From positions 1 to 43,535 of the forward strand of contig CALKCF010000008.1 of assembly GCA_938083505.1 (NCBI GenBank): a stretch of 43,535 nucleotides of DNA, given 5' to 3'. This DNA comes from an uncultured archaeon. GTDB lineage: Archaea; Thermoproteota; Nitrososphaeria_A; Caldarchaeales; Wolframiiraptoraceae. The position numbers and the translations under genes are program-made. This document shows positions 1 to 43,535 of this stretch, one piece after another (position 1 is the stretch's first letter; the number at the start of each line of letters is the position of its first letter). The notes beneath the pieces are model-generated. The model searched no databases. It was not told where the DNA came from and saw only the letters and a program-made list of their open reading frames with translations.

Positions 1-352
1 GCTCGTTTCTAGAGGCATTCTACTGATTAGAACCCATGAAATTCCAAGAAATTAAAGCGCAGAAATCAGAAATTTGAAATGCATGACCAGAAGCACCCTT
101 GAGAATTTCAGGGTATTACATGCGAAATCTTCTAAGGAACAGCAGGATGGATTGACTGCGGTGAAGTAACTCTCAGACTTTCAGGAGCGTTGCTTATAGA
201 ACACTCGACGTGCAGAAGATTCCTGTCCTGGCTACCTCCTACATCCCTTTCAGCGAGGAAGCGGAGAAGCGTGGGATTAATGCGACGTATTGTCCCATTT
301 AACCGTTTGTCAAGCACCATCCTAATTAAGTGGTGCGGAATACATAATACGG
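1..352 (+). other. gap upstream of sufC with a possible gene remnant
   Basis: No intact gene is seen. A short plus-strand reading frame at about 207-302 encodes a plausible protein tail (…IPVLATSYIPFSEEAEKRGI…) ending in TAA at 300-302, but it has no start and the frame is broken upstream. It may be the decayed 3' end of a gene that began outside the window. I do not recognise the family. The stretch just before 353 should hold the sufC promoter, but no strong TATA box stands out. Confidence 0.25.
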
Positions 353-1078
353 ATGCTAAAAATAGAGAGACTTTACGTTACCGTCGGAGAGAGGCTCGTC
401 CTTAGCGACGTGAACCTGGAGATAGACGAGGGCGAGGTCCACGTGCTCTTCGGACCTAACGGCTCGGGGAAATCATCGCTGGTCATGACGATACTTGGCC
501 ATCCCTCCTACAAGGTCATAAGCGGAAGGATAATCTTCAAGGGCATCGACATAACGGAGATGCCGACGGAGGAGCGCATAAAGCTGGGCATAGCGGCAAC
601 CCTACAACACCCGCCCAAGCTGCAGGGCATAATGCTGAAGGACCTGCTGAACAGGATATCTGATGGAAGGCTCAGGGACGACGGGCTATTGAGGCTCATA
701 GACAAGCTTAGGATAAACGAGGACCTGCTAAACAGACACGTGAACGTTGGGTTCTCCGGAGGAGAGATAAAGAAGTGCGAGTTGGTGCAGGTCTTCGCGT
801 TAAACCCCGACCTCTTGCTGTTCGACGAGCCTGACTCCGGTGTAGACATTGAGAACTTAGAGCTGATAGGCAGGGCGATGTCGGAGCTGCTTGCTGGAAA
901 GTCCGCCTTGATAATCACGCACCACGGTCACATACTCAGGTACATAAAACCGGTAAGGGCGCATATAATGTTCAACGGGCAAATAGCCTGCAATGGAGAT
1001 CCCGAGGAGATGCTGAACCAGATATCTAAGAACGGTTACGGATGGTGTGAAAAGTGCATATCGATGAGGAGGAGCTGA
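353..1078 (+). CDS. sufC: Fe-S cluster assembly ATPase SufC
   Basis: This is the ABC ATPase of the SUF iron-sulfur cluster assembly scaffold; it binds SufB in the cytoplasm and drives its conformational change. Visible motifs are Walker A GPNGSGKSS (residues 34-42), the SufC-style signature FSGGE (134-138), Walker B LLLFDEP (154-160) and the switch histidine in THHGH (about 190). At 241 residues it is normal for SufC (about 245-260). Its last 25 bases overlap the GTG start of sufB, so the two are almost certainly co-transcribed and translationally coupled. Archaeal SUF systems often consist of only SufB and SufC, as here; no sufS, sufU or sufD is nearby. Confidence 0.95.
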   Translation: MLKIERLYVTVGERLVLSDVNLEIDEGEVHVLFGPNGSGKSSLVMTILGHPSYKVISGRIIFKGIDITEMPTEERIKLGIAATLQHPPKLQGIMLKDLLNRISDGRLRDDGLLRLIDKLRINEDLLNRHVNVGFSGGEIKKCELVQVFALNPDLLLFDEPDSGVDIENLELIGRAMSELLAGKSALIITHHGHILRYIKPVRAHIMFNGQIACNGDPEEMLNQISKNGYGWCEKCISMRRS

Positions 1079-2259
1079 ACAAGGCGTTAGATAAGCCCGC
1101 GGATTACGGTCCAGATTTAGACCTCTCAAGCTACCTTATAGAGCCAGAAGAGGCTGCAAGGCTTGATGAATCCATCCTGAAGAGGGCATACGACGTTGGC
1201 ATAGATTTATCCAGGAAGGATTCTGCTGGCAATTTCCTTCAGGTAGACCATAGCGTCATGGTAAAGGCGATACAGAAGAGGTTCGAGAATGATGTGGAAG
1301 TTATGACGATAGATGAGGCTATGGGAAAGTACGATTGGGTTAAAGGGCTCATGTGGAACCTCATATCACCATACAAGGACAAGTACACGGCTTTTGTGGC
1401 GAAGAATAGAAGGGGAGGTTACTTCATAAGGGTCTTGGAGGGAAGGCGCGTATACATACCCGTGCAAGCATGCCTCCTTCTGTACTCGCCGCACATCATG
1501 CAAGCCCTCCATAACTTGATAATCGCGGAGGATGGGACAGAAGCCCATATAATAACCGGCTGTACCCACCACACAAAGTCCGTGAAGGGCTTGCACTTAG
1601 GTATGACGGAGATCTACGTCAAGCGCAACGCGAAGCTCAGCTTTACCATGGTACACAAGTGGGGACCTGGCATGGACGTAAGACCTAGGACCGGGATACT
1701 TGTCGAGGAAGGTGGAACGATGTTCTACAACTACGTCCTACTAGGCGAGGTTGGGAGCATCCAAACCTACCCGGCGGTGACGCTTCTCGGAGATAACTCA
1801 AGAATATCTATGAACAATGTCGTGTATCTATCGGGAAGTTCGAATGCGGACCTTGGAGGCGGCGTAGCGATAAAGGGCTCCGGGTCAAGGGCAGAGCTCC
1901 TGACGAATTCTGTCGTTACTGATAGGGCAAAACTGGTAAGCAGAGGATCTATCGTGTCCGAGGCTCCCGGTACAAAAGGTCACATAAGCTGTAAGGGTTT
2001 GATGTTAAGCGATAGCGCGGAGATATCTGCCGTACCATTGCTCACGTCCAAAAATGCCGATTCTGAGCTCACACATGAAGCGGCAATAGGAAAGATCGCC
2101 GAGGAACAATTATTCTATCTCAGGTCTAGGGGCTTTAGGCTGGATGAGGCTGAGTCGCTTTTGGTCCGTGGATTCTTGGACATATCCTCCATGAAACTTC
2201 CAAAGCACGTGGAGAGGAGCATCAACACCATAATAGAGCAGACGATGAAGGGATTTTAA
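1054..2259 (+). CDS. sufB: Fe-S cluster scaffold SufB/SufD family protein
   Basis: This is the SufB/SufD-family scaffold that assembles nascent Fe-S clusters together with SufC. The 401-residue protein has a short N-terminal helical region, then the repetitive beta-helix core (about residues 140-340, for example the segment around VYLSGSSNADLGGGVAIKGSG) and a C-terminal helical region rich in acidic and basic residues that contacts SufC (LRSRGFRLDEAESLLVRGFL, a characteristic family segment). It is shorter than bacterial SufB (about 470-495), which is usual for archaeal members. The GTG start at 1054 lies inside sufC. With no second SUF scaffold gene nearby, a SufB2C2 complex is likely. Confidence 0.92.
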   Translation: MHIDEEELNKALDKPADYGPDLDLSSYLIEPEEAARLDESILKRAYDVGIDLSRKDSAGNFLQVDHSVMVKAIQKRFENDVEVMTIDEAMGKYDWVKGLMWNLISPYKDKYTAFVAKNRRGGYFIRVLEGRRVYIPVQACLLLYSPHIMQALHNLIIAEDGTEAHIITGCTHHTKSVKGLHLGMTEIYVKRNAKLSFTMVHKWGPGMDVRPRTGILVEEGGTMFYNYVLLGEVGSIQTYPAVTLLGDNSRISMNNVVYLSGSSNADLGGGVAIKGSGSRAELLTNSVVTDRAKLVSRGSIVSEAPGTKGHISCKGLMLSDSAEISAVPLLTSKNADSELTHEAAIGKIAEEQLFYLRSRGFRLDEAESLLVRGFLDISSMKLPKHVERSINTIIEQTMKGF

Positions 2260-2345
2260 ACTTCGACCGAGATGGGAGTTACAAAAGCTCGAGAAGGTTC
2301 ATTCAAAAAACAAAAATTTAAAAATACAAAGAGGCGCAAAAGTGT

Positions 2346-2984
2346 GTGAAAGTCTCTGTAATAGTACCAACTTTAGATATATCTAAGGCCCAGAAATACG
2401 TGGGAGAGTCTTTAAAAGATTGTCGAGTGAATATCACTTACGTAATCGATATCTACAAGAATGTATCAAAAACGAGGAATAAGGGTGCGGAAAAAGAGAA
2501 AGATGCTGATGTATTATTCTTTATTGACGATGACATGGAAATAGATCCAGAGCATTTTAGAAAATGGCTTGGTTTAATACTTGAGAATAGAAAAAATGTG
2601 ATTTGGAGCGAGCCACACCGTTTAATTTTTGGCATAGCTAGAGAGCTTTTCATACTAATTGGAGGCTTTGATGAAAGGTTACCTTTAATGTCAGAAGATA
2701 CTGAGATGTGGTATACATTAAAGAAACTTGAGAGGGCAGGAGTCTTACGGATAAACATCGTTGAGGAGGGATATGTCCACCACACGACACCAAAAGGATT
2801 TGAGAGAAAATGGTTAAACGAGAAGCACAGCGTTTACACATTCCTGAAGCATGATAGGAAGAGGCTCTTGCATGCCTTGAAGAGGTATCAAGATGGTTGG
2901 AAAATATTTTTGATGCGATACGTTTGGTTAGTTTGGGCGGTTTGGAAGCTTCTATTTTTCAAAAGAACTGATTGCAAATTCTAA
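2346..2984 (+). CDS. small family 2 glycosyltransferase
   Basis: A GT-A fold glycosyltransferase of 212 residues. The N-terminal strand KVSVIVPTL is typical of GT2, followed by SKTRNKGAE (about residues 39-47, nucleotide-sugar binding region) and a DxD-like metal site, FFIDDDME (about 58-65). A later GGFDERLPLMSEDTEMWYTLKK segment resembles the acceptor-side GGFDE…EDxE motif of GT2 enzymes. It lacks membrane segments apart from a hydrophobic stretch near the C-terminus (YVWLVWAVWKLLFF) that may anchor it. The GTG start follows an AT-rich TATA-like block (about 2311-2322) by some 25-30 bases, suggesting a leaderless mRNA. Donor and acceptor are unknown; it could glycosylate a protein or lipid. 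Confidence 0.8.
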   Translation: MKVSVIVPTLDISKAQKYVGESLKDCRVNITYVIDIYKNVSKTRNKGAEKEKDADVLFFIDDDMEIDPEHFRKWLGLILENRKNVIWSEPHRLIFGIARELFILIGGFDERLPLMSEDTEMWYTLKKLERAGVLRINIVEEGYVHHTTPKGFERKWLNEKHSVYTFLKHDRKRLLHALKRYQDGWKIFLMRYVWLVWAVWKLLFFKRTDCKF

Positions 2985-2995
2985 AAACTCTTAAG

Positions 2996-3089
2996 TGGGC
3001 CGGCCCGGACTCGAACCGGGGATTTCCACCGCTTCCTGTAGCCGTAGCCTAAGTCAGGGTGGCGTCATACCAGGCTAGACCACCGGCCC
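2996..3089 (-). tRNA. tRNA-Val (GAC) with a ~20 nt intron
   Basis: Read on the minus strand, the acceptor stem GGGCCGG/CCGGCCC, T arm CCCGG-TTCGAGT-CCGGG and discriminator A (at 2996) fold cleanly. The anticodon stem is CCACC/GGTGG, and 27 nt lie between its arms instead of 7, giving an intron of about 20 nt at the canonical position after base 37. The loop starts C-T-G-A-C, so the anticodon is GAC (valine). Acceptor and D-arm sequences closely match the tRNA-Val(UAC) gene at 7576. An AT-rich TATA-like element lies upstream on the minus strand at about 3115-3125. CCA is not encoded. Confidence 0.9.
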
Positions 3090-3201
3090 TCAAGATCACT
3101 AAAAATTCGAGCTATTGATATATATCTATATCCTTAACTTGATGGAATAGACGGCCCCTTATGGTCGACCGTTTCTTATGCTTTACGAATTCGGTGCGAG
3201 G

Positions 3202-3390
3202 TTACACGCGGTTATTGTTTGCTTGTTGCACTCTGCACGTCTGAGTCTCCTGCTCGTTGAACTTCTCCAGCAACCTTCGTATAGCATCTTTAACGAACTC
3301 TGCCCTGCTGCTGTAACCTGCCTTGTATAGTATTTTATCTATCTGAAGACCTATCTCCTCAGGAATCTTCACGGTCACGTAACGCGTCAT
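3202..3390 (-). CDS. ribbon-helix-helix (CopG/MetJ-type) DNA-binding protein
   Basis: A 62-residue protein with the typical RHH layout: a short beta strand (RYVTVKIPEE, residues 3-12) followed by two helices (LQIDKILYKAG, then SRAEFVKDAIRRLLEKF) with the conserved S-R-A-E-F-V-K-D-A-I-R signature. These proteins dimerise through the strand and contact the DNA major groove. The C-terminal tail is polar and probably disordered. It diverges from the SufR-like gene at 3609; the 218-bp gap between them holds a 13-bp palindrome that could be an operator for either protein. Its target is unknown. Confidence 0.85.
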   Translation of the reverse strand: MTRYVTVKIPEEIGLQIDKILYKAGYSSRAEFVKDAIRRLLEKFNEQETQTCRVQQANNNRV

Positions 3391-3474
3391 ATGGGCTCAC
3401 ATTATGCCAGTAAGAGTAGCCAATTGATAAATATAACCCAGTTTTTGTAAATTTTTATAAGAAAACATAGGGAG

Positions 3475-3487
3475 TCGTCTGAGACGA
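3475..3487. promoter_or_regulatory. 13-bp palindrome, candidate operator
   Basis: TCGTCT-G-AGACGA is a perfect 6+6 inverted repeat with a one-base centre. It lies in the divergent gap between the RHH gene and the SufR-like regulator, just upstream of AT-rich sequence (about 3495-3520) that could be the promoter of the regulator. Its size and place suit binding by a dimeric regulator. Which protein binds it, if any, is inference. Confidence 0.4.
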
Positions 3488-3582
3488 TTTTGAACTTTTA
3501 TGTAATACTTTATATTATGGTGTAAAAATCTTAAAATGTGCATGCTACAATGATCGCATTAACATTCACGCATTTTTTGTAC

Positions 3583-3601
3583 AACCACCCTTCGGGAGGT
3601 T
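3583..3601 (+). promoter_or_regulatory. hairpin covering the ribosome binding site of the SufR-like gene
   Basis: AACCACCC-TTC-GGGAGGTT forms an 8-position stem with one A-A mismatch and a small loop. Its right arm contains the Shine-Dalgarno sequence GGGAGG, which sits about 9 bases before the GTG start at 3609. Folding would hide the ribosome binding site, so it may tune translation of the regulator. It is seen in sequence only; no energy calculation was run. Confidence 0.4.
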
Positions 3602-3608
3602 TTAGGAC

Positions 3609-4406
3609 GTGGAGGATTTCCTGCTAATGCTGGAGGAGGTTCTAATAGACGCAGGCAAGGCTTTGTCCAACAAATCAAGGTATGATATATTGACGGCCCT
3701 ATCGAAAGGAAAGAGGACGATAATCCAGATCGCAAAAGAAACCGGCCTAAGTCAGATGACCGTTAGGTTTCACCTCAAGACACTCATCGAGGCCGGCTTG
3801 GTGAAAAAAAGCAGCGCGTGTAGGACTGGAGGTGCCGGAAGACCAGGCGCCTTTTATGAGCTCTCTAAATCTTTAACGATGATATCGTTCCCACCTAGGC
3901 AGTATATGCTTCTGTCATACATACTCTTGACAGCTCTCAAGGAATCTCTAGGAGAATTGCAGGCAAGGACTGTTCTGTACGATTTTGGTAAGAGATTAGG
4001 CCAGAGCTTCAGGATTGAGATAGAAAAAACTCTCATGAATGAGAATGAGCAAACTGCAGAAAAATTCGTCCACTGCCTAGTTAATCTCTGTTTTAAAAAG
4101 ATTGGAATAATCGCCGAAGCCCTTAAGAATAGCGACAAGGAGGTACTCATAAGGTTCTACAACTGTCCGTTCGAGGAGGTTACGCGAAGCTATGCTGGTC
4201 TGGTTTGCGAGGGGTTTGAAAACGGCCTTTATGACGGCCTGTACACGGGCTGTAGGAATCTTACATGGAAAAAGACAAAGAGTATGGCAAAGGGAGACGA
4301 GCACTGCGAGCATATACTATTCTTAGCTTTTGGTGTTAACAAAAAGACATTACACGAAAACAATATAAATAATCAGAAAGGTGTCAAATTCTTGATGCCC
4401 CGGTAG
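3609..4406 (+). CDS. SufR-like HTH regulator with four cysteines
   Basis: The N-terminal winged-helix domain (residues about 15-90; SRYDILTALSKGKRTIIQIA, then a recognition helix LSQMTVRFHLKTL and the RPGAFYELS wing) is followed by a C-terminal sensor domain. Cysteines at about 186 (FYNC), 200 (LVCEG), 215 (TGCR) and 233 (GDEHCEH) match the spacing of the Fe-S ligand region in SufR-type regulators, which repress suf genes when holding a cluster. sufCB lies 1.3 kb upstream on the same strand, supporting this role. The GTG start has a good Shine-Dalgarno. The last ~15 residues are encoded by the tRNA-Phe promoter and its first ten bases, so the conserved protein probably ends near residue 245. 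It could instead sense another metal or redox signal. Confidence 0.75.
   Translation: MEDFLLMLEEVLIDAGKALSNKSRYDILTALSKGKRTIIQIAKETGLSQMTVRFHLKTLIEAGLVKKSSACRTGGAGRPGAFYELSKSLTMISFPPRQYMLLSYILLTALKESLGELQARTVLYDFGKRLGQSFRIEIEKTLMNENEQTAEKFVHCLVNLCFKKIGIIAEALKNSDKEVLIRFYNCPFEEVTRSYAGLVCEGFENGLYDGLYTGCRNLTWKKTKSMAKGDEHCEHILFLAFGVNKKTLHENNINNQKGVKFLMPR
4363..4372 (+). promoter_or_regulatory. TATA box of tRNA-Phe
   Basis: ATATAAATAA lies 25-34 bases before the first base of tRNA-Phe, the expected place for an archaeal TATA box. It is inside the 3' end of the upstream regulator's reading frame. Confidence 0.55.
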
Positions 4407-4492
4407 CGCAGATCGGGAGCGCGCCCGGCTGAAGACCGGGGTGTCGTGGGTTCAAGATCTCCCTAAAGGAGATGGAAATCCCACCCGGGGCA
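4397..4492 (+). tRNA. tRNA-Phe (GAA) with an apparent T-loop intron
   Basis: Acceptor GCCCCGG pairs with CCGGGGC, the D stem is GCGC/GCGC, and the anticodon arm CCCGG-CTGAAGA-CCGGG gives GAA. The T stem GTGGG/CCCAC encloses 29 nt rather than 7. Removing 22 nt (about 4456-4477) restores a normal TTCAAAT loop. The extra sequence contains a hairpin ATCTCC…GGAGAT, as expected of a bulge-helix-bulge intron cut by the archaeal splicing endonuclease. Discriminator A is at 4492 and CCA is not encoded. The exact splice points are ambiguous by one or two bases. The first ten bases overlap the stop codon of the upstream regulator gene. Confidence 0.9.
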
Positions 4493-4500
4493 TCAAATTT

Positions 4501-5016
4501 TTACAGTCTAGCAAAGTATCTTCTCCACAACAAAGATGTAAGGAATCCGGCCAAAGTTCCGCTAATGGTGCCACCTGCCAGTATTGCGGCGTAAAGCCAA
4601 GGTGACCATGGCATAAAGCCCAGCACAACTGTTACATACATGCTTAGGAAACCGATGGTGCATGTGCTAACTGTTAATGCGATTATTAGTCTGCCAAGTT
4701 TTAGGCCACCACCTGATGTTCTTACTTTAAAAATATAAAAAAGACCGTCTATCATTAGACCATATACTACGGCGAAGAGCAAAGAGAACGGGAATAGGTA
4801 TAACCTCCACACCTGTGTTAACAGCCCACCTATCGTGGCGACGTATGTAGCGCCCATTCTACCAAGCATTAGGGACGAAATTGAGAGGAGCAGCGCCTGA
4901 ACTATCATGAGTGTTTTGTCAAGCGGTGATGGTATTATAAATTTAGATACAAAGATTATAACACCGAAGAGGGTGGCTACAGCGACCCTCATGGTTAAGG
5001 GCTTAGCAGTAACCAT
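4501..5016 (-). CDS. small multi-pass membrane protein, ECF S-component-like
   Basis: A 171-residue hydrophobic protein with about five or six membrane segments. The pattern (TLFGVIIFVSKFIIPSP near the N-terminus, then LMLGRMGATYVATIGGLL and a late LAGGTISGTLAGFLTSLL) resembles substrate-binding S components of ECF vitamin transporters, which are about 170-200 residues with six helices. No ATPase or T-component gene is adjacent, so it would have to share a module encoded elsewhere. The substrate cannot be told. Its 3' end lies 8 bases from the end of tRNA-Phe, so the two genes converge. Confidence 0.5.
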   Translation of the reverse strand: MVTAKPLTMRVAVATLFGVIIFVSKFIIPSPLDKTLMIVQALLLSISSLMLGRMGATYVATIGGLLTQVWRLYLFPFSLLFAVVYGLMIDGLFYIFKVRTSGGGLKLGRLIIALTVSTCTIGFLSMYVTVVLGFMPWSPWLYAAILAGGTISGTLAGFLTSLLWRRYFARL

Positions 5017-5150
5017 GTTCCGGGCACCTTACTCTACGCTTATCCTTAGCTTAAAAACGCTAATATTTTATTTTTAACGTTTTAACCAACAGTCATTATG
5101 AGCAGGTTTACAACAAGTAAAAATTTAATTTAAAGTTTTAAACAACTGTT

Positions 5151-5711
5151 ATGTTTAGCTCGGTGTTTTTCATGAGGACTGAGGATGAGGCGCTTTTAAG
5201 GGTTGCGGAGTTGATGGTCTTAAGCGCAAGGACTGCGCCGAAGGCGAGGGGTATGGACTCTTTAAGCACAGCAATCGTTTACGGCGACGATAAAGAAAGG
5301 TTAGCGAAAACTATGGAAGAGTTGGCGGATGAACTCGGACAGCCATTCTTTAAGCGGGATGCGCAGAACGTGAGACAATCATCAGTCGTTCTTTTGCTTG
5401 CTGTAAAGGCCACAGAACCAAAGCGGCTGGATTGTAGCGCATGTGGGTATAGAATGTGTAGCGATTTCGAGAAAGTACCAAAGAATGTGGGTAGGGCATA
5501 TAAGGGGCCGACATGCGCAATGTATATCATAGACCTAGGCATAGCTGCAGGTTCCGCTGCAAAGACAGCAAGCATCCTCAATGCTGACAACAGGATAATG
5601 TATACGGTCGGTACCGCGGCGCTCAGACTTGGCTTGATAGAGGGTGATGTCGCGCTTGGGATACCACTCTCAGCAACTGGAAAAAGCCCATACTTCGACA
5701 GAAAATTCTAA
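5151..5711 (+). CDS. DUF2148 ferredoxin-like domain protein
   Basis: This 186-residue protein matches the DUF2148 family (annotated 'ferredoxin domain-containing'). It has an N-terminal ELMVLSARTAPKARG segment and a cysteine set DCSACGYRMC (C95, C98, C103) with a fourth cysteine in GPTC (about 122), suited to one Fe-S cluster. The C-terminal half is Gly/Ala-rich (IAAGSAAKTASI; GIPLSATGKSPYFDRK). The family is common in anaerobes and its function is unknown. An AT-rich box (about 5121-5137) lies close to ATG 5151; the later ATG at 5172 (MRTEDEALL) is an equally good start. Confidence 0.8.
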   Translation: MFSSVFFMRTEDEALLRVAELMVLSARTAPKARGMDSLSTAIVYGDDKERLAKTMEELADELGQPFFKRDAQNVRQSSVVLLLAVKATEPKRLDCSACGYRMCSDFEKVPKNVGRAYKGPTCAMYIIDLGIAAGSAAKTASILNADNRIMYTVGTAALRLGLIEGDVALGIPLSATGKSPYFDRKF

Positions 5712-5856
5712 AAACACTCACCAAAATTTATTTTTGTAACACCAAATTAAGTACACTCGTAATCAAGATTTTATGTAACCCGCGTATGAGGTTTGTAGAA
5801 ATTTATTGATGAGACCAGATTATTCGCAAGTTTGTGACCCACATCGACACACAGTT

Positions 5857-7407
5857 TTAGCAGGCCTCTATAGTGCTCGGAGGCTTCGACGTCGTGGCAT
5901 AAACTACCATCGTCACGTTACCTACCTCATTCACTATTCTTTTTGAGATTCTGTCGAGTAAATCCATGTCTGCTCTATACCAGTCTGCCGTCATTCCGTC
6001 CTCACTTTCAACAGCCCTCACTATGACCACATAACCCTCAGCCCTAGCGTCGCCCATCACACCCGTCCATGAGCTGTCTGTTACTACTGCGAACGCCTGC
6101 CAAACCTTATCGTAGACCCCGGCATTCTTAAACTCCTCCTCGACTATTGCGTTAGCCTCTCTGCATATCCTGAGCTTTTCTTCTGTGACCTCACCGACTA
6201 TTCTGACGGCCAGTCCAGGTCCTGGGAATGGATGACGCGAAACTATCTCTTCAGGTATACCAAGCCTCTTAGCAACCTCCCTAACTTCATCCTTGTAAAG
6301 GTCCTTAAGGGGCTCCACGAGTTTCAACCTTAAACTCGCAGGAAGGCCTGCCACGTTGTGATGCGTTTTGATAAGAGCAGAGCCAGAGCCTGCAGAACCG
6401 CTCTCTATTCTGTCTGGATAAATCGTTCCTTGAGCCAGCCAGCGGACTTTCGGTATCTTCGCAGCCTCTTCTTCAAAAATCTTTGCGAACTCCTCACCAA
6501 TTATTTTCCTTTTCTCTTCCGGGTCTTTTACACCTTTAAGCCTTGACAAGAACCTTTCCGCTGCCTTCACGAAGATGAGGTTGGCTATGCCCATGCGCCT
6601 CAATGTAGCAACAACCTGCTCAGGTTCATCCTTCCTCATCAAACCATGGTCTACAAATATACAGTAGAGTCTCTTGTCAAGTACCCTGTTAAGTAGGACG
6701 GCTGTCGTGACGGAATCGACCCCTCCGCTAACTGCGCAGATCACGGACTCGTCTGGGGGGATTGTCGCGGCTATTTCCCTACTCAACTCCTCGACTCTAT
6801 CCACGGGTTTCCAATCACACCTAAAGCCGCAAACATCCACTAAGAACCTCTTAAGTATACTACTACCCATTTGGGTGTGTTTGACTTCAGGATGGAATTG
6901 GACTCCATAAATTGGTCTTTCGGCATGCTTCATGGCGGCAACCGCGCCTCTCTCAGTAAGCGCCAAGACCTTAAAGCCAGGCGGATGCCTCACCACGGAA
7001 TCCATGTGGCTCATCCATCCGATGAACTGATCAGGAACGTCCATTAACAGAACGTCCCGCTCAACGACCATGACACACGTCCTGCCGTACTCCATGATTG
7101 TCCCGCGCTTAAGCTCTCCATTAAAAGCCATCGCGATGAGTTGATGGCCATAACATATACCGAGCATAGGCACCTGAACGTTCAATAAATCCTCAGCCGA
7201 AAACTTTGGAGCGTTGGGCTCGTCGACGCTCCGAGGGGCTCCCGACAGGATGATGCCAAGTGTCTCATAATCTTCAGAAAAAATTTCCTCGGGAAACTTC
7301 GTGAAGGGCACTATTTCAGAGTACACGCCAAGCTCCCTGCACCTTCTGGCTATCAGATGTGTATACTGTCCGCCGAAGTCCACTATAGCTACCCTCTGTG
7401 ACCTCAT
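5857..7407 (-). CDS. guaA: GMP synthase (glutamine-hydrolysing), single chain
   Basis: It converts XMP to GMP using ATP and glutamine. The N-terminal class I glutamine amidotransferase domain has the nucleophile in GICYGHQ (C85) and the His/Glu pair in FHPEVKH (H172, E174). The ATP-pyrophosphatase domain has the PP-loop SGGVDS (226-231), and the dimerisation domain closes with the family's KPPSTIE ending. The length of 516 residues is normal for the fused form. Many euryarchaea split this enzyme into two genes (guaAA and guaAB), so the fusion is a lineage marker. The gene stands alone, with tRNA-Val(UAC) divergent upstream. Confidence 0.97.
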   Translation of the reverse strand: MRSQRVAIVDFGGQYTHLIARRCRELGVYSEIVPFTKFPEEIFSEDYETLGIILSGAPRSVDEPNAPKFSAEDLLNVQVPMLGICYGHQLIAMAFNGELKRGTIMEYGRTCVMVVERDVLLMDVPDQFIGWMSHMDSVVRHPPGFKVLALTERGAVAAMKHAERPIYGVQFHPEVKHTQMGSSILKRFLVDVCGFRCDWKPVDRVEELSREIAATIPPDESVICAVSGGVDSVTTAVLLNRVLDKRLYCIFVDHGLMRKDEPEQVVATLRRMGIANLIFVKAAERFLSRLKGVKDPEEKRKIIGEEFAKIFEEEAAKIPKVRWLAQGTIYPDRIESGSAGSGSALIKTHHNVAGLPASLRLKLVEPLKDLYKDEVREVAKRLGIPEEIVSRHPFPGPGLAVRIVGEVTEEKLRICREANAIVEEEFKNAGVYDKVWQAFAVVTDSSWTGVMGDARAEGYVVIVRAVESEDGMTADWYRADMDLLDRISKRIVNEVGNVTMVVYATTSKPPSTIEAC

Positions 7408-7550
7408 ACCCTACCCGTACTCAACTAAAGCATCGAATTAAAGCTGTCTATTGCCGTAATACTAAACGATTAGATGGAGTTCCTAGAAAATTTTCACAAA
7501 GTGGACATAGGCTATGCTATTTAGGCTAAATTTTAAGAACACCCAAATGT

Positions 7551-7558
7551 GTTTAAAA
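7551..7558 (+). promoter_or_regulatory. TATA-like box of tRNA-Val(UAC)
   Basis: GTTTAAAA lies 18-25 bases upstream of the tRNA 5' end in an otherwise AT-rich gap, consistent with an archaeal promoter. Confidence 0.45.
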
Positions 7559-7575
7559 CTTGTCAGACTTTGGAT

Positions 7576-7648
7576 GGGCCGGTGGTCTAGCGGCTATGAC
7601 GCTGCCCTTACGAGGCAGAGGTCGTGGGTTCGAGTCCCACCCGGCCCA
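7576..7648 (+). tRNA. tRNA-Val (UAC)
   Basis: A complete 73-nt cloverleaf: acceptor GGGCCGG/CCGGCCC, D arm GTC…GAC, anticodon arm CTGCC-CTTACGA-GGCAG giving anticodon UAC, and T arm GTGGG-TTCGAGT-CCCAC, with discriminator A. There is no intron, unlike the other two valine tRNAs in this window. The two bases after the discriminator are CC, followed by T, so CCA is not encoded. Confidence 0.95.
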
Positions 7649-7655
7649 CCTAAAA

Positions 7656-7675
7656 TTTTTAAAATAATTTTTTTA
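7656..7675 (+). terminator. T-tract terminator after tRNA-Val
   Basis: Two T runs (five, then seven) within 30 bases downstream of the tRNA match the oligo-T terminators used by archaeal RNA polymerase. Confidence 0.5.
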
Positions 7676-7712
7676 AGTAAGTAAATGCATTAACTCTATA
7701 AATTATAACGAG

Positions 7713-9071
7713 GTGATATTTATTCCAGCGGTTAGTGGAGGTTCACAAAGCATAAATGAGAAAGTCGAGCTTATACACATAAAAGATCTGAAACCCGCAG
7801 TCTATATGGACATTAGAGAAGTGCTGTCGTCTTATACAAAAATATTAAGCACTGATATGGTGAACCGCCCGGTGGTTGTGGATGAAAACACTAAAGTGGT
7901 TCTTGAGGGGTATGAAACCTTCTATGCATTGGATCTTCTTTCAGTTGAAAAAATCCCCGTCATAAAAGTCAACCTATATAACATAAAGCTAATATCCCTG
8001 CAACCTAACCTAAACCCGGTAACTGCAAAGTCCATAATAGATGCTGGAGTCAAGGGGCCTAAACTGCCACCAAAAAGTTTCAAAGTTTTAGTTGAAATCC
8101 CTGAGATCAATGTTTCCTTAAAGGATTTGCTTCCATCGCCGGAAAAGGACGTTCGTGTTCTAAAGGTTTACAATAGCGTTTTGGAGCTACTCTATAAGGG
8201 CTGGCCTACGCCCCTGGTTAAGCTGAATTCTTTGTCAAACGATAAACGAAGTGTTTGGGCTAAGCTTGAAGGGTATAACCCGCTTAGCAACAGCGTAAAG
8301 GACAGGATAGGCTGGTCAATGCTCATGGACGCTTTAGATCGAGGAGAGTTAATGGAGATACTCTACGAGGCCACATCCACAAACACTGGAATAGCCCTAA
8401 CATCCATAGCTAACACCTTAGGGATTAAAGCTAAGCTTTTCATACCAAAGACTATTCAGAAGGTAAGCGACATCTACCTAAAGGTTTTAGGCGCAGAGAT
8501 TGTTAGACTTCCTGTAGGGTTGACGGTTGAGGCTATAGACCAAGTGAACTCCGAGGCAAAAGAACATAAGGCTATGCATCTGAATCAGTTTGAAAACGAC
8601 GCCAACCTTAAGGTCCACTTGAAATACACAGCCAAAGAGCTCGATGAGCAGCTTCTAAGTGTAGGATTAAAGCCCACTGTTATAATTGGTGGTTTAGGCA
8701 CCTCAGGCCACATGAGTGCCATATCTATCTACTTCAAGAACAAGTATGGAGATAGTGTGAAGATTGTTGGGGTTCAACCAGCACCAAACGAGGTGATCCC
8801 CGGAATAAGGAGAATAGAGACGGGAATGAAATGGTTCCATTGGACATCCTTCGACGAGATTGTAGATGTTACACAAAGGGAGGCAGTAGAAGCTGCCATC
8901 AACATTGCAAGGAGTGAGGGGCTACTAATAGGGTTAAGTGCCGGTGCCGTTGTACATGCATTCACCAAAATCTCACGTGACGGGGGTGTATACGTCCTAG
9001 TATTTCCCGACACAGGCTATAAGTACGCGGAACAATTTGAAAACTACTTTGCAAATCTTCAAAAAAAGTAG
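7713..9071 (+). CDS. O-phosphoserine sulfhydrylase with N-terminal SerK/ParB-like domain
   Basis: Residues about 150-452 form a PLP-dependent cysteine synthase of the O-phosphoserine type known from Aeropyrum pernix: PLP lysine in SNSVKDR (K196), TSTNTG substrate loop (221-226), HLNQFENDAN, GLGTSGHMSA phosphate-binding region, and the IPGIRRIETG motif whose arginine recognises phosphoserine. It would make cysteine from O-phosphoserine and sulfide or a sulfur carrier. Residues about 15-140 resemble the ParB/sulfiredoxin-fold serine kinase SerK, ending in the family-like LPPKSF…VSLKDLL segment. However, the DGHHR-like active-site motif reads EGYET and the catalytic glutamate position appears to be a valine, so kinase activity is doubtful. 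The GTG start is uncertain. A MoeB-like E1 gene follows 15 bases later. Confidence 0.88.
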   Translation: MIFIPAVSGGSQSINEKVELIHIKDLKPAVYMDIREVLSSYTKILSTDMVNRPVVVDENTKVVLEGYETFYALDLLSVEKIPVIKVNLYNIKLISLQPNLNPVTAKSIIDAGVKGPKLPPKSFKVLVEIPEINVSLKDLLPSPEKDVRVLKVYNSVLELLYKGWPTPLVKLNSLSNDKRSVWAKLEGYNPLSNSVKDRIGWSMLMDALDRGELMEILYEATSTNTGIALTSIANTLGIKAKLFIPKTIQKVSDIYLKVLGAEIVRLPVGLTVEAIDQVNSEAKEHKAMHLNQFENDANLKVHLKYTAKELDEQLLSVGLKPTVIIGGLGTSGHMSAISIYFKNKYGDSVKIVGVQPAPNEVIPGIRRIETGMKWFHWTSFDEIVDVTQREAVEAAINIARSEGLLIGLSAGAVVHAFTKISRDGGVYVLVFPDTGYKYAEQFENYFANLQKK

Positions 9072-9086
9072 AAGGGGAAAAGTGCA

Positions 9087-10133
9087 TTGAACGTTGATAT
9101 ACCCTTCGACCCCCAAATCTTTTATAGCAGACAAATAGTTCTCCGAGAGCTTGGACCACAAGGACAGAAAAAGCTAAAACAGTCCAGGGTTGCGATCATC
9201 GGAGTAGGCGGGCTCGGCAGCGTATCAGCACTTTACCTTGCCTTGGCAGGCGTGGGCTTCTTGAGGCTCATAGATCAAGACACTGTCGAGTTACATAACT
9301 TACATCGACAAGTTTTATATTCTCTGGAAAACCTTCGATATCCTAAGGTTGAGGCAGCCGCAAAAAGGATAAGGGACCTAAATCCGAACGTGGAAGTGGA
9401 GCCTATTCCGGAAAACATCCGAACAGACAATGTCGAAGAGTTGATTAAGGATGTGGACGTGGTTGTTGACGGATTGGACAACATAAGGACACGATACCTT
9501 CTCAATCGTGCGTGCGCTAAACATCGCATACCATACGTTTTCGGAGCGGCAATAGGTTTGGAGGGGAACCTATCAGTTTTTGCTCCACCTGAAACACCAT
9601 GTCTCGAATGTGTGTTCCCAAATTTCAAAGACGAAGAATTGCCGACATGTGACGTTAGAGGCGTACTTGGTTCAACAACAGGGATAATCGGCACCTTACA
9701 AGCCATGGAAACTATTAAGCTTCTAGCAAACATCGGCGAAACCTTGAAAGGTAAATTGCTTGTTTGCGATTTCGAAAACATGTATTTCGTCAAGTTAGAC
9801 ATCCCCAAGAGGTCGGACTGTCCTGTTTGTCAAGGTGTGACGACTGAAAAGTCACACATCAGTGAGCGACTGGCATGGTTATGCGGCCATAAAACCGTCA
9901 ACATTAATCCTTCCCGCCCTATGCTTCTTGATCTAGAAAGAATCTATGAAAAACTAGAAAAACGCTTTAAAATACTACTAAAGTCCTCCTTAGCCATAGT
10001 GTTTGAATTTTACGGTGGTGTTGAGGTTAGCTTATTCAAAAATGGAAGGATGCTCATCAAAAACGTTGAGGATGAAGAAAATGCATTAAAAATCTACAAA
10101 AGCATAATGAACGAATTGATAGTAGAGGTTTAA
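9087..10133 (+). CDS. MoeB/ThiF/HesA-family E1-like adenylyltransferase
   Basis: This enzyme adenylates the C-terminal glycine of a ubiquitin-like sulfur carrier (ThiS/MoaD/CysO type). The Rossmann motif GVGGLGS is at 39-45, the ATP site D-Q-D-T-V-E-L-H-N-L-H-R-Q at 63-75, the catalytic cysteine at C188 (TCDVRGVLGSTTG), and the zinc cysteines are CLEC (172, 175) and CPVC (245, 248). Residues about 255-348 form an extra C-terminal domain beyond the usual ~250-residue core. The start is TTG at 9087. It lies 15 bases after the sulfhydrylase, so the pair may deliver sulfur for cysteine as CysO-CysM-MoeZ do in mycobacteria. No sulfur carrier gene is in the window. Confidence 0.88.
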   Translation: MNVDIPFDPQIFYSRQIVLRELGPQGQKKLKQSRVAIIGVGGLGSVSALYLALAGVGFLRLIDQDTVELHNLHRQVLYSLENLRYPKVEAAAKRIRDLNPNVEVEPIPENIRTDNVEELIKDVDVVVDGLDNIRTRYLLNRACAKHRIPYVFGAAIGLEGNLSVFAPPETPCLECVFPNFKDEELPTCDVRGVLGSTTGIIGTLQAMETIKLLANIGETLKGKLLVCDFENMYFVKLDIPKRSDCPVCQGVTTEKSHISERLAWLCGHKTVNINPSRPMLLDLERIYEKLEKRFKILLKSSLAIVFEFYGGVEVSLFKNGRMLIKNVEDEENALKIYKSIMNELIVEV

Positions 10134-10747
10134 CGCATTTTCTGAACAATTTTTAAGGTAGTTTTTGTTTAATTCTTACCTTAGTAATGAAAGAATTTCC
10201 AATCCTAAAACGCGGGTTAATGGAGTACCCTCCAACTACCTTCCTTGTATGAAAACATTCATGACGGCTTTTCTCTTTCGTTTACTTTGCCGACCAAAAT
10301 TCCGCAAGCTTCAATTTAAACCTAAACATACCGTCTAAAGCTTCTTCTTAATCTTCAAGATCATAAACTACCTCCAAACCCCAAACATGATGTACCAATT
10401 TTAATTTAACGTTGCTGTGTCTGCACAAATATCTGCAGCTTGTTCTATAAATTCTATCAAATCATTTGCTTTCTTAGGTTATGCTTGTCGGCAATCACGA
10501 CGGACATTATACATAATGTATTAAAAAATGAAGACAGTCCGGTATTTTCTTGAAATAATCACGAACTCCTTGCTGATACCGACTGCTGTTGAACGTGTGC
10601 AAGTTTTCAACGAATTTCTTGCTAATTTTTCAGAAAATGTCATACTCTTTTCCTATATTAAATAATCGATGTGTGGCGCACGCCCTCCTCCCCCTGTGCG
10701 CGTATAATGTAAAACAGACGTGTTAGTTGTCGAGTTTATCAATACGT
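10134..10747. other. 614-bp gap without an intact gene
   Basis: No convincing reading frame. The sequence is AT-rich with short interrupted frames on both strands, most suggestive on the minus strand between about 10200 and 10640, which could be a decayed gene. No inverted terminal repeats or recognisable transposase motif were found. A small GC-rich hairpin near 10676-10701 is listed separately. Confidence 0.3.
10676..10701. terminator. GC hairpin between convergent genes
   Basis: GCGCAC and GTGCGC form a 6-bp stem around a pyrimidine-rich loop. It sits about 50 bp beyond the stop of the minus-strand GH130 gene. It may act in termination or mRNA 3'-end stability, but no clear T tract follows on that strand. 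Confidence 0.25.
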
Positions 10748-12670
10748 TTAGAGTTCTGCGAATATTTCGTTTATTGTTGCTGTGGCCACACACACATATG
10801 TGTCGGCAGCGCCATAGTATAGGAATATTCTATTATCTCGAACAACAGCTCCACATGGGAAGACGACATTTTTTACGTATCCCTCTCTTTCGTAAGATGC
10901 TTCTGGAGACAGAAGCGTCGTGGTTGTTCTGGCTATAACCTTCTCCGGTTTCTTAAGGTCTAAAAGTGCTGCGCCAACATGATAGAAGTTATCGTGGGAG
11001 ACACCATGATAGAAGATTAACCAACCCTTTTCTGTCCTGATTGGCGGTGTAGCCAAACCCACTTTCTTCCCATCCCACATTCCAACCCTTGATGCAAGCA
11101 AGCTGTGTGAGACAAGCATCGTCGGATCAACGGTCTCCAATGAGTCAATGTAATCGTAGGTTACGTTTATGCCGCCAGCTCTGTGTATGTAGAAATACTT
11201 CCCGTTTATGGGCTCTGGTATGATGCATGCATTTTTATCGTCTATGCCAGGCGGAGAGATTATCTTGGGCCTTGACCACTTCCAGTCCCGATTAAGGAAG
11301 TCATTTATCTTGATGGAAGTCACAGCAACCTTTGGCGGGTTAACGTTGTCGTAGGCAGTATAGAACATGTAAAGCTTATCTCCGACTTTCACGATTCTTG
11401 GGTCTTCGCATCCTGAATGGCCTGGTGTAGCCTTTCTCTCAAAAGGCTCCCTCGGAACATAAATTGGCTCATCTAAAATTTCTTCAATTGTGAAACCGTC
11501 GCTGGTTATTGCCAGACCTATCGTGGAAGTTTTATCCTGCGAGAGGGCTCTAAAGAGTATATAGATCTGGTCTTCAAGTTCTATAGCAGCCGGATTGAAG
11601 GTTGCGATGCTCCGCCACTCAAAGCGCCTGTCAGGCGAGATTATAGGGTTTTTAGCATACCTTTTAAATACCGATTTCAGACCACTTTTGAGAATTCTCT
11701 TGATGTGGCTCAATCTTGCTGTGGCTAAGCAACAGACGGTGTCGGCAGCCCCATAATAAAGCCTTATCCAGTCCTTATGCCTTATGACCGAGGATGGGAA
11801 GACAACCTTTGGGATGTGACCGTAAACCTCGTACACCTCTTCGGGAACCATAAAGGGATAATGGGTTTTGGCTATAATTCTACGCGGATCATCAAGGTCA
11901 AGGAGCAGAGCTTCAACACCGAAAACTCTTTCCGTGGGCGATTCTGAAAAATAGTTTTGGATGTAAGAGTATATGAGGAGCCAGCCCTCTTCTACTTCTA
12001 TAGGTGGAGCACCGACTTCAATATGATCCCTCGGCGATCGTCTAGGATCGGGTCTCAACGTCCAGCTCATAAATTCCCTATACCACTCCTCCATCTCAGT
12101 GTACCAGAGCGATGGGTCATCGCCAAGTTGGGCTACGCATATGTAGGCCGGCGGCCTGTCTGTGTGAACTGTCAGAATCGCCGTAAGCTTTCCGTTTATT
12201 CGTTTTGGGAAAAGCGCCATAGCCTTCGCGTTAAAAGGTGTGACAAGATATTTTCCCTCAATCTTTTCTAGATCCCTGCTCACGGCAACTCCAACCCTTA
12301 TCCCTTCGGCCTTAGGTGGCAGGCTGGATATCGCCGTGTAGAAAATGTAGTACTTTCCATCTATGTACGTCACTCGAGGATCCTCGCATCCGAATCTTTC
12401 CCATTCCATTTCCGGGTATATGAAGCATCGTCGTTCACCGAAGTGCACACCGTCTTTGCTTACGGCAATCCCTATTGAGCTGAAGCTTGACCCTTGCTTC
12501 TTCAGGAGGTCAGAAGAAGAAATTGCACGGTAAAGCATATAATACTTGCCGCCTCTCTGAATAACCGCCGGATTGAATGTGGCGTATGCCTCCCACGAGT
12601 TCTCTCTTACAGGAAGCAGGATCGGATTCTCATCACTACGACTAATCATAATGATTGCCTTAAATTTCAT
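10748..12670 (-). CDS. tandem double-domain GH130 protein (glycoside phosphorylase family)
   Basis: GH130 enzymes are five-bladed beta-propellers that phosphorolyse or hydrolyse beta-mannosides and related sugars. This 640-residue protein is two GH130 domains end to end. Domain 1 (about 10-310) has TFNPAVI, the GCEDPRV motif with the proposed catalytic Asp, and YYIFYTA. Domain 2 (about 330-640) repeats ATFNPAAI, GCEDPRI and LYMFYTAYDN, and both end in the LYYGAAD motif. A single domain is normally about 300-350 residues, so this is a fusion or internal duplication. The partner gene at 12686-13750 encodes a third copy most like domain 2. No signal peptide is seen, so cytoplasmic action is likely. 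The exact substrate is unknown. Confidence 0.88.
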   Translation of the reverse strand: MKFKAIIMISRSDENPILLPVRENSWEAYATFNPAVIQRGGKYYMLYRAISSSDLLKKQGSSFSSIGIAVSKDGVHFGERRCFIYPEMEWERFGCEDPRVTYIDGKYYIFYTAISSLPPKAEGIRVGVAVSRDLEKIEGKYLVTPFNAKAMALFPKRINGKLTAILTVHTDRPPAYICVAQLGDDPSLWYTEMEEWYREFMSWTLRPDPRRSPRDHIEVGAPPIEVEEGWLLIYSYIQNYFSESPTERVFGVEALLLDLDDPRRIIAKTHYPFMVPEEVYEVYGHIPKVVFPSSVIRHKDWIRLYYGAADTVCCLATARLSHIKRILKSGLKSVFKRYAKNPIISPDRRFEWRSIATFNPAAIELEDQIYILFRALSQDKTSTIGLAITSDGFTIEEILDEPIYVPREPFERKATPGHSGCEDPRIVKVGDKLYMFYTAYDNVNPPKVAVTSIKINDFLNRDWKWSRPKIISPPGIDDKNACIIPEPINGKYFYIHRAGGINVTYDYIDSLETVDPTMLVSHSLLASRVGMWDGKKVGLATPPIRTEKGWLIFYHGVSHDNFYHVGAALLDLKKPEKVIARTTTTLLSPEASYEREGYVKNVVFPCGAVVRDNRIFLYYGAADTYVCVATATINEIFAEL

Positions 12671-12685
12671 TAACTATTCAAACAT

Positions 12686-13750
12686 TTAAACATAATTTCT
12701 CCGCTCCCTCAGTAAAAGTTCAACAAGCTCTGTTATATTTCCTCTTGCAACGCAAACGTAGTTATCTGCAGCTCCATAGTAAACCAGTAGATCGTCATCT
12801 TTTACAACGGCACCAGTTACGTATATCACGCCAGGCTTGAATCCTTCATGCTCGTATTTCTCCGTAGGCTCCAGCACAGGATACTTACTTACAGCTATGA
12901 TTTGTCTTGGATCCTGCAGATCCAAAAGCATCATGCCCACTTTATATTTGCCGGGCTCCTTGGTATCTGCCGCATGGTAGAGGAGAAACCATCCCTCCGC
13001 GGTTTCTAGGGGTGGAGCTGCCACCCCCCTCACATACCCTTCCCAGAAATGTCTCCAAAGGATGCGGCCTTCATCGAAGATGCTCCGTATATAAAAGCCC
13101 TCAGCAACCTCAAGGGAGTCGAGAAACTCAATCTGTAAAGTCGGTGACAGACTATGTAGGATCGCATACTTACCCTTGAACTTTTTAGGAAACAAAACCC
13201 AGTTTTTGTGAGATTCCCCTGGAGGTGAAATAATCCTAGGCTTAGCCCAACGCCACCTTTTATCGAGGAAGTCCTCAACGCTTATTGAGGTTAAAGCCAC
13301 TCCTAGATTTAAACCGTCATAAGCCGCATACAGCATATAAAGCATACCTTCGTCCTCTACGTGAACAATTCTGGGATCCTCGGCGCCTATAAACGAGCCG
13401 CCTGAGGCGCTCATCAACGGACAAAACATGTTTTCAACCCTATGCTCGTAAACAGGATAGTCGAGTCGTTTGATAATTTCAAAACCATCAACGCTCGAAG
13501 CATAACCTAATCGTGAAACCAGATCATCACCGATAGCCCTATATAAAAGGTGAACCCTACCATCAACATAGACCGCTCCAGGATTAAACGTCTGTCTGCT
13601 CTCCCACCAGAAACCCTCTCTAGGTGAAATTATAGGGTTAAAAGAATACTTCTTAAAGATCTGCAAAAAACCAGCGGAACTACATCCAAGCATACTGTCC
13701 CTACAAACATTAATTAAAACAAAAGGTAAATATAAACCGATATTTGTCAT
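12686..13750 (-). CDS. GH130 family glycoside phosphorylase/hydrolase
   Basis: A single GH130 domain of 354 residues: QTFNPGAV (substrate pocket), RAIGDDLVSRLGYA, GAEDPRIV with the proposed catalytic Asp, MLYAAYDG, PPGESHKN, PPLETAEGWFLLYHAAD, and the terminal LLVYYGAADNYVCVA. The N-terminal ~25 residues before FKKYSFNPIISP look non-conserved, so translation may start at the internal Met near residue 20. It lies 15 bases upstream of the tandem GH130 gene, so the two form an operon, probably acting on an oligosaccharide or on intracellular mannan-like polymer or solute. No transporter is adjacent. Confidence 0.88.
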   Translation of the reverse strand: MTNIGLYLPFVLINVCRDSMLGCSSAGFLQIFKKYSFNPIISPREGFWWESRQTFNPGAVYVDGRVHLLYRAIGDDLVSRLGYASSVDGFEIIKRLDYPVYEHRVENMFCPLMSASGGSFIGAEDPRIVHVEDEGMLYMLYAAYDGLNLGVALTSISVEDFLDKRWRWAKPRIISPPGESHKNWVLFPKKFKGKYAILHSLSPTLQIEFLDSLEVAEGFYIRSIFDEGRILWRHFWEGYVRGVAAPPLETAEGWFLLYHAADTKEPGKYKVGMMLLDLQDPRQIIAVSKYPVLEPTEKYEHEGFKPGVIYVTGAVVKDDDLLVYYGAADNYVCVARGNITELVELLLRERRNYV

Positions 13751-13893
13751 TTATAATTTTAGCAAAATTACGGACAAGAGTATTTAGGATGTAGAGGGGC
13801 ACTCAAATCTACTATCTAACATTCTGCATTTTTCAGCTGATCCTTTGTTTATAGTGTTAACCTTTGAAGAAGCTCCCATGAAACGTTAAGACT

Positions 13894-14310
13894 TTACTTT
13901 AAAATTTCATCAAAAATTTCTTCGGCTCTTCTTAGGTTTAACGTGAGGGTGTCATCGACAAACTCCATGTTTTTAATTTTTGAACTCATCGTGCATAAGC
14001 TTGATTTCTCTAACAACATTTTTTGAGACTTCTATCACAGCAATATTCTCCAAAAAGGTGTGAAGGGTGCAAAAAGAGCATTTAAACGGGCATCCTATGC
14101 TGGTGATTATCGGCACGTGACTGATGCCTTGAAACATATATTTCTCTATAGAAAGTAGGTTAAGACTTGGAACTGGAGGTTATACCTCTAATGTCCTCTA
14201 GGCAGATCTCATGATCTATTTGTATTAATAAGTTCCTTGAAGATCTCCTTGGACAACAACGCTTATGCTTCTGCATTCGCCCAAGAGGACTTCCTCCAAG
14301 AAGAGGCACT
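13894..14310 (-). pseudogene. decayed radical SAM (B12-binding type) gene
   Basis: Three pieces of one radical SAM protein can be read on the minus strand in shifted frames. At about 14068-14093 is the cluster motif GCPFKCSFC, preceded by an SLNLLSIEKYMF…VPIITS segment typical of B12-binding radical SAM proteins. In a different frame at about 13897-13968 is MEFVDDTLTLNLRRAEEIF, the conserved strand after the cluster, ending with a stop at 13894-13896. A frameshift separates them, stops interrupt the upstream part, and the whole C-terminal half is missing. It is a remnant, not a working gene. The rest of the 13751-14449 gap holds nothing else I can support. Confidence 0.75.
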
Positions 14311-14449
14311 TCAAATCCTAATCATATATGGAGGCATAGATGAGTTAGTTTCAGTAGAGTTATGCTCTGAAACCTTGCTTACAGCTCTAGCTTTATCTTT
14401 ATAGAGTTAAATAGTGGTTTAAACACTTTCATTATCTTAGTGAAATTAT

Positions 14450-14830
14450 ATGGTTGAAAAAAAGCGACCTAGATTTATAATGTGTTTCTGCACTGGTGAA
14501 TGCCCCGGATTTGCAAAGTTGGAATTATGGAAGTTTATCAACTTTGTTAGAAAAGAACTTGACGTAGAATATGCCATCATCCATCCACAACTATGTGTTG
14601 ATGACGGGGACCGCTTTTTGAAGGATTATCTTAAAGCAGGTGATAATAACGTAACTTATATTATTGGTGGATGCGATCCTAAAATGCAGAGGAAGATGTT
14701 CAAGGATGCTTTTGCCGAGAAAGGTTTAGAATTTGATAAACAGGTAATTTCGCTGGATTTGAGAAACTTGGAAACTTCAGAGGCCATGAAGAAAGTTGAA
14801 GAAGTTGTTAACAAGTTGATGGCACAGTAA
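14450..14830 (+). CDS. HdrA N-terminal-domain-like cysteine protein
   Basis: A 126-residue protein resembling the N-terminal domain of heterodisulfide reductase subunit A standing alone. Cysteines are in MCFCTGECPG (C12, C14, C18), in HPQLC (C49) and in IIGGCDPKMQ (C75), followed by helices and the conserved-looking SLDLRN strand. In HdrA this domain binds an Fe-S cluster and helps electrons pass to or from partner subunits; the flavin domain is absent here. The next gene, starting at the base after its stop codon, encodes a ferredoxin, so the pair likely forms a small electron-transfer unit. Partner enzyme unknown. Confidence 0.6.
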   Translation: MVEKKRPRFIMCFCTGECPGFAKLELWKFINFVRKELDVEYAIIHPQLCVDDGDRFLKDYLKAGDNNVTYIIGGCDPKMQRKMFKDAFAEKGLEFDKQVISLDLRNLETSEAMKKVEEVVNKLMAQ

Positions 14831-15169
14831 ATGGAGGAGGAGTCCTTGGCTTCTGAGAGTTCTCTAAATAATTCGGCGAAAAGTGAAAAACGTATCTTAA
14901 TTCCACGTGAAGAAATTCCATGGTTTCCTACAATTGATTATGAGAAATGCACTGGATGCCTTACATGTGTTAGGATCGATAAAGAGACCGGTCATGACGT
15001 CTTCGAGGTTGAGGGAAATACACCTCGTCCGGTGGTAAAGAATCCTTTTTCATGTGTTGTTGGATGCCAAACATGCGCAAAAATGTGTCCAAACAATGCA
15101 ATAACATTCCCATCAATAGATGAGTTAAGGAAGATTCTGAAAGAATTAAGACTGAAGTACTCTCAATAA
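14831..15169 (+). CDS. ferredoxin-like protein with an incomplete eight-cysteine pattern
   Basis: A 112-residue 2x[4Fe-4S]-type ferredoxin with a ~35-residue polar N-terminal extension. Motif 1 is CTGCLTC (C40, C43, C46) but lacks the usual fourth cysteine; motif 2 is CVVGCQTCAKMCP (C75, C79, C82, C86). Seven cysteines would support one [4Fe-4S] cluster and one [3Fe-4S] or otherwise ligated cluster. ATG 14831 follows the upstream stop directly, implying coupled translation with the HdrA-N-like gene. Probable role: electron carrier subunit of an oxidoreductase. The redox partner cannot be told from this region. Confidence 0.8.
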   Translation: MEEESLASESSLNNSAKSEKRILIPREEIPWFPTIDYEKCTGCLTCVRIDKETGHDVFEVEGNTPRPVVKNPFSCVVGCQTCAKMCPNNAITFPSIDELRKILKELRLKYSQ

Positions 15170-15295
15170 ATTTATACTCCTTAACTTATATAAAGTTTTA
15201 GAAATTAAGAGTAAGAAAAATATGACAGGCTCCTTGGCTCAAAAAGGCATAGGGTTTCTATAATGTCAATATTAATAAGTCATAATACCAGTCGC

Positions 15296-15712
15296 TTATA
15301 GTTTTGCTTCTTTAATTATCATTTCTGCTATTTTCTTTACGTCCGCCTCATAAATGTCGAGGGTTGGCATCTTCTGCAGATATTTTGATACGTCAATTTC
15401 GTAGTCTATTCTTTTTTCAGCCTTCTCCAAGACTTTTGAAGCGCACCTCTTTCCACACCCGTTTATGACAATATTCTTTTTTGCTTTTTCCGCAATTTCC
15501 AAGTGCGGCTTTGAGCCAGCTGCAATAGCTACTATGCAGCACATCCTACCCTTATCTAATTTGGTGAGTAGAACGCCCGCAGCATGCCCTATCTGTCCGA
15601 CATTGGCTGCTCCATCACATATCCAAATCATGTTTTCATGCTCGGCAACCTCATAGCATAATGGAAGAATTTTGGGCTGAAACGTCACACCTATTTCTCC
15701 TTTCTTTGACAT
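15296..15712 (-). CDS. DGC-domain putative zinc-binding protein
   Basis: A 138-residue protein of the DGC domain family, annotated as putative zinc-binding. The defining ICDGAANVGQIGHAAG segment (about 31-46) is followed by CCIVAIAAG and VINGCGKRCASKVLE, giving conserved cysteines at the expected places. It lies between the ferredoxin pair and a broken TauE/SafE permease gene, suggesting a link with sulfur or metal metabolism. That link is inference; the function of the family is not established. Confidence 0.8.
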   Translation of the reverse strand: MSKKGEIGVTFQPKILPLCYEVAEHENMIWICDGAANVGQIGHAAGVLLTKLDKGRMCCIVAIAAGSKPHLEIAEKAKKNIVINGCGKRCASKVLEKAEKRIDYEIDVSKYLQKMPTLDIYEADVKKIAEMIIKEAKL

Positions 15713-15771
15713 TTATATATTTCACCTTCCTAAGCTATTCCTTCAATAACTAAATAAAATTAAAGACTTAA

Positions 15772-16517
15772 TTCGTAATAATTTTAATACTCTTTGTTTT
15801 TGCAGGAATCCTAGGAGGATTCTTGGGAACTGGTAGATGTGTTGTAATGCTTCTAGCCTTATACTTTCTCTCCAACTATAACTTGCCCGTAATCATCGAT
15901 ACGACAATCACTACCATCATTATAACAGCAGCATCAGGTTCGGTAGCTCACATAAAGATAAGAAATGTAGACTATAGAACTGCAACACTCATAACCATAT
16001 CAGGTGTGTTGCTCGGTTCGATTACTTTTCAATATCTAGTGGAACAATTGTAATTGCTAAAGATCATCTTAGGAGCGGCATTCCTCTACGTTCCTCTAAG
16101 GATGATATATAAAGGTTCTAGAAGAAGTGTGGAAGCAAAAACTGGAAATATCGTTCCTGGAGGCGCTTTAGCTAAGTCATCAATAGGGTTCGTTATAGGG
16201 GTATTAACGGGTATCATTAGTCTAGGAGGTGGTTATGCGTTAGTTCTTTCGATGATATGCCTTCTCGGAGCACCTGTTAAGATAACCATAGGAACGTCTT
16301 TAGCTTCATTCATAAGCATGACGCTCATTTCGGGAGCTTTCAAGATATACCAAGGATTGGTAGATGTTATTGTTGCATTATCGCTTGGAGCCGGAATGGC
16401 AATAGGAGCACAAATAGGTTCAAGACTTGTACCAAGGGTTCCAGCTTCATATATAAGATTGTCTTCATATACGTTTCTCTAAAGTTTATCTTAGGTGTTT
16501 TCGGAATAAACATATAA
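15772..16517 (+). pseudogene. TauE/SafE-family permease, broken by a stop and a frameshift
   Basis: One continuous reading frame encodes the two halves of a TauE/SafE membrane protein (sulfite/organosulfonate exporter family) but is cut by an in-frame TAA at 16051-16053. The first half has AGILGGFLGTG and a late AHIKIRNVDY segment; the second repeats the family's GVLTGIISLGGGYALV…GAPVKITIGTSLAS signature. Near the 3' end the frame hits TAA at 16480-16482, while the next frame continues with YVSLKFILGVFGINI to 16517. No ATG, GTG or TTG precedes the first conserved residues. Two separate half-proteins are conceivable but unlikely. Confidence 0.75.
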
Positions 16518-16561
16518 CTAGTTCTCGACACTCACAACGCATATGCTGGCACATACATTCA

Positions 16562-17092
16562 CTAGGCGAGACGTATCACCTTCTTTTCTCTTGCTGATGG
16601 TACCACCTTGATCTTCGCATTCTCGAACTTTATGAAGAACTCATGATGTTGCTGGAGCCAGTCAAGAAAGACTGCGAGTGCCGCAACTTCAGATATTGGT
16701 TGGTTCGTCACGGAGACGTTCCACGTTGCCATCTCGTAAACTTTCTTCGGCACCTTCTCAGAACCTACGATTATTAGTTTATCCTTGTTGGATAACCTTA
16801 TCTCCTCGATGACCTCGGGTAGCGGAAGTCCGTACATGGTCAGGTGCACCACTTCTCCTCCAGATTCAAACCACTCTTTTATGACGTTCATCCAATCTCG
16901 TCTCATATCAACGAAGAACTTGCCGCCGAATCTCTGCACAACATCTTCCACGGACCTTTTTACTCCTTCATCAGGCTGTCCTGATATGATGACGCCGTCG
17001 CAACCAAAAGCCCTAGCAGTAAGGCAAACGTGTGTCGTAACTCTTTCGTCCCTATGTATCCTATGACCCAGTCTCAGAACAACCAATTTCAT
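16562..17092 (-). CDS. trm56: tRNA (cytidine-56-2'-O)-methyltransferase
   Basis: This archaeal SPOUT-family enzyme 2'-O-methylates C56 in the T loop of tRNAs using SAM. The N-terminus VVLRLGHRIHRDERVTTHVC is diagnostic of aTrm56 (the R-L-G-H-R…R-D-x-R-V-T-T-H-V pattern). The central HLTMYGLP and LIIVGSEKVPKKVYE segments form the knotted SAM site, and VSVTNQPISEVAALAVFLD matches the conserved C-terminal trefoil-knot helix. Length 176 is normal. It lies 23 bases downstream of tfe on the same strand, a pairing seen in other archaea. Because its target base is in the T loop, the intron in the tRNA-Phe T loop is of added interest. Confidence 0.93.
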   Translation of the reverse strand: MKLVVLRLGHRIHRDERVTTHVCLTARAFGCDGVIISGQPDEGVKRSVEDVVQRFGGKFFVDMRRDWMNVIKEWFESGGEVVHLTMYGLPLPEVIEEIRLSNKDKLIIVGSEKVPKKVYEMATWNVSVTNQPISEVAALAVFLDWLQQHHEFFIKFENAKIKVVPSAREKKVIRLA

Positions 17093-17115
17093 ACAACGTA
17101 AATGTAAAAAAGGTA

Positions 17116-17631
17116 CTAAATCGACTTTTCTAGGATTTGAAGCTTTTGCTTAAGTGTTTCTATTATTTTGCTATTATCATAGTAGTTCAGCAGGTTGCCG
17201 CATACCGGACACTTGAAGAGCTTATCGAGTGCTTCCTCGAAGGCATACTTTCTGCAACCTTTTGTACCGCAGTAGTAAAACTGATGGCTCTGCTCGTACT
17301 CTAGCTTAGCCTTAAGTCTTTCGACCATCCTCCTAATTTGGGTTTTTATGTAACCTAGGACCTGATCCTGCTGGACCCTCCATCTGAATATTCTATGTCC
17401 TGTCTCCTTATTCTTTGCTACATCGTATGTAAGAAGCGAGTAATCGATGAGTCTATGGAGAATTTTCCTCACATCCTTCGCATTCATCCCTAAGGCAGAC
17501 GCTATCTCCTCATCACTTTTGGATGGGTTCTTCATTAAAAATTTCACTATGCTAACTGCATCTTCGCCGCCAACGAGTCTCATGACCTCGAGAACCGTGT
17601 CCTCATCAACTATTAGTAAGAAGTCTAGCAC
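17116..17631 (-). CDS. tfe: transcription factor E, alpha subunit
   Basis: TFE, the archaeal homologue of TFIIE-alpha, helps open promoter DNA in the pre-initiation complex. Residues 1-90 are the extended winged helix (VSIVKFLMKNPSKSDEEIAS, then VRKILHRLIDYSLLTYD), followed by a helical linker and the zinc ribbon with C121, C126, C141 and C144 (CGTKGC…CPVC). The length of 171 is typical. The GTG start at 17631 is preceded directly by GGGAGG with almost no spacing, so either this is a poorly spaced Shine-Dalgarno or a later Met (about residue 17) is used. Co-oriented with trm56 downstream. Confidence 0.95.
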   Translation of the reverse strand: MLDFLLIVDEDTVLEVMRLVGGEDAVSIVKFLMKNPSKSDEEIASALGMNAKDVRKILHRLIDYSLLTYDVAKNKETGHRIFRWRVQQDQVLGYIKTQIRRMVERLKAKLEYEQSHQFYYCGTKGCRKYAFEEALDKLFKCPVCGNLLNYYDNSKIIETLKQKLQILEKSI

Positions 17632-17731
17632 CCTCCCAAAATACGTATAGCATGCACAAAAATATAAAGCAATCGCTAGAGGTATGAATAATACAGATTA
17701 ATGATACTTGTTATGGCCTCTATAATTCACA

Positions 17732-18796
17732 CTAACCAACGAGCGAACGAGTTGCTTGCCATATTAGGGCGTAATTTTTAGCTTCTAATCGAATGGTGGC
17801 GTGTACAGCTTTTTGGCAATATCGTAAAGCTGCAATTCTTTCATCATTCTTCACTGGTATAGGCAGCGTTACCTGAACTACGCCTGGCAGCCTACCTATT
17901 TCTAAGGCACCAGCCACGGTCGCCCTGTTCCTTACTTCATCCACAGACATGTCAAATAACTCAGAGGCTCTCGAAAAACCTACCTCAAGCAGCTTTGTTT
18001 ATGTTCGGACCGGTTCCTATAACCTGGACTGGCAACTATGGTTCTGGTTCTAAAACCGTACTCGTTCGCTAAACTTTTAACAAGCGCCCACTCTTCAGCA
18101 CAAAATGGTCTAGCTAGTGGTGGCAGGTCTTCAAGTGGTAGGAACAAAAGCGGCCCTTTTAAGTTCAGATCTTTTATTACGTTTACCCTTACCTTAACTT
18201 CGGCTGAGATATCCGTTGTATGCCCGGCCACCTCACCATCTCCTTGCTGGGCATGCACGTCACCAGCATAAACGCCAGCACCATCCAGCTTCACTGGCGC
18301 GATGAGTACTGCACCTTCCCTCACGGAGTCTATGTCAAGATGACCGTCCGTTATACACTCCTCGTACTGTTGTTCAGTTATCGCATATTTGTGGGGTGCA
18401 CCTATGAGGAATGTGCCAAAGTCTCCGGCATTATGTGAATCAGGTATGTCAACACTAGGTGTTGTTCCAAGCTGGCCTTGGGCATTTCTTTGCGACGAAA
18501 GGATCTCAAACATAAGCACCGTTAACTGGCTTGTCGGTTCCAGAGGATGTTGCTTTAGACCTAACTCTTATGGATTCTATAGTTATTGCCACGGCATCGC
18601 CGACACTTGCACCCTCAACTGCCACAGGAACATTAACTTCATGTCCTCCCCGTATACTCGGTGTGATCATCGGACCCCAGCATCCTGGTGTTGTTATGTA
18701 AATTATAAGACTGCCATCTTTAACTGGACCTAACATCTTTACGCCAGGCCCTATAATACCGTCTGTAAACTTATCATTTAATAAAACATCCAACAA
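17732..18796 (-). pseudogene. acetamidase/formamidase family gene, frameshifted
   Basis: Three minus-strand fragments make up an FmdA/AmdA-type amidase. Fragment 1 (18506-18796) has TTPGCWGPMITPSIRGGHEV and ATSSGTD. Fragment 2 (17980-18519), in another frame, has IPDSHNAGDFGTFLIGAPH, TDGHLDIDSVREGAVL and AGDVHAQQGDGEVAGHT. Fragment 3 (17732-17950), back in the first frame, has SVDEVRNRATVAGALEIGRLPG and the C-terminal part. At least two frameshifts are needed, and a block usually found between fragments 1 and 2 also seems to be missing, so an internal deletion is likely. The active enzyme would release ammonia from short amides; this copy is very probably dead. Confidence 0.8.
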
Positions 18797-18896
18797 TTTC
18801 TGTACATCTTTATTGTACGAGGAATCTTCGTTTAATATTATTGTTACATTTGTTTATTAAAGTTTTTTGGTAAGATCTACGATTGATTTGTTTAGA

Positions 18897-19667
18897 ATGT
18901 TTGCCATACCTATAGCCGAAAGGACTTGGAGGAAGGATAACTCTAGGGTTCTGTCTGATATGAATTCTTGGTTACGTATACTATTGGAGAAGGCTGAAAC
19001 GCAGGCTTCAGTTGAATTTAATGATGACGGTTGGCTTGTCATTAAGGGTGATGGGGCAAAATTTGCACTTAACGTGTTGAATAAGATTTGTTACTATCCA
19101 TTATCCATCGGACAAGTAGAGGAAAGGGCCTCAAAAGTTTACCGCATTGATTCATCTAAGACAATACATGTCATATATCCAAATGAAGACGGTAGAACGT
19201 CAACTACTACTATCACTGTTAAAGAACTTATGGCGCGATTGAAGATAAAAAGGATAGGGCGGAGTGAGTTTATCAAAAAGTTCGGCATAGTCGAGAGACT
19301 GCCCTTAAGCATCCTTCTTACGAAAGGGACTATTTCGGATCTTTCCGTTAATTTTTTCACGAATTTTCTGATGGGCGGGTTGGACATAGTCTTAGCTCTA
19401 GACCTTACGCCGGTCGAAGCTGATGAGTTAATAAGTTCAAAAGAAGTTAGTGATAATGTGGTTGAGATGAAAGTCCTCACACCTTTTAGCTATGCCTTTT
19501 TGGTTAAGCTGGGCGTCGAACCGTCTAGCGTAAGGGCATTATTATCTGAAATCGCAAAATCTATTGGGGCCAGGCCGCTTATGTTCGTGCTCAGATGGGA
19601 AGAGGTTGCAAGGCATGTTGTATCCAAGCGGCAGATGTTTAGTTTTAGTTATGTGAGTAAATGTTAA
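18897..19667 (+). CDS. uncharacterised archaeal protein
   Basis: I do not recognise the family. From ATG 18897 (MFAIPIAERTW) the protein has about 256 residues; an upstream TTG at 18867 would add ten. It is a soluble mixed alpha/beta protein with no signal peptide and no cysteine motif. The second half contains regularly spaced hydrophobic segments (MGGLDIVLALDLTPVEADELI; FSYAFLVKLGVEPSSVRALLSEIA) that read as a folded domain with a possible helical bundle. It lies upstream of the ACT-V4R gene on the same strand with a gap of about 80 bases, so the two might share regulation. Confidence 0.7.
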   Translation: MFAIPIAERTWRKDNSRVLSDMNSWLRILLEKAETQASVEFNDDGWLVIKGDGAKFALNVLNKICYYPLSIGQVEERASKVYRIDSSKTIHVIYPNEDGRTSTTTITVKELMARLKIKRIGRSEFIKKFGIVERLPLSILLTKGTISDLSVNFFTNFLMGGLDIVLALDLTPVEADELISSKEVSDNVVEMKVLTPFSYAFLVKLGVEPSSVRALLSEIAKSIGARPLMFVLRWEEVARHVVSKRQMFSFSYVSKC

Positions 19668-19748
19668 AAACTAAAAAACTCTTAAATAGGTATAGCAAAA
19701 CGTCTTATGTGAACGTATTTGGGTAGGTACTTATGCTTACCAATCGTT

Positions 19749-20534
19749 ATGTTTAAACATGGCAGAAGGATAACGACACTCGACCTCATCTTAAAAGACG
19801 TGCCTGGTACCCTTGCAAAAGTTTTCAGCGTCATATACGCTAAAAATATTAACGTCGTTGGTTGCATAACGAACGCCGTAGCAGAAGAAAGCGGGGGCGT
19901 ATTCTGCGTAGTTTACTTGGATGCTACAGACGTTCCAGCCCAAGATTTTAGGAACTTATTAAACGAACTTAAAAACATGGAAGAAGTCTATTATGTTGAT
20001 TACGAAGAGTTCGACATAGATTCCATAGGATCAGCGGCTTTCTCGCAATACTACGAAGAACTCTGCATACATGACGAGAGAGCAACGATTTTTACTTCTG
20101 CACATTTAAAGGGATTATTTAACGGTCTGTACAAAAAGTTTGGAAAGGGGGCAGCAATCTTCCTGTATCATTTAGGCTTAGACGTTGGAGAGTTCATGGC
20201 TAATACTTATAAGCCCATGTTAGAGGCTGGAGCATCGCCAAAAACTTTACTAGAACTCGCATTACAAACAGAAAGAGCATCTGGTTGGTTTTCGAAATAT
20301 GAGCTCGATGTTATCTCGAAAGACGAATTTCGTATTAAGATATGGAAGAATGCTGAATGCGCTTTTCTGTCGAATGTTGCGAATGTTCCAACTGGTAACT
20401 TACGCAAAGGCATTTTGATAGGCTACCTATCAAAGTTGTTCGGTGGAGAGTGGACCGTGAATGAGGTTGAATGTGTAAATACTGGTAGTGAAGTGTGTCT
20501 ATTTCACGTAAAGAAAGAAAAACCTATTTCTTGA
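19749..20534 (+). CDS. ACT domain-V4R domain sensor protein
   Basis: An N-terminal ACT domain (about residues 8-85: TTLDLILKDVPGTLAKVFSV, then VFCVVYLDAT) that usually binds an amino acid or other small ligand is joined to a C-terminal V4R (4-vinyl reductase-like) domain. The V4R part shows ALQTERASGWFSKYELDV and the closing GGEWTVNEVECVNTGSEVCLF pattern with two cysteines. V4R domains bind hydrophobic ligands or metals in sensory proteins. No DNA-binding domain is present, so it may act by protein contacts. ATG 19749 is chosen because the ACT strand begins just after it; TTG 19719 is possible. It stands upstream of the atpD cluster, with about 60 bases between. Confidence 0.8.
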   Translation: MFKHGRRITTLDLILKDVPGTLAKVFSVIYAKNINVVGCITNAVAEESGGVFCVVYLDATDVPAQDFRNLLNELKNMEEVYYVDYEEFDIDSIGSAAFSQYYEELCIHDERATIFTSAHLKGLFNGLYKKFGKGAAIFLYHLGLDVGEFMANTYKPMLEAGASPKTLLELALQTERASGWFSKYELDVISKDEFRIKIWKNAECAFLSNVANVPTGNLRKGILIGYLSKLFGGEWTVNEVECVNTGSEVCLFHVKKEKPIS

Positions 20535-20594
20535 TGAGAATATCGTCAAATATAATATTAGCATACAGATTCTCAGCTAAAAGGGTGGCGGGCA

Positions 20595-21248
20595 TTGTCC
20601 GTAAGCTTTGGTGGGAAGTACCTACCGACGAAACTTGAGCTAATAAGGATACGCCGCTCTTTGCAGGTTGCCCAGAATGTTTACAGGATACTAGAAGACA
20701 AGAGGGACATACTCGTAAGGAGGCTGAACGAACTCATAGAAGAGGCTGAAGGAGCGAGGCGGAAACTTATTGAACCACTTATGAAAGCATACGATGCACT
20801 ACACGAAAGTTTGCTCAGCATGGGACCTTTGAGGTTGCAGAGCATTGTCGCCAACATTCCCGAAACCGTTTCGGTTAGGGCGAAATCTAGGACTATTATA
20901 GGGATAAACATACCGATTGTTGAGTCGGACGGTGGAAAGATAGAGCTTACATATGGCTTCGCTGATACGTCCGTCTCGCTTGACGAGGCGGCTAGCATGT
21001 TTAGGGAGCTGGTTAGTATTATCTGTAAAGCGGCAGAACTTGAAAATGCTATCTTCAGGCTTGCAGATGAGCTGAAGAAGACCCAACGTCTTCTTAATGC
21101 TCTCGAACATGTCGTCATACCAAGATACAGGGAGGCGATAAAGTTCATATCCATGAGGCTTGATGAGAGGGAGAGGGAAGACTTCGTCAAGCTGAAGCAT
21201 ATTAAAAGGAGGCTTGAGTTGAGAGGGGCGGGCTCGTATGCAAGTTAA
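20595..21248 (+). CDS. atpD: A/V-type ATP synthase subunit D
   Basis: Central rotor stalk subunit of the archaeal ATP synthase; it couples ring rotation to the A3B3 head. The 217-residue sequence is two long amphipathic helices, as expected: N-terminal PTKLELIRIRRSLQVAQNVY and C-terminal LADELKKTQRLLNALEHVVIPR, the classic subunit D hallmark. The start is TTG at 20595, preceded by GGGTGG. It heads a co-directional run (atpD, a 48-residue ORF, two tiny genes, atpK) while E, A and B lie 13 kb away on the opposite strand. Confidence 0.95.
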   Translation: MSVSFGGKYLPTKLELIRIRRSLQVAQNVYRILEDKRDILVRRLNELIEEAEGARRKLIEPLMKAYDALHESLLSMGPLRLQSIVANIPETVSVRAKSRTIIGINIPIVESDGGKIELTYGFADTSVSLDEAASMFRELVSIICKAAELENAIFRLADELKKTQRLLNALEHVVIPRYREAIKFISMRLDEREREDFVKLKHIKRRLELRGAGSYAS

Positions 21249-21384
21249 GGAGGTTGAGAAGGCTTTCGATAGGGCCAAAAGGGCTGTGAAGGACAAAAAA
21301 GAGGCATACGTGAAAGATATAGAATCCAAGATTGAAGGACTTTTGAGAAGGATTTACGAAGTTTTGAACAAGCAAAAACGATAG
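21238..21384 (+). CDS. 48-residue charged coiled-coil protein in the ATP synthase cluster
   Basis: A short gene starting with ATG at 21238, inside the last 11 bases of atpD, and ending at TAG 21382-21384. The product is strongly charged and helical (MQVKEVEKAFDRAKRAV…IEGLLRRIYEVL), with heptad-like spacing of hydrophobic residues. By position and look it could be a short peripheral-stalk element related to subunit H/G, but it is about half the usual length (about 100 residues). The overlap with atpD supports co-translation. Confidence 0.6.
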   Translation: MQVKEVEKAFDRAKRAVKDKKEAYVKDIESKIEGLLRRIYEVLNKQKR

Positions 21385-21402
21385 TATGAAAAGGGAAGTT
21401 AT

Positions 21403-21618
21403 ATGAAGGTCTCAGATAAAAACAAAAAGAAATTTCTTGAGATCTTGAGGGAAGGATTAAAAGAAGAGCTCGATATGCGAAGGAGAATCCATCGCGAGAT
21501 CCTATCTTGTGAGAGGGGTAAAGTTAGGAAAACGTTATCACAAGAGGTTGAAACATCTAAAAGACGCAAGCCATCCTATATACTAAGAACCTTGAGGGGG
21601 CTCTCCTGGGTGTTTTGA
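21403..21618 (+). CDS. 71-residue basic protein in the ATP synthase cluster
   Basis: Highly charged and basic: DKNKKKFLEILREGLKEELDMRRRIHREI, then a hinge and a short hydrophobic end (ILRTLRGLSWVF). Mostly helical by eye. ATG 21403 follows GGGAAG by 8 bases. Its stop TGA overlaps the ATG of the next gene (TGATG at 21616-21620), so these genes are translated together. I do not recognise it; a stalk or assembly role is inferred from context only. Confidence 0.6.
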   Translation: MKVSDKNKKKFLEILREGLKEELDMRRRIHREILSCERGKVRKTLSQEVETSKRRKPSYILRTLRGLSWVF

Positions 21619-21818
21619 TGCGGTTTAGGGAACTACTACTAAGGTCAACGATATTGGCCATATTGTTCACAGGCCCCCCAATAATTTTGCTGGTAATCTT
21701 AAAGGCGCTTAATTTGCTCAATACATTCTCGATATTAGGCTGGGGGATATTTGCGTTATGCTGGACGGTATTTGTGGTAACATTTATTGAAAGGTATAAG
21801 GGACGCGTTTTTCGGTAA
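21618..21818 (+). CDS. small two-helix membrane protein in the ATP synthase cluster
   Basis: A 66-residue protein with two membrane helices (STILAILFTGPPIILLVILKAL and TFSILGWGIFALCWTVFVVTFI) and a basic C-terminus. ATG 21618 overlaps the upstream stop. The layout recalls the small AtpI/assembly-type proteins encoded in bacterial ATP synthase operons, but there is no sequence basis for homology. Probably co-expressed with atpD and atpK. Confidence 0.6.
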   Translation: MRFRELLLRSTILAILFTGPPIILLVILKALNLLNTFSILGWGIFALCWTVFVVTFIERYKGRVFR

Positions 21819-21871
21819 GCCTTATAAGATGCTAAGCGTTGAAAGCTTCACGCAAAAGGGGTGCTCTCAAG

Positions 21872-22189
21872 GTGTTAAACTCAAGCATTATCGGTCAGTT
21901 GGTGTTTGTGTCCTTGTTCGTACTTTCTTTGTTAGTATCGTTTACGACGCCTGTAGCTGCTGCCCCAGAGGAAGCTCCGGAGCTCTTCCCAAAGACGCTT
22001 TCTGCTGCTATAGCATTTAGCGTCGCCGTCATATCAGCTGGCTTCGGTATCGCGAGGGCCGGCTCGGCTGGCTTGGCTGCTGCTGCCGAGAGACCTGAGA
22101 TAAGGACTACCGCGATAATAGTAGCTGCGTTCGCCGAGGCACTAGCTATCTACGGCATAGTTATCGCATTCTTCATACTCGGTGCGTAG
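21872..22189 (+). CDS. atpK: A/V-type ATP synthase proteolipid (subunit K/c)
   Basis: Rotor-ring subunit that carries protons or sodium through the membrane. A cleavable-looking N-terminal signal (hydrophobic core, then TTPVAAAPEE) precedes two helices. The second contains the ion-binding Glu in AAFAEALAIYG (E89 from GTG 21872), and GFGIARAGSAGLAAAAERPE is the conserved polar loop. The length of about 105 residues fits a two-helix c subunit. The GTG at 21872 has GGGGTG upstream; a TTG at 21839 would add a basic leader of 11 residues. Confidence 0.93.
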   Translation: MLNSSIIGQLVFVSLFVLSLLVSFTTPVAAAPEEAPELFPKTLSAAIAFSVAVISAGFGIARAGSAGLAAAAERPEIRTTAIIVAAFAEALAIYGIVIAFFILGA

Positions 22190-22369
22190 AACCTAAAAAC
22201 CAATTTTTTAACATTCGTTTAACGGTGGCTCTGACAAATGCCTCCTCGTCACTAGTCCGCGTAACTCTGGTTCTTCATCGCCACCATTAGGATACGTTGT
22301 GTGGCCCCTATTTAATTTTCGTTATCAGTAGTTTAAAATATATAAGTCTGGGTTCTTACAACATGTAGA

Positions 22370-23005
22370 ATGCGCTACATCCAAGAAAGGCCTAGAGTGG
22401 TTTATGCCATCATATTGATCAATCTAGCAGTTTTTGTTTACATGTTTATGTTATCAACTAGGGAGGTGGTGGGGCTTGTGTATACCTTTGGTGTCGTCCC
22501 GGCGTTAATAATGAACGGTACAGCCTTTCATAGCCTCATAACATCCATGTTTTTGCACGCAGATTTTTTTCATATATTCTTCAACATGTATGCGCTCTTT
22601 CTCCTTGGTAGGGACTGTGAGGTTGTCTATGGTTCCAAAAGATTCACTTTAATGTACTTTCTGTCCGGCATACTCGCAGGCATATTACATTCCACTTACG
22701 TATACATTCTATTCCCGTGGGATGCGTACAAACCTGCAATAGGTGCTTCAGGTGCGATATTCGGTGTGATGGCGAGCTATGCCGTGTCATTTCCATTCAG
22801 GAGGTTATTCGTGTTCTTTGGTTTAATTCCCGTTGCAGCACCTGCAATCGTCGTGATATTTGGGCTGGCATTGATACAGTTATTTTATGCAATAATGATG
22901 CCCCTTGGTTCGGTTGCCTACGTCGCGCACATAGGAGGTTTCGTCACAGGTCTAATACTAACATTAATCTATAGGGCCGGGTTTAGGAGATACTACTACG
23001 CATGA
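22370..23005 (+). CDS. rhomboid family intramembrane serine protease
   Basis: An integral membrane protease of 211 residues with six helices. The catalytic serine is in GASGAIFG (S127) and the catalytic histidine in VAHIGGF (H187). The FLHADFFHIFFNMYALFLLG stretch (about 61-80) holds the conserved histidines and asparagine (H68, N72) lining the oxyanion site. All needed residues are present, so it should be active. Natural substrates of archaeal rhomboids are largely unknown. It is monocistronic; the next plus-strand gene begins nearly 290 bases later. Confidence 0.93.
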   Translation: MRYIQERPRVVYAIILINLAVFVYMFMLSTREVVGLVYTFGVVPALIMNGTAFHSLITSMFLHADFFHIFFNMYALFLLGRDCEVVYGSKRFTLMYFLSGILAGILHSTYVYILFPWDAYKPAIGASGAIFGVMASYAVSFPFRRLFVFFGLIPVAAPAIVVIFGLALIQLFYAIMMPLGSVAYVAHIGGFVTGLILTLIYRAGFRRYYYA

Positions 23006-23010
23006 TTCGA

Positions 23011-23205
23011 CTACCCTGCAACCCTTAGAACTACGTCCAGCATATACTTGCTTATTTCTGCTCCAAGCTCCTTAAGGAAAACAGCAAGTGCTACGACGAC
23101 CATCAACGTCACCAAGAATATTAAGAATAAGACCACTATTGCGAAAATCTCCCTGAAACCAGCCGCGGATATCGAGATTCTTAGCGACATCGAGCTCCCA
23201 TACAC
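23011..23205 (-). CDS. possible small single-helix membrane protein
   Basis: A 64-residue frame with one long hydrophobic helix (IFAIVVLFLIFLVTLMVVVALAVFL) flanked by polar ends. It is not a shadow of another gene and lies between rhomboid (3' to 3', 5 bases apart) and the gene at 23293. It resembles many short archaeal membrane proteins, but without homologues it could be chance coding. Confidence 0.45.
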   Translation of the reverse strand: MYGSSMSLRISISAAGFREIFAIVVLFLIFLVTLMVVVALAVFLKELGAEISKYMLDVVLRVAG

Positions 23206-23292
23206 ACTGATATGCGAAAAATATAACTATTTTTTCAGAATCGTAAAATAATTTTTAATATTTAGAGACTTTTGAATAAACTGTGGTGACAG

Positions 23293-23922
23293 TTGTCGAA
23301 GGCTTTCCTTAAAGCTCAAGAATATGTTAAGGAGCAGCTACGAAGGGGTGTTCCAAGGATAACGATCCAAGAAAGGATGACAGAGTTCGAAGCGGATGGT
23401 TTTGTAGTCAACAGAGCATACTTCATCGGCAAGCCGATAATCGGCATGGAGAAAAATATGAACGTCAAGTTCGATAAAAACTTCATAGCGTTTGTAAGAA
23501 AGTTTGCGAAGCTTAGAAACCTTGACGTCGAGGTTGTTGGGGGCGGGATTTTCTTAAAGAGGGGCGAGGAGGTTGTTGCATGGTTAAGAGAGGACTTCTT
23601 CGGAGCTGATAATGCAACCTTATTTGAAGAATTGGGCAAGGAGGTCTATGGGATACATTCTAACCATGAGAAGAAATTCAAGCATGATTTGGCGGATTCA
23701 TTTCTGGAGTTACTTGCGGATTCAAGGTCGGGTGTGAGGTTCATAGCATTCATGTTTGTCCTTTCACTAATCGTCACAGCACTTGCCGCACCTTTTATAA
23801 CACTACCCCCACACATACCCAGATGGTCCATACTCTTAATCGTACCTATTGTGGTAACCTTTCTACTTTGCGCCGTCAGGCTTTACGCAAAATCAAAGCG
23901 TATACTTTTAGTAAAGATTTGA
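23293..23922 (+). CDS. uncharacterised protein with two C-terminal membrane helices
   Basis: A 209-residue protein of unknown family. The N-terminal ~145 residues are soluble and charged (RGVPRITIQERMTEFEADG, then VKFDKNFIAFVRKFAKLR). The C-terminus has two membrane helices (IAFMFVLSLIVTALAAPFI and ILLIVPIVVTFLLCAVRLY) and a basic tail. The TTG start has GGTGAC 6-8 bases upstream. It is co-directional with the nuo cluster 70 bases downstream, but nothing ties it to complex I. Confidence 0.6.
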   Translation: MSKAFLKAQEYVKEQLRRGVPRITIQERMTEFEADGFVVNRAYFIGKPIIGMEKNMNVKFDKNFIAFVRKFAKLRNLDVEVVGGGIFLKRGEEVVAWLREDFFGADNATLFEELGKEVYGIHSNHEKKFKHDLADSFLELLADSRSGVRFIAFMFVLSLIVTALAAPFITLPPHIPRWSILLIVPIVVTFLLCAVRLYAKSKRILLVKI

Positions 23923-23992
23923 TGAGAGTTTAAATATAGGATTATACGCTCGACGTCGCAGAGGTGCCAACTTCTTGCTTTATAACAACTAC

Positions 23993-24628
23993 ATGCTAAA
24001 GCCCCCAAACTACAAGTTTGGCACCTTTCATTACAGTTTAGGCAATTCCAAGAAGGTGATAGAATCCGTTGAGGAGGAAGTTGTACCAAGGAGCGATGTT
24101 GAAGAAGTATTGAGGAAGTACAAGCTTGGATGTGTTTACAAAGAGAAGAGAAGAGGGCTGAAGTATGTCATTTACAAATTGAAGAACCTATCACTTATTA
24201 AGTATATAATAAACTGGGGAAGGCTCTGTTCGATGTGGCCTGTTCATCTTACGACGGCATGCTGTTCCGTCGAGTTTGCAGCCCTAAGTGGACCAAGGTA
24301 CGATCCCGAAAGGTTTGGCTGGCTTACTGCTGTCGGCTCTTTAAGGCAATCGGACATCCTCCTGATTGAGGGCACTGTTACTACGAAAATGGCTCAAAGA
24401 GTCAGGCTGATCTACGATCAAATGCCAGAGCCGAAGTGGGTCATAGCTATGGGGGCTTGTGCAATAAGTGGTGGGCTTTACGCAAAGGACTCTTATAATG
24501 TGATTCAGGGCATAGACGATATAATCCCCGTAGACGTCTACATACCGGGATGCCCGCCGAGGCCTGAGACATTATTCCAAGGGATATTGATGCTTAGAGA
24601 CAAGATAATGAATGAGGTGATCAAGTAA
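23993..24628 (+). CDS. nuoB: complex I-like subunit NuoB (20 kDa, cluster N2)
   Basis: This subunit carries the terminal [4Fe-4S] cluster N2 that passes electrons to quinone or another acceptor. The ligands are visible: the adjacent pair in TTACCSVEF, the cysteine in GACAISGG and the one in IPGCPPRPE. The protein has an N-terminal extension of about 70 residues before WGRLCSMWPV that ordinary NuoB lacks (usually 160-200 total); it is rich in lysine and glutamate. ATG 23993 is preferred over TTG 23975. It heads the operon B-C-D-I-x-A-H, with nuoC two bases downstream. Confidence 0.95.
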   Translation: MLKPPNYKFGTFHYSLGNSKKVIESVEEEVVPRSDVEEVLRKYKLGCVYKEKRRGLKYVIYKLKNLSLIKYIINWGRLCSMWPVHLTTACCSVEFAALSGPRYDPERFGWLTAVGSLRQSDILLIEGTVTTKMAQRVRLIYDQMPEPKWVIAMGACAISGGLYAKDSYNVIQGIDDIIPVDVYIPGCPPRPETLFQGILMLRDKIMNEVIK

Positions 24629-24630
24629 GC

Positions 24631-25134
24631 TTGTCGGACGCAGAAGAAATCTTGGCTAGGTTAATCGAAGATCTAAAGAAAAAGTTTGGTGATAAGATCC
24701 TTGAAGTGAATTTAGAACCTAAGAAGATAGCGAAATTTACCGTCACACCTGAGTGTATCAAAGAGGTTGCGCAGTACTTGAAGTCGGAATGGACAATAGA
24801 TTACATAAAAGGTGTAACGGGCGTAGATTTATCCAGGTTGCCTGACAAGGCGCAAGAGGTGTTAGAAGTTATCTATCATATCGGTAGCATATCCTCAGAA
24901 ATGTTTAGAGGCGTGACTCTCTCACTATCGACGAAGGTTAGCATATCAAATCCGGTCGTGCCGTCATTAAGCAACATTTGGAAAGGTGCGGAGATGCATG
25001 AGCGTGAAGCGTATGAAATGTTGGGTATCAATTTCGAAGGGCATCCAGACCTGAGGAAGTTACTTTTACCCGAGTTTTGGTCAGACAAACCTCCGCTGAG
25101 GAAGGATTATGTTGTTCCGGGGAGAGGGTGTTGA
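24631..25134 (+). CDS. nuoC: complex I-like subunit NuoC (30 kDa)
   Basis: A peripheral-arm subunit that packs against NuoD and NuoB. The 167-residue length and the C-terminal region WKGAEMHEREAYEMLGINFEG…LRKLLLPEFW…PPLRKDY contain the hallmark ExEaxDxxGixFxGHPxLxRixlP pattern of the 30-kDa family. The N-terminal half is the ferredoxin-like fold (VTPECIKEVAQYLKSE). The TTG start lies two bases after nuoB's stop. Confidence 0.93.
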   Translation: MSDAEEILARLIEDLKKKFGDKILEVNLEPKKIAKFTVTPECIKEVAQYLKSEWTIDYIKGVTGVDLSRLPDKAQEVLEVIYHIGSISSEMFRGVTLSLSTKVSISNPVVPSLSNIWKGAEMHEREAYEMLGINFEGHPDLRKLLLPEFWSDKPPLRKDYVVPGRGC

Positions 25135-25135
25135 A

Positions 25136-26353
25136 GTGGTCAAAGAGAAAGTTAAATCATTAGAGGTGTACGAGGCTGGACCAATGCTCACGTTCAGTAT
25201 GGGGCCGCAACATCCTGGGACCGGCCACTTTAGAATGATAATCACAGTTGTCGGTGACACAGTTGTTAGATGCGATCCGGACCCTGGCTTTGTTCATAGA
25301 GGCGAGGAGAAGTTATGCGAGTACAAGACATGGATAACAAACATACCCCACCTTGAGAGGCCGGCGATACTTGATGCTGCCGGCATGATTTATCCTTACG
25401 TTCTAGCGGTAGAGAGGCTCATGGACATCGAGCCTCCAGAGAGGGCTAAGTATCTAAGGGTTATAATGGCCGAGCTTCAAAGGATATGCAGCCACCTTTA
25501 CTGGCTAGGATTGATGGGAGTTTTCGCGGGCCATGCAACGATATATATGTGGTGTTTCGGTGATCGAGAGTACCTCGTGGACTTGACGCAGTTAATAGGT
25601 GGCCAGAGGATAACGCATTCATATTTCGTTCCTGGAGGTGTTAGGAACGATGCACCATCTAAAGTTCCAAAAGAGCTCGTGAAAGACTTTAGGAGATACT
25701 ACCGCATGATGCTAGGAAAAGATTATCCTGGTGGCGAGGTGCCTGAGGATTTTCGAAAGTATGTTCTTGCTGTATGTGAGTTTTTCGATACAAGACTTGA
25801 CGAGTACTACCCGATGCTTCTTGACAGCCCGCTATTCATTTACAGGACAAGAGGTGTCGGCATACTTAAAAGGGAGGACGCCATATCTTTAGGTGTAGTT
25901 GGTCCTGTTCTTAGGGGCTCTGGTGTGAAATCTGATACGAGAATAGACGAGCCATACGATGCGTATCCGTACCTCAAATTTAACGTTCCGACCATGGATG
26001 GTTGTGATAGTTATTCAAGAATAATGGTAGGCTACTACGAGATGAGGGAGAGCGTCAGGATAATTAAGCAGGCTGTCGAGCAGATGCCTGAGGGGCCTGT
26101 TAAGCTTAAGCAGCACCCTGTCACAATAAAGGTTCCTGCTGGTGAGGTTTTTGCAAGCGCAGAAGCTGCTAGGGGACAGTGTTCATATTATATTAGGAGT
26201 GACGGTACGGATAAACCCTATAGGGTGAAGATCTGCTCGCCATCGTTCAGAAACCTCATAGCGATACCTCACCTTATTAAGGATGTAAGGATTGCAGACA
26301 TACCGATAATTTACTGGTCGCTGAATTATTGGCCAGTAGAGTGTGATAGGTGA
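25136..26353 (+). CDS. nuoD: complex I-like subunit NuoD (49 kDa)
   Basis: The 49-kDa subunit forms the quinone cavity with NuoB. Near the N-terminus MGPQHPGTGHFRM matches the conserved GPQHPxxHG loop lining the acceptor site, and RICSHLYWLG matches the segment seen in Nuo and related hydrogenase subunits. The NiFe-site CxxC pair of group 4 hydrogenases is not present, so this is complex I type. The end, SLNYWPVECDR, matches the family's terminal …GEVDR. GTG 25136, two bases after nuoC stop, has a Shine-Dalgarno-like GGAGAGGG; an ATG at 25109 would overlap nuoC. Confidence 0.95.
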   Translation: MVKEKVKSLEVYEAGPMLTFSMGPQHPGTGHFRMIITVVGDTVVRCDPDPGFVHRGEEKLCEYKTWITNIPHLERPAILDAAGMIYPYVLAVERLMDIEPPERAKYLRVIMAELQRICSHLYWLGLMGVFAGHATIYMWCFGDREYLVDLTQLIGGQRITHSYFVPGGVRNDAPSKVPKELVKDFRRYYRMMLGKDYPGGEVPEDFRKYVLAVCEFFDTRLDEYYPMLLDSPLFIYRTRGVGILKREDAISLGVVGPVLRGSGVKSDTRIDEPYDAYPYLKFNVPTMDGCDSYSRIMVGYYEMRESVRIIKQAVEQMPEGPVKLKQHPVTIKVPAGEVFASAEAARGQCSYYIRSDGTDKPYRVKICSPSFRNLIAIPHLIKDVRIADIPIIYWSLNYWPVECDR

Positions 26354-26359
26354 GGGCGT

Positions 26360-27283
26360 ATGAGTATACTACGTGATGTTAAAAGGACTTTAATGCCGAT
26401 ATATTCTGGACTGAAGCATGTGTTTCTGAAACCGTATACAATAAAGTGGCCGTACGAAAGGGTTCCGAATCTGTCAGATGAGGGCTATAGGTTCGACCCT
26501 AAGACAGGTATAGGATATCCTGGTAATAAGGGAAGGCACTTGCTTTACATGGAAAAGTGTACCGGCTGCGGCTCTTGCGACTTAACGTGTCAGAACATAG
26601 CAGAGGCAATAACAATGACGTATGGTTTCGATGTCGTCATAATTTTGGATGAGAATTGTTATGAGGCCTTTAAAGGATCTAAGCCAGAAATCGTTAAGGC
26701 CCTGGATGTAATATTAAGTTCGTTTTCAGCAGAACCTAGCAATATTCAGTATAACTCTCTTAGTTCCTTTTTCTGGACACTGACGGGTGTTAAACAAGTT
26801 ACAAAAGTAGATGGAGGGTACGAGATTAAGCTGAGCCTCGAGCCAATCTTTGATGTGAGGGCTGTTGAGGTTCTTTACCAGAAGATTTATCCCGCCGTCG
26901 AAAGACTTAAAGCTACAGGCTGGGAGTTAAGAAAGCTCGAGGTAACGACGGAGTCCACGTCTGTCGAGCTTTCAAAACAAGATTTTACGATAAACATCCT
27001 CATACGCAAAATAGACATGGGATACAAGCATAACAGGAGGTCATTGTTTCCGTCGATCGACTACGGTAGGTGCGTAATGTGCGGCCTTTGTGTTGATGCA
27101 TGTCCATTCCAAGCTCTGGAGATGACAAGCGAGTTTGAGTTATCGGCCATCAGTAGGAGGGAACTGATATATACACCAACCATGCTAGCCAAAAGACCAG
27201 AAGAGTTTAACATTACTGGTGTTCCTCCAGAGCTTAACGTTATAGAAAGAATGAGGATGGTCTTCAGGAGGATTATTTGGTAA
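26360..27283 (+). CDS. nuoI: complex I-like subunit NuoI with a large insertion
   Basis: NuoI carries clusters N6a and N6b and wires electrons toward NuoB. The first motif is CTGCGSCDLTC (C67, C70, C73, C77) and the second CVMCGLCVDAC (C238, C241, C244, C248); both are complete. About 160 residues lie between them, against about 29 in Escherichia coli NuoI, so there is an extra domain of roughly 130 residues (about 90-225), with strands and helices but no cysteine pair. The total of 307 residues is nearly twice the usual 160-180. The flanks (FPSIDYGRCVMCG; ALEMTSEFELS…LIYTP) are normal, so this is an insertion rather than a chimera with a frame error. Confidence 0.92.
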   Translation: MSILRDVKRTLMPIYSGLKHVFLKPYTIKWPYERVPNLSDEGYRFDPKTGIGYPGNKGRHLLYMEKCTGCGSCDLTCQNIAEAITMTYGFDVVIILDENCYEAFKGSKPEIVKALDVILSSFSAEPSNIQYNSLSSFFWTLTGVKQVTKVDGGYEIKLSLEPIFDVRAVEVLYQKIYPAVERLKATGWELRKLEVTTESTSVELSKQDFTINILIRKIDMGYKHNRRSLFPSIDYGRCVMCGLCVDACPFQALEMTSEFELSAISRRELIYTPTMLAKRPEEFNITGVPPELNVIERMRMVFRRIIW

Positions 27284-27630
27284 TGACGGAAAAAGCATCA
27301 CCGCTTGAGTTAAGAGGAGAGGCCCTAATTTTAAGGGACAGAATAAGGGACGTTCTCAAGAACCTAAGAGCATTTGTTGAAGTTGAAGACTATTCTTTCG
27401 TTAAGAAGGCACAGCAACTATGTGAGAGCTTAGATAGCAAGGAGCTCTCAGGTCTCGAAGACTTAAAGAACAATGTCAGGGCCATATATCTAGCGTACAG
27501 GCAAGCAGATGGTAAGTTAGATGTGGAAACTCATGCTCACTTAGTCAGTCAAGCCGTATACGCAATAGTAAGAGCCAACATATTGTTAACAGGTTTGGAG
27601 TTTAAAGTTAAGAGGATGCGTGGTTTCTAA
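27283..27630 (+). CDS. uncharacterised helical protein inside the nuo operon
   Basis: A soluble, mainly helical protein of about 115 residues (LRGEALILRDRIRDVLKNLR; YSFVKKAQQLCESL; LVSQAVYAIVRANILLTG). ATG 27283 overlaps the nuoI stop (TAATG), so it is translated with nuoI, and nuoA follows after 14 bases. I do not recognise it as any standard Nuo subunit. Its place between I and A suggests an accessory or assembly factor of this complex, perhaps matching the extra domain in NuoI. That is inference from position. Confidence 0.65.
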   Translation: MTEKASPLELRGEALILRDRIRDVLKNLRAFVEVEDYSFVKKAQQLCESLDSKELSGLEDLKNNVRAIYLAYRQADGKLDVETHAHLVSQAVYAIVRANILLTGLEFKVKRMRGF

Positions 27631-27644
27631 AGTTTGGTGTTGTT

Positions 27645-27998
27645 ATGAGCGTAGATGCCTTTTTAATGTTCGTCGTGGTGGCTTTCTTAGTATCGTTACT
27701 ATTTGTACTGTTGGGAATGCTTCTGAGCCATAGAAGGGAAAAAAGGACAAAAGTCCTCACATTCGAGTGCGGACAAAAACCCTTTGAGTGGCCCACGCTA
27801 CAATTCCCTATACAATATTTCCCTTACCTCATAATTTACGTCGTTTACGCGGTCATAGCCATACTAATCCTAATCTCTTTGTTCTACGTCTTCGAGATTC
27901 CGGACGCTCTCATGAAGATAACAATTTTCTTAGCAATCCTTACGTTCTCCTCAATATTCCTAAGCATGAACTTAAAGAGACTGGTTCAGAAGATATGA
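27645..27998 (+). CDS. nuoA: complex I-like subunit NuoA
   Basis: Membrane subunit with three helices and 117 residues. The loop between helices 1 and 2 contains TFECGQKPFEW, which matches the conserved ECG-x-x-P signature of NuoA near the quinone entry. ATG 27645 follows the unknown gene after 14 bases; nuoH starts two bases after the stop. In most operons nuoA comes first; here it is second to last. Confidence 0.92.
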   Translation: MSVDAFLMFVVVAFLVSLLFVLLGMLLSHRREKRTKVLTFECGQKPFEWPTLQFPIQYFPYLIIYVVYAVIAILILISLFYVFEIPDALMKITIFLAILTFSSIFLSMNLKRLVQKI

Positions 27999-27999
27999 G

Positions 28000-29079
28000 G
28001 TGAGCGGGTTGTCGTCCTTAATCTTTCAAGAGCTCGCAAGGGCTGCCGCTAATTTCCTTAGCGGGTTACCACAGCCGTTAAAGGACTTCATACTGTTCTT
28101 ACATAGCGACGCTTTCATAAAAGCGATAATATTTCCTGGGTTGCTCTTCATACTAACCTTTGTTATGTTTACGATATGGTTTGAAAGAAAACTTCTAGCC
28201 AGAGTGATGGTAAGGTTAGGACCACTCCATGTAGGCAAGTATGCAGGTCTTCTCCAGCTCGTTGCTGATGCCGTGAAACTTTTGTCGAAAGAGCTGATAG
28301 TTCCTGAGAAGGCCATAAAGCCACTTTACGTTTCTATGCCAATCTTATGTTGCACTCTCTCGATGCTAACTTTTGCCTTCTTACCGCTCGGCCCCGGTTG
28401 GGTAATATATCCATCTGATATCAGCCTCCTGTTGGTCTTTGTTATGTTGGCGATCACACCAATCACGATACTCGTGGCCGGATGGGCATCAAGAAGCAAG
28501 TACAGCTTTATCGGAATGGTTAGGTTTGCATTTCAAGTGTTCTCGTACGAGGTGCCGTTCTTTTTGGCGATTGCTGGTGTAACCTTGGCCGCAAGGTCTT
28601 TCAACTTAGAGAAGATCGTGGAGGCGCAGGCAGGACTGCCGTTCATAATACCAGCACTGTTAGGTTTTATCGTATTTTTGATAACCGCCATAGCAGAAGT
28701 TGAGAGGGTTCCATTTGATCTGCCGACGGCTGAGCAGGAGCTGGTCAGTGGATGGCAGACAGAGTACACAGGTGCATACTTCGCGCTGTTTTACCTTGCT
28801 GCTTACATAAAGCTCGATGTTATCGCAATCCTCACTACCTTGCTCTTCCTTGGGGGCTGGCATGGACCGTTAATACCAAACATACCCGAAAGCATTCTAG
28901 GACATTTCTGGTTAATACTCAAGAGTCTAATCGTCGTTTTCTTAGTATTGCTGCTTAGAGGTGTTTTTCCAAGGATCACTTTGGATAAGCTGCTCGATCT
29001 TGGATGGAGGGTCCTTATACCGCTATCGCTCCTGAACCTTCTTATCGTCGCCATCCTAATTCAAATAGGTCTGCTTTAA
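28000..29079 (+). CDS. nuoH: complex I-like subunit NuoH
   Basis: Membrane subunit bridging the peripheral arm and the proton-pumping arm; about eight helices and 359 residues. Conserved segments are WFERKLLARVMVRLGPLHVG, GLLQLVADAVKLLSKE and the loop AEVERVPFDLPTAEQELVSG, which lines the quinone tunnel. The GTG start at 28000 lies just after the nuoA stop; TTG 28009 is an alternative. The cluster ends here: J, K, L, M and N are not in the window, so antiporter-like subunits must be elsewhere. No NuoEFG is present either, as is usual for archaeal complexes fed by ferredoxin or F420H2. Confidence 0.95.
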   Translation: MSGLSSLIFQELARAAANFLSGLPQPLKDFILFLHSDAFIKAIIFPGLLFILTFVMFTIWFERKLLARVMVRLGPLHVGKYAGLLQLVADAVKLLSKELIVPEKAIKPLYVSMPILCCTLSMLTFAFLPLGPGWVIYPSDISLLLVFVMLAITPITILVAGWASRSKYSFIGMVRFAFQVFSYEVPFFLAIAGVTLAARSFNLEKIVEAQAGLPFIIPALLGFIVFLITAIAEVERVPFDLPTAEQELVSGWQTEYTGAYFALFYLAAYIKLDVIAILTTLLFLGGWHGPLIPNIPESILGHFWLILKSLIVVFLVLLLRGVFPRITLDKLLDLGWRVLIPLSLLNLLIVAILIQIGLL

Positions 29080-29088
29080 TGTGTTAGC

Positions 29089-30399
29089 TTAAGGCTCAAG
29101 CCTGAATTTATCCCTCGGAAAAAGTATGACTTCGCGAATGTTCGTCCTCCTGGTAAGAACCATCATCAGCCTATCAAACCCAAGACCCCATCCGGCATGT
29201 ACGGGCATTCCATAATCGAAGACCGAAAGGTGACTTTTGAAGCTCCCGGGATTTAGACCTTGCTCCTTTAGCCTCTTCTCCAGCAAACTCCTGTTGGATA
29301 TCCTTGTTCCTCCTGAGGCGAGCTCGAGCCACTGGTACATCAGGTCGAACGACTCCGAGACTTCCGGGTCTTCCTCGCAAGGTTGAATGTAGAAAGGCTT
29401 CGTCTTCGTCGGGAAGTGTGTTATGAAATAGTAGTAGGGATGTTTTTTCCCGAGTATCCTATTCTCCTCGGTTCCAAAGTCATCACCCCATTTCAGTTCC
29501 CTGCCTTCTTTTCTTAGCTCCTCCAACATTTCCTTGTAAGTAAACCTCTTTAACGGTAACTGGATTGGCTTAAGCGTAACGTTCAGAAGATTCAACTCCT
29601 CCGCATTATTCTTAATAACTGTGTCAATTACGTATGCGAGCAATCTTTCTAATACGTTCATGACGTCGTAAATGTCAGCGAACGCCATCTCAATATCCAC
29701 AGACGTAAACTCACTGACGTGTCTTCTAGTATGCGATTCTTCAGCCCTGAAGAATGGGCCTATCTCAAAGACCTTCTCAAAAACCGTCGTTAGCTGTTCT
29801 TTGTAAAGTTGTGGACTCTGGGCAAGGTATGCAGTCTTATCAAAGTATTGTACTGGAAAAAGTGCGGCGCCACCCTCCGTGGCCGTTGCTATTATTTTTG
29901 GTGTTCTGATCTCTACGAAGCCCTCATTTAAGAAAAACTTTCTTATCGCTTCAAGCACCGTTGTAGCTATCTTGAATATTGCTTTGTTCTCTGGTTTTCG
30001 GAGGTCAAGTATCCTATAGTTAAGCCTTGTATCAAGACCGGCCGGGACTTTTCCTGTTACGTCATAGGGTATCGGTTGCCTTGCCTTACTGAGGATTCCT
30101 AACTTCTTTAGCCTTACTTCTACACCGAGTCTCGCCTTCGGCTCTTCGCTGACGATGCCGCTAACATACACGACGTCTTCATTGCCGAGCTCTTCCAACA
30201 TTGAAAGCTCATCTTTTGACAACTCAGACTTCTTGACAGTAACTTGGCATATTCCAGAAACATCACGAAGCAGGATGAATTTTATGCCGCCTAAGTCCCT
30301 AATCTCATGAACCCATCCCACTATATGGACTTCTTGACCATTTAATTCCGGTTTTATCTGACGTGCAACATGGGTTCTAATCCAAGTCTTCTTTACCAA
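29089..30399 (-). CDS. aspS: aspartyl-tRNA synthetase, archaeal type
   Basis: A class IIb synthetase of 436 residues without the bacterial insertion domain. The OB-fold anticodon-binding domain (about 1-105) is followed by the catalytic core with ATATEGGAALFPVQYF (motif 1 region), FRAEESHTRRH (motif 2) and GWGLGFDRLMMVL…REVILFPRD (motif 3). Residue 31 is a histidine in VGWVHEIRDLGG, where the discriminating Thermococcus enzyme has Trp26; this change is linked to enzymes that also charge tRNA-Asn. A non-discriminating enzyme would require GatCAB-type amidation. Downstream of the KH gene on the same strand; 3' end converges with nuoH. Confidence 0.95.
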   Translation of the reverse strand: MVKKTWIRTHVARQIKPELNGQEVHIVGWVHEIRDLGGIKFILLRDVSGICQVTVKKSELSKDELSMLEELGNEDVVYVSGIVSEEPKARLGVEVRLKKLGILSKARQPIPYDVTGKVPAGLDTRLNYRILDLRKPENKAIFKIATTVLEAIRKFFLNEGFVEIRTPKIIATATEGGAALFPVQYFDKTAYLAQSPQLYKEQLTTVFEKVFEIGPFFRAEESHTRRHVSEFTSVDIEMAFADIYDVMNVLERLLAYVIDTVIKNNAEELNLLNVTLKPIQLPLKRFTYKEMLEELRKEGRELKWGDDFGTEENRILGKKHPYYYFITHFPTKTKPFYIQPCEEDPEVSESFDLMYQWLELASGGTRISNRSLLEKRLKEQGLNPGSFKSHLSVFDYGMPVHAGWGLGFDRLMMVLTRRTNIREVILFPRDKFRLEP

Positions 30400-30443
30400 T
30401 AAAGATCATCCCACATTTTTAGATTTAAATAACATTATTCTAT

Positions 30444-31028
30444 CTATCTTTTATTCCTATCTTTGGGGGTACCTACTTCCTTCGTCAATTCTTGCTTTAC
30501 TTGACGCGCTATTTTCCATGATCTTCTTGCGAAATCTACCTTAAGGCTTATGTTCTTCGTTACCCTTGAAATTTCTTGGAGAGACTCAACGCCAAGTTTC
30601 AGACGCCTCTCATCATCAAGAATTATCCTTATCTCCATAGAGTTGTCTGGTAACCATATCTTGTTGATAGCAACTATCCTTGCCGGTGCGACAAGCGGTT
30701 CCAAGAACCTGCCAATATCAGGGGAATCTTCTACAAGCTTAATATTTTTTCCTAAAATATCTGAAAGTTTCCTTTTTAGTGTTATCAATGTTTGTTGAGA
30801 TATCATGCTTAGATTTCCATTTCTTAGCATAACAACTATCGCATCCTTGGTGTCCACACTCTTTACATAACACATAGACTGGAGTTGGTGAAAATTCTTC
30901 TCAAGTTCTAGGAGAGTCCTCATCACTTTTATATCTAGCTCTGATACCTCACCACGCCTGATCTTCTCTTCGCACCTTTCGCAGAATATACCTGTCTTTA
31001 AGTCGAATACACATACCGGTATTTCCAT
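30444..31028 (-). CDS. zinc-ribbon and KH-domain RNA-binding protein (archaeal NusA-like)
   Basis: An N-terminal ribbon PVCVFDLKTGIFCERC (three or four cysteines) is followed by a helical linker with LDIKVMRTLLELEK, a hallmark of this archaeal family, then KH-like repeats (LKRKLSDILGKNIKLVE; VVAINKIWLPDNSMEIRIIL matches the family's IWLPDGS motif). It is probably an RNA-binding factor in transcription elongation or rRNA processing; its role is not firmly known. ATG 31028 is chosen because GGTGGTG precedes it; GTG codons upstream would add four residues. It lies between alba and aspS on the same strand. Confidence 0.75.
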   Translation of the reverse strand: MEIPVCVFDLKTGIFCERCEEKIRRGEVSELDIKVMRTLLELEKNFHQLQSMCYVKSVDTKDAIVVMLRNGNLSMISQQTLITLKRKLSDILGKNIKLVEDSPDIGRFLEPLVAPARIVAINKIWLPDNSMEIRIILDDERRLKLGVESLQEISRVTKNISLKVDFARRSWKIARQVKQELTKEVGTPKDRNKR

Positions 31029-31110
31029 CCTGCACACCACCGAGTAGCCCGCGTTGCGCGACTGGGCGCGACCAGCAGTTGTATAGCTGACGGGCTTTTT
31101 GGAAGGCCGG

Positions 31111-31392
31111 CTACCTACTGATGCTGATCTCTATCGTGCTCACGTTTATCGTGCGGTTATCCTGAGTCGTCACTTGGTCGGTACCTATCTTTATGTCTGT
31201 TATTTTCAGATCGTTGTAGAACCTCTTCTGTAATATCTGAACGAGATCGACCGCCTTGCTTATCGCCCGTCCCCTGGCCTTTACGATTAAGCTATTAGAG
31301 CCGCCCTGAAGACTTGTCAAGCAGGCGAGTACGTAATTCATCAAGGGCTTCTTACCTACCAGTATTGCAGATATTGGCTGTTCTTTTGACAT
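31111..31392 (-). CDS. albA: DNA/RNA-binding chromatin protein Alba
   Basis: Alba dimers coat archaeal DNA and bind RNA. The 93-residue protein contains ILVGKKPLMNYVLACLTSLQGG (the GKKP-x-x-NYV motif with the lysine that is acetylated in Sulfolobus), VKARGRAISKAVDLVQIL and the basic hairpin-like C-terminal strands ending in TIEISISR. The start is ATG 31392 after a GGTGA. Typical length and no odd features. Confidence 0.96.
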   Translation of the reverse strand: MSKEQPISAILVGKKPLMNYVLACLTSLQGGSNSLIVKARGRAISKAVDLVQILQKRFYNDLKITDIKIGTDQVTTQDNRTINVSTIEISISR

Positions 31393-31542
31393 TTTTCTTC
31401 ACCAGCCTCTTTTTCTGCTAGCGGGGCTACTATGGATAGCTCCTGAACCCTAAATAAATACTTTCTCTGAAGGGTAGAGGCTTTCTACTAGGATAAAGTT
31501 TAAGAAAGGCCTTATTTAGCGGCTCTAAGGTAGACTATTGCC

Positions 31543-31704
31543 ATGCCGATAAGAGATACTGAGCTACTGCAATTGGCTCAAAGACGTAAGCTATATGTGA
31601 AGATATGCAGAAATTGTGGTGCGAGGAATGCAGCTTCTGCAAAGAAGTGCAGAAAGTGTAGGAGCAAAAATCTCAGATGGAAGAGGCGAGAAATAAAGCG
31701 CTAA
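31543..31704 (+). CDS. rpl40e: large ribosomal subunit protein eL40 (L40e)
   Basis: A 53-residue ribosomal protein too short for many gene finders. MPIRDTELLQLAQRRKLY leads to a zinc ribbon ICRNCGARNAASAKKCRKC with CxxC pairs at 22/25 and 36/39, then a basic tail. In eukaryotes it is made as a ubiquitin fusion; here it stands alone. It is divergent from alba, with a 150-bp AT-rich gap between them. Confidence 0.95.
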   Translation: MPIRDTELLQLAQRRKLYVKICRNCGARNAASAKKCRKCRSKNLRWKRREIKR

Positions 31705-31805
31705 ACTGCGATAGCTTACTTGGGCAAGACTCCCCAATCGGTAATTTATTCTTAAAGCGGCCGTATCTTTTGATTCCCGTCCAGGCAGTAACCGATGGAA
31801 AACGG

Positions 31806-32684
31806 CTACTCTAAGCCGGTCAACTCTTCTAACAACGTTATTAGTGATTGGGTACCATCGAGCCCATGTCCTTTCTGGTCTAGGGCCTTAATAAGCTCAG
31901 CTACCAGGTTGGTGCCAAGCAAAGACAGCCCAAGCCGCTCAGCTACTTCCCGAACGATACGCAGGTCTTTCCGTAAGTGTTGAACCTTAAAGCCCGGTGT
32001 TAAGTCCCGCTTTACCATCCTTGGTCCGAGCATGGTAAGCTGCCAAGAGCTTCCTGCACCTGTGCCAACAACCTCGATAACCTTCTGCTGGTCAAGACCG
32101 GCCTTCTTTGCTAGAAGGAGGACCTCACAGGTTGCGAGTAGGTTAAGGCTGACTGCTATCTGATTGCAAAGCTTTGTGAAAGCACCCATTCCCGGGCCAC
32201 CCATGTAAAAAATTTTATCACCCATGCTTCTGAAAATCGGTAGAGCACGCTCATAAGCTTCATACCTTCCACCAACCATGATTGTGAGTGTACCTGCTTC
32301 TGCAGCCATTGTGCTTCCAGAAACTGGAGCGTCGAGAAAATCTATACCTCTACTTGCTAACATTTTGTGAAGCTCTTGGGATAGATACGGCGAGACCGTG
32401 GACATGTCGATGACAACCATACCTTTCCTGACACCTTCGATTACACCGTTGCTTCCAGCGATGACGGCCTGCACATCTGGATTGTCGGGCAGCATCGTGA
32501 TGACGAACTCTGAATGCTCGGCCACCTCACGGGGCGATGCTGCAGGAATGGCACCTAAGGCTGCTAGCTCCTCAACAGGTTTAGAACTTCGATTATGCAC
32601 TACTAATTTATATCCGGCCTTCAGCAACCTAGTCGCCATAGGCTTCCCCATAAGCCCAAGACCTATAAAACCAACGGAAATCAT
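31806..32684 (-). CDS. 3-hydroxyisobutyrate dehydrogenase-family oxidoreductase
   Basis: NAD(P)-dependent beta-hydroxyacid dehydrogenase of 292 residues. The N-terminal Rossmann motif is GFIGLGLMGKPMA (5-17), the substrate loop DAPVSGS (118-124), and the catalytic lysine is K171 in GAFTKLCNQ. The substrate may be 3-hydroxyisobutyrate, tartronate semialdehyde or succinic semialdehyde; the sequence does not decide. It stands alone, with rpl40e converging on its 3' end. Confidence 0.88.
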   Translation of the reverse strand: MISVGFIGLGLMGKPMATRLLKAGYKLVVHNRSSKPVEELAALGAIPAASPREVAEHSEFVITMLPDNPDVQAVIAGSNGVIEGVRKGMVVIDMSTVSPYLSQELHKMLASRGIDFLDAPVSGSTMAAEAGTLTIMVGGRYEAYERALPIFRSMGDKIFYMGGPGMGAFTKLCNQIAVSLNLLATCEVLLLAKKAGLDQQKVIEVVGTGAGSSWQLTMLGPRMVKRDLTPGFKVQHLRKDLRIVREVAERLGLSLLGTNLVAELIKALDQKGHGLDGTQSLITLLEELTGLE

Positions 32685-32831
32685 TGTGTAAAAATTGCGA
32701 CCGATAGATTTTTAGTTTTTCGGATTGGTAAGCATGAATATTTAGGATTAAAAATGGTACCATTCGAGTTCTCATTCAACGCTCGTCATTAACTTCTAGG
32801 TAATACAAGACCTTTAATCTAAGAGTTCTCT

Positions 32832-33213
32832 TCATCCACCTGCCCTTAACAGACCTAGCTCCACTCTTAGCTTTAGCATCTTGTTGAAGGCATCGTCGCC
32901 AGAGCTATAAGTCTTAATGCTCACTATTGGGGCGGGATCTACTATGGCAAGGCTCCTCCCTGTGCTAAAGCCTGGCAGACTCTTAAAGGGCTTCCAGACC
33001 GTGGAGATACTAACGAGTATCTCAAACTTGTCCTTTTTACCAAAAGACCCTGTAGTCACCTTCACTCTCTTTCTTGACTTCAAAAGTTATACTCAAGTTA
33101 CTCAAGACTCTCTTCACATCTTCGAGTATCGTCTCTGGAAAGAAGAGCGTAATCACCCACTCGTCTATTAGCCTCACATCTACCCCATTTTTAAGACGTG
33201 TGCACCCTTGCAT
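32832..33213 (-). pseudogene. frameshifted small gene of unknown function
   Basis: Two overlapping minus-strand frames appear to be parts of one protein of about 125 residues. Frame A (33037-33213, from ATG 33213) reads VDVRLIDEWVITLFFPETI…LSITFEVKKES and stops at 33037-33039. Frame B (32832-33083) continues with KFEILVSISTVWKPFKSL and VDPAPIVSIKTYSSGDDAF, ending at 32832. The switch point would be in the run around 33035-33050, with a TTTT…AAAAA character, so a sequencing error or a real frameshift is possible. No family is recognised. Confidence 0.45.
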
Positions 33214-33369
33214 AAATCTTTTACAAGTCGTAATGAACTAATCTGACTTTTTAGGTTATTTCCTTTAAAGTCCCTTCATGGGACCTCTTGCTTTCCCAAG
33301 ATATCTTCGAAATCCTTATCCTACATTACGGGCAGACAAACGTGTAGCATCTAACAATATAGTTCTAGA

Positions 33370-33477
33370 TGGGGCCGGTGGGGTTCGAACCCACGACCTC
33401 CGCCGTTTCCCAGCCGTATTAAAGTGCCGTGAGGGCGGCCTTATGCAGAACGTGTCATACCGCTAGACCACGGCCCC
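33370..33477 (-). tRNA. tRNA-Val (CAC) with two apparent introns
   Basis: Minus strand: acceptor GGGGCCG/CGGCCCC, D arm GTCTAGCGGTATGAC, T arm GTGGG-TTCGAAC-CCCAC and discriminator A at 33370. The only good anticodon stem is CCGCC/GGCGG; 29 nt lie between its arms, giving a ~22-nt intron after base 37, and the loop begins C-T-C-A-C, so the anticodon is CAC. A further ~14 nt lie between the D stem and the anticodon stem, best explained as a second, non-canonical intron near position 25/26. Removing both leaves a normal 72-nt tRNA resembling the other two valine tRNAs. Splice points for the short intron are uncertain. Confidence 0.82.
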
Positions 33478-33532
33478 AATACTCGCAGACTATTTTAAGT
33501 TTCCCCTAAATAACTCTTAAAGACGTGAAGTT

Positions 33533-34393
33533 TTAAACTCTCCGTCCAATATTTTCCGGGAACACCTTCTTCTTACCTATGAGGAGCGATGCCGTCAACC
33601 CAAACGCCAGCACAACGCCACCTGCTATTACGAATAAGTTCTTGACCCAAAAGATGTACTCAGGCCTGATAACTTTGCTGAAGATTGCCTCACCGAAGGG
33701 CGTCATAACTACGCCTACGTAAATTGCCATGAATAACAAGAATATCATGATTGAGTTATATAGCAGATCTCTAGGTCTCTCTTTGCCGAAAACCTCAGGT
33801 TTCACGACCATTGCGAGCCTCTCAGATATGATGGGTGCTATTCCTCTGTAAAGTGGAGGCACTAACGAAATTACGAACGGAATCATTGTAACCATCCAGA
33901 ACAGCGTAAGGCCGAGTATCGTAAGAAGCTTCTCACCAATCGTCCACGCTACCCAGTTTGGTACGACAAATGAAAAGTATGCTGTTACGCCGGTCGCTGC
34001 TACGAAGTTCCCGAGGAATAATGATATAACGCTACTGGAAATGAAGGAATTCCACGTCTTACCCTTAGACAGCAACCAACCCAATAAGTAGAAGCCTATG
34101 AAGTTTCCTGGAACGCCAGACATCAAGCTTAAAGCTGGATTGCTCAGGCCGAACATAGCGAGGATAAAGCTGGCCATAAATGTACCTATTGCGGCACCTG
34201 CCCCGGCTACGAAGGGTGTGGAGGTCACTGCAAACAAAGCAGGCACTATAACACCCGGCCTGAAGTGGCCTACACCCCAAGGAGTTGGTATCGGCGAGGT
34301 TGTCGTGATGGCGGCTGCGTAGAGAGCAGCGCATATCGCGATAAGCGCAACGGTCTTGCTTACATTCTTACGACCTTCTTTCTCGTCGGGCAT
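33533..34393 (-). CDS. membrane protein, probable ECF-type transporter S component
   Basis: A 286-residue protein with seven or eight membrane helices after a charged N-terminus. The HFRPGVIVPALFAVTSTPFVAGAGAAIGTF segment resembles the first part of ECF substrate-binding components, which capture vitamins or cofactors for uptake, and SLMSGVPGNFIGFYLLGWL matches their middle helices. It is longer than typical S components (about 180-220), having an added pair of C-terminal helices (FLLFMAIYVGVVM; FVIAGGVVLAFGLTASLL). No EcfA/EcfT genes are nearby. Substrate unknown. Confidence 0.6.
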   Translation of the reverse strand: MPDEKEGRKNVSKTVALIAICAALYAAAITTTSPIPTPWGVGHFRPGVIVPALFAVTSTPFVAGAGAAIGTFMASFILAMFGLSNPALSLMSGVPGNFIGFYLLGWLLSKGKTWNSFISSSVISLFLGNFVAATGVTAYFSFVVPNWVAWTIGEKLLTILGLTLFWMVTMIPFVISLVPPLYRGIAPIISERLAMVVKPEVFGKERPRDLLYNSIMIFLLFMAIYVGVVMTPFGEAIFSKVIRPEYIFWVKNLFVIAGGVVLAFGLTASLLIGKKKVFPENIGRRV

Positions 34394-34485
34394 AATTACC
34401 CATAGGTTACTTAAGTTTAGGTTTTAAAAAACTAACCGAATTAAATTACATAAATTACGTAATTTTAATTTTTGAACACGGTCCA

Positions 34486-35901
34486 TCATCCGCTCTTTGA
34501 CTTATAATACTTGCGAATGTGCTCCTCCTTTATCTTCGTCAATTCATATTCAGGTAGGCTCGATAGTATATCCCAAGCTATTTCCAGCGTCTCGTCCAAA
34601 GATCTGTTCTCCTCGTAGCCTTGCTTCAAGAACTTCTGCTCGAATAGGTCGCCGAACTCCAGATACTTTATGTCTATTGCGGACAGGCCGGATCTTCCGA
34701 CTATCTCCGCTAGGGCCCTTAACTGAACGGCCCTCGAGTACGCTGCGTAAAGCTGATTGGATACATCACCATGGTCTGCCCTAGTCTTCTTCTCAGCGAT
34801 TATTCCGGGCCCCATTAACCTACTTAATGACATTAACACATTTATCGGTGGGTATATTCCCTTTCTGTAAAGTTCTCTGCTAAGAACTATCTGACCTTCT
34901 GTGATGTAACCAGTTAGGTCCGGTATAGGATGTGTAATGTCGTCGCTCGGCATACTTAAGATAGGCATTTGTGTCACGCTACCCTTCTTCCCCTTTATCC
35001 TTCCAGCTCTCTCGTATATCGATGCCAAGTCCGTGTACATGTACCCTGGATACCCTTTCCTTCCTGGAACTTCTTCTCTCGCGGCGCTTATTTCTCGTAA
35101 GCTTTCGCAGTAGTTGGTAATATCCGTCAAGATTACTAGCACATGATAATCGTGCCAGAAAGCAAGGTACTCGGCTAGTGTTAGCGCTATTCTTGGTGTT
35201 ATGAGTCTTTCTATTGCTGGGTCGTCCGCCAAGTTTAAGAAAAGGGCACTTCTGGATATCGCTCCGCTCTTCTCAAGGCTTTCCTTGAAGAATCTAGCTT
35301 CATCGTTCTGAACACCTATGGCAGCAAACACGACCGCGAACTCTTCCTCTTTGCCAGGTACTGTGGCTTGTTTAGCTATTTGTGCCGCTAACATATTGTG
35401 TGGCAATCCAGCACCAGAGAATATTGGTAGCTTCTGACCCCTGACGAGTGAGTTCATCCCGTCTATTGCTGATATGCCTGTCTGTATGAAGTCGCTGGGA
35501 TATTCGCGCCTTTCGGGGTTAATAGGCTCACCGTTAACATCCCTAAATTCCCTCGGTATTGGTTCTGGTAACCCATCAAGCGGTCTTCCGAGGCCGTCGA
35601 AGACCCTACCAAGCATGTCCTCCGACACACCAAGCTCCATAATTCTGCCTAGGAACCTTGCAACAGTACCTTCTACCGAGAGACCTTGTGTTCCTTCGAA
35701 TACTTGGACGACTGCCTTGTCCATTCCAACCTCAAGAACCTTTGCTAAGCGTCTCTCACCATCTTTCGTTTCTATCTCCACGAGTTCATCATAAGATGCC
35801 TTAGTTACACCGTCTATCACCATCAACGGACCTCTTATTTCGCTGATAGTTCCGTAAGTTAGACCAGCCGGTACAGACCTTCTTTCTTTACTCAAGCTCA
35901 T
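34486..35901 (-). CDS. atpB: A/V-type ATP synthase subunit B
   Basis: The non-catalytic nucleotide-binding subunit of the A3B3 head, 471 residues. Conserved segments: [21 protein letters not shown] (degenerate P-loop region), [32 protein letters not shown], and [22 protein letters not shown]. The C-terminal domain with [18 protein letters not shown] is normal. ATG 35901 overlaps the atpA stop (ATGA), so the genes are translationally coupled. Order on this strand is E-A-B; subunit D is not downstream but 13 kb away. Confidence 0.97.
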
Positions 35902-37685
35902 ATCGTTGTCATGACCTCCTTTGCCATGAGCTTCTCGAACTCGGACTTCATTGTCTCAAGCAATGTATCAAGTTTCTCAACCTCGTCGTTCCTAACTTCC
36001 GACTTAGCCCTGATGAGTTTGAATATTATCGGCATACTCCTTATGCTCTTCAATGGTACGCCCCGTCTAAGGGCTTCCACCGACAGCTTGTGAAACTCTG
36101 CAAAGAGCCTCAGAAGCTTGAATTGCTTCTTCGCGTCGCAATAGGCATCCACTTCGTCATAAACGCTCTGTTGCAAGAATCCTTCCTTTATCATCCTGGC
36201 CACATCTAACAGCAACTTCTCTTCGTCAGGTAGCGCTTCTGGTCCAAGGAGCCTAACTATCTCTAAGAGTTCGTCCTCCCTTCGTAATATAGAATATACA
36301 TAGGACCTGAGCTCCAACCAGTCTTTGCTCACGTGCGACTCCCAGTATACCTTGACTGTGTCTACATAACCAGAATAACTTGTTATCCAGTTGATTGCCG
36401 GATAATGTCTGCTGTAAGCCAAGTTTGGGTCAAGGCCCCAGAAGGTCCTTATGAAGCGCATTGTATGTGTGGTCACTGGTTCCGTGAAGTCGCCACCAGG
36501 TGGGCTGACGGCACCTATCAGCGTAACGCTTCCGACCCTTTCGGGTCTTCCAATAGTCTCAACCCTTCCGGCCCTTTCATAGAACTCGGCAAGCCTGCTA
36601 GCAAGGTAGCTTGGATAACCCTCTTCAGCTGGCATCTCCTCGAGCCTACCACTTATCTCCCTGAGCGCCTCGGCCCACCTACTTGTTGAGTCCGCAACCA
36701 GAAGCACATCGTAACCCATATCTCTATAGAACTCTGCCATAGCGACGCCTGTGTATATGCTGGCTTCCCTCGCGGCCACGGGCATGTTGCTCGTATTCGC
36801 TATCAAGGCTGTCCTTTCCATAAGTGGTCTTCCACTGTATGGGTCTGTTAGTTCCGGGAATTTTGTCAAGACTTCTGCCTCTTCGTTCCCTCTCTCACCG
36901 CAACCAACATGAAATATCACATTAGCATCGCTCCACTTGGCTAGGTTGTGTAGTATAACGGTCTTGCCCGTACCGAATGCCCCGGGTATACACCCGGTTC
37001 CTCCCTTCGCTATCGGGAAGAAGGTATCTATGACTCTTTGACCCGTGATGAGCGGTACCTCCGGGTTAAGTCTCCTTTTGAAAGGCCTTGGTGTTCTGAC
37101 AGGCCAGCGATGGTACAACTTTATCTCCTCACTCACCCCACCTTTAGATAGTACCGCGATAACATCCTCAAGTGTGTAGTCCCCCTCTTCCGCTATGCTA
37201 ACGACCTCTCCGCCTTTGCTATTAGGCGGCACCATTATCTTGCACTCGATCAAGGGCGTCTCTTGGACAACGCCTACGAAATCCCCTGGACTGAGCACAC
37301 TCCCTTTCTTTACGAGTGGCCTAAACCTCCACTTTTTCTCAAAGGGCAGTGGAGGGACGTGGACACCTCTCTTCACGAACGGTCCGACGGTAGAGGCAAT
37401 CCTGTCTAGGGGTCTTTGAACTCCATCATATACACTCCCTATTATTCCAGGGCCCAGCATGACTGAAAGTGGTTGTCCGGTACAATAAACAGGCTCTCCT
37501 GGCGATAGCCCGCTCGTGTTCTCATAAACCTGTATGAAGGCCGTGTCGCCACTCAGCCTTATTATCTCGCCTATGAGTCTCTCCTCGCCTACGTAAACCA
37601 TCTCGTACATCTTCGCGCCAAGCATACCGTCTGCCTTTACCGCGGGTCCTGCAATCCATATTATCCTACCTTTTTTGACTTCCAT
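35898..37685 (-). CDS. atpA: A/V-type ATP synthase catalytic subunit A
   Basis: Catalytic subunit that makes or hydrolyses ATP at the head. It has the P-loop GAFGTGKT (235-242), the non-homologous insert typical of A/V subunits (about 110-200), [12 protein letters not shown] with the catalytic glutamate region, [29 protein letters not shown] and the [10 protein letters not shown] loop. Translation most likely begins at ATG 37685 ([10 protein letters not shown]), which has GGTGGG upstream; a longer frame opens at 37709. About 595 residues, the normal size. No intein is present, although archaeal atpA is a common intein site. Confidence 0.97.
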
Positions 37686-37729
37686 AAAACGCCCACCACT
37701 TACCAACATCGACGATTTATATTAATATA

Positions 37730-38332
37730 TTATTCAGCGGTAAGTAGCTTAGCGACTTCCCTTCGAAGAAGCGGCCTTAGACGTCTCAGCCTTCCTTCAA
37801 CTGTGTTATCAAAGACTTTCTTCCCATCCAGGCTGCTAACCTTTAAACCCGCTCTACATTCTATCGGTTCATCGCTGACATATACCTTAAAGCCCGTATT
37901 TTTAGAAACTTCGTCGACCAGTTCCTTCAGTATGTTCATGCCCTCTGCGTTCGTCCACACTTTTGCATCACTTCCCACGGCGTTTATACCCTCAAGAAGT
38001 AGCCTCCTCATGATCTCCTTGTAATCCGGCATAGTCGAGGCGTGTCTTAACTTTTCCATGGCACGCCCTATGGCCATGTTAACGTATTCTTCGATGAGTG
38101 TAAGCATCTCATTCCTAGCCTCAACCTCCGCCATGCCCAATATCCTAGATCTCTCGAGTTCCGCCTGCCTCTTGGCCGATTCTATTATTTCCGTAGCTTC
38201 AGAGTCTGTCTCGTGCATCTTATTATCTAAAAGTTCCATGGCATCCTTCTCGGCCGAGTCTAGCAGAGAAAGGCACTCCTTCATGGCATCCTCCGCGACC
38301 TTTTTGATAATTCTTTCCAAGGCGTCTGACAT
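37730..38332 (-). CDS. atpE: A/V-type ATP synthase subunit E
   Basis: Peripheral stalk subunit of 200 residues. The N-terminal half is a long charged helix with right-handed coiled-coil spacing (VAEDAMKECLSLLDSAEKDA; IIESAKRQAELERSRILGMAEVEARNEML, a recognisable subunit E segment). The C-terminal domain contains DAKVWTNAEG and PIECRAGLKVSSLDGKKVFDNTVEGRL, matching the conserved xGGxxxxxxDGxxxxxNTxxxRL motif that binds the head. First gene of the E-A-B operon. Confidence 0.93.
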   Translation of the reverse strand: MSDALERIIKKVAEDAMKECLSLLDSAEKDAMELLDNKMHETDSEATEIIESAKRQAELERSRILGMAEVEARNEMLTLIEEYVNMAIGRAMEKLRHASTMPDYKEIMRRLLLEGINAVGSDAKVWTNAEGMNILKELVDEVSKNTGFKVYVSDEPIECRAGLKVSSLDGKKVFDNTVEGRLRRLRPLLRREVAKLLTAE

Positions 38333-38442
38333 AACTTTTCAGACAATAACGGCTCTATTCCGGGTATATAAATTGATACGTCAACTGCAACGATGAAGGG
38401 AGGGCCTTCCTTGAAATACAGAAAAATATAAAAAGAATTATT
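38333..38442. promoter_or_regulatory. divergent gap between atpE and the archaeosortase gene
   Basis: This 110-bp gap should hold promoters for both directions. Toward the plus strand, AAAAATATAAAAAG lies just before ATG 38443 and may be part of the promoter. Toward atpE there is an AT-rich block (GGGTATATAAATTG, about 38361-38374). Neither start site is proven. Confidence 0.4.
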
Positions 38443-39024
38443 ATGGTAAAATTTTATTTGATTTTGACAGGAGAAAGAGGTTATGCCGTACTTATTATAG
38501 CCGCGTCGTTTACCCTTATGATTATGCCTTTTTATATTACGTTTAATGAGCTTCTCACGGAGATCATAAAATCGATCGGTTTATGGTGGTTCATAGAGGC
38601 ATACATTGCACCACTCGTGGCACATCTTGCGGCATCTATGCTGAGCCTTTTCGGATTTAATGTTACATTATCGGGCCCACTCATTTACCTAAATGCGCCA
38701 AGCGGGGCGGTAGCTTTATACATAGCTTGGAACTGTATAGGCTGGCAGAGCCTTGTTATATTCTCTGCCATATCCTACCTCGTTCTCAAAGAGTCGCATC
38801 TTTCCCGTGTCGAAAAGTTTACAATGTTATTTTTAGGTTTTCAGGGAACGATTTTAGTAAACATACTTAGGATAGCACTCGTGGCTCTTATAGCGATATA
38901 TTTTGGGAAGGGTCCGGCCATAATATTCCATGACTACTTTGGTAGCTTCCTCACGTTCGGTTGGCTCACGCTCTTCTGGTTCATAAGCACACGCACTGGT
39001 GGTGAGAATGTTGCAGGTACTTGA
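38443..39024 (+). CDS. archaeosortase (exosortase/archaeosortase family transpeptidase)
   Basis: An integral membrane cysteine protease/transpeptidase that recognises C-terminal sorting signals and swaps them for a membrane anchor. The 193-residue protein has about six helices. The family's catalytic triad is visible: Cys98 in AWNCIGWQS, Arg143 in NILRIAL and His163 in FHDYFG, each in the expected place at a helix end. Its 3' end overlaps the start of a large glycosyltransferase gene by 26 bases. By analogy with ArtA and its PGF-CTERM targets, it should process surface proteins; the likely signal here is a PEN-type one on the neighbour. Exact subfamily not assigned. Confidence 0.9.
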   Translation: MVKFYLILTGERGYAVLIIAASFTLMIMPFYITFNELLTEIIKSIGLWWFIEAYIAPLVAHLAASMLSLFGFNVTLSGPLIYLNAPSGAVALYIAWNCIGWQSLVIFSAISYLVLKESHLSRVEKFTMLFLGFQGTILVNILRIALVALIAIYFGKGPAIIFHDYFGSFLTFGWLTLFWFISTRTGGENVAGT

Positions 39025-41461
39025 GCTACTGCCATACGTCAGCCTAGCTTTTGGTTTACTTTTCTTTACGTATGCACTAAGATACTATCTAGCGCTGGCG
39101 TACACGGCATATATACTTTTCAGAGGGCGCAAATACAACAACTATGGAAAAAACGATTTCCAAACTAATGGTGGTCTAAAGTTAAGAAATTACGCGAACG
39201 GTGGCACGTCTTCCTACCCTTTTTTTAACGGCAACCACTTTCCGATGGTGAGCATACACATACCCCTATACAACGAGGAAAGGGTTGCGGCGAGACTAAT
39301 GGAAGCCCTCCTTTCATTAGAGTACCCAAGATACGAGGTAATCGTCGTGGACGACTCGACCGACTCGACACCCGTTATATTAAAGCGTTATGAAAAAGAC
39401 CCACGCGTGAAGATAATACATAGGCAGAATAGGAGCGGCTTCAAAGGTGGAGCGTTACGTGAAGCGCTCAAAATTATGAGCGATGAGGCTGAGTACGTCG
39501 TTGTATTCGATGCAGACTTCATACCACCGAAGGACATAATCCAAAGGTTGCTTAGCGAGTTCAGCAACGCATACAGCAACGCCAAGTTTGATGAGAAGAA
39601 AAACGGCAAAAACTTACGTAAAATATTAGACGAACTCTACAACTCAAGGGAAATCGTCGCGGTTCAAGGCTACCAGTGGCACGTCCTGAACGCTTCTGAG
39701 AACTGGATAACGAAGGCCGTGAGTGCTGAGTACGCGGGCAACTATTTGGTTGAGAGGTTATTCGTGAACAGTTTGATGCTAGGCGTACGCATGATATCCG
39801 GCAGCGTCTTTATGATAAGGGCTGACATACTACGCCAGTATGGCTGGAGGGACAGCCTGACAGAGGACTGGGACTTGACGCTTAGGCTTTATCGTGATGG
39901 TTACAAAGTCAGATACACCCAGCTGGCAGCCGCACCTGCCGAGTGCCCTGCCACCCTTACGTCGCTAATTAGACAGAGGGCCCGATGGGCTGAGGGCCAC
40001 ACGTTTGCCGTGAAGCGTTATTTCATGGAGATACTTAGGAGCAAGTTCTTATCTTTAAGGGAGAAGTTGGAGTTTCTCTACTTATCTCCGTACTACCTCA
40101 GCAGCTTATTCCTCATACTTGGGACAGCCTTATGGTTGACTGCGGAACTCTTGAGGGTAAAGATACCGTTCTGGACCTCGACTTTTGGGTGGTCGCTACT
40201 AATTACCAACATGATGGCCATACCACTCGTCAACCTGACCGGTCTGTGGCTAGAGTACAGAGCTTCTAAGCATTGGCATGGAGCCTTCACCTTCATCCCG
40301 CTCATGCATGTCTTAGCAATATTCCAAGCAGTAGCCGCGCTTAAGGGACTATTCGGTAAAAAGGAGTCCGCTTGGTTCAGGACACTGAAGACTGGGAAGA
40401 TTACTGAGGGCATCTTTGCGTATATCACGAGAATCCTTAAGGGCAGAAGACCTACGAAGAAAAGGTCAGGGATAGTATCTTGTGCGATCCTATCGCTCCT
40501 ATCCTCCTTCTTGGCCTACGCCCTCATTAAGCTCCTAATGAAGAGCGCTGAGGAGTCTGGAAGGATACCGCAGCCAGCCGAGTACGCCATCCTGATGGCC
40601 AGCATATCCGTGGGAATCACTACACTCGTTTGGTTAATGAGTCGAGGTACCCGAATAGGGGGCATGATGCCCAAGCTACTCATAAGCATCGCCGTCATGG
40701 CATCCTCCTACGTTCTCTTGAGACTTCTCTTCGGCGCGGAGTCCTTTACGTTCTATGAGTTTGCCTCTGCCATGACATCTGCTTGCTTGGGAATGTGCCT
40801 CTTCTATAGTTCAAGGTTCAGCCCAAATGCCTTCGCGTTGAAGAAGGCCGGCATACTCTTCGTGATGGTGTCGTTCATGCTTCTCTTGACATTCCAGCCG
40901 GTGCAGCATACCCAAGCTTATGTGCCCCAAGAGACCCTGTACCTTTATCCTAACGGTACTCACATACCGCCTCCTTATGGTATGATGAGTAATAGGCTGC
41001 CTGAAGGGTTCCAAATTTTGTGGATAAGAACGTTTTATTGGAAGTCTACGTCAGCCTATGACTTCACTCCGCAGGACAAAGGAACCTGGGTCTTTCACTT
41101 CGCTGGGAAAAACTCACCAAATCAGTTGGAACTTAGAGTTGGTGTTAGGGTTTATGTCTCGAACGACCCCGAAAGTCCTCCGTCCAAGCTTATAAAGATA
41201 GGAGAAGCATTCTTCACAATAACAGAAATAGATGAATTTGATATAGATGTCCCAATAGAAGTGAATCCTCCGGAGTGCACCGGCTGCTACATATTCCTCA
41301 GTTTAACACCATTTGGACGGGTAGAAATGTACACAGGATATATGAAAAAATACACATACCTCGTGATACCGGAGAACTTTCTGGCATTCATGCCGTTCGC
41401 ATTATTGCTACTGCTGGCCAGAAGAGCATTCCGGAAACCAAGGCAATTAGTTCATCATTGA
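38999..41461 (+). CDS. large membrane GT2 glycosyltransferase with an external C-terminal domain
   Basis: An 820-residue processive-type GT2 enzyme. After an N-terminal helix, the catalytic domain shows VVDDSTD (117-123), VFDADF (169-174), TEDWD (289-292 region) and the QxxRW motif QRARW (326-330), as in cellulose- and hyaluronan-synthase-like enzymes. Several helices follow (about 365-450 and 490-625). Residues about 630-790 form a beta-rich, probably extracellular domain starting after a helix ending in QHTQA. The protein ends in IPENFLAFMPFALLLLLARRAFRK, a signal-helix-basic tail layout like PEF/PEP-CTERM sorting signals. It overlaps the archaeosortase gene, so it may make surface glycan and itself be a sortase target. 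Starts at GTG 38999 or ATG 39008. Confidence 0.85.
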   Translation: MVRMLQVLELLPYVSLAFGLLFFTYALRYYLALAYTAYILFRGRKYNNYGKNDFQTNGGLKLRNYANGGTSSYPFFNGNHFPMVSIHIPLYNEERVAARLMEALLSLEYPRYEVIVVDDSTDSTPVILKRYEKDPRVKIIHRQNRSGFKGGALREALKIMSDEAEYVVVFDADFIPPKDIIQRLLSEFSNAYSNAKFDEKKNGKNLRKILDELYNSREIVAVQGYQWHVLNASENWITKAVSAEYAGNYLVERLFVNSLMLGVRMISGSVFMIRADILRQYGWRDSLTEDWDLTLRLYRDGYKVRYTQLAAAPAECPATLTSLIRQRARWAEGHTFAVKRYFMEILRSKFLSLREKLEFLYLSPYYLSSLFLILGTALWLTAELLRVKIPFWTSTFGWSLLITNMMAIPLVNLTGLWLEYRASKHWHGAFTFIPLMHVLAIFQAVAALKGLFGKKESAWFRTLKTGKITEGIFAYITRILKGRRPTKKRSGIVSCAILSLLSSFLAYALIKLLMKSAEESGRIPQPAEYAILMASISVGITTLVWLMSRGTRIGGMMPKLLISIAVMASSYVLLRLLFGAESFTFYEFASAMTSACLGMCLFYSSRFSPNAFALKKAGILFVMVSFMLLLTFQPVQHTQAYVPQETLYLYPNGTHIPPPYGMMSNRLPEGFQILWIRTFYWKSTSAYDFTPQDKGTWVFHFAGKNSPNQLELRVGVRVYVSNDPESPPSKLIKIGEAFFTITEIDEFDIDVPIEVNPPECTGCYIFLSLTPFGRVEMYTGYMKKYTYLVIPENFLAFMPFALLLLLARRAFRKPRQLVHH

Positions 41462-41582
41462 GGTAGAAAAATTTTCGTGTATGATGAACTAATATCCATA
41501 GATTCTGAGTTCTCCAGAAGTGAAACGCATACTTATTTTTAGAGTTTTCTCGGAACTCAAAATGGTTTAAAAGCTTTTCGGA

Positions 41583-42302
41583 TTAAAAGACCCAGACCTT
41601 TCTGCTCAGATATGGCTCAAGCATTTTTCTATTGACCCAAAGAGTATAAACGAGCGCGCTGGCCTGCTTCACAAATCTTGGGGTAGGGCCACTTTTGCGA
41701 ATGATTTTCCTTGCTTCCTTTATCCTTTCGATCATTTCATGGCTTGGGAGCTCATCGAAAAACTCTCGGCCATAATATCTGGCAGCTCGCTGCAATAGCG
41801 AATAAATATTGGTTCCGGAAGGTGGAAGGTCTTCATAGCCGATGCCTTTCGGTAAACGCAATGCAATCTTCTTTCCACCATCTATCAGGAATAGCCCCTG
41901 AAGGTCATATGCGATCCTCGCGCGGGGCATCGATCCGACAACCCAGCTAGAAAATTCAAAAATCGCCCGCACCTTCATGATCAGCCTAGCCTCCCGCATA
42001 ATCGCGATCCATCCCTCATCCCATGCATCGTAGATCGGCCGATCGAAGTCCTCCTCATTAGGCTGACTTTTCACTAAATAGTACACCACCTTTTTCCCCT
42101 CTCGATAGCCCCTGACGAAACCCCTCTTCTCAGCATCTTTTAGCACCCTCGCGGCCCTCGTCCTATTATGCCCCCTAACAAGCTCAGAAAATGTTTTTGG
42201 CCCCTCGATTAGCGGCGAGAGGATCTTGCAGTATAAATTATCGGATACTCCTAATGGGCTCTTCGGCCTTCCTCTATGTTTTTTTCCGGAATCTACGACC
42301 AT
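41583..42302 (-). CDS. winged-helix transcriptional regulator
   Basis: A 239-residue protein. The basic N-terminus KKHRGRPKSPLG holds an AT-hook-like GRP core. A winged helix follows (about 25-80: KILSPLIEGPKTFSELVRG, recognition helix TRAARVLKDAEKRGFVRG, wing GKKVVYYLVKS). The C-terminal ~155 residues are unrecognised and helical (LIMKVRAIFEFSSWVVG; MIERIKEARKIIRKSGPTP). It diverges from the AbrB-led operon across a 59-bp gap and is likely the element's own regulator. Confidence 0.7.
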   Translation of the reverse strand: MVVDSGKKHRGRPKSPLGVSDNLYCKILSPLIEGPKTFSELVRGHNRTRAARVLKDAEKRGFVRGYREGKKVVYYLVKSQPNEEDFDRPIYDAWDEGWIAIMREARLIMKVRAIFEFSSWVVGSMPRARIAYDLQGLFLIDGGKKIALRLPKGIGYEDLPPSGTNIYSLLQRAARYYGREFFDELPSHEMIERIKEARKIIRKSGPTPRFVKQASALVYTLWVNRKMLEPYLSRKVWVF

Positions 42303-42361
42303 CAGTACCCAAGAAACGCGCCGATATAAATATTTTATTCTTCAATGTTTGATTTTTTGAA
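42303..42361. promoter_or_regulatory. divergent promoter of the element
   Basis: Between the regulator and the AbrB-like gene, CGATATAAATATTTTATTC (about 42331-42349) is a symmetric AT-rich block able to serve as TATA box in both directions. Neither gene has a Shine-Dalgarno, so leaderless mRNAs are likely. Confidence 0.45.
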
Positions 42362-42502
42362 ATGAAAACCAAAATTCTTCGAAAGGTCCTGACAGTCGGT
42401 TCGAGTAAGCTGGTCACCCTGCCACCAAACTTCTCAGCCTCATACGTTTGGATTCTATGCGAAAACGGGAGAATAGTTATCGAACCGGCGGAGGTCAGGT
42501 AA
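42362..42502 (+). CDS. AbrB/SpoVT-like swapped-hairpin DNA-binding protein
   Basis: A 46-residue protein: ILRKVLTVGSSKLVTLPPNF, then WILCENGRIVIEP. This is the looped-hinge beta-barrel pattern of AbrB/MazE-type proteins (strand, turn with S-x-x-V-T-LP, helix-like segment, strand with a final VIEP). They dimerise to bind DNA and often serve as autoregulators or antitoxins. ATG 42362 to TAA 42500-42502; the next gene starts at the following base. No toxin gene is recognised beside it, so a regulator role is more likely. Confidence 0.7.
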   Translation: MKTKILRKVLTVGSSKLVTLPPNFSASYVWILCENGRIVIEPAEVR

Positions 42503-43018
42503 ATGTCATTAGAGCGTTACCGAGCGCTCGAAATTAGTGCTGCGAGTACGAAGAAAATAATTGAGGAGCTGGAGGCGAGGCTGAAAAAGATAGATTCTAC
42601 ACCGGCAATTGAATTCGGTGGCAAGGCTAATCAGCTATTAAGCCGTAAGACCGTAGAACTCGTCCTTGAAGATCAAAAAGCGAAACTAACACGTATCGAG
42701 GCCGAGCTGGCCCAAATCCGCCGCGAGCTCGAGAAGAGCCTGCCTGAGAAAGAGTCAGAGTGGCGTGAAAAAGTCACGAAACACAAAGAGCTACTGGATA
42801 AAATATCAAAAAACGTGAAAAATCTTCTTCACTTGACCGGGGAAATTTTGGAGCATGAAAAGAATATGAGAGCTAACGAGAACTATTACTTTTTGTGCCA
42901 AATTTTACAGCATGAGCCCTCGGTCCCTAAGCCCAATTACTTTGGAGACATCTTAGTATACCTCAAAGGTGAATGCGAGCGCTTTTTGCGAGTTTTAGGT
43001 GAGAAGATTGAAGTTTAG
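42503..43018 (+). CDS. coiled-coil protein of the element
   Basis: A 171-residue protein dominated by long charged helices (STKKIIEELEARLKKID; LVLEDQKAKLTRIEAELAQI; KHKELLDKISKNVKNLLHL). No enzymatic motif. ATG 42503 directly follows the stop of the AbrB-like gene and its 3' end overlaps the next gene by 20 bases. Function unknown; structural or partner-binding roles are possible. Confidence 0.65.
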   Translation: MSLERYRALEISAASTKKIIEELEARLKKIDSTPAIEFGGKANQLLSRKTVELVLEDQKAKLTRIEAELAQIRRELEKSLPEKESEWREKVTKHKELLDKISKNVKNLLHLTGEILEHEKNMRANENYYFLCQILQHEPSVPKPNYFGDILVYLKGECERFLRVLGEKIEV

Positions 43019-43193
43019 GCCTCAGGCCTCATTTGCGGATGAAAGGGGGCGGGTTTCTTGCGATGGTTGCGGCCGACTCGTGAAGCGAGATGAGGTCTAT
43101 AAAGTGAATTTTGGGCCGAGAGACGTAGATTATGGGGAATATTGCATAGTATGTTTTCTAAAAATGTTAAAGCGTAGGGGGGCAAGGAAATGA
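42999..43193 (+). CDS. small zinc-finger protein of the element
   Basis: A 64-residue protein with a four-cysteine zinc site: VSCDGCGRLV and, after a ~22-residue loop, YCIVCFLKML. Basic ends (MRRLKFRP; KRRGARK) suggest nucleic acid binding. GTG 42999 lies inside the coiled-coil gene; TTG 43008 is possible. Its stop overlaps the next ATG (ATGA at 43190-43193). Confidence 0.65.
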   Translation: MRRLKFRPQASFADERGRVSCDGCGRLVKRDEVYKVNFGPRDVDYGEYCIVCFLKMLKRRGARK

Positions 43194-43411
43194 GTGAACG
43201 GTATGCTTTTGGGATAATTTTCAGGGCCGCTGACCCCGATGCATTAACAAAGGTCTCAAATTACATTAAGAATCTAAATTATGAAATAGCATATATGACT
43301 GGTCCGAACCCACCTGAGATTCGTCTATTTATCAAGCACTATGCCCTTCAGCCACTTTCCGTGAAAGGTGCAAAGTCGCATGCTAAAAGAGTGGGTTCAA
43401 AAATACCTTGA
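43190..43411 (+). CDS. 73-residue protein of the element
   Basis: An unrecognised small protein with alternating strand and helix character (RYAFGIIFRAADPDALTKVS; NYEIAYMTGP; EIRLFIKHYA). The layout of a strand, helix and strand suggests a small ferredoxin-like fold. It overlaps the upstream gene by four bases and the downstream prim-pol-like gene by 32 bases, so all belong to one operon. Confidence 0.55.
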   Translation: MSERYAFGIIFRAADPDALTKVSNYIKNLNYEIAYMTGPNPPEIRLFIKHYALQPLSVKGAKSHAKRVGSKIP

Positions 43412-43535
43412 AAAGGGTTTAACCCCTATCCCACTCGCCCCCCAGGGGAAGAATGCAATCATTCTCAACTGGCCGAATCGAAGCCGAGAAGAGCTTGTGG
43501 AATTTTTCGAAAAATTTCACAATTGTAACATTGGT
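43380..43535 (+). CDS. prim-pol-like replication protein, N-terminal part only
   Basis: The frame from ATG 43380 runs off the window after 52 residues. The start, LKEWVQKYLEKGLTPIPLAPQGKN, followed by LNWPN and later NCNIG, matches the opening of bifunctional primase-polymerase (prim-pol) domains of archaeal plasmids and viruses (GW-x-P-x-P-x-x-x-GK-x-P…W…NxG). The catalytic acidic residues would lie beyond the window, so the call rests on the N-terminal pattern and on gene context. Confidence 0.6.
   Translation, partial: MLKEWVQKYLEKGLTPIPLAPQGKNAIILNWPNRSREELVEFFEKFHNCNIG

Follow-up and report, generated by a model that had tools for sequence, protein, structure and literature searches.

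Organization of the locus and the catalytic domain

The window, namely the whole stretch of 43,535 nucleotides that was analysed, is the entire contig C8 of a 1.15-Mb genome. As listed in Table 1, a gene for a two-domain protein lies behind guaA and a tRNA-Val gene and is followed by a gene for a ThiF/MoeB-like enzyme. All of the motifs quoted in a preliminary description of this DNA, SNSVKDR (with K196), TSTNTG, GTSGHMSA, IPGIRRIETG, EGYET and LPPKS...LKDLL, are present in this one open reading frame. Judged by its sequence, the frame encodes an Aeropyrum-type O-phosphoserine sulfhydrylase (OPSS), for which sulfhydrylase activity is predicted.

Table 1. Coordinates of the features in the window and of the triple fusions found in other genomes.
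Feature	Position	Strand	Evidence or remark
guaA, native anchor gene	5857..7407	-	84-89% identical to five genus mates
tRNA-Val (TAC)	7576..7650	+	kept beside guaA in five genus mates; apparently acquired segment starts behind it
Fusion gene of predicted dead SerK and OPSS, 452 aa, GTG start	7713..9071	+	ORF with all quoted motifs
SerK-derived N-terminal domain (residues ~15-145), predicted to be catalytically dead	7755..8147	+	profiles, model, catalytic-residue alignment
Ala29-Val30 replacing SerK His-Glu pair (TkSerK His29-Glu30)	7797..7802	+	alignment
EGYET (65-69) replacing SerK DGHHR	7905..7919	+	alignment
LPPKSFKVLV (118-127) where SerK has LPPKTSRHxx; Pro and Lys retained, His replaced by Val125	8064..8093	+	alignment
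OPSS catalytic domain (PALP fold)	8160..9068	+	PF00291 E 2.9e-45; 1wkv E 2.7e-60
K196, PLP lysine (ApOPSS Lys127)	8298..8300	+	alignment
R366, counterpart of ApOPSS Arg297 (phosphoserine recognition)	8808..8810	+	IPGIRR motif
ThiF/MoeB-like E1 enzyme, 15 bp downstream of OPSS	9087..10133	+	PF00899 E 2.4e-81
Triple fusion (L062/L144)	L062:3548-5287
Triple fusion	L064:3968-5698
Triple fusion	L066:3560-5308
Triple fusion	L142:1495-3255
Triple fusion	L145:835-2808

The best PDB match of the catalytic part (residues 152-444) is Aeropyrum CysO/OPSS, 1wkv, which is closer than CysM in sequence (E 2.7e-60 vs 6.8e-36) and closer than CysK/CysM in structure when the full-length model is compared (E 3e-31 vs 1e-22). 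K196, the PLP lysine in SxKDR, is invariant among the aligned OPSSs. Arg297 of the Aeropyrum enzyme (ApOPSS), to which R366 corresponds, recognises phosphoserine, as cited in PMC5120207. PALP is the sole Pfam domain in the protein, and the helix-turn-helix of the ParB/Noc CTPase DNA clamp is absent from it. The true start of the protein is uncertain, because the models show residues 1-15 as disordered, with pLDDT below 50, the GTG at 7713 sits within a ribosome-binding-like string, GAGGTGAT, and homologues start near residue 14-17.

Relationship of the N-terminal domain to SerK

Residues 1-145 alone gave no Pfam or PDB match by single-sequence search, and profiles were therefore needed to see the resemblance to the free serine kinase SerK. 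A search for relatives returned full-length fused homologues together with stand-alone proteins of ~145 aa carrying intact PHE, DGHHR and PPKTSRH-type motifs. A SerK profile built from 14 stand-alone SerKs recovers Thermococcus SerK (TkSerK, 5x0b, 3e-20), Pyrococcus SerK and SbnI (2e-13), and matches the N-domain of the window protein at E 1.9e-16. Alignment of the fused N-domains with SerK by hhalign covered 131 columns and reached 99.1% (E 9.6e-19). The N-domain was also modelled with AlphaFold from an input alignment without any SerK; in Foldseek, the nine best PDB matches of this model were TkSerK, Pyrococcus SerK and SbnI (TMq 0.64-0.73 at a probability of 1.00), with Noc/ParB and sulfiredoxin ranking after them, and comparison of the model with these structures indicated that both SerK lobes are kept. 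The preliminary description had proposed a degenerate SerK/ParB-like domain on the OPSS, and profile, profile-profile and structure comparison agree with this well: with a probability of about 0.92, the N-domain is a SerK paralogue that has lost its kinase residues and is fused to OPSS.

Loss of the catalytic residues

The catalytic residues of 22 SerKs were compared with those of 21 full-length OPSS-linked domains. The HE pair, three residues of D-G-x-H-R (G, H and R), and a Tyr, Val, Lys and Ala in the second half are invariant in all 22 SerKs, and a later His occurs in each aligned SerK row that extends to its position. Among the invariant residues, the N-domain of the window protein retains only the Gly and the Ala (Ala111); Leu88, Ser95 and Ala105 stand at the Tyr, Val and Lys positions, and Val125 at that of the later His. 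The valine suspected earlier at the position of the catalytic glutamate is Val30, aligned to Glu30 of TkSerK, for which the PDB entries include E30A and E30Q mutants. It had also been claimed that EGYET takes the place of DGHHR, and this is the case. H and R of GxHR are missing in 21 of 21 OPSS-linked domains, the HE pair occurs in none of them, and a G-x-E motif replaces D-G-x-H-R in 17. With its SerK kinase residues replaced, the N-domain is predicted to be catalytically dead.

The dead domains group together in a single clade (100/100), and all full-length copies have one origin. Between close pairs, dN/dS is 0.09-0.23 for the dead domain vs 0.06-0.13 for the OPSS part. The dead domain is under purifying selection among close relatives and is therefore an exapted domain rather than junk.

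Spread and shrinkage of the N-terminal domain

The survey for the same fusion covered 398 genomes of the phylum. An OPSS-type match was obtained in 135 of these, and the long N-domain is present in 19 of the 135 and is found across several families. The size of the N-domain in archaeal OPSSs is graded, from ~145 residues through ~80 to none, the second lobe being missing in most OPSSs and the whole N-domain in some, while the OPSS catalytic residues remain unchanged. The profile of the short N-domains, made from relatives of the Aeropyrum protein, matches SerK at 98.2% (E 5.5e-14, 71 columns, linker excluded), and the shorter N-domains of other archaeal OPSSs are thus read from their profiles as shrunken, SerK-derived versions of the dead domain. 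Aeropyrum 1wkv is reached by the short-N-domain profile at E 1.8 only and is not among the 50 matches listed for the N-domain model in the PDB structure search; the full-length profile extends back to residue 43 of the 1wkv chain. The SerK origin of the Aeropyrum N-domain is accordingly drawn from the short-domain profile of its relatives and the full-length profile, its own remnant being too short to reveal this by itself. Descent from a decayed SerK is proposed for the N-domain of archaeal OPSSs.

Triple fusions and separate SerK genes

SerK, dead SerK and OPSS follow one another in a single chain in five distinct proteins, 577-598 aa long and each from a separate archaeal MAG. Against the SerK model, the first domain reaches 168-179 bits where measured, and the second 38-56 bits. 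The first domain of all five (L062, L064, L066, L142, L145) keeps HEE, DGEHR and PPKT(S/T)RH, and from these motifs it looks like an intact SerK. The SbnI match reads DGVHR and is thus also without the first His of DGHHR, so the DGEHR of the triple fusions need not be inactive. The tree of OPSS domains places the window protein and the triple-fusion clade as sisters (97/97), and together they lie inside a single long-form clade (98/95). The window protein may either have descended from a triple fusion or have split off before the kinase joined. A related two-domain protein at L063:3899-5308, in a genome that carries a separate SerK, differs from the L145 triple fusion by a clean in-frame deletion of 120 residues which removes exactly the live kinase. 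It had been expected that genomes with a triple fusion would have no other SerK; this was contradicted in four of the five, where another SerK match was found (one of them truncated), and only G316 has the fused copy alone.

Regarding the two-domain proteins, an intact stand-alone SerK is encoded in the same genome as the window (G000:C2:102232-102642), as is a serine hydroxymethyltransferase. The expectation of a separate SerK in every two-domain genome was not borne out: an intact-looking copy is present in 13 of 17, it is broken in one, and none was found in the remaining three (G010, G058, G065). The broken copy, a stand-alone SerK interrupted by stops, lies at G093:C82:6223-6645. In many genomes, a stand-alone serK directly precedes the OPSS gene or is transcribed divergently from it.

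Genomic neighbourhood and acquisition of the gene

The possibility that the contig is a contaminant was dismissed, as guaA is 84-89% identical to that of five genus mates and the guaA-tRNA-Val arrangement is kept in all five. No OPSS was found in these genus mates. The nearest relatives of the window OPSS belong to distant families, and the ThiF of the window is 60-66% identical to ThiF of G316, G323 and G072, where a long or triple OPSS is likewise present, vs 38-47% to that of the genus mates. OPSS and ThiF look horizontally acquired beside tRNA-Val, ThiF probably together with OPSS. An attachment-site repeat of the tRNA-Val 3' end was sought, and only the tRNA itself and the other tRNA of the window were found; GC content did not set the acquired segment apart.

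In at least four of the five genus mates, an intact CysK has a cupin, a JAMM protease and a radical SAM gene as neighbours. In the genome of the window, CysK is a pseudogene with frameshifts and in-frame stops (G000:C3 ~199970-200950; L056 5968-6950, minus strand). Its cupin-like neighbour (L056 7074-8073), intact in the genus mates, is also a pseudogene, and the JAB/JAMM protease and radical SAM genes are still open. The simplest reading is a single transfer that brought the OPSS-ThiF pair to a site beside tRNA-Val, after which the native CysK was lost, an order of events that we infer.

Several further observations were made around the OPSS genes. The window segment at ~7651-15800, which spans from tRNA-Val to a TauE remnant and holds OPSS, ThiF, two GH130 mannoside phosphorylases, a ferredoxin and a DGC-domain protein, was not found at the corresponding place in genus mate G005. 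At 15823-16482, a TauE/SafE-like exporter is split into two ORFs and is likely a pseudogene; a genus mate has one intact gene of this kind, encoding 261 aa (L216 10505-11290). A small HTH protein, starting like MKPPC or PCE and perhaps a dedicated regulator, adjoins OPSS in many genomes (L047, L052, L061, L062, L064, L065, L066, L072, L074, L142, L145, L146); none was seen beside the OPSS gene of the window.

In the mycobacterial CysM/sulfur-carrier/Mec+ route, a thiocarboxylated carrier, not free sulfide, feeds an O-phosphoserine-using synthase. At L170 2865-7023 (G072:C28), the gene order is ThiF, SerA-like dehydrogenase, dead-SerK-OPSS, JAB protease and HTH regulator, which recalls the mycobacterial route; delivery of sulfur by a carrier through ThiF might be imagined by analogy, and the cluster is suggestive only. 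Separately, a PALP-family enzyme (63334-64239) and, immediately after it, a ThiS-type sulfur carrier (64399-64623) are encoded at G000:C4:63334-64623, and this pair could represent a further carrier-linked sulfur pathway.

Possible role of the dead domain

It is proposed that a SerK copy joined OPSS long ago, lost all of its kinase residues and has been retained in a non-catalytic function. The C-terminal PLP domain would turn O-phosphoserine into cysteine, the O-phosphoserine being supplied by the stand-alone SerK of the same genome and perhaps also by the 3-phosphoglycerate route. Our first choice of role, held tentatively and at somewhat less than even odds, is that of a docking or scaffold partner that places live SerK beside OPSS. 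Docking is suggested by the adjacency of serK and OPSS genes, by the triple fusions, and by the separate intact-looking SerK in most of the two-domain genomes. In its fuller form, the dead SerK would be a docking or allosteric partner of live SerK in an OPSS-SerK assembly line, with the partner fused in some MAGs and O-phosphoserine handed over directly; we regard this as possible, though less likely than not. As a sole role, docking is disfavoured by the three genomes in which no SerK was found and by shrinkage of the N-domain elsewhere. The two-domain genome with a broken SerK, and the additional SerK matches in four of the five triple-fusion genomes, also count against docking. Because the N-domain shrinks to ~80 residues or none, a structural remnant of a kinase-synthase fusion, which now would do no more than stabilise the fold, the dimer or the active-site entrance of OPSS, fits as well as docking, and the unchanged OPSS catalytic residues along this graded series are in its favour; persistence of the long form under purifying selection in several families and the live SerK adjacent or fused in many genomes make it doubtful. 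A substrate-binding or regulatory role, as put forward in the preliminary description, may apply to the domain. It is less likely, though a serious alternative, that the domain serves as a ligand sensor, with allosteric control of OPSS through binding of a nucleotide, serine, phosphoserine or cysteine. Retention of the SerK fold with both lobes, purifying selection on the N-domain copies and the new G-x-E motif would suit a sensor, and ParB-fold proteins often bind nucleotide without kinase chemistry (PMC12704722), but the SerK-invariant residues lining the active site are replaced and the second lobe is gone in most OPSSs.

Two other readings are far less probable than these. The fold is right and so is the partner enzyme for an active bifunctional serine kinase/sulfhydrylase with unusual catalytic residues, yet the His-Glu pair, H and R of GxHR, and Tyr, Lys and His of the second half have all been replaced, and a separate intact SerK is encoded in the genome, which renders such activity of the window protein highly improbable. 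The channelled two-step enzyme of the preliminary description consequently falls for the window protein, whose kinase residues are lost, while its architecture is met with in the sister triple fusions with their intact-looking SerK. Barely credible is an ordinary Aeropyrum-type N-domain unrelated to SerK: the full model does match 1wkv over 443 alignment columns, but the N-domain alone matches SerK structures first, and the short N-domains themselves match the SerK profile. The preliminary description had set an Aeropyrum-type N-domain against a SerK-like one, and the domain matches both; the ordinary short OPSS N-domain is itself SerK-derived, and the either/or is therefore a false choice.

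The two enzymes of the Ser-Sep-Cys route are linked by fold, gene adjacency and outright fusion, and a pseudokinase on the enzyme that uses the product of that kinase is unusual in small-molecule metabolism. Serine-to-cysteine conversion may run on one chain in the triple fusions, as their domain content suggests, and these offer one purifiable protein for direct tests of phosphoserine channelling. What the analysis adds is a SerK origin for OPSS N-domains generally, an intact SerK at another place in this genome, the triple fusions, and the replacement of one gene by another in this lineage.

Comparison with known systems

Fusions of the ParB-type fold to other domains are known, with SerK-like members noted among them (PMC12704722); the main text of that paper contains no mention of PALP, pyridoxal or sulfhydrylase. 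Neither the dead-SerK-OPSS nor the triple fusion was found described in open PMC papers. The closest counterpart of the catalytic part, Aeropyrum pernix OPSS (CysO, 1wkv), shares the PLP lysine, the Arg297 counterpart and the GTSGH loop, and also has an N-terminal domain ahead of the catalytic domain, as reflected in the structural match described above. In contrast to the window protein, where this domain spans ~130-145 aa with both lobes, the Aeropyrum N-domain has ~80 aa and its SerK origin is invisible from its own sequence.

SerK itself (Thermococcus TK0378, PDB 5x0b; PMC5120207) resembles the N-domain in its ParB/Srx-type fold, the order of its motifs, the PPK segment and an LKDLL-like end. 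It differs in that the window protein has other residues in place of Glu30, D-G-x-H-R and Tyr, Lys and His of the second half, and is fused to OPSS whereas SerK is free. The same kinase fold is present in SbnI, the free serine kinase of Staphylococcus. SbnI acts before SbnA and is thereby paired in its pathway with a phosphoserine-using PLP enzyme. SbnI is, however, a separate and active protein, whereas the kinase copy in the window is predicted to be inactive and is fused to its partner.

What the first reader, a model, noticed from the sequence alone, without database searches (positions are those of the whole stretch)
38443..41461. Archaeosortase overlapping a glycosyltransferase that itself ends in a sorting-like signal
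The sortase has a full Cys98/Arg143/His163 set. The overlapping GT2 gene encodes a multi-pass enzyme with an external beta-rich domain and a C-terminus of PEN, a hydrophobic stretch and an RRAFRK basic tail, the tripartite layout of PEF/PEP-CTERM signals. A polysaccharide synthase processed by its neighbouring archaeosortase would be an unusual self-contained surface-glycan system. Alternatively the tail is simply the last membrane helix.
Basis: partly seen in the sequence, partly recalled or inferred. Interest (0 to 1): 0.7.

Follow-up and report, generated by a model that had tools for sequence, protein, structure and literature searches.

The report
Sugar-polymer synthase carrying archaeosortase substrate module
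In a group of hot-spring archaea, an enzyme that builds sugar chains is fused to a small surface protein whose tail looks like a tag for the membrane cutting enzyme encoded next door, suggesting one compact unit that makes a surface sugar and attaches a protein at the cell surface.

Summary
An archaeosortase with Cys98/Arg143/His163 overlaps by 26 nt a BcsA/PgaC-like GT2 synthase that ends in a beta domain, IPEN, a hydrophobic stretch and a basic tail. The same sortase family occurs in 18 genomes found here. In 16 of them the GT ends in a surface domain plus P-E tail. In one (G095) the GT lacks both, and a separate secreted protein between sortase and GT carries them. In another clade the tail is also fused to the sortase itself. 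All 31 tails keep the Glu of the motif. Target and sortase co-occur genome by genome; the two exceptions lie at contig ends. The fused domain is preceded by a signal-peptide-like segment, so the GT may be a polyprotein whose C-terminal jelly-roll module is the sortase substrate. Sisters lacking the pair also lack a MinD-like ATPase found in every sortase-bearing genome of the order. I found no second substrate in this genome. Cleavage and acceptor are untested. Some GT2 homologues without the tag also end in a membrane helix, so the helix alone proves nothing. New variant of the archaeosortase/CTERM kind; nearest precedent XrtG/Firmicu-CTERM.

The parts
38443..39024 (+). archaeosortase family protein (193 aa); Cys98 at 38734-38736, Arg143 at 38869-38871, His163 at 38929-38931
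   Evidence: C/R/H invariant in 9 of 9 aligned family members
38999..41461 (+). GT2 polysaccharide-synthase-like gene fused to a C-terminal surface module and sorting-like tail (820 aa)
39242..39997 (+). GT2 catalytic domain with DAD, TED and QRARW (processive type), presumed cytosolic
   Evidence: PF13641 residues 82-333; invariant residues; best Foldseek match of the full model is BcsA
40838..40918 (+). internal signal-peptide-like segment LKKAGILFVMVSFMLLLTFQPVQHTQA before the surface module
   Evidence: homologous position in 15 GTs, 13 with an AxA-type site vs 20 of 69 other hydrophobic segments
40919..41362 (+). extracytoplasmic beta jelly-roll module
   Evidence: AF2 pLDDT 81.3; VIA-align Z 15.2 to the C-terminal jelly roll of PaL, Z 9.9 to BcsB
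41363..41377 (+). VIPEN motif at the junction of last strand and terminal helix
41378..41419 (+). hydrophobic stretch FLAFMPFALLLLLA
   Evidence: sequence; helix 155-171 of the module model
41420..41458 (+). basic C-terminal tail RRAFRKPRQLVHH
   Evidence: sequence

Best explanation
This is a one-substrate archaeosortase system fused into its own polysaccharide synthase. Shown by sequence: a sortase of a distinct family and a BcsA/PgaC-like GT2 are encoded by overlapping genes. The GT carries a C-terminal jelly-roll module ending in a P-E(N)-hydrophobic-basic tail that is conserved, and co-occurs, with this sortase family. Inferred: (1) the GT domain polymerises a glycan in the cytosol and extrudes it; (2) the module is exported behind an internal signal peptide, and signal peptidase may split it from the synthase; (3) the sortase Cys attacks at the P-E site, removes the terminal helix and basic tail, and transfers the module to an acceptor, by analogy a membrane lipid or the glycan (or glycolipid) made by the same GT. 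The result would be a glycan-coupled surface protein made from two adjacent genes. A MinD-like ATPase travels with the pair.
For: Split form in G095: sortase, a 268-276-aa secreted protein ending IVIPENLLEFL...RRLKREK, then a GT without module or tail. GTs with tail: 17 genes in 16 genomes; sortase-fused modules with tail: 13. Co-occurrence: module in 6 of 101 relatives, all among the 7 with this sortase, the seventh (G039) cut at a contig end; in a second order sortase in 11 of 32 and module in 12 of 32, the twelfth (G408) running off a contig end; Fisher 5.5e-9 and 9.3e-8, not corrected for phylogeny. hhalign of the two module families aligns only the tail, PEN on PE(N/Q). Internal AxA sites 13 of 15 vs 20 of 69. 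Synteny: in sisters G001 and G005 sortase, GT and MinD-like gene are missing together between the V-ATPase genes. MinD-like gene in 6 of 6 sortase-bearing and 3 of 38 other genomes of the order. Own genome: the GT is the only IPEN hit and the only convincing one of 13 looser P-E hits.
Against: No cleavage, ligation or glycan has been observed. Several GT2 homologues without the module (e.g. G022, G031; also a second GT of G039, and G076, G097) end in a terminal membrane helix, so a terminal helix is common in this GT superfamily. The jelly roll resembles BcsB (Z 9.9), which in cellulose synthase stays membrane-anchored (recalled). hhalign similarity of tails is partly hydrophobic composition. 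The Pro of the motif is replaced by Ser, Glu or Asp in 9 of 13 sortase-fused copies. Module profiles were built from the genomes they then matched. G004 has a frameshifted GT, so the gene may be decaying there or the assembly may be wrong. MinD-like homologues also occur in G009, G012 and G014, which lack the sortase. The full-length GT model is weak (pLDDT 55.7).
Confidence: 0.72

Rival explanations
1. The tail is simply the last membrane anchor of a BcsB-like glycan-guiding domain; the sortase neighbour acts on something else or is only an operon partner.
For: The module fold resembles BcsB (Z 9.9) and the GT model BcsA; some GT2 homologues without the module end in a plain terminal helix; no other substrate found in the genome.
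Against: The P-E motif recurs on a stand-alone protein and on sortases; module and sortase co-occur apart from contig-end cases; the GT homologues readable show no PEN/PEF/PEP/PEG tail; pair and MinD-like gene are missing together in sisters.
Confidence: 0.2
2. The tail is a real sortase signal, but the module stays covalently on the synthase (no signal-peptidase cut); sortase cleavage frees its C-terminus or links it to lipid so as to switch or localise the enzyme. (A variant of the best explanation, so the confidences overlap.)
For: A GT-module fusion in 16 of 18 sortase-bearing genomes suggests that fusion is useful; the presumed cleavage site is weaker in some (G401, G407).
Against: In G095 module and GT are separate proteins; the linker between GT and module varies and ends in an AxA-type site in 13 of 15.
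Confidence: 0.3
3. The overlap and the PEN string are coincidences.
For: PEN-like strings occur by chance at about one per genome in the pattern used (and its reversed control).
Against: 31 of 31 tails keep the Glu at the same place; the two other IPEN matches that I read are internal to unrelated proteins.
Confidence: 0.02

Closest known systems
Exosortase G (XrtG) / Firmicu-CTERM system of Gram-positive bacteria
   Same: One sorting-domain protein, one exosortase-family enzyme and dedicated glycosyltransferases described as one system (PMC12854382, passages seen)
   Different: Sortase and GT are far below XrtG and XrtG-GT cut-offs (29 vs 102.75 and 31.1 vs 363.95 bits); there the parts are separate genes, here the target is fused to the GT and elsewhere to the sortase
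PEP-CTERM/EpsH exosortase and ArtA/PGF-CTERM archaeosortase systems
   Same: Cys/Arg/His membrane enzyme; tripartite C-terminal signal; link with polysaccharide genes (PMC1569441, PMC5744192, PMC11980579, passages)
   Different: Usually many separate substrates (recalled); [quoted passage not shown] no known CTERM model matches here
BcsA-BcsB cellulose synthase
   Same: Processive GT2 paired with an extracytoplasmic jelly roll and membrane anchor
   Different: BcsB has no known sorting motif or sortase partner (recalled); here one polypeptide with an internal signal-peptide-like segment
XrtP-associated glycosyltransferase (NF053846)
   Same: GT2 associated with an exosortase
   Different: 55.5 bits against a cut-off of 520; no fused target known to me (recalled)

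Membership tests
Exosortase/archaeosortase superfamily | Pfam PF09721 and NCBIfam TIGR04178 above curated cut-off | tested here: met
   53.8 vs 25.7 and 47 vs 23 bits
Exosortase/archaeosortase superfamily | conserved Cys, Arg, His | tested here: met
   C98, R143, H163 invariant in 9 of 9
Exosortase/archaeosortase superfamily | multi-pass membrane protein with transpeptidase activity | not testable with these tools
   hydropathy only; activity needs experiment
Named archaeo-/exosortase subfamilies matched (ArtC, ArtE, ArtF, thaumarchaeosortase, XrtA, XrtG, XrtX and others) | curated cut-off of the subfamily model | tested here: not met
   best 38.8 vs 225 (CrtC), 35.3 vs 100 (ArtC), 29 vs 102.75 (XrtG)
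CTERM-type C-terminal sorting signal | short motif, hydrophobic helix, basic tail at extreme C-terminus | tested here: met
   motif in 31 of 31 tails listed, followed there by a hydrophobic stretch and basic residues (read by eye)
CTERM-type C-terminal sorting signal | match to a known CTERM model in NCBIfam | tested here: not met
   no such match at E<=10 for 4 module proteins, 3 fused and 1 stand-alone
CTERM-type C-terminal sorting signal | co-occurrence with cognate sortase | tested here: met
   two exceptions, both at contig ends
CTERM-type C-terminal sorting signal | cleavage by the sortase | not testable with these tools
   needs mass spectrometry
XrtG/Firmicu-CTERM system | XrtG and XrtG-GT models above cut-off | tested here: not met
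Processive GT2 synthases | GT2 Pfam models, DxD, TED, QxxRW | tested here: met
PgaC/IcaA | TIGR03937 equivalog cut-off | tested here: not met
   101.5 vs 422.3 bits
PepX_C/CocE-type jelly roll | fold | tested here: met
   Z 15.2, rmsd 2.7, 145 aligned to PaL C-terminal domain
PepX_C/CocE-type jelly roll | Pfam sequence match | tested here: not met
   no such Pfam hit at E<=1 for 5 module proteins

The most novel reading that the evidence does not exclude
A self-contained proteoglycan maker. One polypeptide encodes both the polysaccharide synthase and the protein to be coupled; signal peptidase and the archaeosortase from the overlapping gene split it, and the sortase transfers the jelly-roll module onto the very glycan (or its lipid carrier) that the synthase extrudes. 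In the sister clade sortases carry their own substrate and so sort themselves.
Probability: 0.3. Interest if true: 0.88.

Novelty: new variant of a known kind. Interest (0 to 1): 0.72.

Why it matters
To my knowledge (recalled; the passages read here do not say otherwise) the acceptor of most exosortases, and why they sit beside polysaccharide genes, is unsettled. A system reduced to sortase, synthase and one fused substrate, with natural split and sortase-fused versions, turns that into a two-gene test and defines a sorting signal absent from the model libraries searched. It also gives a clean way to annotate such signals in uncultured archaea, where a terminal helix would otherwise be dismissed.

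Tried and rejected
PEF/PEP-CTERM membership: no model match. Extra IPEN proteins: the hits in G003 and G016 that I read are internal to other proteins. Looser P-E pattern in the own genome: 13 hits; 12 others read. One (L206, IPELISSLAIS...SIR) sits near an open-frame end, but matching sequences occur in sortase-less G001 and G005, so it was rejected as a substrate. The pattern demands a pyrimidine at the second base of seven codons and can miss tails. The named-record survey gave only three loci, one of them a distant bacterial GT. Solved-structure search with the sister-clade module: best E 0.001 to an uncharacterised protein, not used. Full-length GT model too weak for topology. GT homologues: 24 loci given to the script, 14 gave an ORF under its rule, 10 none; ORFs without QxxRW may be wrong frames, and three ran to the end of the locus. 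Trees: G095 sits on a long branch, so whether fusion or fission came first is open. Papers: Haft 2012 not held (recalled only). Searches listed no paper whose title or abstract start describes such a fusion; I read passages of PMC12854382, PMC5744192, PMC11980579 and PMC1569441 only.

Full report
What is there. The window lies in a 1.15-Mb archaeal genome (98.5% complete) whose close relatives include MAGs named Candidatus Terraquivivens. Genes 38443-39024 and 38999-41461 overlap by 26 nt. The first is an archaeosortase: it passes PF09721 and TIGR04178 but no named subfamily, and Cys98, Arg143 and His163 are invariant in its family alignment. The second is a GT2 with DAD, TED and QRARW. Its closest curated models are PgaC/IcaA and cellulose synthase, both far below cut-off, and the full model's best structural match is BcsA. 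After further hydrophobic segments comes a domain of about 150 residues, then IPEN, 14 hydrophobic residues and a basic tail.

The module. An AF2 model of the stretch from 40916 on gives a jelly roll at pLDDT 81.3, with the last strand ending at IPE and a helix beginning directly after. VIA-align puts it closest to the C-terminal jelly roll of PaL and other CocE/PepX-type hydrolases (Z 15.2, rmsd 2.7, 145 aligned), then BcsB of cellulose synthase (Z 9.9, rmsd 3.1, 116 aligned) and CBM6 (Z 8.1, rmsd 3.2, 115 aligned). A shared fold shows no function, but carbohydrate-related jelly rolls fit a synthase partner.

Relatives. In 101 relatives, 7 genomes have this sortase (G000, G002, G003, G004, G016, G039, G095); the next hits are other archaeosortases at much weaker E-values in the profile search. 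The module profile hits 6 of 101, all within those 7; G039 is cut at a contig end beside its sortase. In G095 the parts are separate: sortase, a secreted protein with N-terminal signal-peptide-like start and tail IVIPENLLEFL...RRLKREK, then a GT that lacks module and tail. In the order of G214, 11 of 32 genomes have the family, with a wide gap to other archaeosortases (2.5e-38 vs 1.2e-20). There the GT again ends in a module with tail (F/L)PG(I/M)(I/V)xPE, and many sortases are themselves fused to a homologous module with a signal-peptide-like segment and tail. The module profile of that clade hits 12 of 32 genomes: the same 11 plus G408, whose gene runs off a contig end. In total 31 tails (17 on GTs, 13 on sortases, 1 stand-alone) all keep the Glu; two further rows in the script lack a tail, the upstream piece of the frameshifted G004 GT and the G095 GT. 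The two module families are not alignable by profile except for the tail.

Internal signal peptide. In 15 GTs the module is preceded by basic residues, a hydrophobic run and, in 13, an AxA-type site; other hydrophobic segments of the same GTs show one in 20 of 69. The rows are related, so the P value of 5e-5 is not independent evidence for each. Sortase-fused modules show the same layout, e.g. STKVSA-ED. This suggests a polyprotein: export signal, module, sorting tail.

Genetic unit. In sisters G001 and G005 the V-ATPase E gene and the small gene that in G003 lies on the other side of the cassette (V-ATPase F-like, recalled) lie close together, while in G003 a MinD-like ATPase, a 136-aa protein, the GT and the sortase lie between them; G001 keeps only the 136-aa gene. 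The MinD-like gene is found in 6 of 6 sortase-bearing genomes of the order and in 3 of 38 others; in the own genome it lies near the start of contig C3. A MinD/ParA-type ATPase also lies near the GT in the G214-order locus compared, 35% identical over 138 residues.

Substrate count. In the own genome IPEN followed by hydrophobic codons occurs once, in this GT. A looser pattern gives 13 hits, of which only the GT is convincing. So this is a one-sortase, one-substrate arrangement within the reach of those patterns; the sortase query itself has one match in the genome.

Results against. A terminal membrane helix alone is common: GT2 homologues of G022 and G031, and further ones in G039, G076 and G097, end that way without P-E motif. 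Nine of 13 sortase-fused tails replace the Pro. Profiles were trained on the genomes they matched, so the informative part of the co-occurrence is the absence elsewhere. GT trees place G095 on a long branch and do not settle fusion versus fission. Sortase trees separate a fused clade from a single-domain clade that includes the window's gene.

Known systems. Exosortases were linked to polysaccharide loci from the start, and EpsH proteins were reported not to contain the signal themselves (PMC1569441, passages). ArtA removes the C-terminus of the Haloferax S-layer glycoprotein at PGF, with linked lipid modification (PMC5744192, passages). The nearest layout is XrtG with a Firmicu-CTERM protein and two GTs in Lactiplantibacillus (PMC12854382, passages). 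The present system works like that one but is not a member by its models, and it has the target fused in.

Verdict. Observation confirmed; interpretation partly supported and extended. The tail is very probably a dedicated archaeosortase signal on a jelly-roll module that is carried by the synthase. Cleavage, acceptor and glycan are inferred.

Noticed in passing
L062:10073-12844 (G095): The GT has a large insertion between catalytic motifs, and a C-terminal extension, made of repeats like ILELDxxFxEDKIxxEEYLEKRxxLVERL.
   Followed up: no
L153:7934-10943 (G398) and look-alikes in L155, L158, L160, L161, L163: An AAA ATPase (PADLOC PDC-M26A, 2.5e-52, tested for G398) and, in G398, a PDDEXK_7/DUF2357 nuclease-like protein lie next to the sortase cluster; a candidate defence pair.
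   Followed up: partly
L128:8344-10175, L132:8185-10057, L127:8221-10196: Other short archaeosortase and GT2 pairs in the phylum without a fused module; the general pairing is wider than this family.
   Followed up: no
L060:9244-14517, L061:684-5870, L062:15054-17720: Large YfhO/PTPS_related-like membrane proteins near the sortase in G016, G039 and G095.
   Followed up: partly
L159:5978-8923 (G401): GT with two jelly-roll-like modules in tandem before the tail.
   Followed up: no
L063:1441-3967 (G004): GT split by a frameshift inside the module; assembly error or decay.
   Followed up: no
window 10748-13750: Two adjacent minus-strand genes that look like GH130-type glycoside phosphorylase/hydrolase repeats (recalled, not searched).
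   Followed up: no
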